DNA of 64,000 bases from Crocinitomicaceae bacterium (lineage in GTDB: Bacteria > Bacteroidota > Bacteroidia > Flavobacteriales_D > Crocinitomicaceae). This document shows, piece by piece, positions 1-64,000 of this stretch; position 1 is the first letter of the stretch, and each line of letters begins with the position of its first letter. The stretch covers positions 19,886 through 83,885 of the forward strand of contig JANQWC010000005.1 of the NCBI GenBank assembly GCA_030730025.1, given 5' to 3'. Made by a program: the position numbers and the translations under genes. The notes under the pieces were generated by a model that did no database searches, was not told the DNA's origin, and saw only the letters and a program-made list of their open reading frames with translations.

Positions 1-52
1 CATTCACTAGTTCATGAATTTACGTTCCACATATAACCGGCTAGCGCCGCTT

Positions 53-2416
53 CTATCCGGAACACATTTCACAGCCTTCTGGGTCATCGAGTGAGCAAGC
101 GATAGCCGCTTGTTGGTCTTCGACGATTTTGGCAGCTTTAGGTTCTTCGGTGACTGTTTTATCGACAGTGAATTTGATGGCATCGGTTGCCGCTTTGGTG
201 CGTAAGTAGTACATACCTGTTTTGAGGCCTTTTTCCCAACCGTAAAAGTGCATGGAAGTGAGTTTGCCGAAGTTGGCATTTTCCATGAAGATGTTGAGTG
301 ATTGGCTCTGGCAGATGTAAGCCCCGCGATCAGCAGCTTGTTCGATGATGGCTTTTTGAGAGATCTCCCAAGCGGTTTTGTAGAGGTCTTTCAAGCGCTG
401 AGGTACTTCTTGGATGTTTTGTACCGATCCGTTTGCAGCCATGATTTTTTGACGCATGTCTTTGTTCCACAAACCTTCTCTAACGAGGTCTTTGAGGAGG
501 TGTTTGTTGACGATGATGAATTCGCCAGACAATACACGACGCGTGTAGATGTTGGAAGTATAAGGCTCAAAACATTCGTTGTTACCAAGAATTTGAGCTG
601 TAGAGGCTGTTGGCATTGGCGCCAATAAGAGCGAGTTGCGAACACCGTGTGTTTTCACCTCTTCTTTGAGTAAATCCCATTCCCAACGAGCGGTTGGTGT
701 CACGCCCCACATATCAAACTGGAACACACCCTTTGAAACTGGTGAACCTGCAATTGATTGGTATGGACCTTCTACTTTAGCGAGGTCTTTGGAAGCGGTC
801 ATGGAAGCAAAGTAAATGGTTTCAAATACTTCGCGGTTGAGTGCACGCGCTTCTTCAGACTCGAATGGGAATCCGAGCATGATGAAAGCATCGGCCAAAC
901 CTTGAACACCTAAACCGATAGGACGGTGACGCATGTTGGAGTTGCGCGCCTCTTCTACAGGGTAGAAGTTGTTGTCGATGATGCGGTTGAGGTTGACGGT
1001 AGCTTGGTAAGTAACTTCGAAAAGTTTGTCGTGGTCAAAAGTACCATCTTCAGTAACGAACTTAGGAAGTGCTAAAGAGGCCAAGTTACATACGGCAACT
1101 TCGTCTGGAGCGGTGTACTCGATGATTTCAGTACATAAGTTAGAAGACTTAATGGTACCGAGGTTTTGTTGGTTAGATTTCGCGTTAGCGGCATCTTTGT
1201 AAAGCATGTATGGTGTACCGGTCTCGATTTGAGACTCGAGGATTTTGAACCAAAGATCTTGTGCCTTGATGGTTTTGCGTCCTTTTCCGGCTTGCTCGTA
1301 TTTGGTGTAGAGCGCCTCGAATTCAGCGCTGTGGGTGTCGGAAAGACCTGGGCATTCGTGCGGACACATGAGGGTCCAGTCGCCGTTTTCTTTGACGCGT
1401 TTCATGAAGAGGTCTGGAATCCAGAGTGCATAAAAGAGGTCGCGTGCGCGTTGCTCTTCTTTACCGTGGTTTTTCTTCAAGTCTAGGAAGTCGAAGACAT
1501 CTGCGTGCCATGGCTCGATGTAAATAGCAAACGATCCTTTTCTTTTGCCTCCACCTTGATCGACGTAGCGAGCGGTGTCGTTGAAAACACGTAGCATCGG
1601 GACAATTCCGTTAGATGCGCCGTTAGTGCCTTTGATGTATGAACCAGTAGCGCGGATGTCGTGGATAGACAAACCGATTCCGCCAGCTGATTGCGAAATT
1701 TGCGCACAAGATTTGAGGGTGTCGTAAATACCGCTGATGCTATCTTCTTTCATGGTGAGCAAGAAACAAGAAGACATTTGTGGTTTAGGCGTACCTGAAT
1801 TGAAGAGTGTTGGCGTGGCGTGTGTAAACCAGCCTTCTGACATCAGGTTATACGTTTTGATCGCCGCTTGGATGTCGTCTTTGTGGATACCGACGGCAAC
1901 GCGCATGAGCATTTGTTGCGGACGTTCTGCGATTTTGCCATTCAAGCGCATGAGGTAGGAGCGTGTCAGGGTCTTGAAGCCAAAGTAGTCGTAGCGGAAG
2001 TCGCGGTCGTAGATGATGCTGGAGTCGAGGGCCTCTTTGTTGGCCATGATGATTTCATAGACGTCTTCTGCTAGGAGCGATGCAGATTCGTTCGTCTTGG
2101 AATCAACGTAGTAGTACAGATCGTGCATGACTTCGGAGAAAGTCTTTTTGGTCTCTTTGTGAAGATTGGATACCGCGATGCGAGATGCCAAAAGTGCATA
2201 ATCTGGGTGGTCAATTGTTTTGGCTGCAGCGACCTCAGCTGCGAGGTTGTCTAGTTCTGTAGTCGTGACACCATCAAAAAGTCCTTCAATGACTTTCATG
2301 GCAACAATTTCTGGCGAAACTAGCGGATCTAGGCCGTAACACATCTTGACGATGCGGGCTGTGATTTTATCGAATTTGACGGCCTCTTGCTTACCGTCTC
2401 TTTTAACAACGTACAT
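53..2416 (-). CDS. nrdA: ribonucleoside-diphosphate reductase, alpha subunit (class I)
   Basis: 787-aa ORF; N-terminal ATP-cone-like segment ([23 protein letters not shown]), RNR core motifs ([29 protein letters not shown]), C-terminal CEMC pair; downstream of nrdB on the same strand. Confidence 0.97.
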
Positions 2417-2446
2417 ATGCTCCTTATATTTTATAGTTTAGGTTGG

Positions 2447-3430
2447 TTAAAAATCTTCATCAAGGCTAAAGCCGTGATTGTTGTCTTTGCCGGCGAGAAC
2501 GCCAGCTTTTTGGTATTCACCAACGCGCTTTTCAAAGAAGTTGGTTTTGCCTTGAATGGAAATCATGTCCATGAAATCGAAGGGGTTGGTGGCGTTGTAT
2601 ACGCGCTCGTTGCCGAGCTCAACCAATAGGCGGTCTGCCACAAATTCGATGTACTGACCCATGAGGTCGCTGTTCATGCCAATGAGTTTAACCGGCAAGG
2701 CGTCAGTAACAAACTCCTTTTCAATTTCAACAGCATTGGTGATGATTTCTTCTACTTTTTCTTTAGATAGTTTGTTAACTAAGTGCTTGGTGTAAAGCAA
2801 ACAAGCGAAGTCGCAGTGGAGGCCTTCGTCTCTAGAAATGAGTTCGTTAGAGAAGGAAAGACCAGGCATTAGGCCGCGTTTCTTGAGCCAAAAGATGGAG
2901 CAAAACGAGCCTGAAAAGAAGATGCCTTCTACGGCAGCAAAGGCCACCAAGCGCTCTGCGTAAGAGCCTTTGTCAATCCAACGAAGTGCCCAATCCGCTT
3001 TTTTACGGACGCAATCTACCGTATCGATGGCATTGAAGAGGTAATTTTTCTCTTGGGTGTCTTTGATGTAGGTGTCGATGAGTAAGGAGTAGGTTTCAGA
3101 GTGGATGTTTTCCATCGTGACCTGAAAACCGTAAAAGAATTTAGCCTCGGTGTATTGAACTTCGTTGAGGAAGTGCTCGGCTAAGTTTTCGTTGACGATG
3201 CCGTCAGACGCTGCAAAAAAGGCGAGAACGTGTTTGACAAAATGGCGCTCGTCGTTGTTGAGTTTGTTTTCCCAGTCGATGAGGTCTGGAGAAAGGTCGA
3301 TTTCTTCTGCGGTCCAAAAACTCGCCTCTGCTTTTTTGTAAAAGCTCCAGATGTCGTCGTGCTGGATAGGGAACAGTACGAAACGGCTTTTATTTTCTTC
3401 AAGAATTGGCTCGTGTAGTGTTTGTGTCAT
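2447..3430 (-). CDS. nrdB: ribonucleoside-diphosphate reductase, beta subunit (class I)
   Basis: 327-aa ORF with ferritin-like RNR small-subunit motifs ([44 protein letters not shown]). Confidence 0.97.
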
Positions 3431-3768
3431 GGTTTTTGGGTTGCAGATTTTAAATTAAATCAGGATTACAAATTTTGTCAAAATTCGGACTCGAATCAAT
3501 TAAAGAAATTAACATTTAATCGCGGTTTTCAACACATGAATACGCAATCCTTTCATGGACAAACCCTTCAGCGGATTTCAACATGCCCAAGAAAGATATT
3601 CACATGCTTTTTGGCGGTGTTTTGATAATTTTTCCGAAGAAAATTGGACCTGCGAAAGGATAATTTTTGTATGAAAGGAAACCTCAATAAAGTTAACACA
3701 ATTGCGTTGGAATAGTTTAAAATTTGTAAGGCACTTTTGAACACCTCATTGTTAAATTTCCTCAAACT

Positions 3769-4491
3769 ATGGCAACATATATTCAGCGACTGGGCTTGGT
3801 CCTCAAAAATTATTCAGATGGCTTGGGTCATTTAGTTTTTACCAACGTTTGTTTGCATTGCAACAAAGAGCTAATTGCGCAAGAACGCTACCTCTGTTGG
3901 ATCTGTTGGGAAGGCTTGGAGCGCACCTATTTCGAACTTCAAAATGAACCTACAAAACTCGATAAGTTATTTTGGAGTCGGGTTGCAATAGCGCATACTT
4001 GTGCGCTCTATTTTTATGGAAAAGGCAGCGTGAGTCAGTCCCTGATCCGCGCTTTGAAATACGACTTCAAAGCCCCGCTTGGTATTTACCTTGGAGAGCA
4101 CATGGCCACTGCGTTGTCAGCTCATCCGATCAGGCAAGTTGAGGCGATTATTCCGGTGCCCATTCATCCTAAAAAGAAGTTTGCAAGAGGCTACAATCAG
4201 AGTGAATTATTGGCCCGCGGCCTAGCCAAAGAATGGGGCATTCCACTGCTGAAAAGCACCGTTCACAAGAGAAAACACACTTTGAGTCAGACCACAAACG
4301 ACCGCTTCGGCCGCTGGGAAAACGTCCAGCATATGTTCCGCGCCTCTGCTCATTTTACCCGTTATCGCCATGTTTTAATTGTCGATGATGTAATTACTAC
4401 AGGAGCTACTTTGGAGTCTTTGGCGCGGGCAATCAAGTTGGCAGACCCCAATGTTCAAATTAGTTTGCTTAGCTTCGCTTTCACGAAATAG
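3769..4491 (+). CDS. ComF family protein (phosphoribosyltransferase-like)
   Basis: N-terminal CLHCNKEL...CWICWEGL; C-terminal PRPP-binding motif VLIVDDVITTGATL. Confidence 0.9.
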   Translation: MATYIQRLGLVLKNYSDGLGHLVFTNVCLHCNKELIAQERYLCWICWEGLERTYFELQNEPTKLDKLFWSRVAIAHTCALYFYGKGSVSQSLIRALKYDFKAPLGIYLGEHMATALSAHPIRQVEAIIPVPIHPKKKFARGYNQSELLARGLAKEWGIPLLKSTVHKRKHTLSQTTNDRFGRWENVQHMFRASAHFTRYRHVLIVDDVITTGATLESLARAIKLADPNVQISLLSFAFTK

Positions 4492-4494
4492 ATT

Positions 4495-5544
4495 ATGGCA
4501 AAAAAAGCGCTCATTTTTGGTGCCGGCTTGGCGGGCACTTGCTTGGCTCACCGCTTGCTTTCTAGCGGCATTGAGGTAAAAATAGTGGATCAAGGCAGTA
4601 ATTATTCTAGCGCTGTAGCTGCAGGAATGGTCAATCCGATGGTGTTTCGCCGCATGAATAAATCCTGGCGACTCGATGAATTCCTGCCAGAAGCGCAAGC
4701 TTTTTATCTGCAGATGGAAGAACTGCTCCAAACGCAATTTTATCACCCGATTGTCATTCGCCGCTTTTTTGCTGCTGACGAAGAGCGAGAAAGCTGGCAG
4801 AGCAGGTCGGCAGACGAAGCTTATCAACCTTATCTCGAAGAACTCACAACCTCCGACCTCGAACATACGGCAGCGCTCAACACTTTTGGTAGCGGCCGCG
4901 TTAAAAATGCTTTTTGGGTAGATGCTGCTAAATGGGTCGCTCAGCACATGGCTTATTTCAATCAACTAGGTGTTTTGGAGCAAAAGGAGTTCTCTGCACA
5001 GTTGTGGGAACCACAGCTGCGAAAATACGACGGCGAAACCTATGACTTCGTGATTTTTTGCATGGGTTACAGACAAAAAGAAGAGGCGACTTTTGCTTAC
5101 TTGCCACTGCAACAAACCAAAGGCCAAACCCTCCTGATTGAAAGTAAATTGCTGGAATCTGAAGAGTCCTTGAACAGAAAATGTTTTGTGCTGCCTTATG
5201 GAAATGGCCGTTTTCGCGTGGGTGCCACCTATGAATTCAACAACCCAACACTGCATGTGACCGAAGCAGGCAAAGAGCTGTTGTTGCAAAATTTAGCGTC
5301 ACTTGGGGCTTATGAACCAGTTGTAATAGAGCAGGCAGCGGGCATCAGGCCGACTGTTTTAGATCGCAGACCATTGATGGGCCAGCACCCAACTCACCAA
5401 GGAGTTTATGTTTTCAATGGCTTGGGCACAAAGGGCTACATGATGGCGCCAACTTTGGCGCGAGAACTTGTGGCTCATATGCTTGAAAATAAACCCCTGC
5501 ATTCCGAAACGAACATCAGTAGATTTACGGACAGAACCCTGTAA
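4495..5544 (+). CDS. FAD-dependent oxidoreductase (DAO family)
   Basis: N-terminal Rossmann motif [18 protein letters not shown]-terminal [17 protein letters not shown]...[12 protein letters not shown] typical of DAO-type enzymes. Confidence 0.85.
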
Positions 5545-5552
5545 TTTACGGC

Positions 5553-5582
5553 TTGTTATGTGGCTTAGATTCCGTATTTTTG
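5553..5582 (+). promoter_or_regulatory. Bacteroidota-type promoter for lepA (TTG-N19-TATTTTTG)
   Basis: TTG at 5553-5555, TATTTTTG at 5575-5582, 6 nt before ATG 5589; matches the published -33/-7 consensus (TTG / TAnnTTTG). Confidence 0.7.
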
Positions 5583-5588
5583 CAACCT

Positions 5589-7385
5589 ATGAAGCACATC
5601 CGCAATTTTTGTATTATTGCCCACATTGACCACGGTAAAAGCACCTTAGCAGATCGCTTGCTCCAAACCACCGGCACCATCTCCGATCGCGAGATGCAAG
5701 CTCAAGCCCTCGACGACATGGATCTCGAGCGCGAGCGCGGCATTACCATCAAGTCGCATGCCATTCAAATGAGCTACAAGCACGAGGGCCAAGATTACAT
5801 CCTCAACCTCATTGACACCCCCGGACACGTCGATTTTTCTTACGAAGTTTCTCGTTCCATTGCCGCCTGTGAAGGCGCCTTGTTAATTGTCGATGCCTCT
5901 CAAGGAATTGAAGCCCAAACCATCTCCAATTTATACCTCGCCCTCGAGCACGACCTCGAAATCATTCCGATCCTCAACAAGATGGATTTACCGGGCGCCA
6001 TGCCAGAAGAAGTTTCTGACCAAATCATGGAGCTCATCGGCTGCGACATCGAAGACATCATCCAAGCATCGGGTAAAACCGGCTTAGGCGTAGATAAAAT
6101 ATTGGAAGCAGTCATCAAGCGCATTCCTTCGCCAAAAGGAGACGAAGCTGCGCCCTTACAAGCCATGATTTTCGACTCTGTCTTTAATCCGTTTCGCGGC
6201 ATTATTGCTTATTACCGCGTCAAGAACGGCGTCTTGAAGAAAGGCCAGAAAGTACGATTTTTAAATACCGGCCGCGACTACAACGCCGACGAAATCGGCA
6301 TCCTCAAAATGGACCTCTCACCCAAAAATGAAGTGCGCGCTGGCGATGTCGGCTACATCATTTCCGGGATCAAAGCAGCAAACGAAGTCAAAGTAGGCGA
6401 TACCATCACCGCCTCTGACAACCCTTGCGAGGTGCCCATCAAAGGTTTTGAAGACGTCAAGCCAATGGTATTTGCGGGCATTTATCCTGTAGACACCGAA
6501 GACTACGAAGAGTTGCGTTACTCAATGGAAAAACTCCAGCTCAACGACTCTTCTTTGGTTTTTGAACCCGAATCCTCTGCCGCCCTTGGCTTTGGTTTTC
6601 GCTGTGGCTTCTTAGGGATGCTCCACATGGAAATTATCCAAGAGCGCCTAGAGCGCGAGTTCAACATGACCGTCATTACAACGGTTCCGAACGTGTCGTA
6701 CAAGTCTTACATGAAAAAAGACCCAGACGAAGTCTTTATTGTCAACAACCCTTCCGAATTGCCAGACCCGTCGGGCATGGACCGCATCGAAGAACCTTAT
6801 ATCAAAGCACAGGTCATTACCAAAACCGAATATGTCGGTTCGATCATGACACTTTGCATTGAAAAGCGCGGCGAGTTGCAAAACCAAGTATACCTCACCC
6901 AAGATCGCGTCGAAATCACTTTTGAAATGCCACTTGCCGAAATCGTATTCGATTTCTACGATCGCCTCAAGTCGGTGTCTCGCGGTTACGCCTCTTTTGA
7001 TTACCATCCGATCGGCTACAAAGAATCTGATTTGGTCAAGATGGACCTTTTATTGAATGGCGAACAAGTCGATGCACTTTCTGCTTTGGTTCACCGCAGC
7101 AATGCCTTCGATCTCGGGAAAAGAATTTGCCTCAAACTGCGCGAGCTCATTCCGCGTCAGCAATTCGAAATTCCTATTCAAGCCGCAATTGGCGCCAAAG
7201 TCATTGCCCGCGAAACCATCAAAGCCTTGCGCAAAGACGTAACGGCCAAATGTTATGGTGGTGACATCAGCCGTAAGCGCAAATTGCTCGAGAAACAAAA
7301 AGCGGGTAAAAAACGCATGCGCCAAGTTGGTCGCGTAGAAGTTCCGCAAGAAGCGTTCTTGGCTGTACTCAAACTCAACGATTAA
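5589..7385 (+). CDS. lepA: elongation factor 4 (LepA GTPase)
   Basis: [25 protein letters not shown]; full-length EF4. The ORF-track start at 5553 is a TTG that coincides with a promoter -33 element; ATG 5589 preferred. Confidence 0.97.
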
Positions 7386-7405
7386 AAACCCTAAAATTCT
7401 ATCAT

Positions 7406-7834
7406 ATGCAAGCTCTGATTTCTGCACACTCCGGATTGCGTTGGATCGCACTTCTTTTATTGCTTTTGGCAATTTTCAATGCGTTTACAGCCAAAGATTA
7501 CGAAAAGAAACACCGTTTGGCGAACCTCTTCACCATGATCACTTTTCACACCCAATTATTGTTGGGCTTGGTCCTTTATTTTTCTTCATCTAAAGTAAAA
7601 TTTGTTGAAGGCTGGATGAAAATTGCGCAGTTTCGTTTTTACGGTATGGAGCATTTGGCAGGGATGCTATTGGCTATTGTTGCCATCACTATCGGCCACA
7701 GCAAATCCAAAAAAGGTGCTGACGCTGCTGCCAAATTTAAAGCCATCAAACTTTGGTATGTACTCGCACTCATCTTAGTATTGGCATTCATTCCATGGCC
7801 ATTTCGCACTGAACTAGGCGCAGGATGGTTCTAA
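7406..7834 (+). CDS. small multi-pass membrane protein of unknown function
   Basis: 142-aa ORF, about four hydrophobic segments; overlaps the following cytochrome c gene by 10 nt. Confidence 0.75.
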   Translation: MQALISAHSGLRWIALLLLLLAIFNAFTAKDYEKKHRLANLFTMITFHTQLLLGLVLYFSSSKVKFVEGWMKIAQFRFYGMEHLAGMLLAIVAITIGHSKSKKGADAAAKFKAIKLWYVLALILVLAFIPWPFRTELGAGWF

Positions 7835-8154
7835 AAAGATTGCAACTTTTACCTTTTCTTCTTTTGTTTTTTTCTTGTCAGACCGGATCAGAAAACACCA
7901 AAGAAGTCTTGCAACAAACACCTGCTGAACAGGGCGCGAGTTTGTATACCATGCATTGTGCCCAGTGCCACGGCGAAGACGGAAAACTCGGGGCTAGCGG
8001 CGCCAAAGACTTGAGCGCATCTAAGTTATCCGATGAAAAAATGCTACACATCATCACAAACGGAAAGGGCGCCATGCCACCCATGAAAGCTTTGTTAGAA
8101 ACCGACACCAATATACAACTTGTGCTTCGTCACATCAAAGCACTCCGCAACTAA
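7825..8154 (+). CDS. c-type cytochrome (monoheme, exported or lipoprotein)
   Basis: signal/lipobox-like FLLLFFSCQ; heme motif CAQCH; downstream GAMPPMKALL. Confidence 0.85.
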   Translation: MVLKRLQLLPFLLLFFSCQTGSENTKEVLQQTPAEQGASLYTMHCAQCHGEDGKLGASGAKDLSASKLSDEKMLHIITNGKGAMPPMKALLETDTNIQLVLRHIKALRN

Positions 8155-9341
8155 TGCAAGGACACGTCACCGTAGATGCCGTTGAAGAACGCTGCGTACT
8201 CGTGGGTGTCATCACCTCCGAAACTTCTGAAGAGGTTGCCCAAGAACACCTCGATGAACTCGAATTTTTAGCCGAAACAGCCGGCGCCATCACCGTAGAA
8301 AAGTTTTTTCAGAAATTACCTTATCCCAATCCGCGCACTTACGTCGGAACCGGAAAGCTAGAAGAAATCAAGCAATACATGAAGGCGCTCGATATCGAAC
8401 TTATTATTTTTGACGACGAACTTAGCCCTTCACAGTTGCGCAACATCGAGCGCGAACTCGAATGTAAGGTCCTAGACAGAACCATCTTAATTCTGGATAT
8501 TTTTGCCAGTAGGGCGCGCAGTTTCCATGCCAAGACGCAAGTAGAGCTCGCGCAATTGCAGTATATGCTCCCGCGTCTTACCCGCATGTGGACGCACTTG
8601 GAACGTCAAAAAGGAGGAATTGGTTTGCGTGGGCCCGGTGAATCTCAAATCGAGACCGACCGACGCATCATTCAGCAGCGCATTTCACTCATGAAAGAAC
8701 GCTTGCGCGAGATAGACAAACAAATGACCGTACAACGCAGCAACCGTGGGCAACTTGTTCGGGTGGCGCTTGTGGGCTACACGAATGTGGGCAAAAGCAC
8801 CATCATGAACCTGCTTTCCAAATCAGATGTCTTTGCAGAAAACAAACTTTTTGCAACACTTGATACCACAGTTCGCAAGGTGGTCATCGACAATATGCCC
8901 CTATTGTTGACCGACACCGTTGGTTTCATCCGTAAATTACCACAGCAGCTCATGGAATCTTTCAAGTCTACACTTGATGAGGTGCGTGAGGCCGATTTAC
9001 TCATTCATGTATTGGATATCGCTCATCCCAATTTTGAGGAGCAGTTTGAGGTGGTCAATGAAACGCTCAATGAAATCGATAACACGGAAAAACCAACGAT
9101 TATCGTTTTCAATAAAATTGATGCCTACCAACCGCCGCTCGCCGAACTCAATGAGCCTGAAGAAGACGTTCGCACACTAGAATCTCTCAAGAAGTCCTGG
9201 ATGTCCAAAATGGGCAAAACCAAATGTGTTTTTATTTCTGCCACCGACAAAGAAAATGTCGAAGAGCTCAAAGAAGTATTGTACAAAGAAGTGAAAGCCA
9301 TCTTTAAGGTAAGGTATCCTTACAACAATTTCTTGTACTAA
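8154..9341 (+). CDS. hflX: ribosome-associated GTPase HflX
   Basis: HflX N-terminal domain (NPRTYVGTGKLEEI), GGIGLRGPGESQIETDRR, G1 GYTNVGKST, G3 DTVGFIRKLP, G4 NKID. Confidence 0.96.
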   Translation: MQGHVTVDAVEERCVLVGVITSETSEEVAQEHLDELEFLAETAGAITVEKFFQKLPYPNPRTYVGTGKLEEIKQYMKALDIELIIFDDELSPSQLRNIERELECKVLDRTILILDIFASRARSFHAKTQVELAQLQYMLPRLTRMWTHLERQKGGIGLRGPGESQIETDRRIIQQRISLMKERLREIDKQMTVQRSNRGQLVRVALVGYTNVGKSTIMNLLSKSDVFAENKLFATLDTTVRKVVIDNMPLLLTDTVGFIRKLPQQLMESFKSTLDEVREADLLIHVLDIAHPNFEEQFEVVNETLNEIDNTEKPTIIVFNKIDAYQPPLAELNEPEEDVRTLESLKKSWMSKMGKTKCVFISATDKENVEELKEVLYKEVKAIFKVRYPYNNFLY

Positions 9342-9376
9342 ATATTTTTGGAGGCTTGGTTTGGTAAATGATCGGT

Positions 9377-11524
9377 TTAACTTACAACCAATTCTAGGTC
9401 TATTTGTCTTTTTTTAGTGCTCACTTGATCGATGCGCACCTTGACGCGGTCTCCGAATTGATACGTCTTTTTAGTTTTGGAACCAACTAGCTGGAACTTC
9501 TCTTGGTCGAAGTAAAAACGGTCTCCGGGTATAGCCATCATTTGGACCATTCCTTCGCAGAAGTTTTCGTCCATCCGAACAAACATACCGTGGTCTGCTA
9601 TTCCGGAAATGGTACCCTCGAATACTTCGCCCACAAATTCCATCGCATAAAGTGATTGGAAGAATTTAGTAGACTCGCGTTCGGCTTCAGCTGCTTTGCG
9701 TTCATTTTTAGAAATACGTTGGCAAATTGCACCTAATTCACCGCCATATTTGTGTTTTTTGGTGGTGAGTTCTTCTTGAAGTATGCGATGCACCACTAAA
9801 TCGGCGTAGCGTCTAATGGGCGAGGTAAAATGTGAGTAGTGTTTGAAAGCCAAACCGTAGTGCCCGATGTTTTGGGTGTCGTAGCTTGCTTTGGCCATGG
9901 AGCGGATGGCCATTGATTGCACCAATGAAAACTCGTTTTCGCTGCGGATTTCTTCGAAGAGTGCGTTGAGGTTTTTGGCAATATTGAGCGGATCGTTGAT
10001 GTCTACTTTGTGCCCGAATTTTTCGATAAACACCGCAAAAAGCTCCATTTTGGAAGGGTCCGGAACATCGTGGACACGGTAAATCATGGGGAAGTTCTCC
10101 TGCCCTTTCTTTTTTGGAGAAAGAAACTCGGTCACTTTTCTGTTGGCGAGTAGCATGAATTCTTCAATGAGTTTGTGCGCATCTTTAGACGTTTTGATGA
10201 CAACACCATCAGGGTTGCCTTCGTTGTCTAGCTTAAAGCGCATTTCTTCTGATTCTATGCTCAGCGCACCATTTTTGAGTCGTTGGTTGCGGTATATTTT
10301 AGCCAACGCGTCAATTTTACGCAAAATGGTGTCGTGGTCACCGGGGGTGCCTTCTAAAATTTCTTGTGCTTCTTCGTAGGTATAACGACGCTTTGAGTGG
10401 ATGACGGTTTTGCCGTACCATTCTTTGAATATTTTGCCGGTGTCGTCGAGTTCAAAAACAGCCGAAAAGGCAAATTTGTCTTCGTGTGGCCTCAGTGAAC
10501 AAGCGAGGTTGCTGAGCTGCTCGGGAAGCATAGGAATGACGCGGTCTACGAGATACACCGAATTGGAGCGCAAGAGTGCTTCTTGGTCCATGGCCGAACC
10601 TGGCCGAACGTAATGACTGACATCTGCGATGTGCACACCAACTTCGAAGTGCCCATTTTCTAATTCTTGATAAGAAATGGCATCGTCAAAGTCTTTGGCA
10701 TCGAAGGGATCGATTGTAAAAGTAAGAATGGGTCTGAAGTCGCGTCTTTGTGCTACTTCTTTTGGGTCGAGGTCTATGCCGATGAGTTCTGCCTCGGCCA
10801 TGACGGCATCTGGGAAAATTGGGTTGATACCTTGGTTGTAAAGGATAGACAACATTTCTGTTTCGTTGCTTCCTGATTTACCAAGCCGCACCAAGACTTC
10901 GCCATAAGGCCTTTCGGCACTTTTTGGCCAAACGGTGATCTTGACAAGTGCTTTCTCGCCATGGAGTGCACCGTTGAGTTTGTCGAGTGGTATTTTGATT
11001 TCCACACCTGAGCGCGCGTTGTCTGGTACCATTAGTGCATCGTTGTTGCGAATTTGAATGGTGCCCACAAACTGAATGCGATCGCGTTCGGTGACTTCGG
11101 TTACGGCGCCTTCGTCTCGCTTAGAACCCTGCTTGAAAACCCGCACCTTGACGGTATCGCCATGGAGGGCTTGCCCCACATTGGAGGGCCCGATGTAGAT
11201 GTCTTTTTCATAACCTTGAACCGTTACAAAACCGGCACCGCGCTGGGTAATAGAGATGGTCCCTTCTAATAAGGTGGTTTCTCCGGCTAATTTATAGGTG
11301 TGGTGGTTGATGCGTTGAATGGCTTTTTTGTTGGTCAAGACACTCAAGGAATCAAAAACGACTTGGCGCGCACGCGCATCGCGGGCATCGATTAGTGTAG
11401 AAACTTGTTTGTGTGTGAGCTCAACGCCAGGGTTTTGTTCGAAGATGCGCATCACCAAAGTGGTAATGCCTGCTTTTTTTCTAGGAGCTTGAGCTGCGGG
11501 TACTTTGGGTTTGCGCTTGGACAT
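9377..11524 (-). CDS. rnr: ribonuclease R
   Basis: 715-aa RNB exonuclease: TIDPFDAKDFDDAIS, GVHIADVSHYV, HYSHFTSPIRRYADLVVHR; C-terminal S1 domain. Confidence 0.96.
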   Translation of the reverse strand: MSKRKPKVPAAQAPRKKAGITTLVMRIFEQNPGVELTHKQVSTLIDARDARARQVVFDSLSVLTNKKAIQRINHHTYKLAGETTLLEGTISITQRGAGFVTVQGYEKDIYIGPSNVGQALHGDTVKVRVFKQGSKRDEGAVTEVTERDRIQFVGTIQIRNNDALMVPDNARSGVEIKIPLDKLNGALHGEKALVKITVWPKSAERPYGEVLVRLGKSGSNETEMLSILYNQGINPIFPDAVMAEAELIGIDLDPKEVAQRRDFRPILTFTIDPFDAKDFDDAISYQELENGHFEVGVHIADVSHYVRPGSAMDQEALLRSNSVYLVDRVIPMLPEQLSNLACSLRPHEDKFAFSAVFELDDTGKIFKEWYGKTVIHSKRRYTYEEAQEILEGTPGDHDTILRKIDALAKIYRNQRLKNGALSIESEEMRFKLDNEGNPDGVVIKTSKDAHKLIEEFMLLANRKVTEFLSPKKKGQENFPMIYRVHDVPDPSKMELFAVFIEKFGHKVDINDPLNIAKNLNALFEEIRSENEFSLVQSMAIRSMAKASYDTQNIGHYGLAFKHYSHFTSPIRRYADLVVHRILQEELTTKKHKYGGELGAICQRISKNERKAAEAERESTKFFQSLYAMEFVGEVFEGTISGIADHGMFVRMDENFCEGMVQMMAIPGDRFYFDQEKFQLVGSKTKKTYQFGDRVKVRIDQVSTKKRQIDLELVVS

Positions 11525-12276
11525 TAGTGTCTGACAACCAATTTACGCGTAATGCTCTTGGAACCTGGCGCCTCAAATACGAGGAAGTAGATACCGCTGT
11601 TGAGGTCGCTTACGTTGATTTTACGGTTGGAAGTGAGGACTTCTCGTGTAATGACGTTACCCAAGGCATCTACCATTTTGAGTTGAAGTTGCTCAACGCC
11701 TGCAAACTGAATATTGACGTATTCCGTGCTCGGGTTGGGCGCAACTGTAATGCTGATTTCTTCTTTGACCGCTGGCTTAACTGTTGCAAGGTAGTCTACA
11801 ACGAGGTCAACGGAGTCTAGCATAGTGAGCCCGTTTGTAGTGACATAATAACGGTAGTGAGCTTGTCCGAAGGTATTGTCTTCTACATCGACAGAAACTT
11901 TCATTTTGCCGTATTCACCATCGTTGATGGTAAAAAGAACAGCTTGCGTTCCGGGAGAGGTCCAAGGGTTGGTGTTCATTTGGCCAGAAGAATAACAAGT
12001 ACCTCCGAATGGATCTGTAGAGTGGCCCCAGCAAAGTGCGTCAGTCCAGCCAGTGGGAACATTGAGTTGTTTGCGGGTGATGCGCCATTGTGCAGCAGAA
12101 CCGGTGTTGTTGACGATGTCAAACGGCACATCAAATGAAGCGGAAGACGGCGCAACCATAGTATGGGTTTGGCCAGAAATGTCTGTAGTTTGACCGTCGA
12201 GGTGAATGACAATATTGTTTTGAGCGCTAGCGATGGCAGCAAAAAGGCAAAAGAGAGAAAGAAATAAGGTTTTCAT
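11524..12276 (-). CDS. secreted protein with T9SS type A C-terminal sorting domain
   Basis: signal peptide MKTLFLSLFCLFAAIASAQ; C-terminal APNPSTEYVNIQF...LNSGIYFLVFEAPGSKSITRKLVVRH; stop overlaps rnr start (TAATG). Confidence 0.88.
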   Translation of the reverse strand: MKTLFLSLFCLFAAIASAQNNIVIHLDGQTTDISGQTHTMVAPSSASFDVPFDIVNNTGSAAQWRITRKQLNVPTGWTDALCWGHSTDPFGGTCYSSGQMNTNPWTSPGTQAVLFTINDGEYGKMKVSVDVEDNTFGQAHYRYYVTTNGLTMLDSVDLVVDYLATVKPAVKEEISITVAPNPSTEYVNIQFAGVEQLQLKMVDALGNVITREVLTSNRKINVSDLNSGIYFLVFEAPGSKSITRKLVVRH

Positions 12277-12292
12277 GAAAATACACTTTGTT

Positions 12293-12300
12293 CAAAAATA
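12293..12300 (-). promoter_or_regulatory. -7 promoter element TATTTTTG upstream of the 12276 gene
   Basis: CAAAAATA on + strand, 16 nt from ATG at 12276. Confidence 0.5.
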
Positions 12301-12337
12301 AGCTTTTCACCGCACTTATCAAAATCTAAGCCATTTT

Positions 12338-12365
12338 TTGCATCGCTGCTTTTTTCTTACTTTTG
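12338..12365 (+). promoter_or_regulatory. Bacteroidota-type promoter for the tlpA-like operon (TTG-N17-TACTTTTG)
   Basis: TTG 12338-12340 and TACTTTTG 12358-12365, leader of about 40 nt before ATG 12407. Confidence 0.7.
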
Positions 12366-12406
12366 AATTCGGCAAGGTTTTTGACTCGCCCAGAAAAATT
12401 CAAATC

Positions 12407-12925
12407 ATGAAAAAATTATTTTTACTCTTTCTCGCTGGTACTTTTTCTTTGAATCTGCTTGCGCAAGAAGCTACCGTTGAAACCTCCCTCAATCAAAAAC
12501 AAGTGCCTTCGGTCAAGTTGGTCGATATGAAAGGCAAAGCCATCAACACAGCCGAATTAACAGCCAACGGGCCTGTGATCATCAGTTTTTGGGCTACTTG
12601 GTGTGCGCCGTGCAAAAAAGAATTGAACGCCATTCACGAAGTTTATGAAGATTGGGTTGCCGAAACAGGTGTTACGCTGGTTGCTGTAGCCATCGACGAC
12701 GAAAAAACAAAAAGCCAGGTGCCTGTTTATGTCAATGGAAAGGCCTGGGACTACACCGTTTTAATGGATCCAAACTGGGATTTCAAGCGCGCCATGGGTG
12801 TCAACAACGTACCACACACTTTTTTAGTCGATAAAAATGGTTTTATTGTATACTCACACAACAATTACGCACCAGGCGACGAAGAAAAACTCTATCAAGA
12901 ATTGCTCAAATTGAGCGAAAAATAA
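12407..12925 (+). CDS. TlpA-like thioredoxin-fold disulfide reductase (exported)
   Basis: signal peptide MKKLFLLFLAGTFSLNLLAQ; FWATWCAPCKKELNAIHE active site; NNVPHTFLVDKNG cis-Pro loop. ATG 12407 preferred over the track start 12338, which is the promoter TTG. Confidence 0.92.
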   Translation: MKKLFLLFLAGTFSLNLLAQEATVETSLNQKQVPSVKLVDMKGKAINTAELTANGPVIISFWATWCAPCKKELNAIHEVYEDWVAETGVTLVAVAIDDEKTKSQVPVYVNGKAWDYTVLMDPNWDFKRAMGVNNVPHTFLVDKNGFIVYSHNNYAPGDEEKLYQELLKLSEK

Positions 12926-12928
12926 TAC

Positions 12929-14590
12929 ATGAAAAAAACACGTACACTCCTTGTCATTTTATTGCTGAGTCAGGTTTCGTTTGCGCAAGGCAACATCACC
13001 GGCAACATGGAAACCGTCTTTCAATACCTCAACGAAGACAGCATTATCAACGCCAAGCAACCCGTTCAAAAAGGTTTGCTCAACTCCTACATGAATGTTT
13101 TCTACACCCAAGGAAATTTCAAGGCAGGCATGCGTTTTGAGTCCTATTTGCCCCGAATTCAAGGTTATCCGAATCGTTTCGACGGCACGGGTATCGGGAT
13201 GCGCTATGTTGGCTACCAAAATGATTTTGTAGATGTCACGCTTGGCACCTTTTACGAGCAATTCGGCACTGGCTTGGCACTTCGCACCTACGAAGACCGC
13301 AATTTAGGTTACGACAACCTGCTCGACGGCATGCGCATTGTACTCAGACCAGGTAAGGGTGTGGTGCTCAAAGGCGTGTACGGTACGCAACGCTTGTCTT
13401 TTCAGCAAGGGCAAATTGTCCATGGCGCTGGGCTTGTTCGCGGAACAGACGCCGAGTGGCACCTCAACGAAGGCTTGGGCATCTTGAAAGATAAAAAGCT
13501 CGATGTCGTCATCGGCGCTTCTTTCGTGAGTAAGTTTCAAGAAGACGACAACCCAGAATGGATTTTACCTCAAAACACAGCTGCTTATGGCGGCCGTCTG
13601 AAGCTGACTTACGGCAATTTTTACGCCGATGCAGAATTTATTCAAAAAGGGCAAGACCCTTCTTCAGACAACCAATACATATACAACAACGGCCATGCGG
13701 CGATTTTCAATCTGCGCTACACCAAAAAAGGACTTGGTATTTTATTATCCGGAAAGTCTGTAGACAACATGAGTTTCCGTTCTGATCGCACCAAAGATTT
13801 GCAAGATGTCTTGATCAACTTTTTGCCGTCGCTCAACAAAACACATACCTACAACTTGGTAGCGACGCTTTACCCGTATGCAACCCAGCCATTGGGCGAG
13901 GTAGCTTATCAGGCAGACGTACTCTACACTTTCAAAAAAGGTACTCAGCTCGGCGGAAAGTACGGCACCACAATTGGGCTGAATCTCTCCACAACCTACA
14001 GACCAGAACAAACCCTCAACGGAATTGACCTCAACGATTCTTCAAGAGTGGTCTATCACACGCGTCCGTTTGGTTTAAGTGATAGCCTCTATTGGCAAGA
14101 CATCAACTTCAATATCACGAAGAAAATCAATAAACAATGGAGCGGTATTTTGAGTTTTTACGACATCAAAATCAACAACGACGTCGTAAAGGTAAGCGAT
14201 GCACAAGGGATTATCCATGCCAGAATTGCGGTTTTGGAAGGGACTTATAAAATCAATACCCACAACGCGATCCGTTGGGAACTCCAAGGCATGTGGGTGC
14301 AAAGAAATGAAGTGGGAATTAACGATAAGGGAGATTGGGCTACGGCTCTTGTTGAGTATACCATTTCTCCGGGATGGTTTTTCTCAGTAATGAATCAGTA
14401 CAACTATGGCAATGATGACTTAAGCAAAAGGGTCAATTACCCCATTGTAACTTGTGGGTATATCAAAGACGCAACACGCCTAACTGTCTCCTACGGCCGC
14501 CAACGTGCTGGTTTGTTTTGCGTAGGTGGTGTTTGCCGACCAGTGCCTGCCAACAACGGACTCATGATCAACTTAACGCACAGTTTTTAA
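12929..14590 (+). CDS. DUF6029-like outer-membrane beta-barrel protein
   Basis: signal peptide; alternating amphipathic strands throughout; C-terminal YGRQRAGLFCVGGVCRPVPANNGLMINLTHSF; 3 nt after the tlpA-like gene. Family name from memory of Bacteroidota annotations. Confidence 0.75.
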   Translation: MKKTRTLLVILLLSQVSFAQGNITGNMETVFQYLNEDSIINAKQPVQKGLLNSYMNVFYTQGNFKAGMRFESYLPRIQGYPNRFDGTGIGMRYVGYQNDFVDVTLGTFYEQFGTGLALRTYEDRNLGYDNLLDGMRIVLRPGKGVVLKGVYGTQRLSFQQGQIVHGAGLVRGTDAEWHLNEGLGILKDKKLDVVIGASFVSKFQEDDNPEWILPQNTAAYGGRLKLTYGNFYADAEFIQKGQDPSSDNQYIYNNGHAAIFNLRYTKKGLGILLSGKSVDNMSFRSDRTKDLQDVLINFLPSLNKTHTYNLVATLYPYATQPLGEVAYQADVLYTFKKGTQLGGKYGTTIGLNLSTTYRPEQTLNGIDLNDSSRVVYHTRPFGLSDSLYWQDINFNITKKINKQWSGILSFYDIKINNDVVKVSDAQGIIHARIAVLEGTYKINTHNAIRWELQGMWVQRNEVGINDKGDWATALVEYTISPGWFFSVMNQYNYGNDDLSKRVNYPIVTCGYIKDATRLTVSYGRQRAGLFCVGGVCRPVPANNGLMINLTHSF

Positions 14591-14591
14591 T

Positions 14592-15533
14592 ATGAAAAAG
14601 GGAATTCTGTTTATCGCTTTTGCCATCGCTTTTGGTCTTTATTTGCTGCCTTCATGTGACCGCATAGACAATCCGTATCCGCCTGTGGTCAATTTAGAAT
14701 TGGACACTACTCTCTACCCAGGAAACTGGGCCGATTACGTGGCCAATGACTGGCCAACTTTTACGGCTAATACCAACACGGATCGCAATATTTTAATTGA
14801 AGATTTTACAGGTCACAAGTGTATCTTTTGTCCGGCTGCAGCCGATTTAGCACATCAACTGCAGGAAGCAAATCCTGGTAGAGTACACGTAGCTTCTATT
14901 CATTCTGGAGTGGATGGCATCGGAGATTTTCAAAGTATCGATGCTGAATATACCCTAGATTTTACAAATCCTGACGGATTGTATCTAGGCATTTGGTTTG
15001 GCACCAATGATGGCGGCTTTGTTGGCAACCCTAGAGGACCGGTTAGTCGCGTATCAAGTGGGGGTAATATTTTTCAAAGTCCAGGTCAGTGGTCTTCTAT
15101 GACCAGCACGTTACTTTCAGAAAATAATTTAAAGGTTAATCTACAGTCTAAGCTCAATTATTACCCGAGCACAAAAGGCGCCTTTTTACACGTAGAGGTC
15201 GATAAAATCGATCAAACGCTGACCAATGAGTTGGGAATCGTTGCTTATTTGCTCGAAGATTCTTTGGTTGGCGATCAGAAAATGTCTGATAACTCGCACA
15301 ATCACAATTATATCCACAGAGATATCCACCGCAAAAACTTGAGCAACATGCCATTTGGCCGACAATTAACCGCTGCCGACCTCAACAATGGTAAATATTA
15401 TATCAATTACAGCTTTTTGGTCCCCAATCAGCTCGATGGCGCTTTTAATGCCGAGAACATGCACGTTTTGGTTTATGTTTACGACATGACCACCTTAGAA
15501 ATTTATCAGGTCATCAAGCAGAAAATCGAATAA
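14592..15533 (+). CDS. Omp28-related outer-membrane lipoprotein with thioredoxin-like CxxC
   Basis: lipobox LLPSC; NILIEDFTGHKCIFCPAAADLAHQLQ motif typical of Omp28-related proteins. Confidence 0.82.
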   Translation: MKKGILFIAFAIAFGLYLLPSCDRIDNPYPPVVNLELDTTLYPGNWADYVANDWPTFTANTNTDRNILIEDFTGHKCIFCPAAADLAHQLQEANPGRVHVASIHSGVDGIGDFQSIDAEYTLDFTNPDGLYLGIWFGTNDGGFVGNPRGPVSRVSSGGNIFQSPGQWSSMTSTLLSENNLKVNLQSKLNYYPSTKGAFLHVEVDKIDQTLTNELGIVAYLLEDSLVGDQKMSDNSHNHNYIHRDIHRKNLSNMPFGRQLTAADLNNGKYYINYSFLVPNQLDGAFNAENMHVLVYVYDMTTLEIYQVIKQKIE

Positions 15534-16981
15534 TGGCATTGCGTCAACAGCTTATTCAAAAACTTGAGCAGCGGCTCTCTCCGCAGCAAATTCAGCTCAT
15601 GAAATTGTTGCAGGTGCCAACTATGGAACTCGATCAACGCATCAAACAAGAGCTAGAGGAGAATCCAGCGCTCGAAGAAGGTCAGGAAATAGAAGAAGAC
15701 GATTTCGACAACCAAGACGACTACGATGCCGATGACTCCGACGACGACAACGATTTTGACATCTCAGACTATCTAGACGACGACGTTGCCGATTACAAAA
15801 CTCAGGCAAATAACCAATCTAAAGACGACGAAGAGCGCGTTATTCCCCTGTCGGGAGAGCAAACTTTTCAAGAAAGACTCACCGAGCAACTCCATTTGCT
15901 TTATCTCGACGAAAAACAATTTGTCATTGCCGATATCATCATTGGCAACTTAGACGAATCTGGCTACCTCAATCGGTCTATAGAAGCGATCGTCGATGAT
16001 TTGGCCTTTTCGATGAATATCGACACAACTGAACAAGAAGTAGGTGCTGTATTGGCATTGGTTCAAGAATTGGAACCTGCAGGAGTAGGTGCCAGAAACC
16101 TCAAAGAATGCTTGCTCTTGCAATTGCGCAGAAAACAAGATGGAGATATTGTCCGGTTCACTGCACTCAAAATTGTAGAGAACTTTTTTGAAGAATTTAC
16201 CAAGAAACACTACGAGCGGATTGCCAAAAAATTAGAAATCGAAGACCAAGACCTCAAAGAGGCCATCGACGAGATTTTGCGCTGCAACCCAAAGCCGGGC
16301 GGCTCTATGCGCGAGGCGGCTAAGAACCATCAGCAAATTATTCCAGACTTCTCGCTTTTTGAGCACGAAGGCCGCATCGAGTTGAGTTTGAACAGCCGCA
16401 ATGCGCCCGATCTCAAAGTCAGCCGAGACTACGAAAACATGTTGCGCAGTTATGCAGAGGGTGCAAAGAGCTCAAAGGCCGACAAAGAAGCCTTTCAGTT
16501 TGTGAAGCAAAAGCTCGATGGCGCTAAATGGTTCATAGATGCCATCCGACAAAGACAGCAAACGCTCTTGCTCACTATGGGTGCAATCCTCGAGTACCAA
16601 GAGGCATATTTTTTGAGCGGCGATGAAACGAAGCTCAAACCGATGATTTTAAAAGATATTGCCGATATTGTAGAGCTCGATATTTCGACGGTCTCACGGG
16701 TGGCAAATTCTAAATACGTTCAAACCAATTATGGTATTTTTTCCTTGAAATATTTCTTCTCAGAGTCTTTATCGACCGACAGCGGAGAAGAGGTGTCTAC
16801 GAGAGAAGTCAAGAAAATCCTTTCTGACGCGATTGCGGCCGAAGACAAACACAGCCCGCTTACCGATGAAAAATTGATGGACTTACTCAAAGAAAAAGGT
16901 TACAATATTGCCCGACGAACGGTAGCTAAATACCGTGAACAACTTCAAATTCCGGTGGCTCGAATGCGCAAAGAACTATGA
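15533..16981 (+). CDS. rpoN: RNA polymerase sigma-54 factor
   Basis: Gln-rich N-terminus (RQQLIQKLEQRLSPQQIQLMKLLQVPTMEL), acidic linker, C-terminal RpoN box ARRTVAKYRE. Confidence 0.96.
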   Translation: MALRQQLIQKLEQRLSPQQIQLMKLLQVPTMELDQRIKQELEENPALEEGQEIEEDDFDNQDDYDADDSDDDNDFDISDYLDDDVADYKTQANNQSKDDEERVIPLSGEQTFQERLTEQLHLLYLDEKQFVIADIIIGNLDESGYLNRSIEAIVDDLAFSMNIDTTEQEVGAVLALVQELEPAGVGARNLKECLLLQLRRKQDGDIVRFTALKIVENFFEEFTKKHYERIAKKLEIEDQDLKEAIDEILRCNPKPGGSMREAAKNHQQIIPDFSLFEHEGRIELSLNSRNAPDLKVSRDYENMLRSYAEGAKSSKADKEAFQFVKQKLDGAKWFIDAIRQRQQTLLLTMGAILEYQEAYFLSGDETKLKPMILKDIADIVELDISTVSRVANSKYVQTNYGIFSLKYFFSESLSTDSGEEVSTREVKKILSDAIAAEDKHSPLTDEKLMDLLKEKGYNIARRTVAKYREQLQIPVARMRKEL

Positions 16982-17622
16982 AATTTCTATCTCACTTATT
17001 TTCCTGGGTATTTTTACCCCTCTTTATGCCATCTTATGGCATTTTGATCAGTCTTTTTGTTCCGGCATACAGTTCAGATGTCGAGATGACCAGTTTGTAT
17101 TTTGCACCCACGGAGAGCAAATGGGCGCTTTTCACCATCTTCTTTTTATTTAGCGTGGTGGCACCAGGGGTCTCTTTTATCTTATTGCACCGTTTCAAAG
17201 TCATCAGCACTATTGATATCGAACGGCAGAGAGAGCGCAGTTTGCCTTTGATCATTATGTTGGTGTATTCATTGGTCTTGTTTTTTCTGCTCGTGTATAA
17301 AGCTGGTGCGGCCACATTACCGCGTTATTTTTATGCCCTTCCGCTTTCGGGGGTGGCAGTTACGAGCATCTTTTTAGTGGTGAACCGCTGGATTAAAATA
17401 TCCTTACACGGTGCTGGAGCTGGCATATTATTGGGCTTTTTAGTGATTTTTACCAGAGCGCAAGATCAATTTAGTTTGTGGTGGATCATCGCTGCCTTGC
17501 TCGCCGCAGGGCTTACTATGGCTGCCCGATTGTATTTGAGAAAACATACCCCACTTGAGGTCTATGCGGGTTTTGCGCTGGCCTTGTTCTTGACGGCGGG
17601 TATTCATCAATATTTGTCTTAG
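16978..17622 (+). CDS. PAP2-like integral membrane protein
   Basis: multi-pass; residual PAP2 motifs IERQRERSLP, ISLHGAG, ARLYLRKHTPLEVYAG; ATG overlaps rpoN stop. Confidence 0.65.
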   Translation: MKFLSHLFSWVFLPLFMPSYGILISLFVPAYSSDVEMTSLYFAPTESKWALFTIFFLFSVVAPGVSFILLHRFKVISTIDIERQRERSLPLIIMLVYSLVLFFLLVYKAGAATLPRYFYALPLSGVAVTSIFLVVNRWIKISLHGAGAGILLGFLVIFTRAQDQFSLWWIIAALLAAGLTMAARLYLRKHTPLEVYAGFALALFLTAGIHQYLS

Positions 17623-17627
17623 TTGTT

Positions 17628-18182
17628 ATGAAAAAATGGTTCTTCGTTTTTGTTGGTATGCTAATGCTCTGGTCTTGTGCTGATTTGCAACGAGAGCAGC
17701 ATCTTGAAAAAATTGCACAAATACAAAAAAAATTGCACGCGCTTGAAAATACACTACCCGACCAAAGGCTCAACGACATCTCAACAATCAAAGTCAATAC
17801 GATGCAAACTGAGTTGCGCATCAAACAAAATTTACATCTTGACACCATAGACTTAGAACTCGCCAAAAAATTGGACGCCTACAAGCTCATGAGAAAAAGC
17901 ATCAAACCCATGATGCAACAATTGATGAAGGTCAGAGACGGCATCAAAGAAGAAAAAGAAGTTTTAAAGCACTTGAAGCAGGACATACAAGACGGACGCG
18001 GAGCGCGCCAACGCTATGCTGAATATATTCGATTTGAACGTCAAAAGGTGCAGCAACTTTCCCAATTGAATGCCGATTGCCTGCGCGCAAAGGAAAAATT
18101 CTTCTCGGAATACCAACGCTTGTATCCTTCAGTTGAAGCCTTCTCACAAATCCTCCTTCAAAAAAAGCAGCGCAACTCATGA
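17628..18182 (+). CDS. coiled-coil lipoprotein of unknown function
   Basis: lipobox MLMLWSCAD; long charged helical region; coupled to flanking genes. Confidence 0.7.
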   Translation: MKKWFFVFVGMLMLWSCADLQREQHLEKIAQIQKKLHALENTLPDQRLNDISTIKVNTMQTELRIKQNLHLDTIDLELAKKLDAYKLMRKSIKPMMQQLMKVRDGIKEEKEVLKHLKQDIQDGRGARQRYAEYIRFERQKVQQLSQLNADCLRAKEKFFSEYQRLYPSVEAFSQILLQKKQRNS

Positions 18183-20014
18183 ACATCAGACTTGTTGTTT
18201 GTCTTTTTTTGCTGCTGGGTGCTTGGCACACAAAAGCCCAAACAGCTAGCGACTTGCAATTGGCTCAGTATTATTACAACAATTCTGAACTAGACAAAGC
18301 CGTTGGTTATTTTGAGAAAGTGTACGCGCAAGATCAGAGCAAAGCTATTTTCTTACCTTATTACGAATGTCTACTTGCCCAAAAGGATTTCAAAACAGCA
18401 GAGAAATTGCTGCGCAAACAAATTGCGCTCAACAAACAAGACTATGAGGTTCGCTTAATGGCCGGCCAATTTTATGAAGAACAAAACGAGCCTGCTAAGG
18501 CAAAAAAAATATTTGAGGACTTGCTAGGCGACATTGGCCCAAATCCGGGCCAGGCTATTTCTATTTATCAAGCATTTTCGGCAAAGGGTAAATTTGATTA
18601 TGCCAAGCGGGCTTTGGATACCGGTCAGAAAATGACACCGAACTATCCATTTAATTTTCAATATGCTGATTATTATGCCATGGTTGGCGACAAGCGGGCG
18701 ATGTTGGCCGCTTATTTGGATTACTTGGCCCAACAACCCGGAATTCTAGACCCTATTCAGCAAGCGATTGGCTCGAGAATGGACCTCACCACCGCCACTG
18801 GGCCAGATTTTTTATTGGCCAAAGAAGTGCTTTTACAACGCGTGCAGCAAGCTAGCGCGCCGCTGGTGTTTCATCAAATGCTCATTTGGTTGTTTGTCCA
18901 AAACCGGGACTTTTCAGGCGCAACTGCTCAGGTCATTGCACTAGACAAGCGTACTAAAAGCGACGGAAGAGAAGTACTTGAGCTCGGACAAATTTGTGTC
19001 GAAAATGCTGTTTTTGATCAAGCCAATAAATGTTTTCAGTACGTCATCGATTTAGGTCCTGAACAGCCTAACTTTTATGAAGCACAGCTGTCGTTGCTCA
19101 ACGCAAGATTTATTCAGGTGACGCAGTTTAGAAATTTCAATGCGGAAGAAATCAAGTTATGCATTACTGATTTTGAACAAGCCCTCATGCGTTTGGGCAA
19201 GAGCCGCGTGACTTTTCAGGTGTCTTTACAACTAGCCGAAATCAGGGCTTTTTACGGTCAACAGGTGCAAATTGCCATAGACGAATTACAACAAATTATC
19301 CGCATGGCCGGCCTTACGGATATCCAGCGTGCGCAAGCCAAAATGTTGTTGGCAGACGTGCAAGTACTCGGTGGCGACATCTGGGAGGCCTCTTTGATTT
19401 ATATGCAGATAGACAACGACTTTAAGTTTGAAACGATCGGTGCCGAGGCCAAATTTAAAAACGCCAAAATCTTCTATTACGATGGAGAATTTGAATTTGC
19501 GCAGTCGCAACTAGATGTCCTTAAACAAGGCACTTCGCGTTTTATTTCTAATGATGCCATCCAACTTTCTGTGTTTATTACAGACAACTACGGTCTAGAC
19601 AGCAATTACCAAGTCATGCTGTGGTTTGCCAATGCCGACCGCATGATTGCACAGCAAAAATTAGACTCTGCATTTGTCTTGTTTGACAGCATCCAAACTG
19701 CTTTTCCTTATCATGCGTTGGCCGATGAAATTCTGTACAGAAAAGGGCAAGCCATGGAACAACGCGGTGAGTGGCAACGCGCGCTGGGTTATTATGAAGA
19801 CTTACTCAAAATGCACGCAAAAGATATCTTAGCTGACGACGCATTGTTCAGAATGGCCGAAATCAATGAGCTGCGCCTGCTGGATAAAGCTACCGCAGAG
19901 GCGCTTTATAAAAGGCTTTTGATGGAGTACAAGGCTAGTTTGTTTGGTGCAGAAGCAAGAAAGCGCATCCGCCTCTTGCGAGGAGATGCGCTTTCTGAAA
20001 GCGAAGATATTTGA
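18179..20014 (+). CDS. tetratricopeptide-repeat exported protein
   Basis: signal peptide ending TKAQ; repeated TPR-like segments (AQYYYNNSELDKAVGYFEKVYAQD, QRGEWQRALGYYEDLLKMHAKDILADDALF). Confidence 0.82.
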   Translation: MNIRLVVCLFLLLGAWHTKAQTASDLQLAQYYYNNSELDKAVGYFEKVYAQDQSKAIFLPYYECLLAQKDFKTAEKLLRKQIALNKQDYEVRLMAGQFYEEQNEPAKAKKIFEDLLGDIGPNPGQAISIYQAFSAKGKFDYAKRALDTGQKMTPNYPFNFQYADYYAMVGDKRAMLAAYLDYLAQQPGILDPIQQAIGSRMDLTTATGPDFLLAKEVLLQRVQQASAPLVFHQMLIWLFVQNRDFSGATAQVIALDKRTKSDGREVLELGQICVENAVFDQANKCFQYVIDLGPEQPNFYEAQLSLLNARFIQVTQFRNFNAEEIKLCITDFEQALMRLGKSRVTFQVSLQLAEIRAFYGQQVQIAIDELQQIIRMAGLTDIQRAQAKMLLADVQVLGGDIWEASLIYMQIDNDFKFETIGAEAKFKNAKIFYYDGEFEFAQSQLDVLKQGTSRFISNDAIQLSVFITDNYGLDSNYQVMLWFANADRMIAQQKLDSAFVLFDSIQTAFPYHALADEILYRKGQAMEQRGEWQRALGYYEDLLKMHAKDILADDALFRMAEINELRLLDKATAEALYKRLLMEYKASLFGAEARKRIRLLRGDALSESEDI

Positions 20015-20017
20015 TCT

Positions 20018-21214
20018 TTATAGATTGGGCATTTCTCTTGTGAAAGAAGGAATGCCAGTTACATCCATACCTGTAATGAGTAAGTGAATATCGTGGGTTC
20101 CTTCGTAGGTCACAACGGATTCAAGATTGGCCATGTGGCGCATCATTGAATATTCGCTCGTGATGCCCATTCCGCCGTGAATTTGACGCGCTTCGCGGGC
20201 AATGTTGAGTGCAATTTCAACGTTGTTGCGCTTGGCCATAGAGATTTGTGCTGAAGTAGCACGGCCTTCGTTGCGCAATTGGCCCAAGCGGAAGGTAAGG
20301 AGTTGTGCTTTTGTAATTTCGGTGATCATTTCAGCTAATTTTTTCTGGATCAACTGAAATGCGCCAATTGGCACATTGAATTGGGTGCGCTCTTTGGAGT
20401 AGCGCAAAGCTTGGTCGTAGCAATCCATGGCAGCGCCTAATGCACCCCAAGCAATACCAAAGCGTGCGGAGTCTAGGCAGCTAAGTGGAGCGCCAAGACC
20501 TGAACGGCCTGGAAGGATATTTTCTTTTGGCACTTTGACGTTGTCAAAAATGAGCTCGCCAGTTGCAGAGGCACGAAGCGAAAGTTTGCCGTGCATTTCT
20601 GGAGTTGAGAAGCCTTCCATGCCGCGTTCTACGATGATTCCGTAGATGCGTCCGGTTTCGTCTTTGGCCCAAACAACAGCGATATCTGCAAATGGGGCGT
20701 TTGAAATCCACATTTTGGCACCATTCAAAATGACGTGGTCGCCGGCATCTTTGAAGTTGGTGATCATGCCACCAGGGTTGGAACCGTAATCGGGCTCAGT
20801 AAGTCCAAAACAACCCATCATTTCGCCAGAGGCAAGCTTGGGAAGGTATTTTTGTTTGTGGGCTTCAGAGCCGTATTTCCAGATAGGGTACATCACCAAT
20901 GAAGACTGCACAGAGGCGGTAGACCGCAGACCGGAGTCACAGCGCTCGAGTTCTTGCATAATGAGCCCATAAGAAATTTGGTCTAGCCCTGGGCCGCCGT
21001 ATTCTTCAGGAATGTAAGGGCCAAAAGCACCGATTTCTCCGAGCCCACCAAGGATGTGCATTGGGAAAGTTGCTTTTTCGTAGTGCTCATCAATAATCGG
21101 CGAGACTTCTTTTTTAACCCATGCTCTAGCTGCGTCGCGAACAAGCTTGTGCTCTTCTGAGAGCAGGTCGTCCATGTTGAAGTAGTCTGGGTGCTGGTAT
21201 AAATCGGTTTTCAT
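20018..21214 (-). CDS. acyl-CoA dehydrogenase family protein (glutaryl-CoA dehydrogenase-like)
   Basis: GCFGLTEPDYGSNPGGM, ARFGIAWGALGAAMDCYDQAL, RQIHGGMGITSEYSMMRHMANLESVVTYEGTHDIHLL; start moved from 21235 to 21214 because a TACTTTTG element lies at 21233-21240. Confidence 0.92.
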   Translation of the reverse strand: MKTDLYQHPDYFNMDDLLSEEHKLVRDAARAWVKKEVSPIIDEHYEKATFPMHILGGLGEIGAFGPYIPEEYGGPGLDQISYGLIMQELERCDSGLRSTASVQSSLVMYPIWKYGSEAHKQKYLPKLASGEMMGCFGLTEPDYGSNPGGMITNFKDAGDHVILNGAKMWISNAPFADIAVVWAKDETGRIYGIIVERGMEGFSTPEMHGKLSLRASATGELIFDNVKVPKENILPGRSGLGAPLSCLDSARFGIAWGALGAAMDCYDQALRYSKERTQFNVPIGAFQLIQKKLAEMITEITKAQLLTFRLGQLRNEGRATSAQISMAKRNNVEIALNIAREARQIHGGMGITSEYSMMRHMANLESVVTYEGTHDIHLLITGMDVTGIPSFTREMPNL

Positions 21215-21232
21215 GATGGTTGATTTGTGCGA

Positions 21233-21240
21233 CAAAAGTA
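21233..21240 (-). promoter_or_regulatory. -7 promoter element TACTTTTG upstream of the acyl-CoA dehydrogenase gene
   Basis: CAAAAGTA on + strand, 18 nt from ATG at 21214. Confidence 0.55.
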
Positions 21241-21278
21241 CGTAATATTCTGTGCAGCTGTAGCATGCAAATTTGAAT

Positions 21279-21286
21279 TATTTTTG
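21279..21286 (+). promoter_or_regulatory. -7 promoter element TATTTTTG upstream of the DUF4271-like gene
   Basis: perfect TAnnTTTG 17 nt before the GTG at 21304. Confidence 0.5.
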
Positions 21287-21303
21287 TACTCAAAATTCTT
21301 TAC

Positions 21304-21963
21304 GTGCCAAGATTCGAACTCATAGAAAGAGCCACCCAGATGAATAGCTATTTGCTGTTTGTGTCGCTGCTTTCCTTGACCTTCATTGCATATGCCCGAA
21401 TGAGCACGCCAGACGCCCTGACTTTATCTTGGAAACGCTTTTGGAAACTCAGTAAAATTGAGAGTTTTGGTTTTGACGACGAGAAAATCAGGCCCGAAAC
21501 CCAATCGCTACTTTTGAGCAATGCATTCATTTCATTTACGCTCAGTACCTATCTCTTTTTATTGACTTATTATGACAGAACAGAAGCGCTGGGTATGGCC
21601 CTTGGTTTTGTTTTTGCCTTTTTGAGTTTTCAGTTGCTCAATTTTAGGGTCGCCTTGTTTGTAACAGACAATTGGAAACTCGTGAGCCATATTGCCGAAA
21701 TCAATAAGCAAATTTGGTCATTTGTTGGCTTGGTTTATTTGGCCCTCTCTTTTCTCTGGTTGATATACGGACAGCCCAACGAATTGCTGCAGCAAGCCTT
21801 TTTAATTATAGGTATCGCGGGTTATGCTTGGCGCTTGATCAAAGCTTGGAGAGCGAGTCTGCAAGCAAATTTGGAATGGTATTATTTAATTTTGTACCTT
21901 TGCGCCTTGGAAATCCTTCCCATCCTTTTTGTATGGCGTTGGCTTTCGGGCGAATACATTTAA
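21304..21963 (+). CDS. DUF4271-like multi-pass membrane protein
   Basis: hydrophobic 219-aa ORF (GTG start; alternative ATG 21340) directly upstream of a uroporphyrinogen-III synthase-like gene, an arrangement I recall from other Flavobacteriia. Confidence 0.7.
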   Translation: MPRFELIERATQMNSYLLFVSLLSLTFIAYARMSTPDALTLSWKRFWKLSKIESFGFDDEKIRPETQSLLLSNAFISFTLSTYLFLLTYYDRTEALGMALGFVFAFLSFQLLNFRVALFVTDNWKLVSHIAEINKQIWSFVGLVYLALSFLWLIYGQPNELLQQAFLIIGIAGYAWRLIKAWRASLQANLEWYYLILYLCALEILPILFVWRWLSGEYI

Positions 21964-21977
21964 TTAAAACGACAACT

Positions 21978-22727
21978 TTGGCTATTAAGACCATTTTAGT
22001 TTCCCAGCCGAAACCAGAAGGCGATAAATCACCTTATTTCGATTTAGCTGAAAAATACAAGCTCAAAATTGATTTTCGTCCGTTTATCAAAGTGGAGGGT
22101 GTTGACCCCAAAGATTTCCGTACGCAAAAAGTAGATATCTCTGCACACACCGCTGTCATCCTCACTTCCAAAGTTGCTGTAGACCATTTCTTTAGAATGG
22201 CTGAAGCCGTGCGCTTCGAAGTACCAGACACCATGAAATACTTTTGTATTACGGAAGCGGTCGCACTTTACTTACAGAAATACGTCACTTATCGCAAGCG
22301 CAAAATATTTTTTGGCAAGCAAACGATAGACGAGTTGGGCGAACTCATGAAAAAGCAAAAGGGCGAAAAATTCTTATTGCCTTGTACCGACATTCTACGC
22401 GACAACATTCCATTGACGCTCGAGAAGTATAACATTCCTTTTTCAAAAGCGATTTTATACAGAACAGTTGCGGCCGACCTCTCTGATTTAGAAGACGTAT
22501 ACTACGACATGTTGGTGTTTTTTAGCCCGGGTGGTATCGAATCTTTATTCAAGAACTTCCCGCATTTCAAGCAGAACACCACTACTATTGCAGCCTTTGG
22601 ACCTACAACTGCCAATGCCGTTCTCAAAAACAACTTGCGCCTAGACGTCCACGCCCCTCATCCGAAGGCGCCGTCCATGGTTGCTGCAATTGAGCTCTTC
22701 GTTAAAGAGCAACTCAAGAAAAAATAA
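21978..22727 (+). CDS. uroporphyrinogen-III synthase family protein
   Basis: AIKTILVSQPKPEGDKSPYFDLAEKYKLKIDFRPFI, HTAVILTSKVAVDHFF, FFSPGGIESLF, IAAFGPTTANAV; probable TTG start 21978 (track start 21714 overlaps the upstream gene; ATG 21933 possible). Confidence 0.82.
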   Translation: MAIKTILVSQPKPEGDKSPYFDLAEKYKLKIDFRPFIKVEGVDPKDFRTQKVDISAHTAVILTSKVAVDHFFRMAEAVRFEVPDTMKYFCITEAVALYLQKYVTYRKRKIFFGKQTIDELGELMKKQKGEKFLLPCTDILRDNIPLTLEKYNIPFSKAILYRTVAADLSDLEDVYYDMLVFFSPGGIESLFKNFPHFKQNTTTIAAFGPTTANAVLKNNLRLDVHAPHPKAPSMVAAIELFVKEQLKKK

Positions 22728-22808
22728 GCTTACTTTTTATGTTTTTATTGTATTGTTTTTTCCTTCACGGGAATTTCTTTATATTTACGCAAACTTAAAT
22801 TTTAACGC

Positions 22809-24332
22809 ATGAAAAAACTATTATTCTCAGCTGCTATGTTACTTGCAGGTGTTAGTGCGAATGCGCAGCTAGCCCCAGGTAGCGTTGCTCCAAACTTCAC
22901 TGTTACTGCTTACCAGCCTTGGTTGGCTACAGCAGGAACAACTAATAATGGGTCTTATACCCTTTATGACTATCTAGACCAAGGATACACTGTATTCTTA
23001 GATGTCTCTGCAACTTGGTGTGGTCCATGCTGGAACTACCACCTTTCTGGTGCTTTAGAAGATGTTTATGCTACACACGGCCCTGCTGGTGCTGCTGGTG
23101 TATCTGCATCAACTACAGACGACGTAATGGTAATCTGGATCGAAGGTGATGGCACAACTGCTGACGCTACAATGCTAGACGGTTCTGGTTCTATCGGTAA
23201 CTGGATTGAGCCTGCTGCAGGTAACCAAATCCAATTCCCAATGGCTAACCCAGCATCTGCTTCGGCTAACCAAATCAACAACGATTACAATATCGCATAC
23301 TTTCCAACAATCTACCGTATTTGTCCTAACCGCATCATCGAAGAAGTTGGTCAAATGGATGCTACAGAATTGTACGCAACTGTATCTGCATGTCCTCCAC
23401 CAGCCTCTGCTCCTGCAGACGTTGCTGCTTTGAGCTACACAGGTGCAACTGTACACTGTGAAGGTGCTTACACTCCTTCAGTTGATATCCAAAACAACGG
23501 AACATCTGCGCTTACTGCTGCAACTGTAACAATCACACAAGGTGGTACAACAGTTTCTACTGGTACTTACAGCGGTAGCTTGGCTACTTACGGTGTTGCA
23601 AACGTTGTTTGTTCGCCTATCGCTAACTTTACTGGTGGTGCTTTGGTTGTTACTGTAACAACTGCAGGTGATGCTTCTGCTGCTAACAACGGTGCGAACG
23701 CAACTGTAGCTGCTGCTGCTAACGCGGTTTCACAATATGTAACTGTTAACATTACAACTGACTACTACGCTTCAGAAACTGCTTGGGTTATCAAGAATAG
23801 CACAGGTGCAACTGTAGCACAAGGTGGTGGTAACTGGGCTGACATGACAACTGGCCAAGCTGGTCAAACTGTTCAAGCACCACAAATGGTTACACTTAAC
23901 CCTAGCCAATGTTATACTTTTGAAATCACTGACTCTTACGGAGACGGTATCTGCTGTTCTTACGGTAATGGTGCATACTCTTTGGTAGACGCTAACGGTA
24001 CAACAATCGCTTCAGGTGGTGAATTCGCTTCTTTGGACACACGTGCTTTCAAAACAGGTGCTTTAGGAATGGATGAGTTGGCTACAATCGCAATGAATGT
24101 ATACCCGAACCCTGCATCTTCTGAAGTAAATGTTTCTTTCGAAGCTACTAACAACGATTACGCAGTATCTTTAATGGATCTTCAAGGTCGCGTTATTGCT
24201 GCTAAAAACATGACTAACCTTAACGGAACACAAGTTGTTTCTTTCTCAACTGAAAACGTTGCAAAAGGAAGCTACATCGTAACTGTTACTGTAGACGGTC
24301 TTACAACAACTAAAAACGTTGTGATCAAATAA
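22809..24332 (+). CDS. secreted thioredoxin-fold protein with T9SS type A sorting domain
   Basis: signal peptide MKKLLFSAAMLLAGVSANAQ; DVSATWCGPCWNYH active site; CARDB-like and DYYASET...CYTFEITDSYGDGICC regions; C-terminal VYPNPASSEVNVSF...KGSYIVTVTVDGLTTTKNVVIK. Confidence 0.9.
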   Translation: MKKLLFSAAMLLAGVSANAQLAPGSVAPNFTVTAYQPWLATAGTTNNGSYTLYDYLDQGYTVFLDVSATWCGPCWNYHLSGALEDVYATHGPAGAAGVSASTTDDVMVIWIEGDGTTADATMLDGSGSIGNWIEPAAGNQIQFPMANPASASANQINNDYNIAYFPTIYRICPNRIIEEVGQMDATELYATVSACPPPASAPADVAALSYTGATVHCEGAYTPSVDIQNNGTSALTAATVTITQGGTTVSTGTYSGSLATYGVANVVCSPIANFTGGALVVTVTTAGDASAANNGANATVAAAANAVSQYVTVNITTDYYASETAWVIKNSTGATVAQGGGNWADMTTGQAGQTVQAPQMVTLNPSQCYTFEITDSYGDGICCSYGNGAYSLVDANGTTIASGGEFASLDTRAFKTGALGMDELATIAMNVYPNPASSEVNVSFEATNNDYAVSLMDLQGRVIAAKNMTNLNGTQVVSFSTENVAKGSYIVTVTVDGLTTTKNVVIK

Positions 24333-24353
24333 TTTCTTCCAAAAGAAATGAGA

Positions 24354-24382
24354 AACGCCCTCCAACGAGGGCGTTTTTTTTT
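24354..24382 (+). terminator. intrinsic terminator after the T9SS thioredoxin-like gene
   Basis: AACGCCCTC-CAAC-GAGGGCGTT perfect 9-bp stem, 4-nt loop, followed by a T tract. Confidence 0.93.
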
Positions 24383-24394
24383 GACCTTTGTTTT

Positions 24395-26038
24395 ATGTTT
24401 ATCCCCTTTGTTTCGGAGTTCCAGCACACAACCCTTCCTGAACGGTTTACTTTCCCTTTTTACTACGATGTGCATCCGTTGGCTTTGCATGCTGTAGCGC
24501 TATTGCAAAAGCGCCTTTTTGAGGAAGATTTCGGACATGATTTCGGTTTGGATCGCCAAGAACGTTTGGGTGCAATAGGCAAAATGTTTGGGGTCTTGGT
24601 CGTTCAAAGCCCTGCAGGAGAACTAGGTTATTTAGCTGCATTTTCGGGCAAATTGGGCAATTCAAATGCGCATGAAGGATTTGTGCCTCCAGTTTTTGAC
24701 TTACTTGAAGCCCAAGGGTTTTTTCGCCGTGAAGAGCAAGAAATACATCAACTGACGCTGCAACTCGAAGACTTAGAAAATTCACAGGAATTAAAAAGAC
24801 TGAAGGACGAAGAATTGAATATAAAACAGCAATGGGCGTCAAGAATCCAGGAGCTTCAACAAAAAAATAAAATAGCCAAAGCGCTTCGCGACGAAAAAAG
24901 AAAAACAATAATTGAGTCAGATCTAGATTTTTTAAATGACTTAGAAGCCTTGCGTTTTGAAAGCATGCAAGAGAGTCGGGACCTCAAAGCACTCAAACGC
25001 GAAGCACAAACGACAATTCAAGAAATACAACAGAATGCTTTTGAATACCAATACAAAATTGAGGACTTAAAAGCGCGCCGTGCTGCGCATTCGGCAGATT
25101 TGCAGCGCCGTATTTTTGAGCGCTACACTTTTTTAAATGCAAAGGGCCAAACAGAAAATGTCTTGAATCTATTTGTCGATTCTCCGCCTGCGGGCGCTGG
25201 AGAATGTGCTGCCCCAAAGTTATTGCAATACGCTTACCTCCATGCCTACACGCCTGTTTGTATGGCCGAGTTTTGGTGGGGAATGGCGCCAGATTCTGAA
25301 GTGCGCATTCACGGCCATTTTTATCCTTCGTGCAAAAGCAAGTGCGAACCGATTTTAGGCCATATGCTCAAAGGGCTTCTTGTAGATGAAAACCCAATTA
25401 CGGCCATTCATCCGGCTAAACCGCTCCATGTTATTTATGAAGATGACTGGATTGTAGCCATCAACAAAGCGCCTGAATACTTGTCGGTTCCTGGTAAAAA
25501 CCCGATGCCCAATTCCTTAAATGACTTAAAGAAAAAATATCCGCTGGCCGATGGGCCTTTGCTCGTACACCGCTTGGATATGTCTACGTCGGGCATCATG
25601 CTTGCCGCCAAGACCAAACTCATGCACCAGCGCTTGCAGCGTCAGTTTGTATTGAGAAAGGTACAGAAAGAATATGTTGCTGTTTTGGTGGGCGTACCGG
25701 CGTTTAAAGAGGGAGAGATCAAATTGCCCTTGCGCGTAGACCTTGACGACCGCCCAAGGCAGTTGGTTTGTTATGAACACGGCAGCTTTTCGCATACCAA
25801 ATACAAGGTGTTGGATATTCAAAATAATGAAACGCGCATTGCTTTGTTTCCGCATACAGGTAGAACGCATCAGCTGCGCGTACATGCCGCACACCATTTG
25901 GGGCTGAATTGCCCAATGAAGGGTGACGATTTATATGGCCAAAAAGCGGATCGTTTGTATTTGCACGCAGCCAAAATCGGGTTTTATCATCCGCATTCTA
26001 ATGAATGGATGGAGCTCAATTGCCCGCCCGCTTTTTAG
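24395..26038 (+). CDS. RluA-family pseudouridine synthase with long N-terminal extension
   Basis: C-terminal catalytic motif HRLDMSTSGIMLAAK, GRTHQLRVHAAH; about 340-aa N-terminal coiled-coil and Cys-containing region. Confidence 0.93.
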   Translation: MFIPFVSEFQHTTLPERFTFPFYYDVHPLALHAVALLQKRLFEEDFGHDFGLDRQERLGAIGKMFGVLVVQSPAGELGYLAAFSGKLGNSNAHEGFVPPVFDLLEAQGFFRREEQEIHQLTLQLEDLENSQELKRLKDEELNIKQQWASRIQELQQKNKIAKALRDEKRKTIIESDLDFLNDLEALRFESMQESRDLKALKREAQTTIQEIQQNAFEYQYKIEDLKARRAAHSADLQRRIFERYTFLNAKGQTENVLNLFVDSPPAGAGECAAPKLLQYAYLHAYTPVCMAEFWWGMAPDSEVRIHGHFYPSCKSKCEPILGHMLKGLLVDENPITAIHPAKPLHVIYEDDWIVAINKAPEYLSVPGKNPMPNSLNDLKKKYPLADGPLLVHRLDMSTSGIMLAAKTKLMHQRLQRQFVLRKVQKEYVAVLVGVPAFKEGEIKLPLRVDLDDRPRQLVCYEHGSFSHTKYKVLDIQNNETRIALFPHTGRTHQLRVHAAHHLGLNCPMKGDDLYGQKADRLYLHAAKIGFYHPHSNEWMELNCPPAF

Positions 26039-27945
26039 ATTTTCGGCTCTTGCCAATCGCCGTATTCTTTGATGAGGTCTACAAGTGCCTCCACAGCTTG
26101 TTGTTCTTCAATATTGCGCTTGACAATCGTTTTTTCTTTGTAAAGATTGATTTTACCGGGCCCAGTACCTACATAGCCGTAGTCGGCATCGGCCATTTCG
26201 CCGGGGCCGTTCACAATACAACCCATAATACCAATTTTGAGGCCTTTGAGGTGCGCAGTGCGTTGGCGAATTTTTGCGGTGGTTTCTTGCAGATCAAAGA
26301 GGGTGCGGCCGCAAGACGGACACGAAATGTATTCTGTTTTGGAAATGCGCGTGCGCGTTGCTTGCAAAATCCCAAATGCTGTAGAATTGATATGTTGTGC
26401 ACCTAAGTCGGCATTGAGCCAAATGCCATCGCCAAAACCGTCAATGAAAAGCGCTCCGGCATCTGCTCCAGCAAAAAGTTGGAAAGATTCAAGCTCAGCA
26501 GTTTCGTATTGGTAAGATAAAATCACGGCACTTTTTAGATGCTTTTCTTGTAATTCAAGGAAGAAACGGCGGTAAAGCTGCGTTTTGTTGCTGTATTTGG
26601 TGTTGAGAATAACACAAACATTTGGTCTGCTTGCCAATTCATTTGGAATTGCCTCTTCGGCTTCAAGTGGCAAGAAACAAATTTGATCAGGGCCCACTTC
26701 AGAAAGTTGTTCTTTTAGGACCAACGGGTAGTAGCCCGGTTTGTTTGCATATTTCGCTTTCCAAAGTTCGAAATCCATCATGATGCCTAAGGTGCCCGGA
26801 ACTTCAAAATCGAGCTCGTTGCTCCCGATGTAGACATAATCTGCGGCCTGATCTTGGATGTTCCATTTGTCGAGCGGAATGCTGTATTGGTAGCCAAAGC
26901 CAAAGAAATGGGCAGGCTTGATCTGCTCAATATCAGAAAGGTCGGCCAATACCACAGGTGTGTTTTTCCCGCCAATGTTATGAAAGGAGTTGCTTTCTCT
27001 TTTGTTGTATTGAAATGGCGAGAAGTTGAGGTTCCCTGTTGGGAGCTCAAATTCAAATGGGGAGTAATTGTTGTATTTGGCAATGAGTTTTTGTGCAACG
27101 GGTATTTCGGCCTCAGGAGCCTCCGTAAGCGAGACGCGAATGGTATCGCCCAAGCCGTCTTCTAAAAGTGCGCCAATGCCAACCGCAGACTTAATGCGGC
27201 CATCTTCACCGTCGCCAGCTTCGGTTACACCAAGGTGTAACGGGTAAACCACCCCATTTTCGAGCATTTTAGCCATGAGCAGGCGGTAGGCCTGAACCAT
27301 GACCAGCGTATTGCTCGCTTTCATGGAGATGACCAATTGCTGGTAATCGTGTTTTTCGCAAATGCGAATGAATTCAAATGCCGACTCTACCATGCCTTCT
27401 GGCGTATCGCCATAACGGCTGAGGATGCGGTCAGAAAGCGAGCCGTGGTTGGTGCCAATGCGCATGGCGGTGCCGTTTGCTTTACAAAGCAGCACGAGTG
27501 GTGTAAACTTTTCTTCTATGCGATCGAGTTCAGCTTGGTAGCTGTCATCGGTGTAATCGATTTCTTCAAATTTCTTTTTGTCTGCGTAGTTGCCCGGATT
27601 GACGCGCACTTTTTCGACAATTTTGGCAGCAATTTCAGCGGCATTAGGAGTGAAGTGGATGTCTGCCACCAAAGGGGCATGATAACCTCTTTGAACCAAC
27701 GCTTCTTTGATATTTTGTAGGTTCTCGGCTTCGTTTTTACTCGGGGCGGTGAGCCTCACAAGTTCACAACCGGCGTCGATCATGCGGATAGACTGCTCTA
27801 CCGATCCTTCGGTGTCCATGGAGTCGGTGGTGGTCATGGATTGCACCCGAATTGGGTTTTGTCCGCCCAAGCTTAGCGTTCCAATTTGAACTTCCTGGGT
27901 TAAAACGCGCGTGCGTTTCCATGGGTCTAGACAATAGCGTTGCAT
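26035..27945 (-). CDS. ispG: 4-hydroxy-3-methylbut-2-enyl diphosphate synthase, long form with central insert
   Basis: N-terminal GGQNPIRVQSMTTTDSMDTEGSVEQ; C-terminal Fe-S region CPSCGRT...GIMGCIVNGPGEM; 636 aa. Confidence 0.95.
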   Translation of the reverse strand: MQRYCLDPWKRTRVLTQEVQIGTLSLGGQNPIRVQSMTTTDSMDTEGSVEQSIRMIDAGCELVRLTAPSKNEAENLQNIKEALVQRGYHAPLVADIHFTPNAAEIAAKIVEKVRVNPGNYADKKKFEEIDYTDDSYQAELDRIEEKFTPLVLLCKANGTAMRIGTNHGSLSDRILSRYGDTPEGMVESAFEFIRICEKHDYQQLVISMKASNTLVMVQAYRLLMAKMLENGVVYPLHLGVTEAGDGEDGRIKSAVGIGALLEDGLGDTIRVSLTEAPEAEIPVAQKLIAKYNNYSPFEFELPTGNLNFSPFQYNKRESNSFHNIGGKNTPVVLADLSDIEQIKPAHFFGFGYQYSIPLDKWNIQDQAADYVYIGSNELDFEVPGTLGIMMDFELWKAKYANKPGYYPLVLKEQLSEVGPDQICFLPLEAEEAIPNELASRPNVCVILNTKYSNKTQLYRRFFLELQEKHLKSAVILSYQYETAELESFQLFAGADAGALFIDGFGDGIWLNADLGAQHINSTAFGILQATRTRISKTEYISCPSCGRTLFDLQETTAKIRQRTAHLKGLKIGIMGCIVNGPGEMADADYGYVGTGPGKINLYKEKTIVKRNIEEQQAVEALVDLIKEYGDWQEPKI

Positions 27946-27963
27946 CTGTTTTTTTTAGTCTAA

Positions 27964-27971
27964 CAAAGGTA
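27964..27971 (-). promoter_or_regulatory. -7 promoter element TACCTTTG upstream of ispG
   Basis: CAAAGGTA on + strand, 18 nt from ATG at 27945. Confidence 0.5.
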
Positions 27972-28014
27972 AGGAATCAATTGTTTGTGCGTTCTTTGTT
28001 ACAGATGTTTTAAT

Positions 28015-28659
28015 ATGAGCCACATTCAGCTTTTATTTCCGGTATTGATTGCGCTTCTTTTTTCTTGTCGAGAAGAGAAAAAACCGAATCCACGACCCAT
28101 GCCTAAGGAAATTGAAGCAAAGGTGAACTCGACAAAGAAGGCAGATCATGCCACACATTTCAGACCTAAAGCGCAACGTCAACCTGAGTATATTCCCGAA
28201 TTTATTCCACAAGACCCATTTCCGCCATTTGATCCAGATCCGATAGACCCGCCCGGTTTTATTCCAGAGCCCGTAATTACTTGTGTTGGTCCGCCAGAAC
28301 CTTTTCCCAAAACCATTCGAGACAGCATTGTGAATTTTCCTGCAACCACGGCTTCGTTTGGCACCACTACAACGGATGTTTTTAAATACATCGACGAGAA
28401 AATCGCAGGGAGCATGGAATGGAATTACCTTCGTGAGCTTGGTATAGAAGGCAGAATTTACGTGCGTTTATTAATTGACGTCAATGGCAAGGTTCGTGAA
28501 GTCACATTTTTGAAATTTTCAGAAAAAGAATTGGACATCTTAAAAGGAAACCTCAACAAAGCATTACTAGATATGCCCATGTGGAGCCCAGCCAAAGATG
28601 AGAAAGGAACGGCTGTTGTTTCGGAGTTTGTCATGCCGATAAAAGTTGCTTTTAAATGA
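28015..28659 (+). CDS. lipoprotein with Pro-rich region and TonB C-terminal-like domain
   Basis: lipobox LLFSC; PFDPDPIDPPGFIPEP; EGRIYVRLLIDVNGKVREVTFLK...MPMWSPAKDEKGTAVVSEFVMPIKVAFK resembling TonB_C. Confidence 0.75.
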   Translation: MSHIQLLFPVLIALLFSCREEKKPNPRPMPKEIEAKVNSTKKADHATHFRPKAQRQPEYIPEFIPQDPFPPFDPDPIDPPGFIPEPVITCVGPPEPFPKTIRDSIVNFPATTASFGTTTTDVFKYIDEKIAGSMEWNYLRELGIEGRIYVRLLIDVNGKVREVTFLKFSEKELDILKGNLNKALLDMPMWSPAKDEKGTAVVSEFVMPIKVAFK

Positions 28660-28707
28660 CGCAGCAAAGCAATTGAGCAATTCAATAATAGCACTTATCT
28701 TTAGTGC

Positions 28708-30300
28708 ATGAATCAAGCTTCTCCTATTTTTATGTTGCGGGTCAAGGCCATCGGTTTACTTTTATTTCTTTCTTTAATTTTTGGTTTTTGGCAGCATTTT
28801 TCTGCCGATATTTTACCTATTCACGAGTGTAGAAAGTCCGACTCCTTAACGCAAGCGGTACAATATTTTCGCGGCACAACTCTTTTTGAACCCAAGACCA
28901 ATTGGATTGCCCCTACAGGAAATCAAAATGCAGCAGCAGAGTTCCCTATTATTTATTATTTGGTTGGCCAAATTTGGAAAATAACGGGTTATCAACTCTG
29001 GATTGCCAAGTTGCTTTCTTTGGGAATGCTCTTTGTGGGCATTCTTTCCCTGCTGCCTTTTTTCAGGTGGGCATTTCAATCAGACACAAAGGCGCTCATT
29101 TTTTCTGGACTGATTTTTTCCTTTCCGGTTTTGATTTATTACGCAGACACCTTGATGCCTAATGTATTCTCCTTTTCATTTTTACTGTTGGCATTTGCTC
29201 AGTTTTTTCATTTTTGGCAGTCCGAAAGAAAGACTTCCCTCGCCTTGTTTATCCTCTTTTTAAGCCTGGCGGTCCTGATTAAAATTACGGCGCTCATTGC
29301 TGTATTGGCGTTTTTTGGGGCATATACTACACACCTTCTTTTCGCTAAAAAACTATTTAAAAGCTTCAAAATAAGCAAAGTAGTTTACATTTACTTGGGC
29401 TTTGTGGTGGCATTGGCTTGTGCAATCTTTTGGTATTTGTATGCCATTCGCTACAATACAAAATACGGCTCTACCATTTTTTCGACTACCATCAGACCTA
29501 TTTGGGAAGTGGCTCCCGCCGAACAATGGAGAATGATAAAAATGGTCTTCATGGAGCATTCGCGCGAAATTTTTCCGCTTGTGACTTGGCCAATTTTTAG
29601 TGTACTGTGCTTATGGACTTTTTGGTCCAAAGCGGTATCTGGCGTCATCAAATATTTGGTCGCCTTCTCTTTGCTGGGCATTTTAGCTTACCTGATTCTT
29701 TGGTTCTGGGTTTTTGAGGTGCACGATTATTACTTCATTGAAGTGCTTTTTCTGCCACTCATTCTCATGGGCACCTATATGAGATATCCGCCTCAGTGGC
29801 ATTTGCTCAGGCGCGCTCAAAGGCCAATAGAAATTTTGTTCTTGACATTGGTGCTGTTCAATACAGTATCATTTACACAAATAGCAGCGGGCAATCAAAA
29901 TATTATTGTAAAAAACACGCCATTTATTTCTTCGTTTATCAAAGGAAATTGGGGCTGGTTTTATTTCAATCATCAAGACCATTTGGGTCAGCTTCAACTC
30001 CAAAAAGTGGCTATTCAGCAGCAAATAGGGCCAACAGATACCGTACTGTGTTTTTCAGATCCATACGCGAACGTTCACCTGACTGCCATCGATAGAATTG
30101 GCTTTAGCAATTACAATCTTTCAAGAGATTTGCCATTTGCCCCTCAAATTCAAAACTTGATACAAAAAGGCGCTTCAAAACTATTGGTTTTCAAAACAGA
30201 GGCGGGCCACCCTGATATTCAGGAGTTTTTGGCGCATCCGTGTTATGAGCGTGCCAACATTCAGATTTATGATTTGAAACCGAACAGAAAGCAGCCTTAA
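28708..30300 (+). CDS. multi-pass membrane glycosyltransferase-like protein (GT39/ArnT/PMT type)
   Basis: 530 aa with many TM segments; N-terminal HECRKSDSLTQAVQYFR acidic loop as in dolichyl-phosphate-mannose mannosyltransferase-like proteins. Confidence 0.7.
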   Translation: MNQASPIFMLRVKAIGLLLFLSLIFGFWQHFSADILPIHECRKSDSLTQAVQYFRGTTLFEPKTNWIAPTGNQNAAAEFPIIYYLVGQIWKITGYQLWIAKLLSLGMLFVGILSLLPFFRWAFQSDTKALIFSGLIFSFPVLIYYADTLMPNVFSFSFLLLAFAQFFHFWQSERKTSLALFILFLSLAVLIKITALIAVLAFFGAYTTHLLFAKKLFKSFKISKVVYIYLGFVVALACAIFWYLYAIRYNTKYGSTIFSTTIRPIWEVAPAEQWRMIKMVFMEHSREIFPLVTWPIFSVLCLWTFWSKAVSGVIKYLVAFSLLGILAYLILWFWVFEVHDYYFIEVLFLPLILMGTYMRYPPQWHLLRRAQRPIEILFLTLVLFNTVSFTQIAAGNQNIIVKNTPFISSFIKGNWGWFYFNHQDHLGQLQLQKVAIQQQIGPTDTVLCFSDPYANVHLTAIDRIGFSNYNLSRDLPFAPQIQNLIQKGASKLLVFKTEAGHPDIQEFLAHPCYERANIQIYDLKPNRKQP

Positions 30301-33300
30301 TTAGGCGAGCTTGAAGCGCAAATAAAAGACAGTACCTGTACCTTCTGTACTCTCAAAACGAATGCTGCCGTTGTGTTTTTCAATGATTTGTCTGACCACG
30401 CTCAGGCCAATGCCAGACCCAGAGGACTTAGTGGTAAAGTAAGGCGTAAAGATGCGTTCTTGTTGTGCTGCAGAGATGCCCACACCGTTGTCTTTGATGG
30501 CAATTTCGACAGTTCCTTGTTCTATTTTAAGTTCAATTTCAATTTTTGGCTCTACGCTCGCATCTGTTGCTTGTCGGGCATTGAGCAATAAATTATGGAA
30601 TACCTGCTGGAGCATGTCCTTGTCTGCATTGATCCAGAGTGCTTTACGCTGCGTTTGAAAATAAATCATGGTCTGATCTTCATCAAAAAGGGCCAGCGCT
30701 TGGCTGATAAAAGCGCCCAGTTCAATTTTTTCAAAAATAGGTTCCGGGAGTTTGGCAAAGCGCGCAAATTCATTGGCCATTCTGGCCAAGGCATCGATTT
30801 GGTCTATAAGTGAGGGCAAGGATTTTTGCGCAAGCTCTTTGGCGTTGGCCTCTTCGGTTTCCATCTTGTGCAATAAATGCTGGATATTGAGTTTCATTGG
30901 CGTCAAGGGATTCTTGATCTCATGTGCAATTTGTTGGGCGAGGTCGCGCCAGGCGCTTTCGCGTTCACTGCGCGCAATATGTTGGGCGGCGTGCTCTAGC
31001 TCTGCTAGTTTTTCGTTGTAGGCTTTGACGAGCGCCCCAATTTCGTCGTTATTTTGGTAACTAATTTTCTGGTTGTTTTTGCCGAACTCTAGATTGCGCA
31101 CCGAGCGCGCTACCACTTGCAAAGGCCCAATGAGCCAATTACTGACCACTAAAGCAATGAAAACAGAAATGGCGAGCAGCAACACAAATACATTAATGGC
31201 TGCCTTAAAGAAGCTCTCGATCTGTTGTTCGTAGGCTTCTTGCTGACCAAAAAGCTGCAGGTTGATGAATCCGATTTGTTGGAGAGATTCATTGGTGATG
31301 GGCAGGTAGGCACTGCGGTAGTTGAGGTTGCCGATTTGGTCTTGATGCGAAAAATAACTTTGGTTTTGACCAAGCAAGGCATCCATGGCTTGGGCGTTCA
31401 TGTGTTCGCCAATCAAGCCATAGGCAAAAAGTTTGGGTCGGGAAGAGGCAATGAGAAAGCCATCGCTGTCAAACACAAATAGATCTGTTTTGAATACAGC
31501 GGAGAGCTTGGCTAATTTACTTTCTAGCGGCTTTCCTGCAGTATTTATATCCAATGTGTCGAGCATTGCAGTTTGTGACTTTAATTCGGCCTGAACGGCG
31601 GCAAGTTTTTCGCGCAGCGCCTCCTGTGCATAGTTGTCAAATTGACGGCCAATAAAAATAGAGCTCCCTAAGCCATATAAAAATAAGGACAGTGCTAAAA
31701 TGAGTAAGAACGCCAGCTGTACTTTAAACGCCAAGGACCATTGGGCCGTTTGATTTTGAAACAGTGTTTTGAATATTTGATTGGCGAGCAGTAAAAGCCC
31801 CCAAAAAACAAACATAAAAGCAAAACTTGTGACATTCGTAAACCAACTATTCGTGACAGACGAAATGACAATTGCCGAGCCCTCGTGCTTGTGTACCATG
31901 ACATGTGTGTATCCAGCCAATTTAAAATGACCCTGTTTGGCATTTTGGTTTTTAAATGAGGACAGTAAATTCGGATAGTTGAAACCGCCCGTTTGATGGA
32001 TGAGCCTTCCTTCGGCATATTTTCCGATGGCATAGCCCTCGAGGCTATTTGAAATACCGGCTTGGTCCGAAATGAGTAGCCTCGGAAAGCCAATTTCTTC
32101 TGGAATTCTTTTGGATACCAATGTGATGGCGAGTGATTTTTGAGACGGTAGTTGCAGCAGTATGACATAACTCAAGCCTTCTTCTTCGTGGGGCATGAAA
32201 AACAAGCCATCCTGAATATCAGAGGCTTGCCCGTGCTGCTTTACAAGTGTTTTGAGTCTTTTGAGTTTGAGGGTATCTGTGCCAAAGCAGGGCTGGCCGG
32301 TAGTATCATATAAATCTGCCTGGATGTCAAAACCGTCCCAAACCCCCGTGAAAAATTTTTGGGTGAGGGTGTGCTCAAATCCGACTTTTGTAAATTGTTT
32401 TCGCAGCGAATCAAACGCAGATTGCAGCCATGTTTCTTCCGTCAAATTTGGCGCTACTTGCGCATAGGCTAATTCTAAATTGATGTTGCGTTCAATAGCA
32501 AGCTGTTGGCCAAAAAGCTTCCGGTTCTCTAGGTCTTTCTGCACTTGCAGCGATTGAAGATAAAAGGTAATTATGGCCGCATTGATGGTCAGGATCAAGA
32601 GTTGACTGCTTAATTGTTGCCAAGAAGTTTTGGTTTTGCGTTCAAAAAGGAAATGAATGGCAATGACCAAAAGAGGTAAAATATTGATCCAGTCTTGGTT
32701 TTGCATGAACAACAAAACAAAGGGCAATACAATTAGGCCTATTTTTCTCAACGGGTTTTGAAACCAACGCTCATTTGTATTGATGTAGAGTGCTACATAA
32801 ACTGTTTTTTGAAAACTGTACAAGAAAAAGCCCAACAGCGAGAAAAAGAAATAAGAGCTGAGGCGCAACTCAAAAAGATGCTCAAAACTCAAGGGGATAT
32901 TGGAGTGCGCAATCACAATTTCGAGTAAATGCAAAATCACAAGCCAGAGGAGCAATGGCAAGAAAAGGGCGAGTGCATTAGCCCACCAGCGTTCAATGTT
33001 TCGGATCAAAGAGAGCATTATTCGAAAGCCAAACACAATGAAAAGTCCATTGATGGCGTAGGCAAAAAAGTCTGGGTACCACTCGTTATAGGCAAAGAAT
33101 CCGGCAGAAAACCAATCGCTTACTTGCCACTCTGCAGGCCATGAAATTTCGTAAATCACGACCCGAACTACTAAAAGACCCAGCAAGTGCAACAAGCTGC
33201 CCCACCAATTTTTTTCTAGAACGGATTGCAGCTGATAACAAATCAGGAATATGGCGATCAGTATAAAAAACGGACCCCAATTGCTATTTGTGGGCAGCGA

Positions 33301-33858
33301 ACTTTGAGGCAACGGACTGGCGTAAAAGACCACATTATTTTGTTGGTCTCGAATGGCATTTTTAGTTGTACCGTTTAGATTAACGGCAAATGCCTGTTTC
33401 CAGAAACCAGGGTTGGCCGCATTTAAGTACGCATTGCTGAATTCGTATTCCTTAAGTAGGCAAAAGCTCACGCAGCAAGTGACTTCATCTTGTTGGTACG
33501 TGCGGCTGAAATAATAGCCGTTATTGAGTTTGATGATGCCGTTTGCAGGAAATAAGTCGGTTTTGTAGCGGCCTATTGGCAATTGGTTGCTGCTCCAGCC
33601 AAAAAGCACTTCTTTGTCGTAGAGATGATAAGTGAGTTCGTTGGATTTAGGCAGAGATTTACCCGCTTCTATATTTTTGAGCAGCGATTGCGCATAGCTT
33701 TTACTTTCTTTTTCAAGTTTGCTAAACTGTGCTTGCAGGTCGGTAATGGAGAAGTGTCGCTCTTGGTTTGAAAAATACTGTACGGCACCTATCAGCAGAA
33801 AGACCAGCCCAAGCAGGCTGTATTTCCAGGTTTGTAAGAAGCGTAAAATTGAGTTCAT
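30301..33858 (-). CDS. membrane sensor histidine kinase with long multi-TM/extracytoplasmic region
   Basis: HAMP-like segment; H-box DLAQQIAHEIKNPLTPMKLNIQHLL; N-box NLLLNARQATD; G-boxes DNGVGISAAQQERIFTPYFTTKSSGSGIGLSVV. Confidence 0.93.
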   Translation of the reverse strand: MNSILRFLQTWKYSLLGLVFLLIGAVQYFSNQERHFSITDLQAQFSKLEKESKSYAQSLLKNIEAGKSLPKSNELTYHLYDKEVLFGWSSNQLPIGRYKTDLFPANGIIKLNNGYYFSRTYQQDEVTCCVSFCLLKEYEFSNAYLNAANPGFWKQAFAVNLNGTTKNAIRDQQNNVVFYASPLPQSSLPTNSNWGPFFILIAIFLICYQLQSVLEKNWWGSLLHLLGLLVVRVVIYEISWPAEWQVSDWFSAGFFAYNEWYPDFFAYAINGLFIVFGFRIMLSLIRNIERWWANALALFLPLLLWLVILHLLEIVIAHSNIPLSFEHLFELRLSSYFFFSLLGFFLYSFQKTVYVALYINTNERWFQNPLRKIGLIVLPFVLLFMQNQDWINILPLLVIAIHFLFERKTKTSWQQLSSQLLILTINAAIITFYLQSLQVQKDLENRKLFGQQLAIERNINLELAYAQVAPNLTEETWLQSAFDSLRKQFTKVGFEHTLTQKFFTGVWDGFDIQADLYDTTGQPCFGTDTLKLKRLKTLVKQHGQASDIQDGLFFMPHEEEGLSYVILLQLPSQKSLAITLVSKRIPEEIGFPRLLISDQAGISNSLEGYAIGKYAEGRLIHQTGGFNYPNLLSSFKNQNAKQGHFKLAGYTHVMVHKHEGSAIVISSVTNSWFTNVTSFAFMFVFWGLLLLANQIFKTLFQNQTAQWSLAFKVQLAFLLILALSLFLYGLGSSIFIGRQFDNYAQEALREKLAAVQAELKSQTAMLDTLDINTAGKPLESKLAKLSAVFKTDLFVFDSDGFLIASSRPKLFAYGLIGEHMNAQAMDALLGQNQSYFSHQDQIGNLNYRSAYLPITNESLQQIGFINLQLFGQQEAYEQQIESFFKAAINVFVLLLAISVFIALVVSNWLIGPLQVVARSVRNLEFGKNNQKISYQNNDEIGALVKAYNEKLAELEHAAQHIARSERESAWRDLAQQIAHEIKNPLTPMKLNIQHLLHKMETEEANAKELAQKSLPSLIDQIDALARMANEFARFAKLPEPIFEKIELGAFISQALALFDEDQTMIYFQTQRKALWINADKDMLQQVFHNLLLNARQATDASVEPKIEIELKIEQGTVEIAIKDNGVGISAAQQERIFTPYFTTKSSGSGIGLSVVRQIIEKHNGSIRFESTEGTGTVFYLRFKLA

Positions 33859-34487
33859 TGTAAAAAGCGATCTGGTACCAAGGTACGCAGTTGTTCGCTT
33901 AAACGCAAGAAATCGCGATCTGCGCGATGATCATTGCAAAACACAAAGTGCGCGTTATTTCTGTAAGGTTCAATAAATTGCTCATAGCAGGGCAAAACGT
34001 GGTTTTCCCATTGGTAGATGATTTCTGAGCGCTTGTAGCCACGTGTTTCTTGGTCGCGGTAGATGCGGCGGTCTAGTTGGATGGCGTGGTCGACATCTAC
34101 AAAAATACTGAAGTCGAGTTGTGAGAACACGCTAGGGTAGTGCAGTGTAAACAAGCCTTCTACAATAATGAGGTCGCTAGGCTGGATGGTTAAAAGCACG
34201 CTCTTGCTCCCTTGCACATTGAAAAAATACTCGCGCACTTCAATTGGTTGCCCTGAGATTAACGTTTGAAGATCGCTGCTTAATTTCTGGTGATCAAGCG
34301 CAGTGGGGAGGTCAAAATTGACAATGCCGTTGGCATCTTTGGTTTGTTGGTCAATAGGTAGATAGTAGTTGTCCATGGAGAATACAGCAGTACTTGCATT
34401 CTGAAAAGTTTCGGATAAGCGTTTCAGAAGGGTGGTTTTACCCGCGCCGCTTCCTCCACATATTCCCACAACAAATGGCTTTGACAT
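33855..34487 (-). CDS. udk: uridine kinase
   Basis: GICGGSGAGKTTLLKRL P-loop, SMDNYYLP, FDLPTALDHQ, IFVDVDHAIQLDRRIYRD; ATG 34487 preferred over track start 34502. Confidence 0.93.
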   Translation of the reverse strand: MSKPFVVGICGGSGAGKTTLLKRLSETFQNASTAVFSMDNYYLPIDQQTKDANGIVNFDLPTALDHQKLSSDLQTLISGQPIEVREYFFNVQGSKSVLLTIQPSDLIIVEGLFTLHYPSVFSQLDFSIFVDVDHAIQLDRRIYRDQETRGYKRSEIIYQWENHVLPCYEQFIEPYRNNAHFVFCNDHRADRDFLRLSEQLRTLVPDRFLQ

Positions 34488-34491
34488 AAAG

Positions 34492-34499
34492 CAAAGATA
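34492..34499 (-). promoter_or_regulatory. -7 promoter element TATCTTTG adjacent to udk start
   Basis: CAAAGATA on + strand, only 4 nt from ATG at 34487. Confidence 0.5.
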
Positions 34500-34591
34500 C
34501 AACTTGTTGGCTACTTTTTTCGTCTTGACTCAGCCTGACTTGGCGTAAAAATCACTATTTTCGGCATACTTAATCATGTAACGTACTCTCC

Positions 34592-36925
34592 ATGAAAACA
34601 CTTTACACGCTTCTCCTTCTGATCACAAGCACATCTTTATTTGCCCAAATTCAGGGTAATGGCGGCCTGCCGACCTCCACCAAACTTGTTTTAAACGACA
34701 AAGTCATCCAGCAATGGGTTTATGCACAGCCCGACATTACAGCCTTAGCAGCCGAAGACGCACTCATCGATGAGCAAGGAATTGCTCCATGGCGTTTTGG
34801 TTTCAACAACTACACCAACTTGAATACCACCAACGCTGGTTCTTGGTTTGATTTGCCAAATGGCGCGCGCTTGTGGTTGGCAAAAGTGAAGTGTGAAGGT
34901 GCACTTACTGTCAATCTCACATTTGAGCAAACCAGTATTCCAAATGGCAATAAATTATTTGTTTACAATGCTTCCAAAGATTTTATCCTTGGTGCATTTA
35001 CCCAAGAACACATCTACGACGGACAGCTCGGCACTGAACTGATCCCAGGAGAAGAAGCAATTATTGAATATTATGTTGCACCAAAAAACAATCAAGGTTT
35101 TGTTCAATTGGCAACAGTAACTCATGGTTACCGCACGGCGAATGAATTCCTTGAAAAAGCTTTTGGCAGCTCAGGTTCTTGCAATATGAATGTCAATTGC
35201 CCCGATGGTTTGCCTTGGACGCCTCAACGCAACAGCGCAGTTATGCTGGTTTCTGGCAGCAGTGGCTTTTGTTCGGGCGCGCTCATCAACAACACTCAAA
35301 ACGATGGCAAGCCTTATGTGCTCACCGCCAACCATTGCTACAGCAACCCTGCCACATGGGTTTTTCGTTTCAATTGGCAAGCTATAGATTGTGCCAATCC
35401 AGGTGCTTCACCAACCTTTCAATCTTTAAGTGGTGCTGTATTGCGTTCGCGCCGCACGCCTTCAGATTTCTGTTTGGTAGAAATTACCGGCGGTTTGGTG
35501 AACGGCACGGTTCCGCTAGATTACAATCCTTATTTCTCAGGCTGGGATAAATCCGGGAATATCCCAACAGCTACGGTGAGTATCCACCATCCTTCTGGCG
35601 ACATCAAGAAAATCTCTTTTGACGATGCAGCGCCATCTGTCTCTCAAGGGATGGGCTCTTCAGAAGCGAATTCAACTTGGACTGTAGAATGGGACCGCAA
35701 CACCACCACCGAAGGAGGCTCTTCTGGCTCACCTTTATTTGATCAAAATCACCGCATTATTGGTCAGTTATGGGGCGGCGGCGCATCTTGTCAGAATCTT
35801 TCTGCGCCAGATTATTATGGCCGTGTATCAAATTCTTGGGAGCCCGCAGGAAGCAACAGCACCAACCAACTCAAGTTTTGGCTAGACCCTTCAAATTCAG
35901 GTGCCGCTTTCATCGACGGCTTTGATCCAAACAACACAACCGTTGTGGCATTAGACGCGGCGCTTTCTGCAGCCCAACTCACGGCTCAGGCGTTGTGCGG
36001 CGACAATTACTTGCCATCTGTCTCTCTTATGAACGTAGGGACTACCGTACTCACCAGTGCACAAATCAGTTACCAAATAGACAACGGTGCCGTGCAACAA
36101 TACAATTGGTCGGGTACACTCAACCAATGGCAAGCACAAACCATCTCCTTGCCGCTCATTCAACTTGCTGCAGGCAATCATACCTTCACTGCAACGGTGA
36201 GTAATCCCAATCAAGCGCTCGATGAAAACACTAGCAACAATCAATCTGTTGCGAATCTTGCGGTCACAGCGGTTCCAGAAACTATAGACATCTTAAAAAT
36301 AACCCTCACCACAGATGACTACGCCGATGAAACATACGTAGAAGTCCGCAATGCAGCAGGTGCCATCATCTGGTCTGAAGGAAATGAGGCCATTTCGGGC
36401 AACTTCGGTACTGGAGGTTTCCCAGCACCAACGGACCCAACCACTCCGCTACAAAACAACACTACCTACAATTACGACATTCCACTCACCGCATTCGAAT
36501 GCTATACTTTTGTGATTTACGACTTTTATGGTGATGGCTTGGGTGCTTCTCAATGGGGTGGCACAGACGGTGCTTTATCTTTAGCAAACAATAATGCAGT
36601 GAACATCTATACTTTGCCAGCTGCAGATTTTGGCGACAGCGTTGCCACTGTAGTGCGCCATATCGACGATGTCAGCATTGATGAGGTCGCGTTCAATTTG
36701 ACAATTGCACCCAATCCTGCAAGTGCTGAGCTTTTCATCAATTGGTACAATGATGCACAAATGCACATCCAGTTATTTGATGTTTGTGGCAAACAACTCC
36801 TTTCGCTCAAACAAGAGAATAGTGCTACAACACTTGATATCCAAGGATTTGCTGCGGGTACCTATTTGTTGCAGCTCACCGATACAAATGGGCAAGTCGT
36901 CAAGAAGAAATTTGTCAAGCAGTAA
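34592..36925 (+). CDS. T9SS-secreted trypsin-like serine protease (lysyl endopeptidase-like)
   Basis: catalytic motifs VLTANHC, SDFCLVEI, GGSSGSPLF; CARDB-like and DDYADET...CYTFVIYDFYGDG regions; C-terminal APNPASAELFINW...AGTYLLQLTDTNGQVVKKKFVKQ. Confidence 0.92.
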   Translation: MKTLYTLLLLITSTSLFAQIQGNGGLPTSTKLVLNDKVIQQWVYAQPDITALAAEDALIDEQGIAPWRFGFNNYTNLNTTNAGSWFDLPNGARLWLAKVKCEGALTVNLTFEQTSIPNGNKLFVYNASKDFILGAFTQEHIYDGQLGTELIPGEEAIIEYYVAPKNNQGFVQLATVTHGYRTANEFLEKAFGSSGSCNMNVNCPDGLPWTPQRNSAVMLVSGSSGFCSGALINNTQNDGKPYVLTANHCYSNPATWVFRFNWQAIDCANPGASPTFQSLSGAVLRSRRTPSDFCLVEITGGLVNGTVPLDYNPYFSGWDKSGNIPTATVSIHHPSGDIKKISFDDAAPSVSQGMGSSEANSTWTVEWDRNTTTEGGSSGSPLFDQNHRIIGQLWGGGASCQNLSAPDYYGRVSNSWEPAGSNSTNQLKFWLDPSNSGAAFIDGFDPNNTTVVALDAALSAAQLTAQALCGDNYLPSVSLMNVGTTVLTSAQISYQIDNGAVQQYNWSGTLNQWQAQTISLPLIQLAAGNHTFTATVSNPNQALDENTSNNQSVANLAVTAVPETIDILKITLTTDDYADETYVEVRNAAGAIIWSEGNEAISGNFGTGGFPAPTDPTTPLQNNTTYNYDIPLTAFECYTFVIYDFYGDGLGASQWGGTDGALSLANNNAVNIYTLPAADFGDSVATVVRHIDDVSIDEVAFNLTIAPNPASAELFINWYNDAQMHIQLFDVCGKQLLSLKQENSATTLDIQGFAAGTYLLQLTDTNGQVVKKKFVKQ

Positions 36926-36937
36926 GCGCTACGAAAG

Positions 36938-38056
36938 ATGAGTGGGCTTTACTTGCACATCCCGTTTTGTCGCAAGCGCTGCACTTATTGTGATTTTCAT
37001 TTTTCGACCACTTTTGAAAATTACCGAACCAATTTAGTCAATGCCCTCGCGCAGGAATTATCCTTGCGTGCAAAAGAGCTCAACTTGCCCATCCAAACCA
37101 TCTATTTTGGCGGGGGCACACCGAGTATCCTGAATTTTTCAGAACTGGATCTACTATTCAATACCATCCACGCGCACTATCCAACGGCGCCGGATTGTGA
37201 AATCACTTTTGAGGTGAATCCCGAAGACATCAATGAAACCAATTTGTTGTACTGGAAAGGACTCGGCATCAATAGACTGAGCATTGGCTTACAGACTTTT
37301 TCGGATGAAGATTTGCGTTGGATGAACAGGGCGCATTTGGTCAATGACGGCCTAAAGGGTATTCAACTCGCCCAGCACTGTGGTTTTAATAACATTAGCG
37401 TCGACCTCATCTACGGCCTCCCCGGCCAGTCTTTAGCCGCTTGGGATGCAAGTTTGCAAGCGGTTTTCGAGTTAGGCGTCCAGCACCTTTCTGCGTATTG
37501 CCTCACCATAGAACCCAAAACAGCCCTCAATCATTTGGTGCGTCAAAAAAAGCTACAGCCTGCCGATGAGGTCTTACAGAGCGAACAGTTTTTGTGGTTG
37601 TTACAAAAAGCCCGTGCCCATGGTTTTGAGCAATATGAGATTTCTAATTTTGGCCAAGCAGGTTTTCACTCCAGACACAATAGTTCTTATTGGAAGTTTC
37701 AGCCTTATTTGGGCATTGGTCCTTCGGCGCATTCATTTGATGGCAAAGTCAGGCGCTGGAATGTGCGCAACAACACGCAATACACCAATCAGGTCGGTAA
37801 AAACGATAAATGGTTTGAGACCGAGCACTTGAGTGCTAATGAGCGCCGCAACGAACAAATATTATTGGGTTTGCGCACAATTTGGGGCTTGGACGTAAGT
37901 ACACTTGCTACCGACTGGACCCCAAAAGAAAGCGCGCAAATTGCTGAATTTGCACGCTTGAATTGGCTGACTATTTCAAATGAAAAGATAGTGCTTACAG
38001 AACAAGGCAAACTGCATGCAGATGGCATAGCAGCAGCGCTTTTTCGCGTAGACTAA
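36938..38056 (+). CDS. hemW: radical SAM heme chaperone HemW (CPO-like)
   Basis: LYLHIPFCRKRCTYCDFHF, YFGGGTPS, LSIGLQTFSDEDLRWMNRAH. Confidence 0.94.
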   Translation: MSGLYLHIPFCRKRCTYCDFHFSTTFENYRTNLVNALAQELSLRAKELNLPIQTIYFGGGTPSILNFSELDLLFNTIHAHYPTAPDCEITFEVNPEDINETNLLYWKGLGINRLSIGLQTFSDEDLRWMNRAHLVNDGLKGIQLAQHCGFNNISVDLIYGLPGQSLAAWDASLQAVFELGVQHLSAYCLTIEPKTALNHLVRQKKLQPADEVLQSEQFLWLLQKARAHGFEQYEISNFGQAGFHSRHNSSYWKFQPYLGIGPSAHSFDGKVRRWNVRNNTQYTNQVGKNDKWFETEHLSANERRNEQILLGLRTIWGLDVSTLATDWTPKESAQIAEFARLNWLTISNEKIVLTEQGKLHADGIAAALFRVD

Positions 38057-38466
38057 CAGAATTCGTCGTAGGCTGCTTGTAGGTTGGCCGCAATCATTTG
38101 GGCACTTCCGCCTTCGATGTGGTGTCTTTCGAGAAAGTGCACCAATTTACCACCTTTGAACAATGCAATAGATGGAGATGACGGCGGGTAAGGCAAAAAG
38201 TATTTTCTGGCTTGTGCAACTGCGTCTTGATCAACACCTGCAAAAACTGTCGTTAATTTGGCTGGCATTTTATCGTGTTGTATAGAGAGCTTCACACCAG
38301 GGCGCATATTGCCTGCAGCACAGCCGCATACAGAGTTGACAACAACCAACATGGTGTCGGTGCTGTTGGCGATGGCAGCATCTACAGCTGCAGCATCGAG
38401 TAATTCTTCAAACCCTACTTTGGTAAGGTCTTCTTTCATGGGTTGAACGAGTTCTGCTGGATACAT
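38053..38466 (-). CDS. BrxA/BrxB-family bacilliredoxin-like protein
   Basis: 137 aa, MLVVVNSVCGCAAGNMRPG (CGC motif) and SPSIALFKGGKLVHFLERHHIEG. Confidence 0.9.
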   Translation of the reverse strand: MYPAELVQPMKEDLTKVGFEELLDAAAVDAAIANSTDTMLVVVNSVCGCAAGNMRPGVKLSIQHDKMPAKLTTVFAGVDQDAVAQARKYFLPYPPSSPSIALFKGGKLVHFLERHHIEGGSAQMIAANLQAAYDEFC

Positions 38467-38522
38467 ATCAATAGTTTTTTACAAAATTAGCGAAGTCTGA
38501 CAGACACAGTGTCATTTAGGTG

Positions 38523-39374
38523 TCATTTCTCGAGATAGTCTTTCAAAACCTTAGGGTTGACGACTTTTTTGGTCTTTCGTTGGGCAACAATGCCAAATGC
38601 TTTTTGAAAAGCTTTGTTTTGATCTCTTTTTTGTTGCAGCAGCTTGACAAAATCAAGTGCCAAAACATGGTGAGGGCTTTGTTGAACAATAGCTAAACAG
38701 AGGTAATCGGCAAAAAACGTCTGCTGCTGATTTCTTGCATATGTGAATTGTCTGTTTTTGAAAAAAGGCTTTAAGTGCTGTAAATGGGTGTCGTAGCGGC
38801 AAAGATAGAGCGTTTTTTTGCGTTCAAAATCAGCTTCTAAAGCGAGCTCGTGGTCTTTGTAGCCCTGCAAGAGTTGTCTGTAGCTTTGTTGCATGGCAGT
38901 GTTTTCATTGCGTTTTCGGTACGCGTAAGCGAGGTGTGCTTTCAGGATAGGTTCGGCTTGTTTATCGGCAGCAGTCCAGAGATAAAGCTTAGACAAATCT
39001 TCGAAGGACTCCACCTTGACAACCGAATCTGGCACATAGGAGATTCCGATAGGAATGCTTGCAAAATAGGGTTCGTAGTGCGCAAAGTGCAATTTTTTCA
39101 AATGGCGCTGTTCCGATAAGCCATCAATCAAAATGAGGTCAAAGCCGGGGTCCCAGGGATTGGTTTGAATCGCTTTGCGAATGGCTCCTGCACTTAGGTC
39201 GAGGATGGTGACCTTGAGGTGCTTGCGCTTGGCCATTTTCAGTAAAATTTGTTTTTGCGCAACACTCATGAAGTTTTGCGCAATAGCCAATTCTTTTTGG
39301 GTCTCGGGTTGTGCATTTTCAAGTGCACAGCCAGCGAGGAGTAAAATGAGGAGGAGGGATAAATAGCTACGCAC
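38523..39374 (-). CDS. lipoprotein, possibly periplasmic-binding-protein-like
   Basis: lipobox [12 protein letters not shown]; no recognised family; 8-nt overlap with mutS 3' end. Confidence 0.65.
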
Positions 39375-42000
39375 CAGTCAGTTTTTTGATGTCGTTGAGT
39401 TTGAGTAGGGCTTCTACGGGCGTGAGTGAATTGATGTCTGTCGAGACGAGTTCGTCGTGAATTTGCTGCAGCACGGGGTCATTGAGTGCAAAGAAACTGA
39501 GCTGAACATCTTGTGCGATGGCTTGCACCGCAGGCTTGCTGACTTTGGTTTTGGATCCGTTGCCCACGTTGGCATGGCTCGCTTCGAGGTCTTTGAGTAC
39601 GTTTTCGGCGCGCTTTACGACTTGTGTAGGCATGCCGGCAAGCTTGGCTACGTGAATACCGAATGAGTGCGCGGAGCCACCGGCCACTAATTTGCGCAGA
39701 AATAGCACTTGCGCACCTAATTCTTTGACGCTCACATTGAAGTTGTGAATGCGCTCAAAGCGATTGGCCATTTCGTTGAGTTCGTGGTAGTGCGTGGCAA
39801 AGAGCGTTTTGGCTTGGGCTTTCGGGTTTTCATGCAAGAATTCGGCAATGGCCCAGGCAATTGAGATGCCGTCGTAGGTGCTGGTGCCGCGTCCAATTTC
39901 GTCTAGTAAAATGAGGCTGCGCTCCGAAATATTATTGAGAATACTCGCGGTTTCGTTCATTTCTACCATAAAAGTAGATTCTCCTGAAGAGATGTTGTCT
40001 GACGCGCCAACGCGGGTAAAGATTTTGTCTACCAAACCAATATTGGCACTGCGCGCCGGCACAAAAGAGCCGATTTGGGCCATCAGCACAATGAGCGCGG
40101 TTTGGCGCAAAATAGCACTTTTACCGCTCATGTTGGGCCCGGTGATCATGATGATTTGCTGGCTGTTGTTGTCCAGGAAAATATCGTTGGCAATGTAGCT
40201 GTCGCCTATTGGCAAGCGTTGCTCAATGACCGGATGCCTGCCTTCTTTGATGTCGAGTTCAAAGCCATCGGTGAGTGTGGGCAAACAATAATTTTGCGCA
40301 ACGGCTACCTTGGCAAAGGAGAAAAGGCAATCGAGTTGTGCGAGGAGCTGCGCATTTTTTTGAATCGGGCCAATGAAGTCGGCCATGGCAAAAATGAGCT
40401 CTTGGTAGATTTGTTGTTCGATTTTGAGAATTTTCTCTTCGGCTCCAAGTATTTTTTGTTCGTATTCTTTGAGTTCTTCTGTGATGTAGCGCTCTGCCGA
40501 CACCAACGTTTGTTTGCGGATCCAGGTTTCGGGAACTTTGTCTTTGTGGGTGTTGCGCACCTCAATATAATAACCAAAGACGTTATTGAAGGCAATTTTT
40601 AGGCTAGAGATACCGGTTGCTTGGCTTTCTCTTTCTTGGATTTGCTCCAGAAAGTCTTTGCCGTTGGTAGAAATAGCGCGCAACTCATCTAGATCTGCAT
40701 TTCTACCTTCTCTGATGACCGGACCTTTTCCTATTTGCACGGCTGGCTCCGAGGTGAGGTTGGTTTCAATAAGCGCAATAAGCGCCTGACAAGCGTCTAG
40801 CTGCGCGAGCAGTGCCTGTAAACTTTTGTTTTGAATGGGGTGCAGCAGCCCGTGAATGGGGTCGATTTGTTGGAGCGTGCGCTTGAGGTGCTGTACTTCT
40901 CTCGGATTGATTTTCCCGACGGCAACTTTTGAAATGAGGCGCTCGAGGTCGCCGATTTCGCGCAAGCGCTCGTCGAGCTCATCGTGGAGGGCTTGCTCTT
41001 GTTTTAATGCTGCAACTACCTGATGCCTTTCTTCAATTGGTTTGCGGTCTTTGAGGGGCAATACCAACCAACGTTTGAGCAAGCGCCCGCCCATTGGGGT
41101 TTTGGTTTTGTCCAGGACCTGAGAAAGCGTAACGGCGTTGTCGTGCGGAGAATGTATGAGTTCAAGGTTGCGCACCGTAAAGCGATCTAGCCACATATAC
41201 CGATCGGGCGCAATGCGCGAAATGCCGGTGATGTGGCCGAGCTGTTGTTGTTGGTTCTCGGACAGGTAATGAAAAACAGCACCTGCGGCAATGATGGCTA
41301 AATCTTGGTTTTCGAGTCCAAAACCTTTGAGTGATTTGGTGCCGAAATGTTTGTTGAGTTGTTCGCTAGCGAAATCTGAGCCAAACACCCACTCTTCTAA
41401 TTTGAAGTGAAAGGCGTCGTTGCCAAACAACTCGTGAACAGCGCTTGTTTTGCTTTTCTGATAGATGATTTCGGTAGGCCTGAACCCACTAATGAGCTTG
41501 TCTATGTAGTTTGCTGTGCCTTGTGCCACGAGAAACTCGCCTGTAGAAATATCGAGAAAGGCCGCGCCGACTTCAGTTTTTTCGAGGTGGAGCGCACACA
41601 AGAAATTGTTGCTGCGCTGGTCTAGCACTTGGTCGTTAAAGGCCAAACCGGGCGTAACGAGTTCGGTAACGCCGCGCTTCACGATCGTTTTGGTCATTTT
41701 AGGATCTTCGAGCTGATCGCAGATCGCCACGCGTTGCCCTGCGCGCACGAGTTTGGGCAAGTACGTTTCGAGCGAGTGGTGCGGAAAGCCAGCGAGTTCC
41801 ATGTCGGCCGCTGCACCGTTCTTTCTTTTGGTGAGGATAATGCCCAGAATTCGGCTGGCCTTAATGGCATCTTCGCCGAAGGTTTCGTAGAAATCGCCGA
41901 CCCTAAAAAGCAACATGGCATCGGGATGCCGCGCCTTAATTTGGTTGTATTGCTTCATTAAGGGCGTTTCGGAACTTTTTGCTGCGCTTTGCTTGGACAC
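39367..42000 (-). CDS. mutS: DNA mismatch repair protein MutS
   Basis: [77 protein letters not shown] start. Confidence 0.97.
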
Positions 42001-42073
42001 TTGTATTGTTTAGATGAGTAAAGATAGCCCTTTTTAGCCCGGCGCTTCAGCCTATTTTTCCACAATTTTGCAG

Positions 42074-42081
42074 TATTTTTG
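42074..42081 (+). promoter_or_regulatory. -7 promoter element TATTTTTG upstream of the TrmH-family gene
   Basis: perfect TAnnTTTG, 8 nt from ATG at 42090. Confidence 0.5.
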
Positions 42082-42089
42082 AGCCATAC

Positions 42090-42632
42090 ATGTCAGCAAA
42101 CCACACCAAAAAATTAAAATTATGGGAGCTCAATCGGCTCAGCGAAGAAGCTTTTGCGCAGCAAAAGAAGTTTCCGTTGGTCTTGGTGCTCGACAGCATT
42201 CGCTCTCTCAATAACATCGGTTCCTTTTTTAGAACTGCCGATGCATTTAACGCAGAAGCAATCTATTTGTGTGGCATTACCGCCCAACCTCCGCACCGCG
42301 ATATCCACAAAACTGCATTGGGCGCAACCGAAACCGTTCGTTGGCAATATCGAGCAACATTAGCTGAGGCGCTGACCGAACTCAAAGAGAAAGGTTATGC
42401 CATATGCGTGGTAGAGCAAGCGGTGCAAACGACCTTATTGCAAGACATCGGTCAGCTGGACGCACCTGGCTTTGCACTGGTGTTTGGCAATGAAGTAGAC
42501 GGTGTAGAACAAGCCGCACTAGATAGCGCAGACCATATCATTGAAATTCCTCAGTTTGGCACCAAGCACAGCCTCAACGTGAGCGTTTGCGCAGGCATCG
42601 TGCTCTGGGAATTCACCAAGAAGTATATTTAG
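42090..42632 (+). CDS. TrmH/SpoU-family RNA 2'-O-methyltransferase
   Basis: VLDSIRSLNNIGSFFRTADAF, FALVFGNEVDGV, IPQFGTKHSLNVSVCAGIVLWEF. Confidence 0.92.
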   Translation: MSANHTKKLKLWELNRLSEEAFAQQKKFPLVLVLDSIRSLNNIGSFFRTADAFNAEAIYLCGITAQPPHRDIHKTALGATETVRWQYRATLAEALTELKEKGYAICVVEQAVQTTLLQDIGQLDAPGFALVFGNEVDGVEQAALDSADHIIEIPQFGTKHSLNVSVCAGIVLWEFTKKYI

Positions 42633-42637
42633 TATTA

Positions 42638-42669
42638 AAATTAATTCCGCAAAATAATTGCGGAGTAAT
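42638..42669. terminator. hairpin between convergent genes, candidate bidirectional terminator
   Basis: TCCGCAA-AATAA-TTGCGGA (42646-42664) with A/T-rich flanks that extend pairing. Confidence 0.6.
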
Positions 42670-44373
42670 TTAAGCCAAGCGAATCAATAACAAATCGTTC
42701 TCCTTGCTCACGACCAACAATTGGTTTTTAGTCAGCGTTTTGAGCGAGGTATCCCATAGTTTGTTGGAGATGTCAAAATGCCCGCGGAGTTCGCTCAACA
42801 AAAGTTGTTTTTCTTGCTGCATTTTTTCGAAAATCGCTGTTTCGGTCTCGTTGAGCGCAATTTTTGGCGCCTGAACCTCAGGTCGCATTTGCGGGAAGAA
42901 AAGCACTTCTTGGATAGAAGCATTGTTGGTGAGGTACATGATGAGGCGGTCCATGCCGATGCCCAAACCACTGGTTGGCGGCATACCGTATTCGAGTGCG
43001 CGCAGGAAGTCTTGGTCAATGAACATGGCTTCGTCGTCGCCGCGTTCTTGCAGCTTGAGTTGCTCCTCAAAGCGCTCGCGTTGGTCAATTGGGTCGTTGA
43101 GCTCAGAGTAGGCATTGGCTACTTCCTTGCCGCAAACCATGAGTTCGAAACGCTCTGTGAGGCTTGGGTCATCGCGGTGCACTTTGCAAAGTGGCGACAT
43201 TTCTTTCGGATAGTCCGTAATGAACGTTGGCTGAATATAATTGCCCTCGCACTTTTCGCCGAACATTTCGTCGATCAGCTTGCCTTTGCCCATGGTTTCG
43301 TCTACCTCGATACCCATGCCACGAGCTGCTGCGCGGAGTTCGTCTTCTGTTTTTCCTGCAATATCAAAGCCTGTGAAGTCGATGATCGCCTGACGCATGG
43401 TGATGCGCTTGTACGGCGCTTTGAAATCGATGGTGTGATCGCCAAACTGTGCAATTGTACTGCCGTTGACTGCCAAAGCGCAATATTCTAATAATTGCTC
43501 CGTGAAGTCCATCATCCAGTTGTAGTCTTTGTAGGCTACGTAGATTTCCATGGCCGTAAACTCTGGGTTGTGGGTGCGGTCCATGCCCTCGTTGCGGAAG
43601 TTTTTGGAGAATTCATATACGCCGTCGAAGCCACCTACGATCAGTCTTTTGAGGTAAAGTTCGTTGGCAATGCGCATGTATAGCGGGATGTCGAGCGCAT
43701 TGTGGTGGGTGATAAATGGTCTTGCGGAAGCGCCGCCCGGAATGGCTTGCAAAACAGGGGTTTCTACTTCCATATAGCCTGCACGGTTGAAGAACTCGCG
43801 CATGGCGTTGAATAATTTGGTTCTTTTGATAAAGACATCTTTGACTTGTCTGTTCACGACAAGGTCGACATAGCGTTGGCGGTAGCGTAGCTCAGGGTCT
43901 GTGAAGGCGTCGTGCACCACTCCTGTTGCATCGGTTTTAGGCAAAGGAAGCGGGCGCAAAGATTTGCTGAGTAATTGAAATTCAGTCACGTGAACAGAAA
44001 TTTCACCCACCTGAGTTTTGAACACATGGCCTTTGATCCCGAGGAAGTCGCCGAGGTCGAGGAGTTTTTTGAATACTTCGTTGTAAAGCGTTTTGTCTTC
44101 ACCTGGGCAGAGTTCGTCTCGGTTGAAATACACTTGGATACGGCCCGATGCATCTTGAATTTCTGCAAAAGAAGCCTTGCCCATAATGCGCTGCGAAAGC
44201 ATGCGCCCAGCCAAACAAACCTGTTTGCCGTCCTCAAAATTGGTTTTGATATCTGCAGCGAAAGCATCTACTGGGTAGAGTGCCGCCGGATAAGGATCAA
44301 TACCGAGATCGCGCAATTTTTGCAAGGATTCGCGACGTAAGATTTCTTGTTCGGAAAGTTCTGGATGACTCAT
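42670..44373 (-). CDS. lysS: lysine--tRNA ligase (class II)
   Basis: GRMLSQRIMGKASFAEIQDASGRIQVYFNRD, FRNEGMDRTHNPEFTAMEIYVAY, GLGIGMDRLIMYLTNNASIQEVLFFPQMRPE. Confidence 0.97.
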   Translation of the reverse strand: MSHPELSEQEILRRESLQKLRDLGIDPYPAALYPVDAFAADIKTNFEDGKQVCLAGRMLSQRIMGKASFAEIQDASGRIQVYFNRDELCPGEDKTLYNEVFKKLLDLGDFLGIKGHVFKTQVGEISVHVTEFQLLSKSLRPLPLPKTDATGVVHDAFTDPELRYRQRYVDLVVNRQVKDVFIKRTKLFNAMREFFNRAGYMEVETPVLQAIPGGASARPFITHHNALDIPLYMRIANELYLKRLIVGGFDGVYEFSKNFRNEGMDRTHNPEFTAMEIYVAYKDYNWMMDFTEQLLEYCALAVNGSTIAQFGDHTIDFKAPYKRITMRQAIIDFTGFDIAGKTEDELRAAARGMGIEVDETMGKGKLIDEMFGEKCEGNYIQPTFITDYPKEMSPLCKVHRDDPSLTERFELMVCGKEVANAYSELNDPIDQRERFEEQLKLQERGDDEAMFIDQDFLRALEYGMPPTSGLGIGMDRLIMYLTNNASIQEVLFFPQMRPEVQAPKIALNETETAIFEKMQQEKQLLLSELRGHFDISNKLWDTSLKTLTKNQLLVVSKENDLLLIRLA

Positions 44374-44392
44374 GAGTATACAATTGGGGCTA

Positions 44393-44400
44393 CAAAGATA
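44393..44400 (-). promoter_or_regulatory. -7 promoter element TATCTTTG upstream of lysS
   Basis: CAAAGATA on + strand, 19 nt from ATG at 44373. Confidence 0.55.
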
Positions 44401-44461
44401 GCGCTAAAAAAAATTCTAGGCTTTGTTTGCAACGTATGGGTAGTTTTTTCGTTAGAGGATT

Positions 44462-47083
44462 ATGCAGTTTTGGTGGCGCTTTTTCAAACGTACGGTTTTG
44501 ATTTTATTGGTCTTCATGGCCACTATTTCTTTGGCACTCTATATTTTCGAAGACCGCATCATCAAAAAAGTAGTCGCACAAGTCAATACCTATCTGAAAG
44601 CACCCGTTCAGGTCGAGCAAATCAACCTTCATTTTTGGCGTACTTTCCCTCACTTGAGCGTCGCTTTTGACCAAGTACTGATTGCAGACCCACTTTCATC
44701 CAAAGACACGCTTTTGCAAGCCCAACAAATCAGTTTGCGCTTCAATCCATTTGATTTATGGAACGGCAAGTACCAAATTGAACAAATCACAAGCTTCAAT
44801 GGGCAGCTCAATTTGATAACCGATGCAAAAGGCCAAACCAATTACGACGTATTTAAAGGCACCTCCTCAAGCAGCTCAACTTTCAATTTAGAATTAGAAA
44901 CCATTTTGTTAGAGCAGTTCAAGGTGGCGTACCGCGATCAAAAAAGTGCGCAATCTTATACCTCCACTATTCATACCGCCTCTTTATCTGGAAAATTCTC
45001 TGCGCAAAAAACCACATTGAAGGCTGCCGGTGATGTCTGGCTGAACCGCATTCAAAAAGGTCGGGTTGTTTTGCTCAAGAATGAACCATTGGTTTTTGAC
45101 CTCGCCCTTTTAGTAGACCAAACCCAAAATTTGATCATGTTGCCGCAAGCGCAAATCAAATTAGCCAACTTGCCCTTTTTAATAGATGCGGAATTCGGCC
45201 CCACCAAAAGCACCCTCGACATCCGCTCCCAAAACTTATCACTTGTGCAGCTTGTCCGGACCCTTCAGCCCGCCTCATTGGCGACCCTCAAGCGCGTCAA
45301 AGCAAAAGGAAAGGTCGATTTTCAGCTGCATTATCAAGCGTTTGTCGATCAAAAAGCACCGCAAGTTAAGGCGTACTTTAGCATTCAAGATGGCCAACTT
45401 ACCGAACCAGAGTTTGGCGCCAAAATCGAACAACTTCAGTGTTATGGTACATATACAAATTTGCCAACTGATGCTTTGGTGCTCGAACGTTTTGCCTTCA
45501 AAAGTCAGGGTGCGCAATTCTTTGGTCAGCTCCAGCTCGAAGACTTTATCAAACCCAAACTCAATGTAAAGGCCAATGGCCAAATTCCACTTGGCTTGGT
45601 TCAGGCCATTTATCCGCTTGCCTATGTGCAAAAGCTTCACGGTACAGCCAAAGTACAACTCGCTGCCAAAATTGCCCAAGACGAACAACGCAACTGGAAA
45701 ACCCAAACCTTAAATGGGCACGTGGGCCTTCAAGCCGACCACTTACAACTCCAAGATTTCAAAAAGAGTTTTATGGGCCTCAGTGCCGAAATCGATTTTG
45801 ATCAATCCGACATCCGCATCGATCAGTTAAAGGCCACTATTGGCACTTCCGATCTAGCGATTCAACTGCGCATTCCCGATTATGCTGCGCACGTCCATTC
45901 CTCAACGCCCTTTGAGTGCGTCGGTAATTTGACGGCCAAAAGGCTGCATTTTGCTGATTTTGATAGCCAAACTACCACGCAAAAGCGCGACTGGATTTTA
46001 CCTCAAAACATGGCAATTCAGTTGCCTTTTCGCATCGCTGAGTTGAGTTATGAGGGCAAAGCTTTTAGTCAGTTGAATGGAGCGCTTTTTTTGGCACCCA
46101 AGCAACTTCAGCTCAATTCCTTGAGTTTCAAACATGCAAATGGTTTTTGGAATGGCCAGCTGAAGATAGGGGAGCAAGTACCAGCTGTATTGGATATCGA
46201 AACAAAAGGCGCGGCCAAAAGAGTCGATCTTGGTCATTTATTCAAGGAGTGGCACAATTTTGACCAAACCATTTTGACTGATGAACAACTGTCGGGAACT
46301 GGAAACTTTGAATTTGATGTCAAAACCAAATATGACTTATTGAAAGGGCTCGATGAAGAGCGTTTAAAAGCGCGCGTTCATTGCAGCATTGACAACGGCC
46401 GCCTTTTGCATGCGCCCATTTTACAAGATTTGGCCAACACGCTCACCATTGGAAAAAGCAGGGCAATTCTTGGCGCTAAGAATCAGGCAGCGCTGCAACA
46501 AAAGCTCAAAGATGTGCGCTTTGATCTCCTTGAAAACACGTTTGTCATCTCAGATCGCCAGCTCAGTTTTGAAAAAATGCACATCGCATCCTCGGCACTC
46601 GACCTCGATTTGGTAGGGAGCCATAGTTTTGAGCATCAAATTGATTATGCTGTTGGCCTGCGTTTGCGCGACCTCTTAGTTCAGGAAACACAAACTGAAT
46701 TTGGGGAAATTTTAGACGATGGCACCGGGCTACGTTTGTTTGTGCGCATCAGCGGCTCACTCGATGACCCCAAAGTGAGCTGGGACAAAAAAGGCAAAAA
46801 GGAAGCCGCGCAACAGCAGTTTGAGCGCAGTCAGCAAGAATCAAAAGAAATGCTCAAAACTACCTTTGGACTGTATAAAAATGACGCAAGTGTAGGGAAG
46901 TATCAAGCGCAAACAACCCCGCATGAAACCATTCAAGTGAAGTTTAAAACCAAAGACGACCCCGTCAAAACGCCAAGTGCAGCGCAAGTGCCGGCACCTA
47001 AAAATGGCAAATTGCAGCAGAAATTGGAAAAATGGAAGCAAGAACAAGAGCAAACGGGTGTTGCGGTCAAGATCAAAGGATAG
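44462..47083 (+). CDS. AsmA-like envelope protein
   Basis: N-terminal TM anchor, LKAPVQVEQINLHFWRTFPHLSVAFDQVLIADPL; beta-rich body; C-terminal AsmA_2-like region (LSFEKMHIASSALDLDLVGSH). Confidence 0.82.
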   Translation: MQFWWRFFKRTVLILLVFMATISLALYIFEDRIIKKVVAQVNTYLKAPVQVEQINLHFWRTFPHLSVAFDQVLIADPLSSKDTLLQAQQISLRFNPFDLWNGKYQIEQITSFNGQLNLITDAKGQTNYDVFKGTSSSSSTFNLELETILLEQFKVAYRDQKSAQSYTSTIHTASLSGKFSAQKTTLKAAGDVWLNRIQKGRVVLLKNEPLVFDLALLVDQTQNLIMLPQAQIKLANLPFLIDAEFGPTKSTLDIRSQNLSLVQLVRTLQPASLATLKRVKAKGKVDFQLHYQAFVDQKAPQVKAYFSIQDGQLTEPEFGAKIEQLQCYGTYTNLPTDALVLERFAFKSQGAQFFGQLQLEDFIKPKLNVKANGQIPLGLVQAIYPLAYVQKLHGTAKVQLAAKIAQDEQRNWKTQTLNGHVGLQADHLQLQDFKKSFMGLSAEIDFDQSDIRIDQLKATIGTSDLAIQLRIPDYAAHVHSSTPFECVGNLTAKRLHFADFDSQTTTQKRDWILPQNMAIQLPFRIAELSYEGKAFSQLNGALFLAPKQLQLNSLSFKHANGFWNGQLKIGEQVPAVLDIETKGAAKRVDLGHLFKEWHNFDQTILTDEQLSGTGNFEFDVKTKYDLLKGLDEERLKARVHCSIDNGRLLHAPILQDLANTLTIGKSRAILGAKNQAALQQKLKDVRFDLLENTFVISDRQLSFEKMHIASSALDLDLVGSHSFEHQIDYAVGLRLRDLLVQETQTEFGEILDDGTGLRLFVRISGSLDDPKVSWDKKGKKEAAQQQFERSQQESKEMLKTTFGLYKNDASVGKYQAQTTPHETIQVKFKTKDDPVKTPSAAQVPAPKNGKLQQKLEKWKQEQEQTGVAVKIKG

Positions 47084-47084
47084 C

Positions 47085-47600
47085 CTAGTGGCCTTTGGCT
47101 AAAATGCCAGTAGTGGAGTAACCCGCTACAAATGGGATGGTTTGCACACTACCGCCGTAAGTCCGGACCAAATCAGAACCAACAATATAGTCTTTGGCTT
47201 CAGGATTGGTTTGCTCGGCGTTGTAGTCGGCTCCTTTCAAAAGTACGTCTGGTTTTAAGGTCTCGATGAGCTCAAGGGGTGTTTGTTGTTCAAAAAGCAC
47301 AACGGCGTCTACGCAACTCAATGAAGCCAAAACGATAGCCCTGGCGTCTTGTGCATTGATGGGGCGATTAGGGGCTTTTTCGAGCAGGCGAACAGAAGCG
47401 TCGGTATTGATACCTACAATGAGGCGCTTGGCGCTGTCTGCAGCTTGGGCTAAGTAACTCACATGCCCCAAGTGCAAGATGTCAAAACAACCGTTGGTAA
47501 AGGCAACTTTTTGGCCTTGGAGTGCCCAAATACCTCTTAGTTTGAGGGCGTCTTCCCAGCTCAGGATTTTGTGTTGAATGTTGGTCAGGCGCGTGCTCAT
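47085..47600 (-). CDS. rfaE2: D-glycero-beta-D-manno-heptose 1-phosphate adenylyltransferase-like (stand-alone RfaE2 domain)
   Basis: VAFTNGCFDILHLGHVSYLAQA, VGINTDASVRLLEK, RPINAQDARAIVLASL, LLKGADY. Confidence 0.88.
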   Translation of the reverse strand: MSTRLTNIQHKILSWEDALKLRGIWALQGQKVAFTNGCFDILHLGHVSYLAQAADSAKRLIVGINTDASVRLLEKAPNRPINAQDARAIVLASLSCVDAVVLFEQQTPLELIETLKPDVLLKGADYNAEQTNPEAKDYIVGSDLVRTYGGSVQTIPFVAGYSTTGILAKGH

Positions 47601-47608
47601 GTAAACTT

Positions 47609-47959
47609 TTACGAGAGCAAGTTAGTTTGTTCGTTCGGAAAAACCAAAGATGGCTTGAAGGTTTTGGCTTCTTCAAATTCGAGCATGGCATAACCAATAA
47701 TGATGATGATGTCGTTGATGGCTACTTTGCGCGCCGCCGGGCCATTGAGGCAAATCATGCCGGTTTGGCGCTCACCTTTGATGACGTATGTCTCGAAGCG
47801 CTCACCGTTGTTGATATTGACAATCTGAACGCGCTCCCCCTCGATGAGGTTTGCGGCATCCATGAGGTCTTCATCTATGGTGATACTACCAATATAGTTG
47901 AGGTCGGCTTGTGTAACGCGGACCCGATGAATTTTAGATTTGAGGACGTTGATGTACAT
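47609..47959 (-). CDS. panD: aspartate 1-decarboxylase
   Basis: [32 protein letters not shown] with Gly-Ser self-cleavage site; [22 protein letters not shown]. Confidence 0.95.
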
Positions 47960-47993
47960 AACTTATAGCGCGTTGTAGCGCGGCAAAATTACA

Positions 47994-48839
47994 TCAAAGA
48001 ACCGATTCACACAACATATTGTCGATCAGCCGCACCTCTCCACAAAAAGCCGCCACACAACAAACTTGCATTTGCTGCCATTCCGTGCAGTTTTCCAAGG
48101 TAATTGGATCTACAATTTCAAGATAATCTATTTCCAAACCAGCTTGTTCAATAATTGCGCTTGCGGCGATTTTAGCCTCCTCAAGCGATATTTTTCCGAC
48201 GTTGGCTTTAACCAACTGCAGGGCTCTTGAAATAGAAACGGCATTTTTGCGCTGTGCGTGGGTCAATCTTAAGTTTCTGCTGCTCATGGCTAAACCGTCA
48301 CTTTCGCGGATGGTTTCACAGCCAATAATATCGATTCCGAAGCTGTAAAAGTTGTTGAGCAAACGGATAATAGCGAGTTGTTGGAAGTCTTTTTGCCCGA
48401 AATAAGCTTTTTGTGGCTGCACCAATGCAAATAAATGATGCACTACATGTACCACACCTTCAAAATGCCCGGGTCTGTGTGCGCCTTCTAAAAGCTGCCC
48501 AATTTTGCCAAGCGGCATAGGGGCAAAGGGTAAATCTGCGGGGTACATTTCGTTTTCATTTGGTGCAAAAATAACCAGATTGGGCAGGTGCTGTAACAAG
48601 GCAAGATCTGCCGAAAGCATTCTTGGATATGACTGTAAATCAGCGTTTTGATTGAATTGTTTCGGGTTTACAAAAATGGAAATAAGCACGACGTCATTCT
48701 CCCGACAGGCTTGTTCCACTAAAGACAAATGCCCTGGATGTAAAGCGCCCATTGTTGGCACAAAACCAATTTGTTTTTGCGCCGTGCGCTGTTGTGCACG
48801 CCAAAGGATTATTTCTTGTCTGGTAACAAAGGTCTGCAT
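47994..48839 (-). CDS. panC: pantothenate synthetase
   Basis: GFVPTMGALHPGHLSLVEQA, ISIFVNPKQFN, YFGQKDFQQLAIIRLL; ATG 48839 preferred (track start 48872 lies within a TAGCTTTG promoter element). Confidence 0.95.
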   Translation of the reverse strand: MQTFVTRQEIILWRAQQRTAQKQIGFVPTMGALHPGHLSLVEQACRENDVVLISIFVNPKQFNQNADLQSYPRMLSADLALLQHLPNLVIFAPNENEMYPADLPFAPMPLGKIGQLLEGAHRPGHFEGVVHVVHHLFALVQPQKAYFGQKDFQQLAIIRLLNNFYSFGIDIIGCETIRESDGLAMSSRNLRLTHAQRKNAVSISRALQLVKANVGKISLEEAKIAASAIIEQAGLEIDYLEIVDPITLENCTEWQQMQVCCVAAFCGEVRLIDNMLCESVL

Positions 48840-48869
48840 GGCTTCGTCTTTTCTACAATTTGAAACGGA

Positions 48870-48877
48870 CAAAGCTA
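48870..48877 (-). promoter_or_regulatory. -7 promoter element TAGCTTTG upstream of panC
   Basis: CAAAGCTA on + strand, 30 nt from ATG at 48839. Confidence 0.5.
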
Positions 48878-48908
48878 TTGCTTTTTAGGTAAGTTCATGT
48901 TTATTTCG

Positions 48909-48916
48909 TAATTTTG
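48909..48916 (+). promoter_or_regulatory. -7 promoter element TAATTTTG upstream of the glycogen synthase-like gene
   Basis: perfect TAnnTTTG, 17 nt from ATG at 48934. Confidence 0.55.
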
Positions 48917-48933
48917 CTAGCATATTTATATAA

Positions 48934-49755
48934 ATGGAAAAGAAGAAAATACTATTTATTTCTCAAGAAATCTTTCCTTTTTTACCCAAATCTGAAATTT
49001 CTGGAAGCGCGCGTCGCATTTCTCAAGCAGTTCAAGATGCTGGTAAAGAAATCCGTGTGTTTACTCCACGTTTTGGCGCAATCAACGAAAGACGCCACCA
49101 ACTCCACGAAGTTATTCGTTTGTCGGGCCTCAATATCTCTATAGACGACCACGACCACCCGCTCATCATCAAAGTTGCTTCTATTTCAGCAGCCAGAATG
49201 CAGGTGTATTTTATAGACAACGACGACTACTTCAAACGCAAAACTTGCCTGCAAGAAGAAGACGGCAAATTCCACCCAGACAACGACGAGCGCGCCATGT
49301 TCTTTTGTCGTGGCGTTTTGGAAACCGTCAAAAAATTAGGTTGGCAGCCAGATGTCATTCATTGCCATGGCTGGCTCACTGGCATCATGGCTTTGTACAT
49401 CAAATACATCTTCAGCAAAGACCCACACTTCAAAGAAACAAAGGTTGTCTACAGTCTTTACAACGAAACCTTTGACCAACCCTGGGACCCGCGTTTTGCC
49501 GAAAAGCTCGCTTTCGATGGCTTTCCGCAAGACCTCACCGATGCGCTCAAAGACACCAGTTGTGAAAACCTCACCAAAGTGATCTTAGCACATTGCGACG
49601 GTGTCAACATTGCCAGCGAAGCGCTAGATGCCAACTTACAAGCGCTCTACGACGAAGCCAACATCCTTAAACTTCCTTATTTTGCCGAAGAGCATCAGGG
49701 TAAAGAATTGGCTGCTTTCTTTGACAAAGTAATCGACGCTAACGTCCTAGCCTAA
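48934..49755 (+). CDS. glycogen/starch synthase-like protein, GT5 N-terminal domain only
   Basis: KKKILFISQEIFPFLPKSEISGSARRISQAVQDAGKEIRVFTPRFG, PDVIHCHGWLTGIMALYIKY; ends at 273 aa with no C-terminal GT1-type domain. Confidence 0.88.
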   Translation: MEKKKILFISQEIFPFLPKSEISGSARRISQAVQDAGKEIRVFTPRFGAINERRHQLHEVIRLSGLNISIDDHDHPLIIKVASISAARMQVYFIDNDDYFKRKTCLQEEDGKFHPDNDERAMFFCRGVLETVKKLGWQPDVIHCHGWLTGIMALYIKYIFSKDPHFKETKVVYSLYNETFDQPWDPRFAEKLAFDGFPQDLTDALKDTSCENLTKVILAHCDGVNIASEALDANLQALYDEANILKLPYFAEEHQGKELAAFFDKVIDANVLA

Positions 49756-49759
49756 GCTC

Positions 49760-51046
49760 ATGAAATCCTTAAGCGCACTTCTGCTTTTGCTGTTGGTTGC
49801 CACGGCATGTAACAAACAAGATTCCGGTTTAGGTAAAGACATCATCGATCCAAATGCGCTGCTCAACGGCACCACCACCGATACCTTTGAACTCATAACT
49901 TATTCTATCGTAGAAGACTCCACCGAAACAAAAAATGCGTCGAACGTATTGTTGGGTTCTTATGTAGATCCTAAGTTCGGTAAGGTAGAGGCGTCGGTAT
50001 ACACCGAATTGCGTTTGCCTGGCCTCAACCCTGATTTTGGCGATGCTTCCTTAATTGTCATCGATTCATTTGTCTTGGCTTTAGAATATGTAGGATATTA
50101 CGGTGACCTCAGTGCGCAAACTTTTGAAGTGTATGAGCTTACCGATTCACTGCAAAACGCAGCAACAGTCAAATACTACCAATTTTCTACCCTGAATACG
50201 GGCAGCACCAATTGGGTAGCAGCTGGCCAAGGCACCATTACCCCAGACCCTATCAACGATGCTGTAGTTGCGGGCGCTGAAGTAGACCCACAATTGCGCA
50301 TTCAACTAGACACCAACCGCGCTTGGGATTTCATCAACGAGTCCAACACCAATCCGGCTACTTTCGCCACCAACGCGGCTTTCCAAGATTATTTCAAGGG
50401 CCTCAAAATAGCGGTCAACAACCCCAATCAAAATGCAGGTCAGGGCGCAATTCTCTATTTGGATATCAACAACAACCCGGCCTCCAAAATGACCATCTAC
50501 TTTACAGTAGCCGGCGTCAAGAAAACCTACGACTTCACCATCAATTCCAATTGTGCCGACTTCACGCACATAGACCACGAGCAAGCCAACACGCCAGTTG
50601 CTGCCTTACTCGCCGATTCTACCATAGGTCAAAAAGCTTTTTACGCGCAAGCCAATAAAGTGCGCGCCATGGTCAAAATTCCTGGACTAGACCATCTCCC
50701 AGACAACATCGTCATTCACCGTGCTGACCTCAGTTTGCCTGTACAGTTCCAAACCGGTTACCGCTACAAACCGGGCTCTCGCATTACAGCGGCCAGCAAA
50801 TTGTCGGCTACCGATGTGTTTTATACATCGCTCGGCATTGCGGGGCTCTATTCGGACACCAAAAAGCAATACGATTTAGATATCCGAGCTTACCTCCAAT
50901 CTTTGGTCAATGGCAAACTCGAAAACACCGGTATTGTGGTCTCTCCACTCTTTTTCAGGAATTCTGCCGAACGCATTGTTTTCAATGGCGTAGAAACCAA
51001 CAACAAGAAAAAACCCAAACTCGTCGTTACCTATACAACTTATTAA
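49760..51046 (+). CDS. DUF4270-like lipoprotein
   Basis: lipobox LLVATACNKQDSGLGKDIIDPN; DTFELITYSIVEDSTETKNASNVLLGSYVDPKFGKVEASVYTELRLP. Confidence 0.82.
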   Translation: MKSLSALLLLLLVATACNKQDSGLGKDIIDPNALLNGTTTDTFELITYSIVEDSTETKNASNVLLGSYVDPKFGKVEASVYTELRLPGLNPDFGDASLIVIDSFVLALEYVGYYGDLSAQTFEVYELTDSLQNAATVKYYQFSTLNTGSTNWVAAGQGTITPDPINDAVVAGAEVDPQLRIQLDTNRAWDFINESNTNPATFATNAAFQDYFKGLKIAVNNPNQNAGQGAILYLDINNNPASKMTIYFTVAGVKKTYDFTINSNCADFTHIDHEQANTPVAALLADSTIGQKAFYAQANKVRAMVKIPGLDHLPDNIVIHRADLSLPVQFQTGYRYKPGSRITAASKLSATDVFYTSLGIAGLYSDTKKQYDLDIRAYLQSLVNGKLENTGIVVSPLFFRNSAERIVFNGVETNNKKKPKLVVTYTTY

Positions 51047-51048
51047 TT

Positions 51049-52893
51049 ATGTGTGGAATTGTTGCATACATAGGCAAAAATGAAGCCTATCCTGTCGTTA
51101 TCAAAGGACTCAAAAGATTAGAATACCGCGGCTACGACAGCTCGGGCATTGCCTTGCATCAAAATGGTGCCCTCAACGTGTACAAGCGCGTTGGCAAAGT
51201 GAGCAATCTAGAAGATTTTGCCGCCAACCAAGACCGCAGCGGACATGCCGCCATTGGCCACACGCGTTGGGCCACCCACGGCGAGCCCTCTGATGTCAAC
51301 TCGCATCCGCACACCTCAATGGACGGCAAAATTGCCCTCATCCACAACGGCATCATCGAAAACTACGATGTCCTCAAGCAAGAATTGATCAAAAACGGCT
51401 ACGTCTTCAAAAGCGCTACCGATACAGAAGTGGTAGTTCATTTAGTTGACTACATTCAAAAGAAAGAAAACGTTTGGTTTGGCGAGGCTTTGCGTTTGGC
51501 ACTTAACCACGTTGTTGGTGCATACGCTATTGTCGCGATGTCCTCGGACTACCCAAATCGTTTGGTGGCGGCTCGCAAGAGTAGCCCGCTAGTTGTAGGT
51601 ATCGGCAGCGACGGCGCTTACTATTGTGCCTCTGATGCCACCCCAATTGTAGAATACACCAAAAAAGTGGTATACCTCAACGACGAAGAAGTAGCCGTGA
51701 TAGACCTCGAAGAAGGCCTCAAACTCTACGACATCGCAGACCAACAAAAAACACCATTCTTCCAAGAACTCGAGCTCGAGCTCGAGGCCTTAGAAAAAGG
51801 CGGTTACGAGCACTTCATGCTCAAAGAAATCCACGAACAACCGCGTTCTATCCACGACTGCTTCCGCGGTCGTCTGAACTCCGATGAAGCCTGGGTTGCC
51901 CTTGGCGGTATCCGCGAGTACGAGCAAAAAATGATTTCTGCCAACAGACTGATCATCGTTGCTTGTGGCACGTCATGGCATGCAGGTTTGGTGGGCGAAT
52001 ACCTTATCGAAGACCTCGCACGCATCAACGTAGAGGTAGAATACGCCAGCGAATTCCGCTACCGCAACCCTATTCTCAACGAAAACGACGTCGTCATTGC
52101 CATTTCGCAATCTGGCGAAACCGCCGACACCTTGGCTGCACTCGAATTGGCCAAATCAAAAGGCGCTACCATCTTGGGTATTTGCAATGTTGTGGGTTCT
52201 TCTATTGCCCGCATCACAGACGCAGGTTCGTATACGCATGCAGGCCCAGAAATTGGGGTCGCATCTACCAAAGCCTTTACCGCTCAGGTAACCGTTCTTA
52301 CGCTCATGGCCCTCTCTTTGGCACACAAAAAAGGCACCATTTCAGAATCTAAATTCCGCCAGTTATTGGCCGAACTCGAAGCAATTCCAGAAAAAGTGAG
52401 TCGTGTATTGGGTACAGATGCCGAAATCGAAAAAATTTCCGCTATTTACAAAGATGCGCCAAACGCACTTTACCTCGGCCGTGGAAGCTCCTTCCCGGTG
52501 GCCTTAGAAGGCGCGCTCAAGCTCAAAGAAATTTCCTACATCCACGCCGAAGGCTATCCTGCAGCAGAAATGAAGCACGGCCCAATCGCCCTCATCGACG
52601 AAAACATGCCAATCATTGTAATCGCCACCCAAGGCAATTCTTATGAAAAGGTTGTTTCCAACATTCAAGAGGTCAAGGCCCGCAAAGGAAAAGTCATTGC
52701 AATTGTCACTGAAGGCGACGAACAAGTGCGCAACATGGCTGACCACGTGATCGAAATACCTGAAGTCGACGAATTCTTAGTGCCACTGCTCGCCACTATT
52801 CCACTCCAATTGCTCTCTTACCACATCGCGGTTATGCGTGGCTGCAACGTAGACCAGCCAAGAAATTTGGCGAAGAGTGTGACGGTAGAGTAA
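51049..52893 (+). CDS. glmS: glutamine--fructose-6-phosphate aminotransferase (isomerizing)
   Basis: MCGIVAYIGKNEAYPVVIKGLKRLEYRGYDSSGIAL, HTRWATHGEPSDVNSHPH, SQSGETADTLAALE, RGSSFPVALEGALKLKEISYIHAEGYPAAEMKHGPIALI. Confidence 0.98.
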   Translation: MCGIVAYIGKNEAYPVVIKGLKRLEYRGYDSSGIALHQNGALNVYKRVGKVSNLEDFAANQDRSGHAAIGHTRWATHGEPSDVNSHPHTSMDGKIALIHNGIIENYDVLKQELIKNGYVFKSATDTEVVVHLVDYIQKKENVWFGEALRLALNHVVGAYAIVAMSSDYPNRLVAARKSSPLVVGIGSDGAYYCASDATPIVEYTKKVVYLNDEEVAVIDLEEGLKLYDIADQQKTPFFQELELELEALEKGGYEHFMLKEIHEQPRSIHDCFRGRLNSDEAWVALGGIREYEQKMISANRLIIVACGTSWHAGLVGEYLIEDLARINVEVEYASEFRYRNPILNENDVVIAISQSGETADTLAALELAKSKGATILGICNVVGSSIARITDAGSYTHAGPEIGVASTKAFTAQVTVLTLMALSLAHKKGTISESKFRQLLAELEAIPEKVSRVLGTDAEIEKISAIYKDAPNALYLGRGSSFPVALEGALKLKEISYIHAEGYPAAEMKHGPIALIDENMPIIVIATQGNSYEKVVSNIQEVKARKGKVIAIVTEGDEQVRNMADHVIEIPEVDEFLVPLLATIPLQLLSYHIAVMRGCNVDQPRNLAKSVTVE

Positions 52894-52896
52894 ATC

Positions 52897-54417
52897 CTAC
52901 TCAAACGAGATCTTATTCATGAACAACACATTGCGCTTGCGCTTGACGTCGTCGTCTGTTTTGTTCTTAATGCTTTGGCTGCCGTAAGACAAGAAATATT
53001 TATCGTACCAATAAATGACATCGCTGTAGCTCGCGCGGATCTTGTCGTTTTCGTTGGTGGTGTTGATCGGATTTGAGGTTTTTTCACTCAAGACCTCTCC
53101 ATCGAAAGAGAAAGATTTGGAATAGATATTTCTGCCATCGGCATAAACGAGTTTGATGCTGTTTTGCTCGCGGCCTGCAATGCGGATAAACTGTTTGGCG
53201 CGCATGGGTTTGTACCACAAATACATTTTAAATACTTGACTCCAGAGCATTTCGCCTTTGCTATTGAATTTTGCCACGAGTGCGTGGGTGTATTGATAGC
53301 CGTCGAATACTTGAACGGTGGTGGTGGTTGCTTTCCCGTTCACATAGGTGGTACGAGTTTCTGTGCGATACGTTGGGTAATAGGCCTCAGCGATGATTAA
53401 AAAATCGTTGTCAACCGGGATGAGGTCGTGCATCATGATCCGTTGGTTGGCTTCGAGCTCTTTTCCGCGTTTGGCTGCGCGTTCTTTCTTTTTCTCGACG
53501 CGTTGCTGGGTTTTTTGAGGTAAATAGGAAGTGTAGTTAGGAATCTCCAGAAAGTTATAAGTGGAGATGTTGTCTACGATACCATTCACTGATGTTGCAA
53601 AATAAATTCCGTTACTTGCGCCGTTTACAACATTGCTGTACGTACCCGCGATGGCAATTTCGTCGTTGGAAACACCGCCTACCGTGATGGTTTTGATGAC
53701 TTTGTCGGTACCCTCATTGATTTTTTGGAGGGCCGAAAGTTGTCCTTCTAAATCGATGGTTTGCAGGTAAGCACTTGAAGAGAAAACTGATTTGTAGGCA
53801 CGAACAGAGAGGTAAAAAAGATTTTTTTCGTCGATGAATTCTACATTGATTGGAAAAGTGCGTTTGGATTTAAATCCTTCGACAAGAATTGGCGTGGCCT
53901 GAACGGTTTCCTTGTCTAAGTCAAAAAATAAGAGGTAAGATTTTGTTTTGGTAACGCCAATGGCCACGGCTCTCTGATTCACTACATAAAAAGAGTGGAT
54001 GTTGTTCAAGCCAGCGAGTTCGTCGGAGGGGATATTGTAGTTGCGCGTGCTTTTGTTGGCCGGGTCGTATTCATAAATAACGAACGGCATTTTGCGCGCA
54101 TAGCTGAGGTGATAAACTTTTTGCGCTCCTTGAAAAGAACTGTAAAAGTAATTTCTCTTGTCAATGGCTTCTGCCTGCTCGCCAACCAAAACCATATTGG
54201 TGTCGTAGAGATCATGGTGTAAATATAGATCGCCTCTACGGCCATCTTGATAGCTGAAACTCTTGAGCACAAAGCCATTTTCGCCAAAAGTGAAGAAATC
54301 TTCATTGAAATGACCGTCGTTGAGCTCAATTTCTACACGGTTTTCAGTGGTTTTGAGTTGTTGGGCTTGTCCGACGAAAAATGAAATTGTAAAAAGGAAG
54401 GAGAGTAGTGATTTCAT
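52897..54417 (-). CDS. exported protein of unknown function
   Basis: 506-aa ORF with signal peptide (MKSLLSFLFTISFFVGQAQ); no recognised family. Confidence 0.72.
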   Translation of the reverse strand: MKSLLSFLFTISFFVGQAQQLKTTENRVEIELNDGHFNEDFFTFGENGFVLKSFSYQDGRRGDLYLHHDLYDTNMVLVGEQAEAIDKRNYFYSSFQGAQKVYHLSYARKMPFVIYEYDPANKSTRNYNIPSDELAGLNNIHSFYVVNQRAVAIGVTKTKSYLLFFDLDKETVQATPILVEGFKSKRTFPINVEFIDEKNLFYLSVRAYKSVFSSSAYLQTIDLEGQLSALQKINEGTDKVIKTITVGGVSNDEIAIAGTYSNVVNGASNGIYFATSVNGIVDNISTYNFLEIPNYTSYLPQKTQQRVEKKKERAAKRGKELEANQRIMMHDLIPVDNDFLIIAEAYYPTYRTETRTTYVNGKATTTTVQVFDGYQYTHALVAKFNSKGEMLWSQVFKMYLWYKPMRAKQFIRIAGREQNSIKLVYADGRNIYSKSFSFDGEVLSEKTSNPINTTNENDKIRASYSDVIYWYDKYFLSYGSQSIKNKTDDDVKRKRNVLFMNKISFE

Positions 54418-54441
54418 GAACGAATCTGTTAGATGTATTCA

Positions 54442-54449
54442 CAAAGCTA
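54442..54449 (-). promoter_or_regulatory. -7 promoter element TAGCTTTG upstream of the 54417 gene
   Basis: CAAAGCTA on + strand, 24 nt from ATG at 54417. Confidence 0.45.
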
Positions 54450-54518
54450 ATGTAAAAAGTCAAAGTATCTACAGGATGATACTTGTTCTCGATTTTGATA
54501 GAATGGGTTTTTTCAACA

Positions 54519-54545
54519 CAAAAAAGCGCCCCGAGAGGCGCTTTT
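54519..54545 (-). terminator. intrinsic terminator downstream of the peroxiredoxin gene
   Basis: + strand AAAAAAGCGCCCCGAGAGGCGCTTTT: 9-bp stem; read on the minus strand it ends in a T6 tract after GGCGC. Confidence 0.9.
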
Positions 54546-54564
54546 ATGATCATTTTTTTAGAAA

Positions 54565-55212
54565 TTAAAGAGTTTTTTTAGCGAGGTAAAAATCGATGCG
54601 TTCGATGGTGTTATCAGCTAATCGCTCGTTCATTTCGTCGAGTGTTTTTGGTGGAGGAACAATTACTTTGTCACCTTTTCTCCAGTTAAGTGGCATCGCT
54701 ACCTTGTATTCATCTGAGACTTGTAGCGCTTCGAGAACTCTGATAATTTCGTCCATATTGCGCCCTACATTAAGTGGGTAGTACATGATAAGGCGTACTT
54801 TTTTACTTGGATCAATGAAGAAGACCGCTCGAACAGCTGCCGTTTCACTTTCATTTGGTTGCAACATGCCGTACAGTTTACTCACCTTCATGTCGATATC
54901 GGCAATAATTGGAAAGTCAAAATATACGTTGGTTTTTTCTCTGACATTATTGACCCAAGCTAAGTGAGAGTGAATACTGTCGATACTTAAACCAAGTAGT
55001 TCGGTATTCAGGTCGTCAAAAGTTTCTTTGTTTAAGGCAAAACCACTCATTTCTGTGGTACACACAGGTGTAAAGTCTGCTGGGTGAGAAAATAGGACAG
55101 TCCATTTGCCTGGAGCGAAGTCAGAAAATTTGATTTTACCTTTTGTGGTGACTGCTTCAAAGTCAGGAGCGATGTCGCCAATACGAAGCATTTGTGCTGT
55201 TTGTGTTTCCAT
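54565..55212 (-). CDS. 1-Cys-type peroxiredoxin (Prx6-like)
   Basis: VLFSHPADFTPVCTTEMSGFAL; C-terminal LNWRKGDKVIVPPPKTLDE. Confidence 0.93.
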   Translation of the reverse strand: METQTAQMLRIGDIAPDFEAVTTKGKIKFSDFAPGKWTVLFSHPADFTPVCTTEMSGFALNKETFDDLNTELLGLSIDSIHSHLAWVNNVREKTNVYFDFPIIADIDMKVSKLYGMLQPNESETAAVRAVFFIDPSKKVRLIMYYPLNVGRNMDEIIRVLEALQVSDEYKVAMPLNWRKGDKVIVPPPKTLDEMNERLADNTIERIDFYLAKKTL

Positions 55213-55318
55213 GATTATAGATTTTTATTATTTATACTACAAAGTAATAGACAAAATCTATATTATGGCGTAACACAGGTTACAGAGTCAATTTTCAACC
55301 ATTTTACCGCTCATTTGT

Positions 55319-55326
55319 TAACTTTG
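55319..55326 (+). promoter_or_regulatory. -7 promoter element TAACTTTG adjacent to dxr start
   Basis: perfect TAnnTTTG, only 3 nt from ATG at 55330. Confidence 0.5.
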
Positions 55327-55329
55327 CCT

Positions 55330-56493
55330 ATGCAAGAAAAGAAAGGCATTGCCATACTCGGTTCTACGGGTTCTATCGGTACGCAAGCACTCGAGGTGTT
55401 GGCGGCTTACCCAGACCACTTTGATTTACAGGTTTTAACCGCAGGTAAGAATGCCGATTTGCTCATTGAGCAAGCTTTGAAGTTTCAGCCCAACGCTGTT
55501 GTGATTACCGATGAAAGCCAATATCAAAAGGTGAAAGATGCCCTTTGGTCTGCTGATATCCATGTGTATGCGGGCCAAGAAGCTTTGTGCCAAGTAGTGG
55601 AGTCCAATGAAGTGCATACAGTGCTCACTGCGTTGGTGGGCTATGCGGGCCTGAAGCCGACTATTCACGCCATTGAAGCAGGCAAAACAATTGCACTTGC
55701 CAACAAAGAAACTTTAGTGGTAGCCGGCGAGCTCATCACCAAATTAGCGCGTGAAAAAGCGGTCAATATTTATCCAGTAGATTCTGAGCATTCCGCTATT
55801 TTTCAGTGTTTGGTGGGCGAGTTCCACAATCCAATCGAAAAGATTTACCTCACCGCATCGGGCGGCCCATTTAGGGGTTTTACACTCGAACAACTACAAA
55901 ACGTAAGCCTCGAACAAGCGCTCAAGCATCCGAACTGGAGCATGGGGGCCAAAATTACAATCGACTCAGCTAGCCTTATGAACAAAGGCTTAGAAGTCAT
56001 TGAAGCCAAGTGGCTTTTTGGTTTGCAGCCGGAGCAAATAGATGTCATTGTGCATCCGCAGTCTATTGTACACAGTTTGGTGCAATTTGAAGACGGCAGC
56101 ATGAAAGCACAAATGGGTTTGCCCGACATGAAGCTTCCAATCCAGTTTGCACTCACCTACCCCGCTCGCTACAAAACTGATTTTCCGAGATTCAATTTCA
56201 TGGATTATCCGCAGCTCACCTTCGAACAGCCCGATCGCAAAGTATTCAAAAATCTAGACTTAGCGTATCAAGCCATGGCTGCGCAAGGAACAGCAGCTTG
56301 TGCGCTCAATGCGGCCAATGAAGAGGCTGTTGCGGCTTACCTAGACCGCAAGATTTCCTTTTTAGAAATTGGCCAACTCAATGAGTACTGTATGCAAAAT
56401 GTCGCTAATATCTTAGATCCGCTCTACGAAGATTATGTGGCCACAGACGCCAAGGCCAGGGCTTTTGTTCAGGCACAATTCAAGAAGTCATAG
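55330..56493 (+). CDS. dxr: 1-deoxy-D-xylulose 5-phosphate reductoisomerase
   Basis: KKGIAILGSTGSIGTQALEVL, LANKETLVVAGELI, PVDSEHSAIFQCL, LTASGGPFRG, HPNWSMGAKITIDSASLMNKGLEVIEA; ATG 55330 preferred over track start 55192. Confidence 0.97.
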   Translation: MQEKKGIAILGSTGSIGTQALEVLAAYPDHFDLQVLTAGKNADLLIEQALKFQPNAVVITDESQYQKVKDALWSADIHVYAGQEALCQVVESNEVHTVLTALVGYAGLKPTIHAIEAGKTIALANKETLVVAGELITKLAREKAVNIYPVDSEHSAIFQCLVGEFHNPIEKIYLTASGGPFRGFTLEQLQNVSLEQALKHPNWSMGAKITIDSASLMNKGLEVIEAKWLFGLQPEQIDVIVHPQSIVHSLVQFEDGSMKAQMGLPDMKLPIQFALTYPARYKTDFPRFNFMDYPQLTFEQPDRKVFKNLDLAYQAMAAQGTAACALNAANEEAVAAYLDRKISFLEIGQLNEYCMQNVANILDPLYEDYVATDAKARAFVQAQFKKS

Positions 56494-56496
56494 GCC

Positions 56497-59400
56497 TTAA
56501 AAATAGGCGCGCAGCTCCATTCCACCCGTATGGACTGTAGACTGACCTTCCATGAGCCGACCTCCGTAATTGAGGCTGAGCTGTAAATTTTTGCCAAGAA
56601 TTTTCTGATAACTCAGGTTCCAGGTCCAGTTGGTACCTGGCCGCAAGCCTTCGAGCATTTCGTACCCGACAGCAGAAAGTGCGGTGCCATCGAAATCAAA
56701 ATACACATATTTGAAAGCGCCATTGAAGCTGCCTTTTTCACTTCTGTTGATTTTCCAGGTGGTTTCGAGTGACTTTGACTTTGCACTTTGCCCGCCGTAC
56801 AATGCACTGTTATTTTTTTCGCCCATGCTCCCTGCAAAACTCAAGCGCAACGCGGATCCTTCTTGGTAAATGAGTTGTGGCTTCACTTCTTGGTTGCTGA
56901 TTTGAAAATTACGCCCGCTGGTATAATCTGCAAGGGCAGCATTTTGACCTTGTAAAAAGGTTGTTTCGAGTGCAAACTTGGTGTTGATGTTCAGGCGCAA
57001 ATTGAGTTGGTGTTTGGTTTGGCTGCGGGCGTCGTATCCGCTGGCTAGTAGCATTTTGTTTTCTTGTTGCAACCAGCTGTATTCTGCACTAAATACTTTG
57101 GCGTTTCGGTTGAAGAACAAGGAATTGGAGAATTGCGCATTGGCAGATTGCAGGGCCAATTCGCCGATATCTGAGGCCAAGGGGTTGAGCCATTGCAAAG
57201 TGGTGCCGTCTTGTAATTTGCGCTGTACGCGAATGCGCGTTTGATTCGAAAATTTAGCTAAAATACCCAATGCGCCTTCGCGCTGGCGCCAAAGCAATTC
57301 GGGTCTCCAAAGAATACTCTGATTCCACTCATTGGAAAACACCGCGGCATAACTGGCACTCGGCACAAAAACCCGGATGTAATTAGCTTGATCCGCATAA
57401 ATCGCTTGCTCAAATTCATTGAGGTCTTTGATGCCATCAGCGTTGTAGTCTATCCAGGTATAGATTCCTTGTCCGTCGTTGACGCGAATGTATTGAAAGC
57501 GCCTTTTTTGCTCCAGTCCCGAACCAATTTCATAAAAAGTAGTGAGGGTCAAAGCATTTTTAAAGAAGCGGGCATTGTAATCAAAACGCGCCACCAAACT
57601 TTTTTCGGCCTTTTGGTCAATAAGCGCAGAATCGAGGATCGCCAGCTGCCTCGCACCCAAGAGCACCTGCATATTTTGAGTTGTTTTCGGATCCCATTTG
57701 AGTTCCAAACCAGTTGTTTTGGCTTTGGCAGCGAGTTGTAGTGTGCTGTCTGCGCGCCAGTCATAGCGTTCGCGGTAGAAGAGTTTTAGGTCCAGTTTGC
57801 GCGTGGTTTGTAGCTGAATGAACGCCTGGGCGTCGTAAAATTGATAAGAGTTGGCTTGCAAACTACCGCTGAATTGATTCCATTCGTGGTCGTCGATATA
57901 GCCGAGTTTAAACCATCCAAGTTGTTTGTCTAGTTTCAAGCGGTGCCGCACGAAATAATTTTGAGTAGCGGTCGTTTGGGCGCGCAAAGCCGAGGCATCC
58001 CATTTGGCCGACCAACCATTTTCTTTCCAGTTGCCGTCTGAAAAGAGGCGCTGGCCCGAAAACAAACTATCGATGTCAAAATGCTGCGCCAAAATATTGA
58101 TTTGCCCAAATTGGCTGTGCGCAATGCGCTGTTTGAGCTCGAGCTGGCGTTGGGCACCTATGTAGTTTTGGTTTCGGATGTTCCAGTCGCGGTCAAACTC
58201 AACGGCCCGAAATTGTTCTATAGGTTCAAAGCGTGCATTCAAATAAAGGTATTCAAGTGAGGTTTCAAGGACGCGCTTACTGCTGTCTAAACTTGTTGTT
58301 TTGTGAAAGCGCAGCCCGCCTTTAGAAGCAAAACCCAAGTTGTTTTGGTCATCTAGGGAGGAGTACAAATTGAGGTCGTTTTCGCTGAGCGCATTTTCTG
58401 CAAATACAGACCAATTCGGATGCAAGTCATAGGTGAGGCCTGCGCTGGCCATTTGTTTGCGCTTGGGTGTTTGTACGCGCCGAATCGGCGCAAAATTACC
58501 TTGTGCGCTGCCGTTAATAGGTTCTATCCATTTGTAATAATTACCCGAAGCACTGACGCCCGCCAAAATGTAATCTCCCTGACCCATCCCAACTTCGGTA
58601 AAAGTACTGCGGTAGTGCGCCGCTTGCGCATCGACACTAAACACCAATATATTTTGGTAGCCAAGCGTATCGATGAGGCGGTACATATTCGCATTTTCAA
58701 TGAAGGCGCTAGAATCATAGCCCTGCACATTTGCAGCATTGAGGTTGTCGCCGATCTGACTGAGTTGCTGCAGTTGTTCGGTGCTCAGCACTTGTTGCAG
58801 CGCTTGGTTTTTGAGGTCTTGTTCTTGGTATATCGCCAACCACGTTTTGAAATTTTTGGTTTGGTAACGCGTGGTGTGTTGGAGTAAGCTACGCGCAAAA
58901 TTTTGATCGGCGTATTGAAATTCGGCCACAATTCGGCTGTCTTTGGTGATGAGGTGTCTAGAGGTAAAGGTGAGCTCGGCACTCGCGTAATCAATGATGT
59001 AGTCGAATTCTTGGCCGCGCTGCAGCAGTTGTCCGTCTATAAAAATGCGTTCGGTGCCGGCCAAAATGAGAATGTACGGTTCGTTGTTGCTGCCAACAAG
59101 CCGATACGGCCCCTGCACGGCCTCGAGCCCTTGGATCACTTGTCTTTGGAACTTTCCTTTGGATAAACCCACACTGCTTTGTGTATAGAGCTTGGCGCCG
59201 TTGGCCGTCTGCCAGTTGTATTGTCCGGTGGCGCCTTGGGCACGTTTGCGGTAAGTCATGAATTGTCCGTCGGGTTTGTCTAACCAGAAATCGCCGGCGG
59301 TAACCTTGAGTTGTTCGTTGTGTACTTGGATAAAAACTTGATCGAATTCTCGGAGCTGGTTGGTTGTACCCGATGCTTGAAACGGAATATTGGCATCTGA

Positions 59401-59952
59401 GAGCGAGGCGGTGAGCATGAGACCCGGCGAAATTTGTCCGTTGAGTTGTAAGTTGAGTGCCGAATTGAGGCCAAGGCTCTGGTTGTTGCCAAAGCCAATA
59501 CCGCGCGCTAGGCTGCCGCTTTTGTGAATGGCATTGCCGCCAAAAAGATCTTGTGGGCCGCGGGCCGTGATTTGGAATTTTTCGCGTTCCTTTTCGAGCA
59601 GATTTTGCGGGGAAGTTGGCGTCAATTGGTAATGAAAAAAGCGTTGGTTTTGTGCAAAGGCAAAGACTAAAAAGTGCAAATAAATGGTGTCTGTGGGCAG
59701 GTTGTTCCATTGAAATGTGTTCCGATCGGCATCGAATACATAATTGTACTCTGGCATTTTAATGGTGTCAGTTCCATTTTTAAAATGAGAAAAGAACAAA
59801 GAAGGTGTGTAAATGACATTGCTGTCGAGGAACTGCACAAGGGTGTCTGGTGCGAGTGCTACAATTCTGCTGTTTTGCTGCGCGAAACTACCCAACCCGA
59901 TGAGGTTGAAAAGGAAATATAGAAGGAGACGTGAGCTCAAAAAGCGGTTCAT
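56497..59952 (-). CDS. very large exported, probably outer-membrane, protein of unknown function
   Basis: about 1150 aa with signal peptide; GSLARGIGFGNNQSLGLNSALNLQLNGQISPGLMLTASLSDANIPFQASGTTNQLREFDQVFIQVHNEQLKVTAGDFWL; many amphipathic strands; ATG 59952 (MNRFLSS) preferred. Confidence 0.8.
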   Translation of the reverse strand: MNRFLSSRLLLYFLFNLIGLGSFAQQNSRIVALAPDTLVQFLDSNVIYTPSLFFSHFKNGTDTIKMPEYNYVFDADRNTFQWNNLPTDTIYLHFLVFAFAQNQRFFHYQLTPTSPQNLLEKEREKFQITARGPQDLFGGNAIHKSGSLARGIGFGNNQSLGLNSALNLQLNGQISPGLMLTASLSDANIPFQASGTTNQLREFDQVFIQVHNEQLKVTAGDFWLDKPDGQFMTYRKRAQGATGQYNWQTANGAKLYTQSSVGLSKGKFQRQVIQGLEAVQGPYRLVGSNNEPYILILAGTERIFIDGQLLQRGQEFDYIIDYASAELTFTSRHLITKDSRIVAEFQYADQNFARSLLQHTTRYQTKNFKTWLAIYQEQDLKNQALQQVLSTEQLQQLSQIGDNLNAANVQGYDSSAFIENANMYRLIDTLGYQNILVFSVDAQAAHYRSTFTEVGMGQGDYILAGVSASGNYYKWIEPINGSAQGNFAPIRRVQTPKRKQMASAGLTYDLHPNWSVFAENALSENDLNLYSSLDDQNNLGFASKGGLRFHKTTSLDSSKRVLETSLEYLYLNARFEPIEQFRAVEFDRDWNIRNQNYIGAQRQLELKQRIAHSQFGQINILAQHFDIDSLFSGQRLFSDGNWKENGWSAKWDASALRAQTTATQNYFVRHRLKLDKQLGWFKLGYIDDHEWNQFSGSLQANSYQFYDAQAFIQLQTTRKLDLKLFYRERYDWRADSTLQLAAKAKTTGLELKWDPKTTQNMQVLLGARQLAILDSALIDQKAEKSLVARFDYNARFFKNALTLTTFYEIGSGLEQKRRFQYIRVNDGQGIYTWIDYNADGIKDLNEFEQAIYADQANYIRVFVPSASYAAVFSNEWNQSILWRPELLWRQREGALGILAKFSNQTRIRVQRKLQDGTTLQWLNPLASDIGELALQSANAQFSNSLFFNRNAKVFSAEYSWLQQENKMLLASGYDARSQTKHQLNLRLNINTKFALETTFLQGQNAALADYTSGRNFQISNQEVKPQLIYQEGSALRLSFAGSMGEKNNSALYGGQSAKSKSLETTWKINRSEKGSFNGAFKYVYFDFDGTALSAVGYEMLEGLRPGTNWTWNLSYQKILGKNLQLSLNYGGRLMEGQSTVHTGGMELRAYF

Positions 59953-59996
59953 GGGCAGAGACTGCATATTAACGTCAAAATTGCCCAGACATTGCC

Positions 59997-61265
59997 TTAC
60001 TCGATGACCGAAAAACCAGTGTAGGCTTGTAAGGCCTTCGGAATTTGGATGCCGTTTTCAGTTTGGTGGTTTTCGAGTAAAGAAGCAAGGATACGCGGCA
60101 AGGCCAAGGCAGAACCATTGAGCGTATGGCAAAGTGTGGTTTTTTTATCGTCTTTGAAGCGCAATTTCAAGCGATTTGACTGAAAAGTATCAAATCTGGA
60201 TACCGAACTTACTTCTAGCCATTTTTCTTGGGCTGCAGAGTAGACCTCAAAATCGTAGGTCATGGCAGAGGCAAAGCCCATGTCGCCGCCGCACAAACGC
60301 AAGATGCGATACGGCAATTCTAATTTGTCGAGTAGGTTCTTGACGTGGTCGATCATTTCGTCGAGCGCTTTGGCACTGTTGTCTGGGTGTTCGACACGTA
60401 CAATTTCTACTTTGTCAAACTGGTGCAAACGGTTGAGGCCGCGCACATCTTTTCCGTAAGAACCCGCTTCTCGTCTGAAGCAAGGCGTATAACCGCACAT
60501 TTTGATCGAGAAATTGGCGTCTGGTAAAATGACATCGCGGTAGATGTTGGTCAGTGGAACTTCTGCGGTCGGGATGAGGTAGAAGTCGTCTTCTTGGACG
60601 TAATACATCTGGCCTTCTTTGTCTGGGAGCTGCCCAGTGCCGTAGCCGCTGGCCTCATTGACCATGTGCGGAGAGATGAATTCTTCATAGCCCGCTGCAA
60701 TGGCTTCGTCTAGGAAAAACTGAATGAGTGCGCGCTGTAGTCTAGCACCCTTGCCGCGGTAAAACGGAAAGCCTGCGCCGGTGACTTTAACGCCGAGTTC
60801 AAAGTCGATGAGCTTGAATTTTTTGGCGAGATCCCAATGTGGTTGGGCCTCAAAACTGAATTGTGGAATGCTACCTGCTTCAAAAACGTTTTGGTTGTCT
60901 TCGGCATCGCGGCCTTGTACAACGGCTTCGTTCGGAACATTAGGTAAAGTATAAAGGTGTTTTTGGAGCGCGTCTTCCAAGGCACTGACTTGTTCTTTGA
61001 GTGCTGCTTCTTGGATTTTTAAGGCGCTTGTTTTTTCTTTCATGGCCGTTGCTTCGGCCTGCTGACCAGACTTGAAGAGCTCACCTATGGAGCGCGCAAG
61101 TTGGTTCATTTCGGCAGCAACTTGATCGAGTTGAGTTTTGGCCATTCTCCAGTTTTGGTCTGTTTCGAGGATGGCATCAAGGGTTTGACTTGCATCTATA
61201 TTTCTTTTGGCCAAGGCTGCAAGGATGGCTTCTTTTTCTTGGCGGATGCGTTGTATTTCTAACAT
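59997..61265 (-). CDS. serS: serine--tRNA ligase
   Basis: MLEIQRIRQEKEAILAALAKRNID, IPTAEVPLTNIYRDVIL, TPCFRREAGSYGKDVRGLNRLHQFDKVEIV; ATG 61265 preferred over track start 61451. Confidence 0.97.
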   Translation of the reverse strand: MLEIQRIRQEKEAILAALAKRNIDASQTLDAILETDQNWRMAKTQLDQVAAEMNQLARSIGELFKSGQQAEATAMKEKTSALKIQEAALKEQVSALEDALQKHLYTLPNVPNEAVVQGRDAEDNQNVFEAGSIPQFSFEAQPHWDLAKKFKLIDFELGVKVTGAGFPFYRGKGARLQRALIQFFLDEAIAAGYEEFISPHMVNEASGYGTGQLPDKEGQMYYVQEDDFYLIPTAEVPLTNIYRDVILPDANFSIKMCGYTPCFRREAGSYGKDVRGLNRLHQFDKVEIVRVEHPDNSAKALDEMIDHVKNLLDKLELPYRILRLCGGDMGFASAMTYDFEVYSAAQEKWLEVSSVSRFDTFQSNRLKLRFKDDKKTTLCHTLNGSALALPRILASLLENHQTENGIQIPKALQAYTGFSVIE

Positions 61266-61283
61266 AACTACTCGATTGTAGCA

Positions 61284-61291
61284 CAAAAGTA
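61284..61291 (-). promoter_or_regulatory. -7 promoter element TACTTTTG upstream of serS
   Basis: CAAAAGTA on + strand, 18 nt from ATG at 61265. Confidence 0.55.
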
Positions 61292-61379
61292 AGCAAATAC
61301 GCTTAAAATGACCGATGTTGTCCATACTAAGCTGTTGATTATTCCTTGAATATGCGCGCTTTTGAGTGCAGAATTGCGC

Positions 61380-61387
61380 TAATTTTG
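61380..61387 (+). promoter_or_regulatory. -7 promoter element TAATTTTG adjacent to dut start
   Basis: perfect TAnnTTTG, only 4 nt from ATG at 61392. Confidence 0.5.
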
Positions 61388-61391
61388 GAAG

Positions 61392-61835
61392 ATGAGTTTG
61401 CACGAAGTTAAAATTGTCAATAAGAGCCACCACGAAGTACCAGCCTATCAAACGGCAGGTTCATCGGGCATGGATGTGCGCGCAGCCCTAGAAGCCCCGC
61501 TCACCTTGGCCCCCATGCAACGCGCCTTGGTTCCAACAGGTTTATTTCTTGAAATGGATCAAAGTCTTGAATGTCAGGTGCGTCCGCGCAGTGGTTTGGC
61601 ACTCAAAAAAGGCCTTACCGTTTTGAATACACCGGGCACTATCGACGCCGATTACCGCGGAGAAGTTGGTATTATTCTTGTAAACCTGTCGGCCGACACC
61701 GTTACGTTAACGGATGGAGAACGCATTGCACAACTCGTTTTTTGTAAAGTAGAAAAGGTAAACCTGGTTCAAGTCCAAGAACTGAGCTCATCAGCGCGCG
61801 GCGAAGGCGGATTCGGGAGCACCGGCACTAAATAA
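61392..61835 (+). CDS. dut: dUTP diphosphatase
   Basis: [66 protein letters not shown]. Confidence 0.97.
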
Positions 61836-61843
61836 TTTATATC

Positions 61844-62851
61844 ATGAAAGTAATTGTCCCGATGGCGGGTCGCGGAAGCCGACTCAGACCCCATACCCTC
61901 ACGATTCCCAAACCACTTGTTCCGGTTGGCGGCAAGCCCATTGTGCACCGATTGGTTGCCGATATCGCACGCGTTTGTGCAGAACCCATTGAAGAAATTG
62001 CATTTGTGGTGGGCGAATTCGGCGAGGCAGTTGAAAAAGAATTGTTGGCAGTAGCGGCAAGTTTGGGCGCAAAAGGCAGCATCCATTACCAATTACAAGC
62101 CCTCGGCACAGCCCACGCCGTATTGTGTGCAGCTGAAGTGCTAGACGGCCCAGTGGTGGTGGCTTTCGCCGACACACTTTTCAAAGCGGACTTTAAAATC
62201 TCTTCCGAAGATGAAGGCATCTTATGGGTCAAGCAAATCGAAGATCCAAGTGCATTTGGTGTTGTTCAGCTCGACGCCCAAGGGCACATTATCGATTTTG
62301 TCGAGAAACCACAAACTTTCGTTTCGGATTTAGCCATGATCGGCATCTATTACTTCAAAGATGGCGGGCGCCTCAAGCAAGAACTCCAATACCTCATTGA
62401 CAACAACGTGGTCAAAAGCGGCGAATACCAATTGCCAGACGCCCTGCGCCGCCTCACAGAAGCGGGTGTAGCCTTTAAACCAGGCACCGTAGACGAATGG
62501 CTCGATTGCGGCAACAAAGAAGTCACGGTAGAAACCAACCAACGCGTGCTCGAACACGACGCCGAGGCAGGCCGCCTTCAGCATTTATCTGCCAATTTTA
62601 CAGATAGCGTCATCATTCAGCCTTGTTATATTGGTCCCAACGTGCGCATCGAAAGATCGGTTGTTGGGCCACATGTTTCTTTGGGCGAAGGCACCATTCT
62701 GACCAATGTCAATATTTCAAATTGCATCGTTGGCAACCAAACCAAGTTATCAGGAGTCAACCTAAGTGGCGCCATGATCGGCTCAAATGCGCAATACAAT
62801 GGCCGCTCAAAAGACCTTAGCTTAGGCGATTTCAGCACGGTCAATGAATAA
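61844..62851 (+). CDS. sugar-phosphate nucleotidyltransferase
   Basis: MKVIVPMAGRGSRLRPHTLTIPKPLVPVGGKPIVHRLV; C-terminal hexapeptide-like repeats (GPNVRIERSVVGPHVSLGEGTILTNVNISNCIVGN). Confidence 0.9.
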   Translation: MKVIVPMAGRGSRLRPHTLTIPKPLVPVGGKPIVHRLVADIARVCAEPIEEIAFVVGEFGEAVEKELLAVAASLGAKGSIHYQLQALGTAHAVLCAAEVLDGPVVVAFADTLFKADFKISSEDEGILWVKQIEDPSAFGVVQLDAQGHIIDFVEKPQTFVSDLAMIGIYYFKDGGRLKQELQYLIDNNVVKSGEYQLPDALRRLTEAGVAFKPGTVDEWLDCGNKEVTVETNQRVLEHDAEAGRLQHLSANFTDSVIIQPCYIGPNVRIERSVVGPHVSLGEGTILTNVNISNCIVGNQTKLSGVNLSGAMIGSNAQYNGRSKDLSLGDFSTVNE

Positions 62852-64000
62852 GATACTGTTCGCCCTCGCGCTGATCGCTTTGGCTTCTTGTAAAGTGCAA
62901 GAACCCACAGCTGCATTGCAAGACCCTGCTTACATTCGGCAGTTTCACAGCGGCGTGCGCAATATGCTCAATGCACAAAACGAAGAAGCAATTCAAGCGT
63001 TCAAGGCCTGTTTGCAAAAACAACCCAAAGACGCCGCCGTGCATTACGCGCTATTTCAAATTTACCTCAAACAAGAAAAGTACCAAGAGGCCGCATTCCA
63101 TACCGAACAAGCTGCTCAACTCGATCCCAAAAACCTGCATTACAAGCGCGAGTTGGCTTTTATGTACCAGCAATTGGGTCGTTTTCAAGATGCCGCTGAA
63201 GTGTTCGAAGTATTGCTAAAAGCAGATCCAAAAAACATCGATTATTACAGCGGTGCATTGAAGAGTTACGAAGAGCTCAATAAATCGAGTAAGTCTTTTG
63301 CGCTCATTGAGCAAATGGAACAACAACTCGGTGAAAACCCGAGCACAGTGCTTGAAAAATTCCGCCTTTTGCAGCAAATGGGCAAGACCAAAGAAAGTGT
63401 TGCTTTGCTTGAATCTGCCCGACTGCGCTTCCCGACCGAAGCCAGTATCCTGGCCAATTTAGTCGATCATTATTTCAGGGCCCAAAATTATACAGCTGGT
63501 TTTGGCTTGCTCAAAGACCTCGTTGCCGCAGACCCGCAAAATGGCGTTGCGCTGCTCATGTACGGCGAAATGCTCTACCGTTCTGGCAAAGTGGATGAAG
63601 GCAAAAAATACCTACAGGCTGGCATTTTAGCGCAGGGACCAAGCCTCGATCAGAAAATGAATATTTTGATCATGTTGGTCAACGAAAAGACACAAAAAGC
63701 CATTGACCCGAAGTTGGAGCCCCTTGTGGTGTACATGACCCAAACCTATCCCAACGAGGCCAAGGCGCACTCCATTGCCGGCGATTACTATTACGTTTCT
63801 GGTCAAATCAAAGCAGCGATTGCCAGCTACCAACAAACGCTGCGCTGCGACCCCAACTTGTTTCCGGTCTGGAGTCAGGTGCTGATTTTAGCCTACGAGC
63901 AAGAAGCATGGACCACCCTCCTCAAAGACGCGTCTAGTTGTGCGGAATTATTTCCGAGTCAGCCACTTCCTTTCTTTTTCAAAGCCATGATGCTCAATAG
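62844..64000 (+). CDS. tetratricopeptide-repeat lipoprotein, truncated by window end
   Basis: absent from the supplied ORF track (no stop in window); hand-translated MNKILFALALIALASCKVQEPTAALQDPAYIRQFHSGVRNML...; lipobox and repeated TPR units (EEAIQAFKACLQKQPKDAAVHYALFQIYLKQEKYQEAAFHTEQAAQLDPKN); overlaps the upstream gene by 8 nt. Confidence 0.88.
   Translation, partial: MNKILFALALIALASCKVQEPTAALQDPAYIRQFHSGVRNMLNAQNEEAIQAFKACLQKQPKDAAVHYALFQIYLKQEKYQEAAFHTEQAAQLDPKNLHYKRELAFMYQQLGRFQDAAEVFEVLLKADPKNIDYYSGALKSYEELNKSSKSFALIEQMEQQLGENPSTVLEKFRLLQQMGKTKESVALLESARLRFPTEASILANLVDHYFRAQNYTAGFGLLKDLVAADPQNGVALLMYGEMLYRSGKVDEGKKYLQAGILAQGPSLDQKMNILIMLVNEKTQKAIDPKLEPLVVYMTQTYPNEAKAHSIAGDYYYVSGQIKAAIASYQQTLRCDPNLFPVWSQVLILAYEQEAWTTLLKDASSCAELFPSQPLPFFFKAMMLN

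Follow-up and report, generated by a model that had tools for sequence, protein, structure and literature searches.

Glycogen and starch synthases of the GlgA type (CAZy family GT5; structures 1rzu, 2qzs and 6gne) carry a PF08323 N-terminal domain together with a GT1 donor domain. A GlgA-GT5 fragment of Bacteroidetes is mentioned in one sentence in the available text of a 2024 review, which also describes Bacteroidetes glycogen synthases of the GT3 type (PMC11046441), and BT_4307 (Q89ZR9) of Bacteroides thetaiotaomicron carries a putative glycogen synthase annotation (PMC10797578, PMC8941943). Both very probably belong to the same family as the short GT5 protein described here, sGT5; for neither one does the available text of these three papers report the gene order, an analysis of residues, the distribution or the function. 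A pull-down with a vitamin B12 probe also lists BT_4307, at a ratio of 2.6 in one condition, a value that may be background (PMC8941943). The operon neighbor of sGT5 is bamH, which encodes a subunit of the BAM complex; bamG, encoding another, is also adjacent in deep lineages. Bt4306 of B. thetaiotaomicron is BamH (PMC12578637). In Flavobacterium johnsoniae, bamH (Fjoh_0823) is essential and its expression system uses the fjoh_0824 promoter (PMC12611786); judging from the locus numbering, fjoh_0824 is likely the sGT5 ortholog. We found no functional, binding or essentiality study of any sGT5 ortholog in the open-access literature, and the main text of a Porphyromonas gingivalis Tn-seq paper, as far as it was available, does not name the locus. 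The bamH link, active-site loss, residue signature and reduced-genome retention described below appear to be new, since no earlier report was found in the open-access literature, which excludes most subscription papers.

The sGT5 gene lies in a 64,000-nucleotide stretch of a Crocinitomicaceae genome, the whole of which was analyzed and is called the window here. Its open reading frame is intact and encodes 273 amino acids. PF08323 (Glyco_transf_5) covers residues 5 to 236 (profile positions 1 to 225 of 239; E = 3.3e-47), and Pfam gave no match to PF00534 or any other C-terminal domain. This bears out a preliminary description of the locus, made from the DNA alone, as a GT5 N-domain of 273 residues lacking a GT1 domain. 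Only the first ~230 of the ~480 positions of the NCBIfam GlgA/starch synthase models aligned to sGT5, with scores far under the cut-offs. Because the DUF4270 gene begins at 49760, 4 bp past the stop codon, there is no GT1 domain downstream. Comparison with a full-length GlgA elsewhere in the genome had been proposed, and a single GT5 was found: no second copy occurs in the source genome (1.78 Mb, 81% complete) or in a 100%-complete congener (G041). No signal peptide was seen by inspection, and sGT5 is predicted from its sequence to be cytosolic. The candidate TAnnTTTG promoter motif also occurs at -25/-26 in two congeners of the source genome.

Table 1. Features of the sGT5 locus, in window coordinates
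Feature	Coordinates	Strand	Basis or remarks
sGT5 (short GT5 protein)	48934..49755	+	Rossmann-type GlgA N-domain only; GT1 donor domain missing
Candidate promoter, TAATTTTG	48909..48916	+	Fits the TAnnTTTG motif of Bacteroidota -7 promoter elements; 25 bp upstream of the start codon
Residues 17-24 (L-P-K-S-E-I-S-G), a degenerated form of the K-x-G-G-L loop for the donor phosphate	48982..49005	+	Alignment
Beta-meander, residues 41-96, with R41, G48, R53, L57, H58, R62, L63, K80, Q90, Y92, F93 and N96	49054..49221	+	Conservation
W137 (signature) and H-C-H-G-W, residues 137-147	49342..49374	+	Gly146 stands where synthases have the Asp of HxHDW
Tyr176	49459..49461	+	Stands where synthases have the His of T-I-H-N
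C-terminal helix, residues 252-268	49687..49737	+	AlphaFold2 helix; alignment; likely homolog of the final helix in full-length GlgA
bamH, DUF4270 surface lipoprotein	49760..51046	+	PF14092, E = 2.9e-40; NCBIfam BamH_fj, E = 5e-24, under the model cut-off
glmS	51049..52893	+	TIGR01135, E = 2.6e-246; co-directional with sGT5
panC	47994..48836	-	TIGR00018, E = 1.4e-83; divergent; conservation spans most Bacteroidia and ends with the class

The fold of sGT5 is that of the synthases. An AlphaFold2 model built from 56 sequences (pLDDT 90.6, pTM 0.91) was matched by Foldseek to 6gne, 1rzu and 2qzs, the best PDB matches being starch synthase IV and the glycogen synthases of Agrobacterium tumefaciens, Pyrococcus abyssi and Escherichia coli. 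sGT5 shares the N-domain fold and sequence, and probably the C-terminal helix, with these enzymes but differs from them in lacking the GT1 domain, in the replacement of the KxGGL loop, the HxHDW aspartate and the TIHN histidine, and in occurring in genomes without GlgC over cut-off. The altered positions are those that we take to be Lys15, Asp137 and His161 of E. coli GlgA. At the first of these sites sGT5 has P-K-S-E-I-S where full-length relatives have K-T-G-G-L, a motif present in the linked full-length relatives and most canonical copies and absent from all of the short forms shown. The absence of this loop had been pointed out before, as had the expectation that sGT5 alone would not function as a glycogen synthase; the alignment confirms the former and makes such a function very unlikely, and the replaced residues suggest that sGT5 is non-catalytic.

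The C-terminal helix was examined with a hidden Markov model (HMM) of full-length GlgA C-termini. Scores above 0 bits were obtained for 54 of 90 short forms versus 31 of 800 decoy C-termini, and scores above 5 bits for 10 short forms versus 1 decoy, a signal that is modest because the segment is short. Since the sGT5 C-terminal helix aligns and scores with that of full-length GlgA, the GT1 donor domain was most probably removed internally and the helix probably kept. Thus, the preliminary statement that the protein stops before the GT1 domain was correct as to the missing domain, but internal excision describes the protein better than truncation.

Thirteen signature positions (R41, G48, R53, L57, H58, R62, L63, K80, Q90, Y92, F93, N96 and W137) are near-invariant in the short forms. 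Most are also kept in the linked full-length relatives, R53, H58, R62, L63 and Q90 are unconserved in canonical second-copy GlgA, and Y92 is common to all three groups. The catalytic positions show the opposite pattern. Using the strands of the predicted model (residues 58 to 70, 73 to 84 and 89 to 95), the strand register would place H58, R62, S83, Q90 and Y92 on one face.

A match to sGT5, nearly always single-copy and with orthologs of about 250 to 310 amino acids, was present in 195 of 197 Bacteroidia genomes that were each at least 90% complete. The remaining two (G373 and G400) still gave none after a profile search. Their assemblies are fragmented (410 and 300 contigs, respectively) and relatives in their families carry the gene, which makes an assembly gap the likely cause. 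The dN/dS of sGT5 against the closest congener was 0.040, below the values for bamH (0.075), panC (0.097) and rfaE2 (0.070) and above those for glmS (0.025) and panD (0.018) in the same comparison. Apparent GT5 fusions were rejected, as the open reading frames of 344 to 478 amino acids at three loci (L171, L172 and L178) are N-terminal over-extensions. A scan of viral contigs gave no viral homologs.

The local gene order was as first described, with panC, panD and rfaE2 divergent from sGT5 and the DUF4270 gene and glmS co-directional with it. The bamH/DUF4270 gene is the next same-strand downstream gene at 66 of 72 Bacteroidia loci (65 by HMM and one, L102, by Pfam) and lies downstream at 16 of 17 out-of-class short-form loci, two of them with gmhB in between. 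At the out-of-class short-form loci, panC, panD, rfaE2 and glmS were all absent from the 5 kb examined. When an HMM built from in-class BamH sequences only was used for re-testing, 19 of 28 out-of-class loci gave matches (E = 5e-22 to 1e-6), always to the gene that follows the GT5 gene on the same strand, either immediately or after gmhB, and none of 3,583 ORFs gave an off-target match. Because bamH persists in out-of-class lineages without panC or glmS as neighbors, bamH rather than panC is the deep genomic partner of sGT5. The suggestion that the panC arrangement might be conserved therefore held for synteny across Bacteroidota, but panC is a neighbor at the level of the class only.

The association extends to full-length proteins. 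In lineages with full-length GlgA, bamH lies within 0.9 kb in 7 of 10, behind gmhB where the gap is resolved; bamG follows bamH in 6 of 6 deep loci tested (three short-form and three full-length; E = 8e-46 to 2e-82). The order at most linked full-length loci is glgA-gmhB-bamH-bamG. The loci L152 to L160, L145 and L146 show GT5-gmhB-bamH-bamG, often followed by a gene for a TPR-repeat protein (L134, L140 and others). In G007, a Bacteroidia genome with bamH away from the sGT5 locus, bamG directly follows bamH (C2:1716736-1719243). The DUF4270 protein of the window scored 84.7 and 47.3 bits against NCBIfam BamH models with cut-offs of 420 and 670 bits, respectively; since it falls so far under them, many BamH proteins of Bacteroidota lie beyond the narrow range of these models.

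In a maximum-likelihood tree of the GT5 N-domain, 26 Bacteroidia and 15 out-of-class short forms formed one group (100/99), and 18 of 19 other-copy GlgA sequences formed a separate one (100/99). Two short forms from another family (L145 and L146) nested inside the gmhB/bamH-linked full-length forms (99/86), a placement that indicates a second GT1-domain loss. These data show that sGT5 is related to the full-length GlgA-type GT5 synthase encoded upstream of gmhB and bamH, and they suggest that the GT1 domain was lost in two separate lineages of this group. The full-length proteins of the deep glgA-gmhB-bamH order, for which NF010698 (PRK14098) is the nearest NCBIfam model, mostly have the signature residues in common with sGT5 and have bamH downstream. 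Unlike sGT5, they keep the GT1 domain and, outside the Chlorobiaceae-like sequences, the catalytic residues. The full-length GlgA of the Chlorobiaceae-like loci (L161 and L271, family f17) has R-V-S-A-L for K-T-G-G-L even though the GT1 domain is present.

The gene is not confined to genomes with BamG or BamH. A Bacteroidia genome of 490 kb and 21.8% GC (G317, loci L287 to L312), the sole genome of its order in the sample, has sGT5 between eno and gyrB (E = 2e-79) with the signature complete. No significant match for bamH, bamG, panC, panD, glmS, rfaE2 or gmhB was found in this genome. Some divergent BamH genes (in G312 and G347) escape the DUF4270 model, so BamH was also sought in G317 with our own HMMs, which likewise gave no match, though a very divergent BamH copy may exist. 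The same genome keeps a POTRA-domain protein of 580 amino acids (L291:14716-16455) and a Mur ligase. In the Chlorobiaceae-like lineage, locus L161 has the order glgA-gmhB and the signature is kept, with no BamG or DUF4270 match in the genome; this agrees with the available text of PMC12611786, which describes Chlorobiota as lacking BamG and BamH. A role in glycogen synthesis is also unlikely, because no GlgC over cut-off was found in the examined genomes where sGT5 is the sole GT5 and because GT3-type synthases are reported from Bacteroidetes (PMC11046441).

The gene neighborhood makes it natural to ask whether sGT5 is a dedicated factor for BamH, or for BamG and BamH together, acting as a cytosolic regulator, chaperone or translational coupler for the outer-membrane BAM canopy. 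The downstream position of bamH inside and outside the class, the bamG gene behind it at every deep locus tested and the use of the fjoh_0824 promoter to express F. johnsoniae bamH all favor this explanation. We nevertheless judge it unlikely, since BamH works at the cell surface while sGT5 has no apparent signal peptide, the available text of PMC12611786 and PMC12578637 does not name sGT5 as a BAM subunit, and the Chlorobiaceae-like lineage keeps the signature without a BamG or DUF4270 match. The 490-kb genome keeps both gene and signature without a match to either subunit, so sGT5 is not strictly a BAM factor, and the best reading is that its role is not strictly BAM-dependent.

Enzymatic explanations are weaker still. 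If sGT5 were a new kind of enzyme or sugar-binding protein with its activity moved to the signature face, the polar conserved residues H58, R62, K80, Q90 and Y92 could form the binding or catalytic site; no recognizable catalytic motif is present and no precedent was found, and we give this idea a low probability. In GT-B enzymes one domain holds the acceptor site and the other the donor site, and pairs split into two proteins, such as Alg13/Alg14, exist, which would allow sGT5 to be the acceptor half of a split enzyme with a separate donor half. We consider this improbable. The N-domain has itself lost residues on the acceptor side and in contact with the donor, with replacement of the active-site Asp and His positions as well as the KxGGL loop, and all PF00534 matches in the source genome, which is 81% complete, lie in frames of two-domain size (380 to 435 amino acids). 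That sGT5 is a decaying glycogen synthase relic carried in the operon is scarcely credible: the catalytic residues are lost and BT_4307 bears a glycogen synthase annotation, but the signature is intact, the gene is found in 195 of 197 genomes and it is kept at 490 kb. A frameshifted remnant was likewise rejected on the open frame, the low dN/dS and the phylum-wide retention. The preliminary description had looked to a GT1 domain beyond a frameshift, or to absent purifying selection, as signs of such a remnant; instead, bamH adjoins the gene and dN/dS is 0.040.

Taken as a whole, the data are best explained, and on balance probably so, if sGT5 belongs to a phylum-wide pseudo-glycosyltransferase family with a core non-catalytic role. 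The ancestor would have resembled the full-length GlgA-type GT5 encoded upstream of gmhB and bamH, from which the GT1 domain would have been lost twice. The KxGGL loop and the Asp and His positions would then have decayed, while another set of residues, mostly already present in full-length relatives, stayed nearly invariant. One face of the three-stranded beta-meander (H58, R62, S83, Q90 and Y92, with R41, R53 and K80 nearby) would be the binding site for a partner protein or an anionic ligand, and by way of this binding sGT5 may regulate or scaffold a core process. The retention pattern implies that this job needs no BamH, BamG or glycogen synthesis. Because the phylum-wide neighbors are mostly envelope genes (bamH, bamG, gmhB and glmS), we tentatively suggest cell-envelope biogenesis as the process, though the envelope-gene association may reflect nothing more than operon history, and the 490-kb genome lacks nearly all of those neighbors. 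The full proposal is more doubtful: that sGT5 is an essential cytosolic pseudo-glycosyltransferase, present throughout the phylum, that might sense an anionic envelope precursor (or bind a core partner) and so tune envelope biogenesis in Bacteroidota. We know of no counterpart of such a regulator in Proteobacteria.

The annotation of BT_4307 as a putative glycogen synthase has already led to the suggestion that B. thetaiotaomicron stores glycogen (available text of PMC10797578). sGT5 occurs in nearly every sampled Bacteroidia genome, usually just before bamH, a gene essential in F. johnsoniae, and is kept in a genome reduced to 490 kb. If our reading is true, sGT5 would be an uncharacterized protein at the core of one of the major gut phyla, with signature residues that would offer a direct mutational test.
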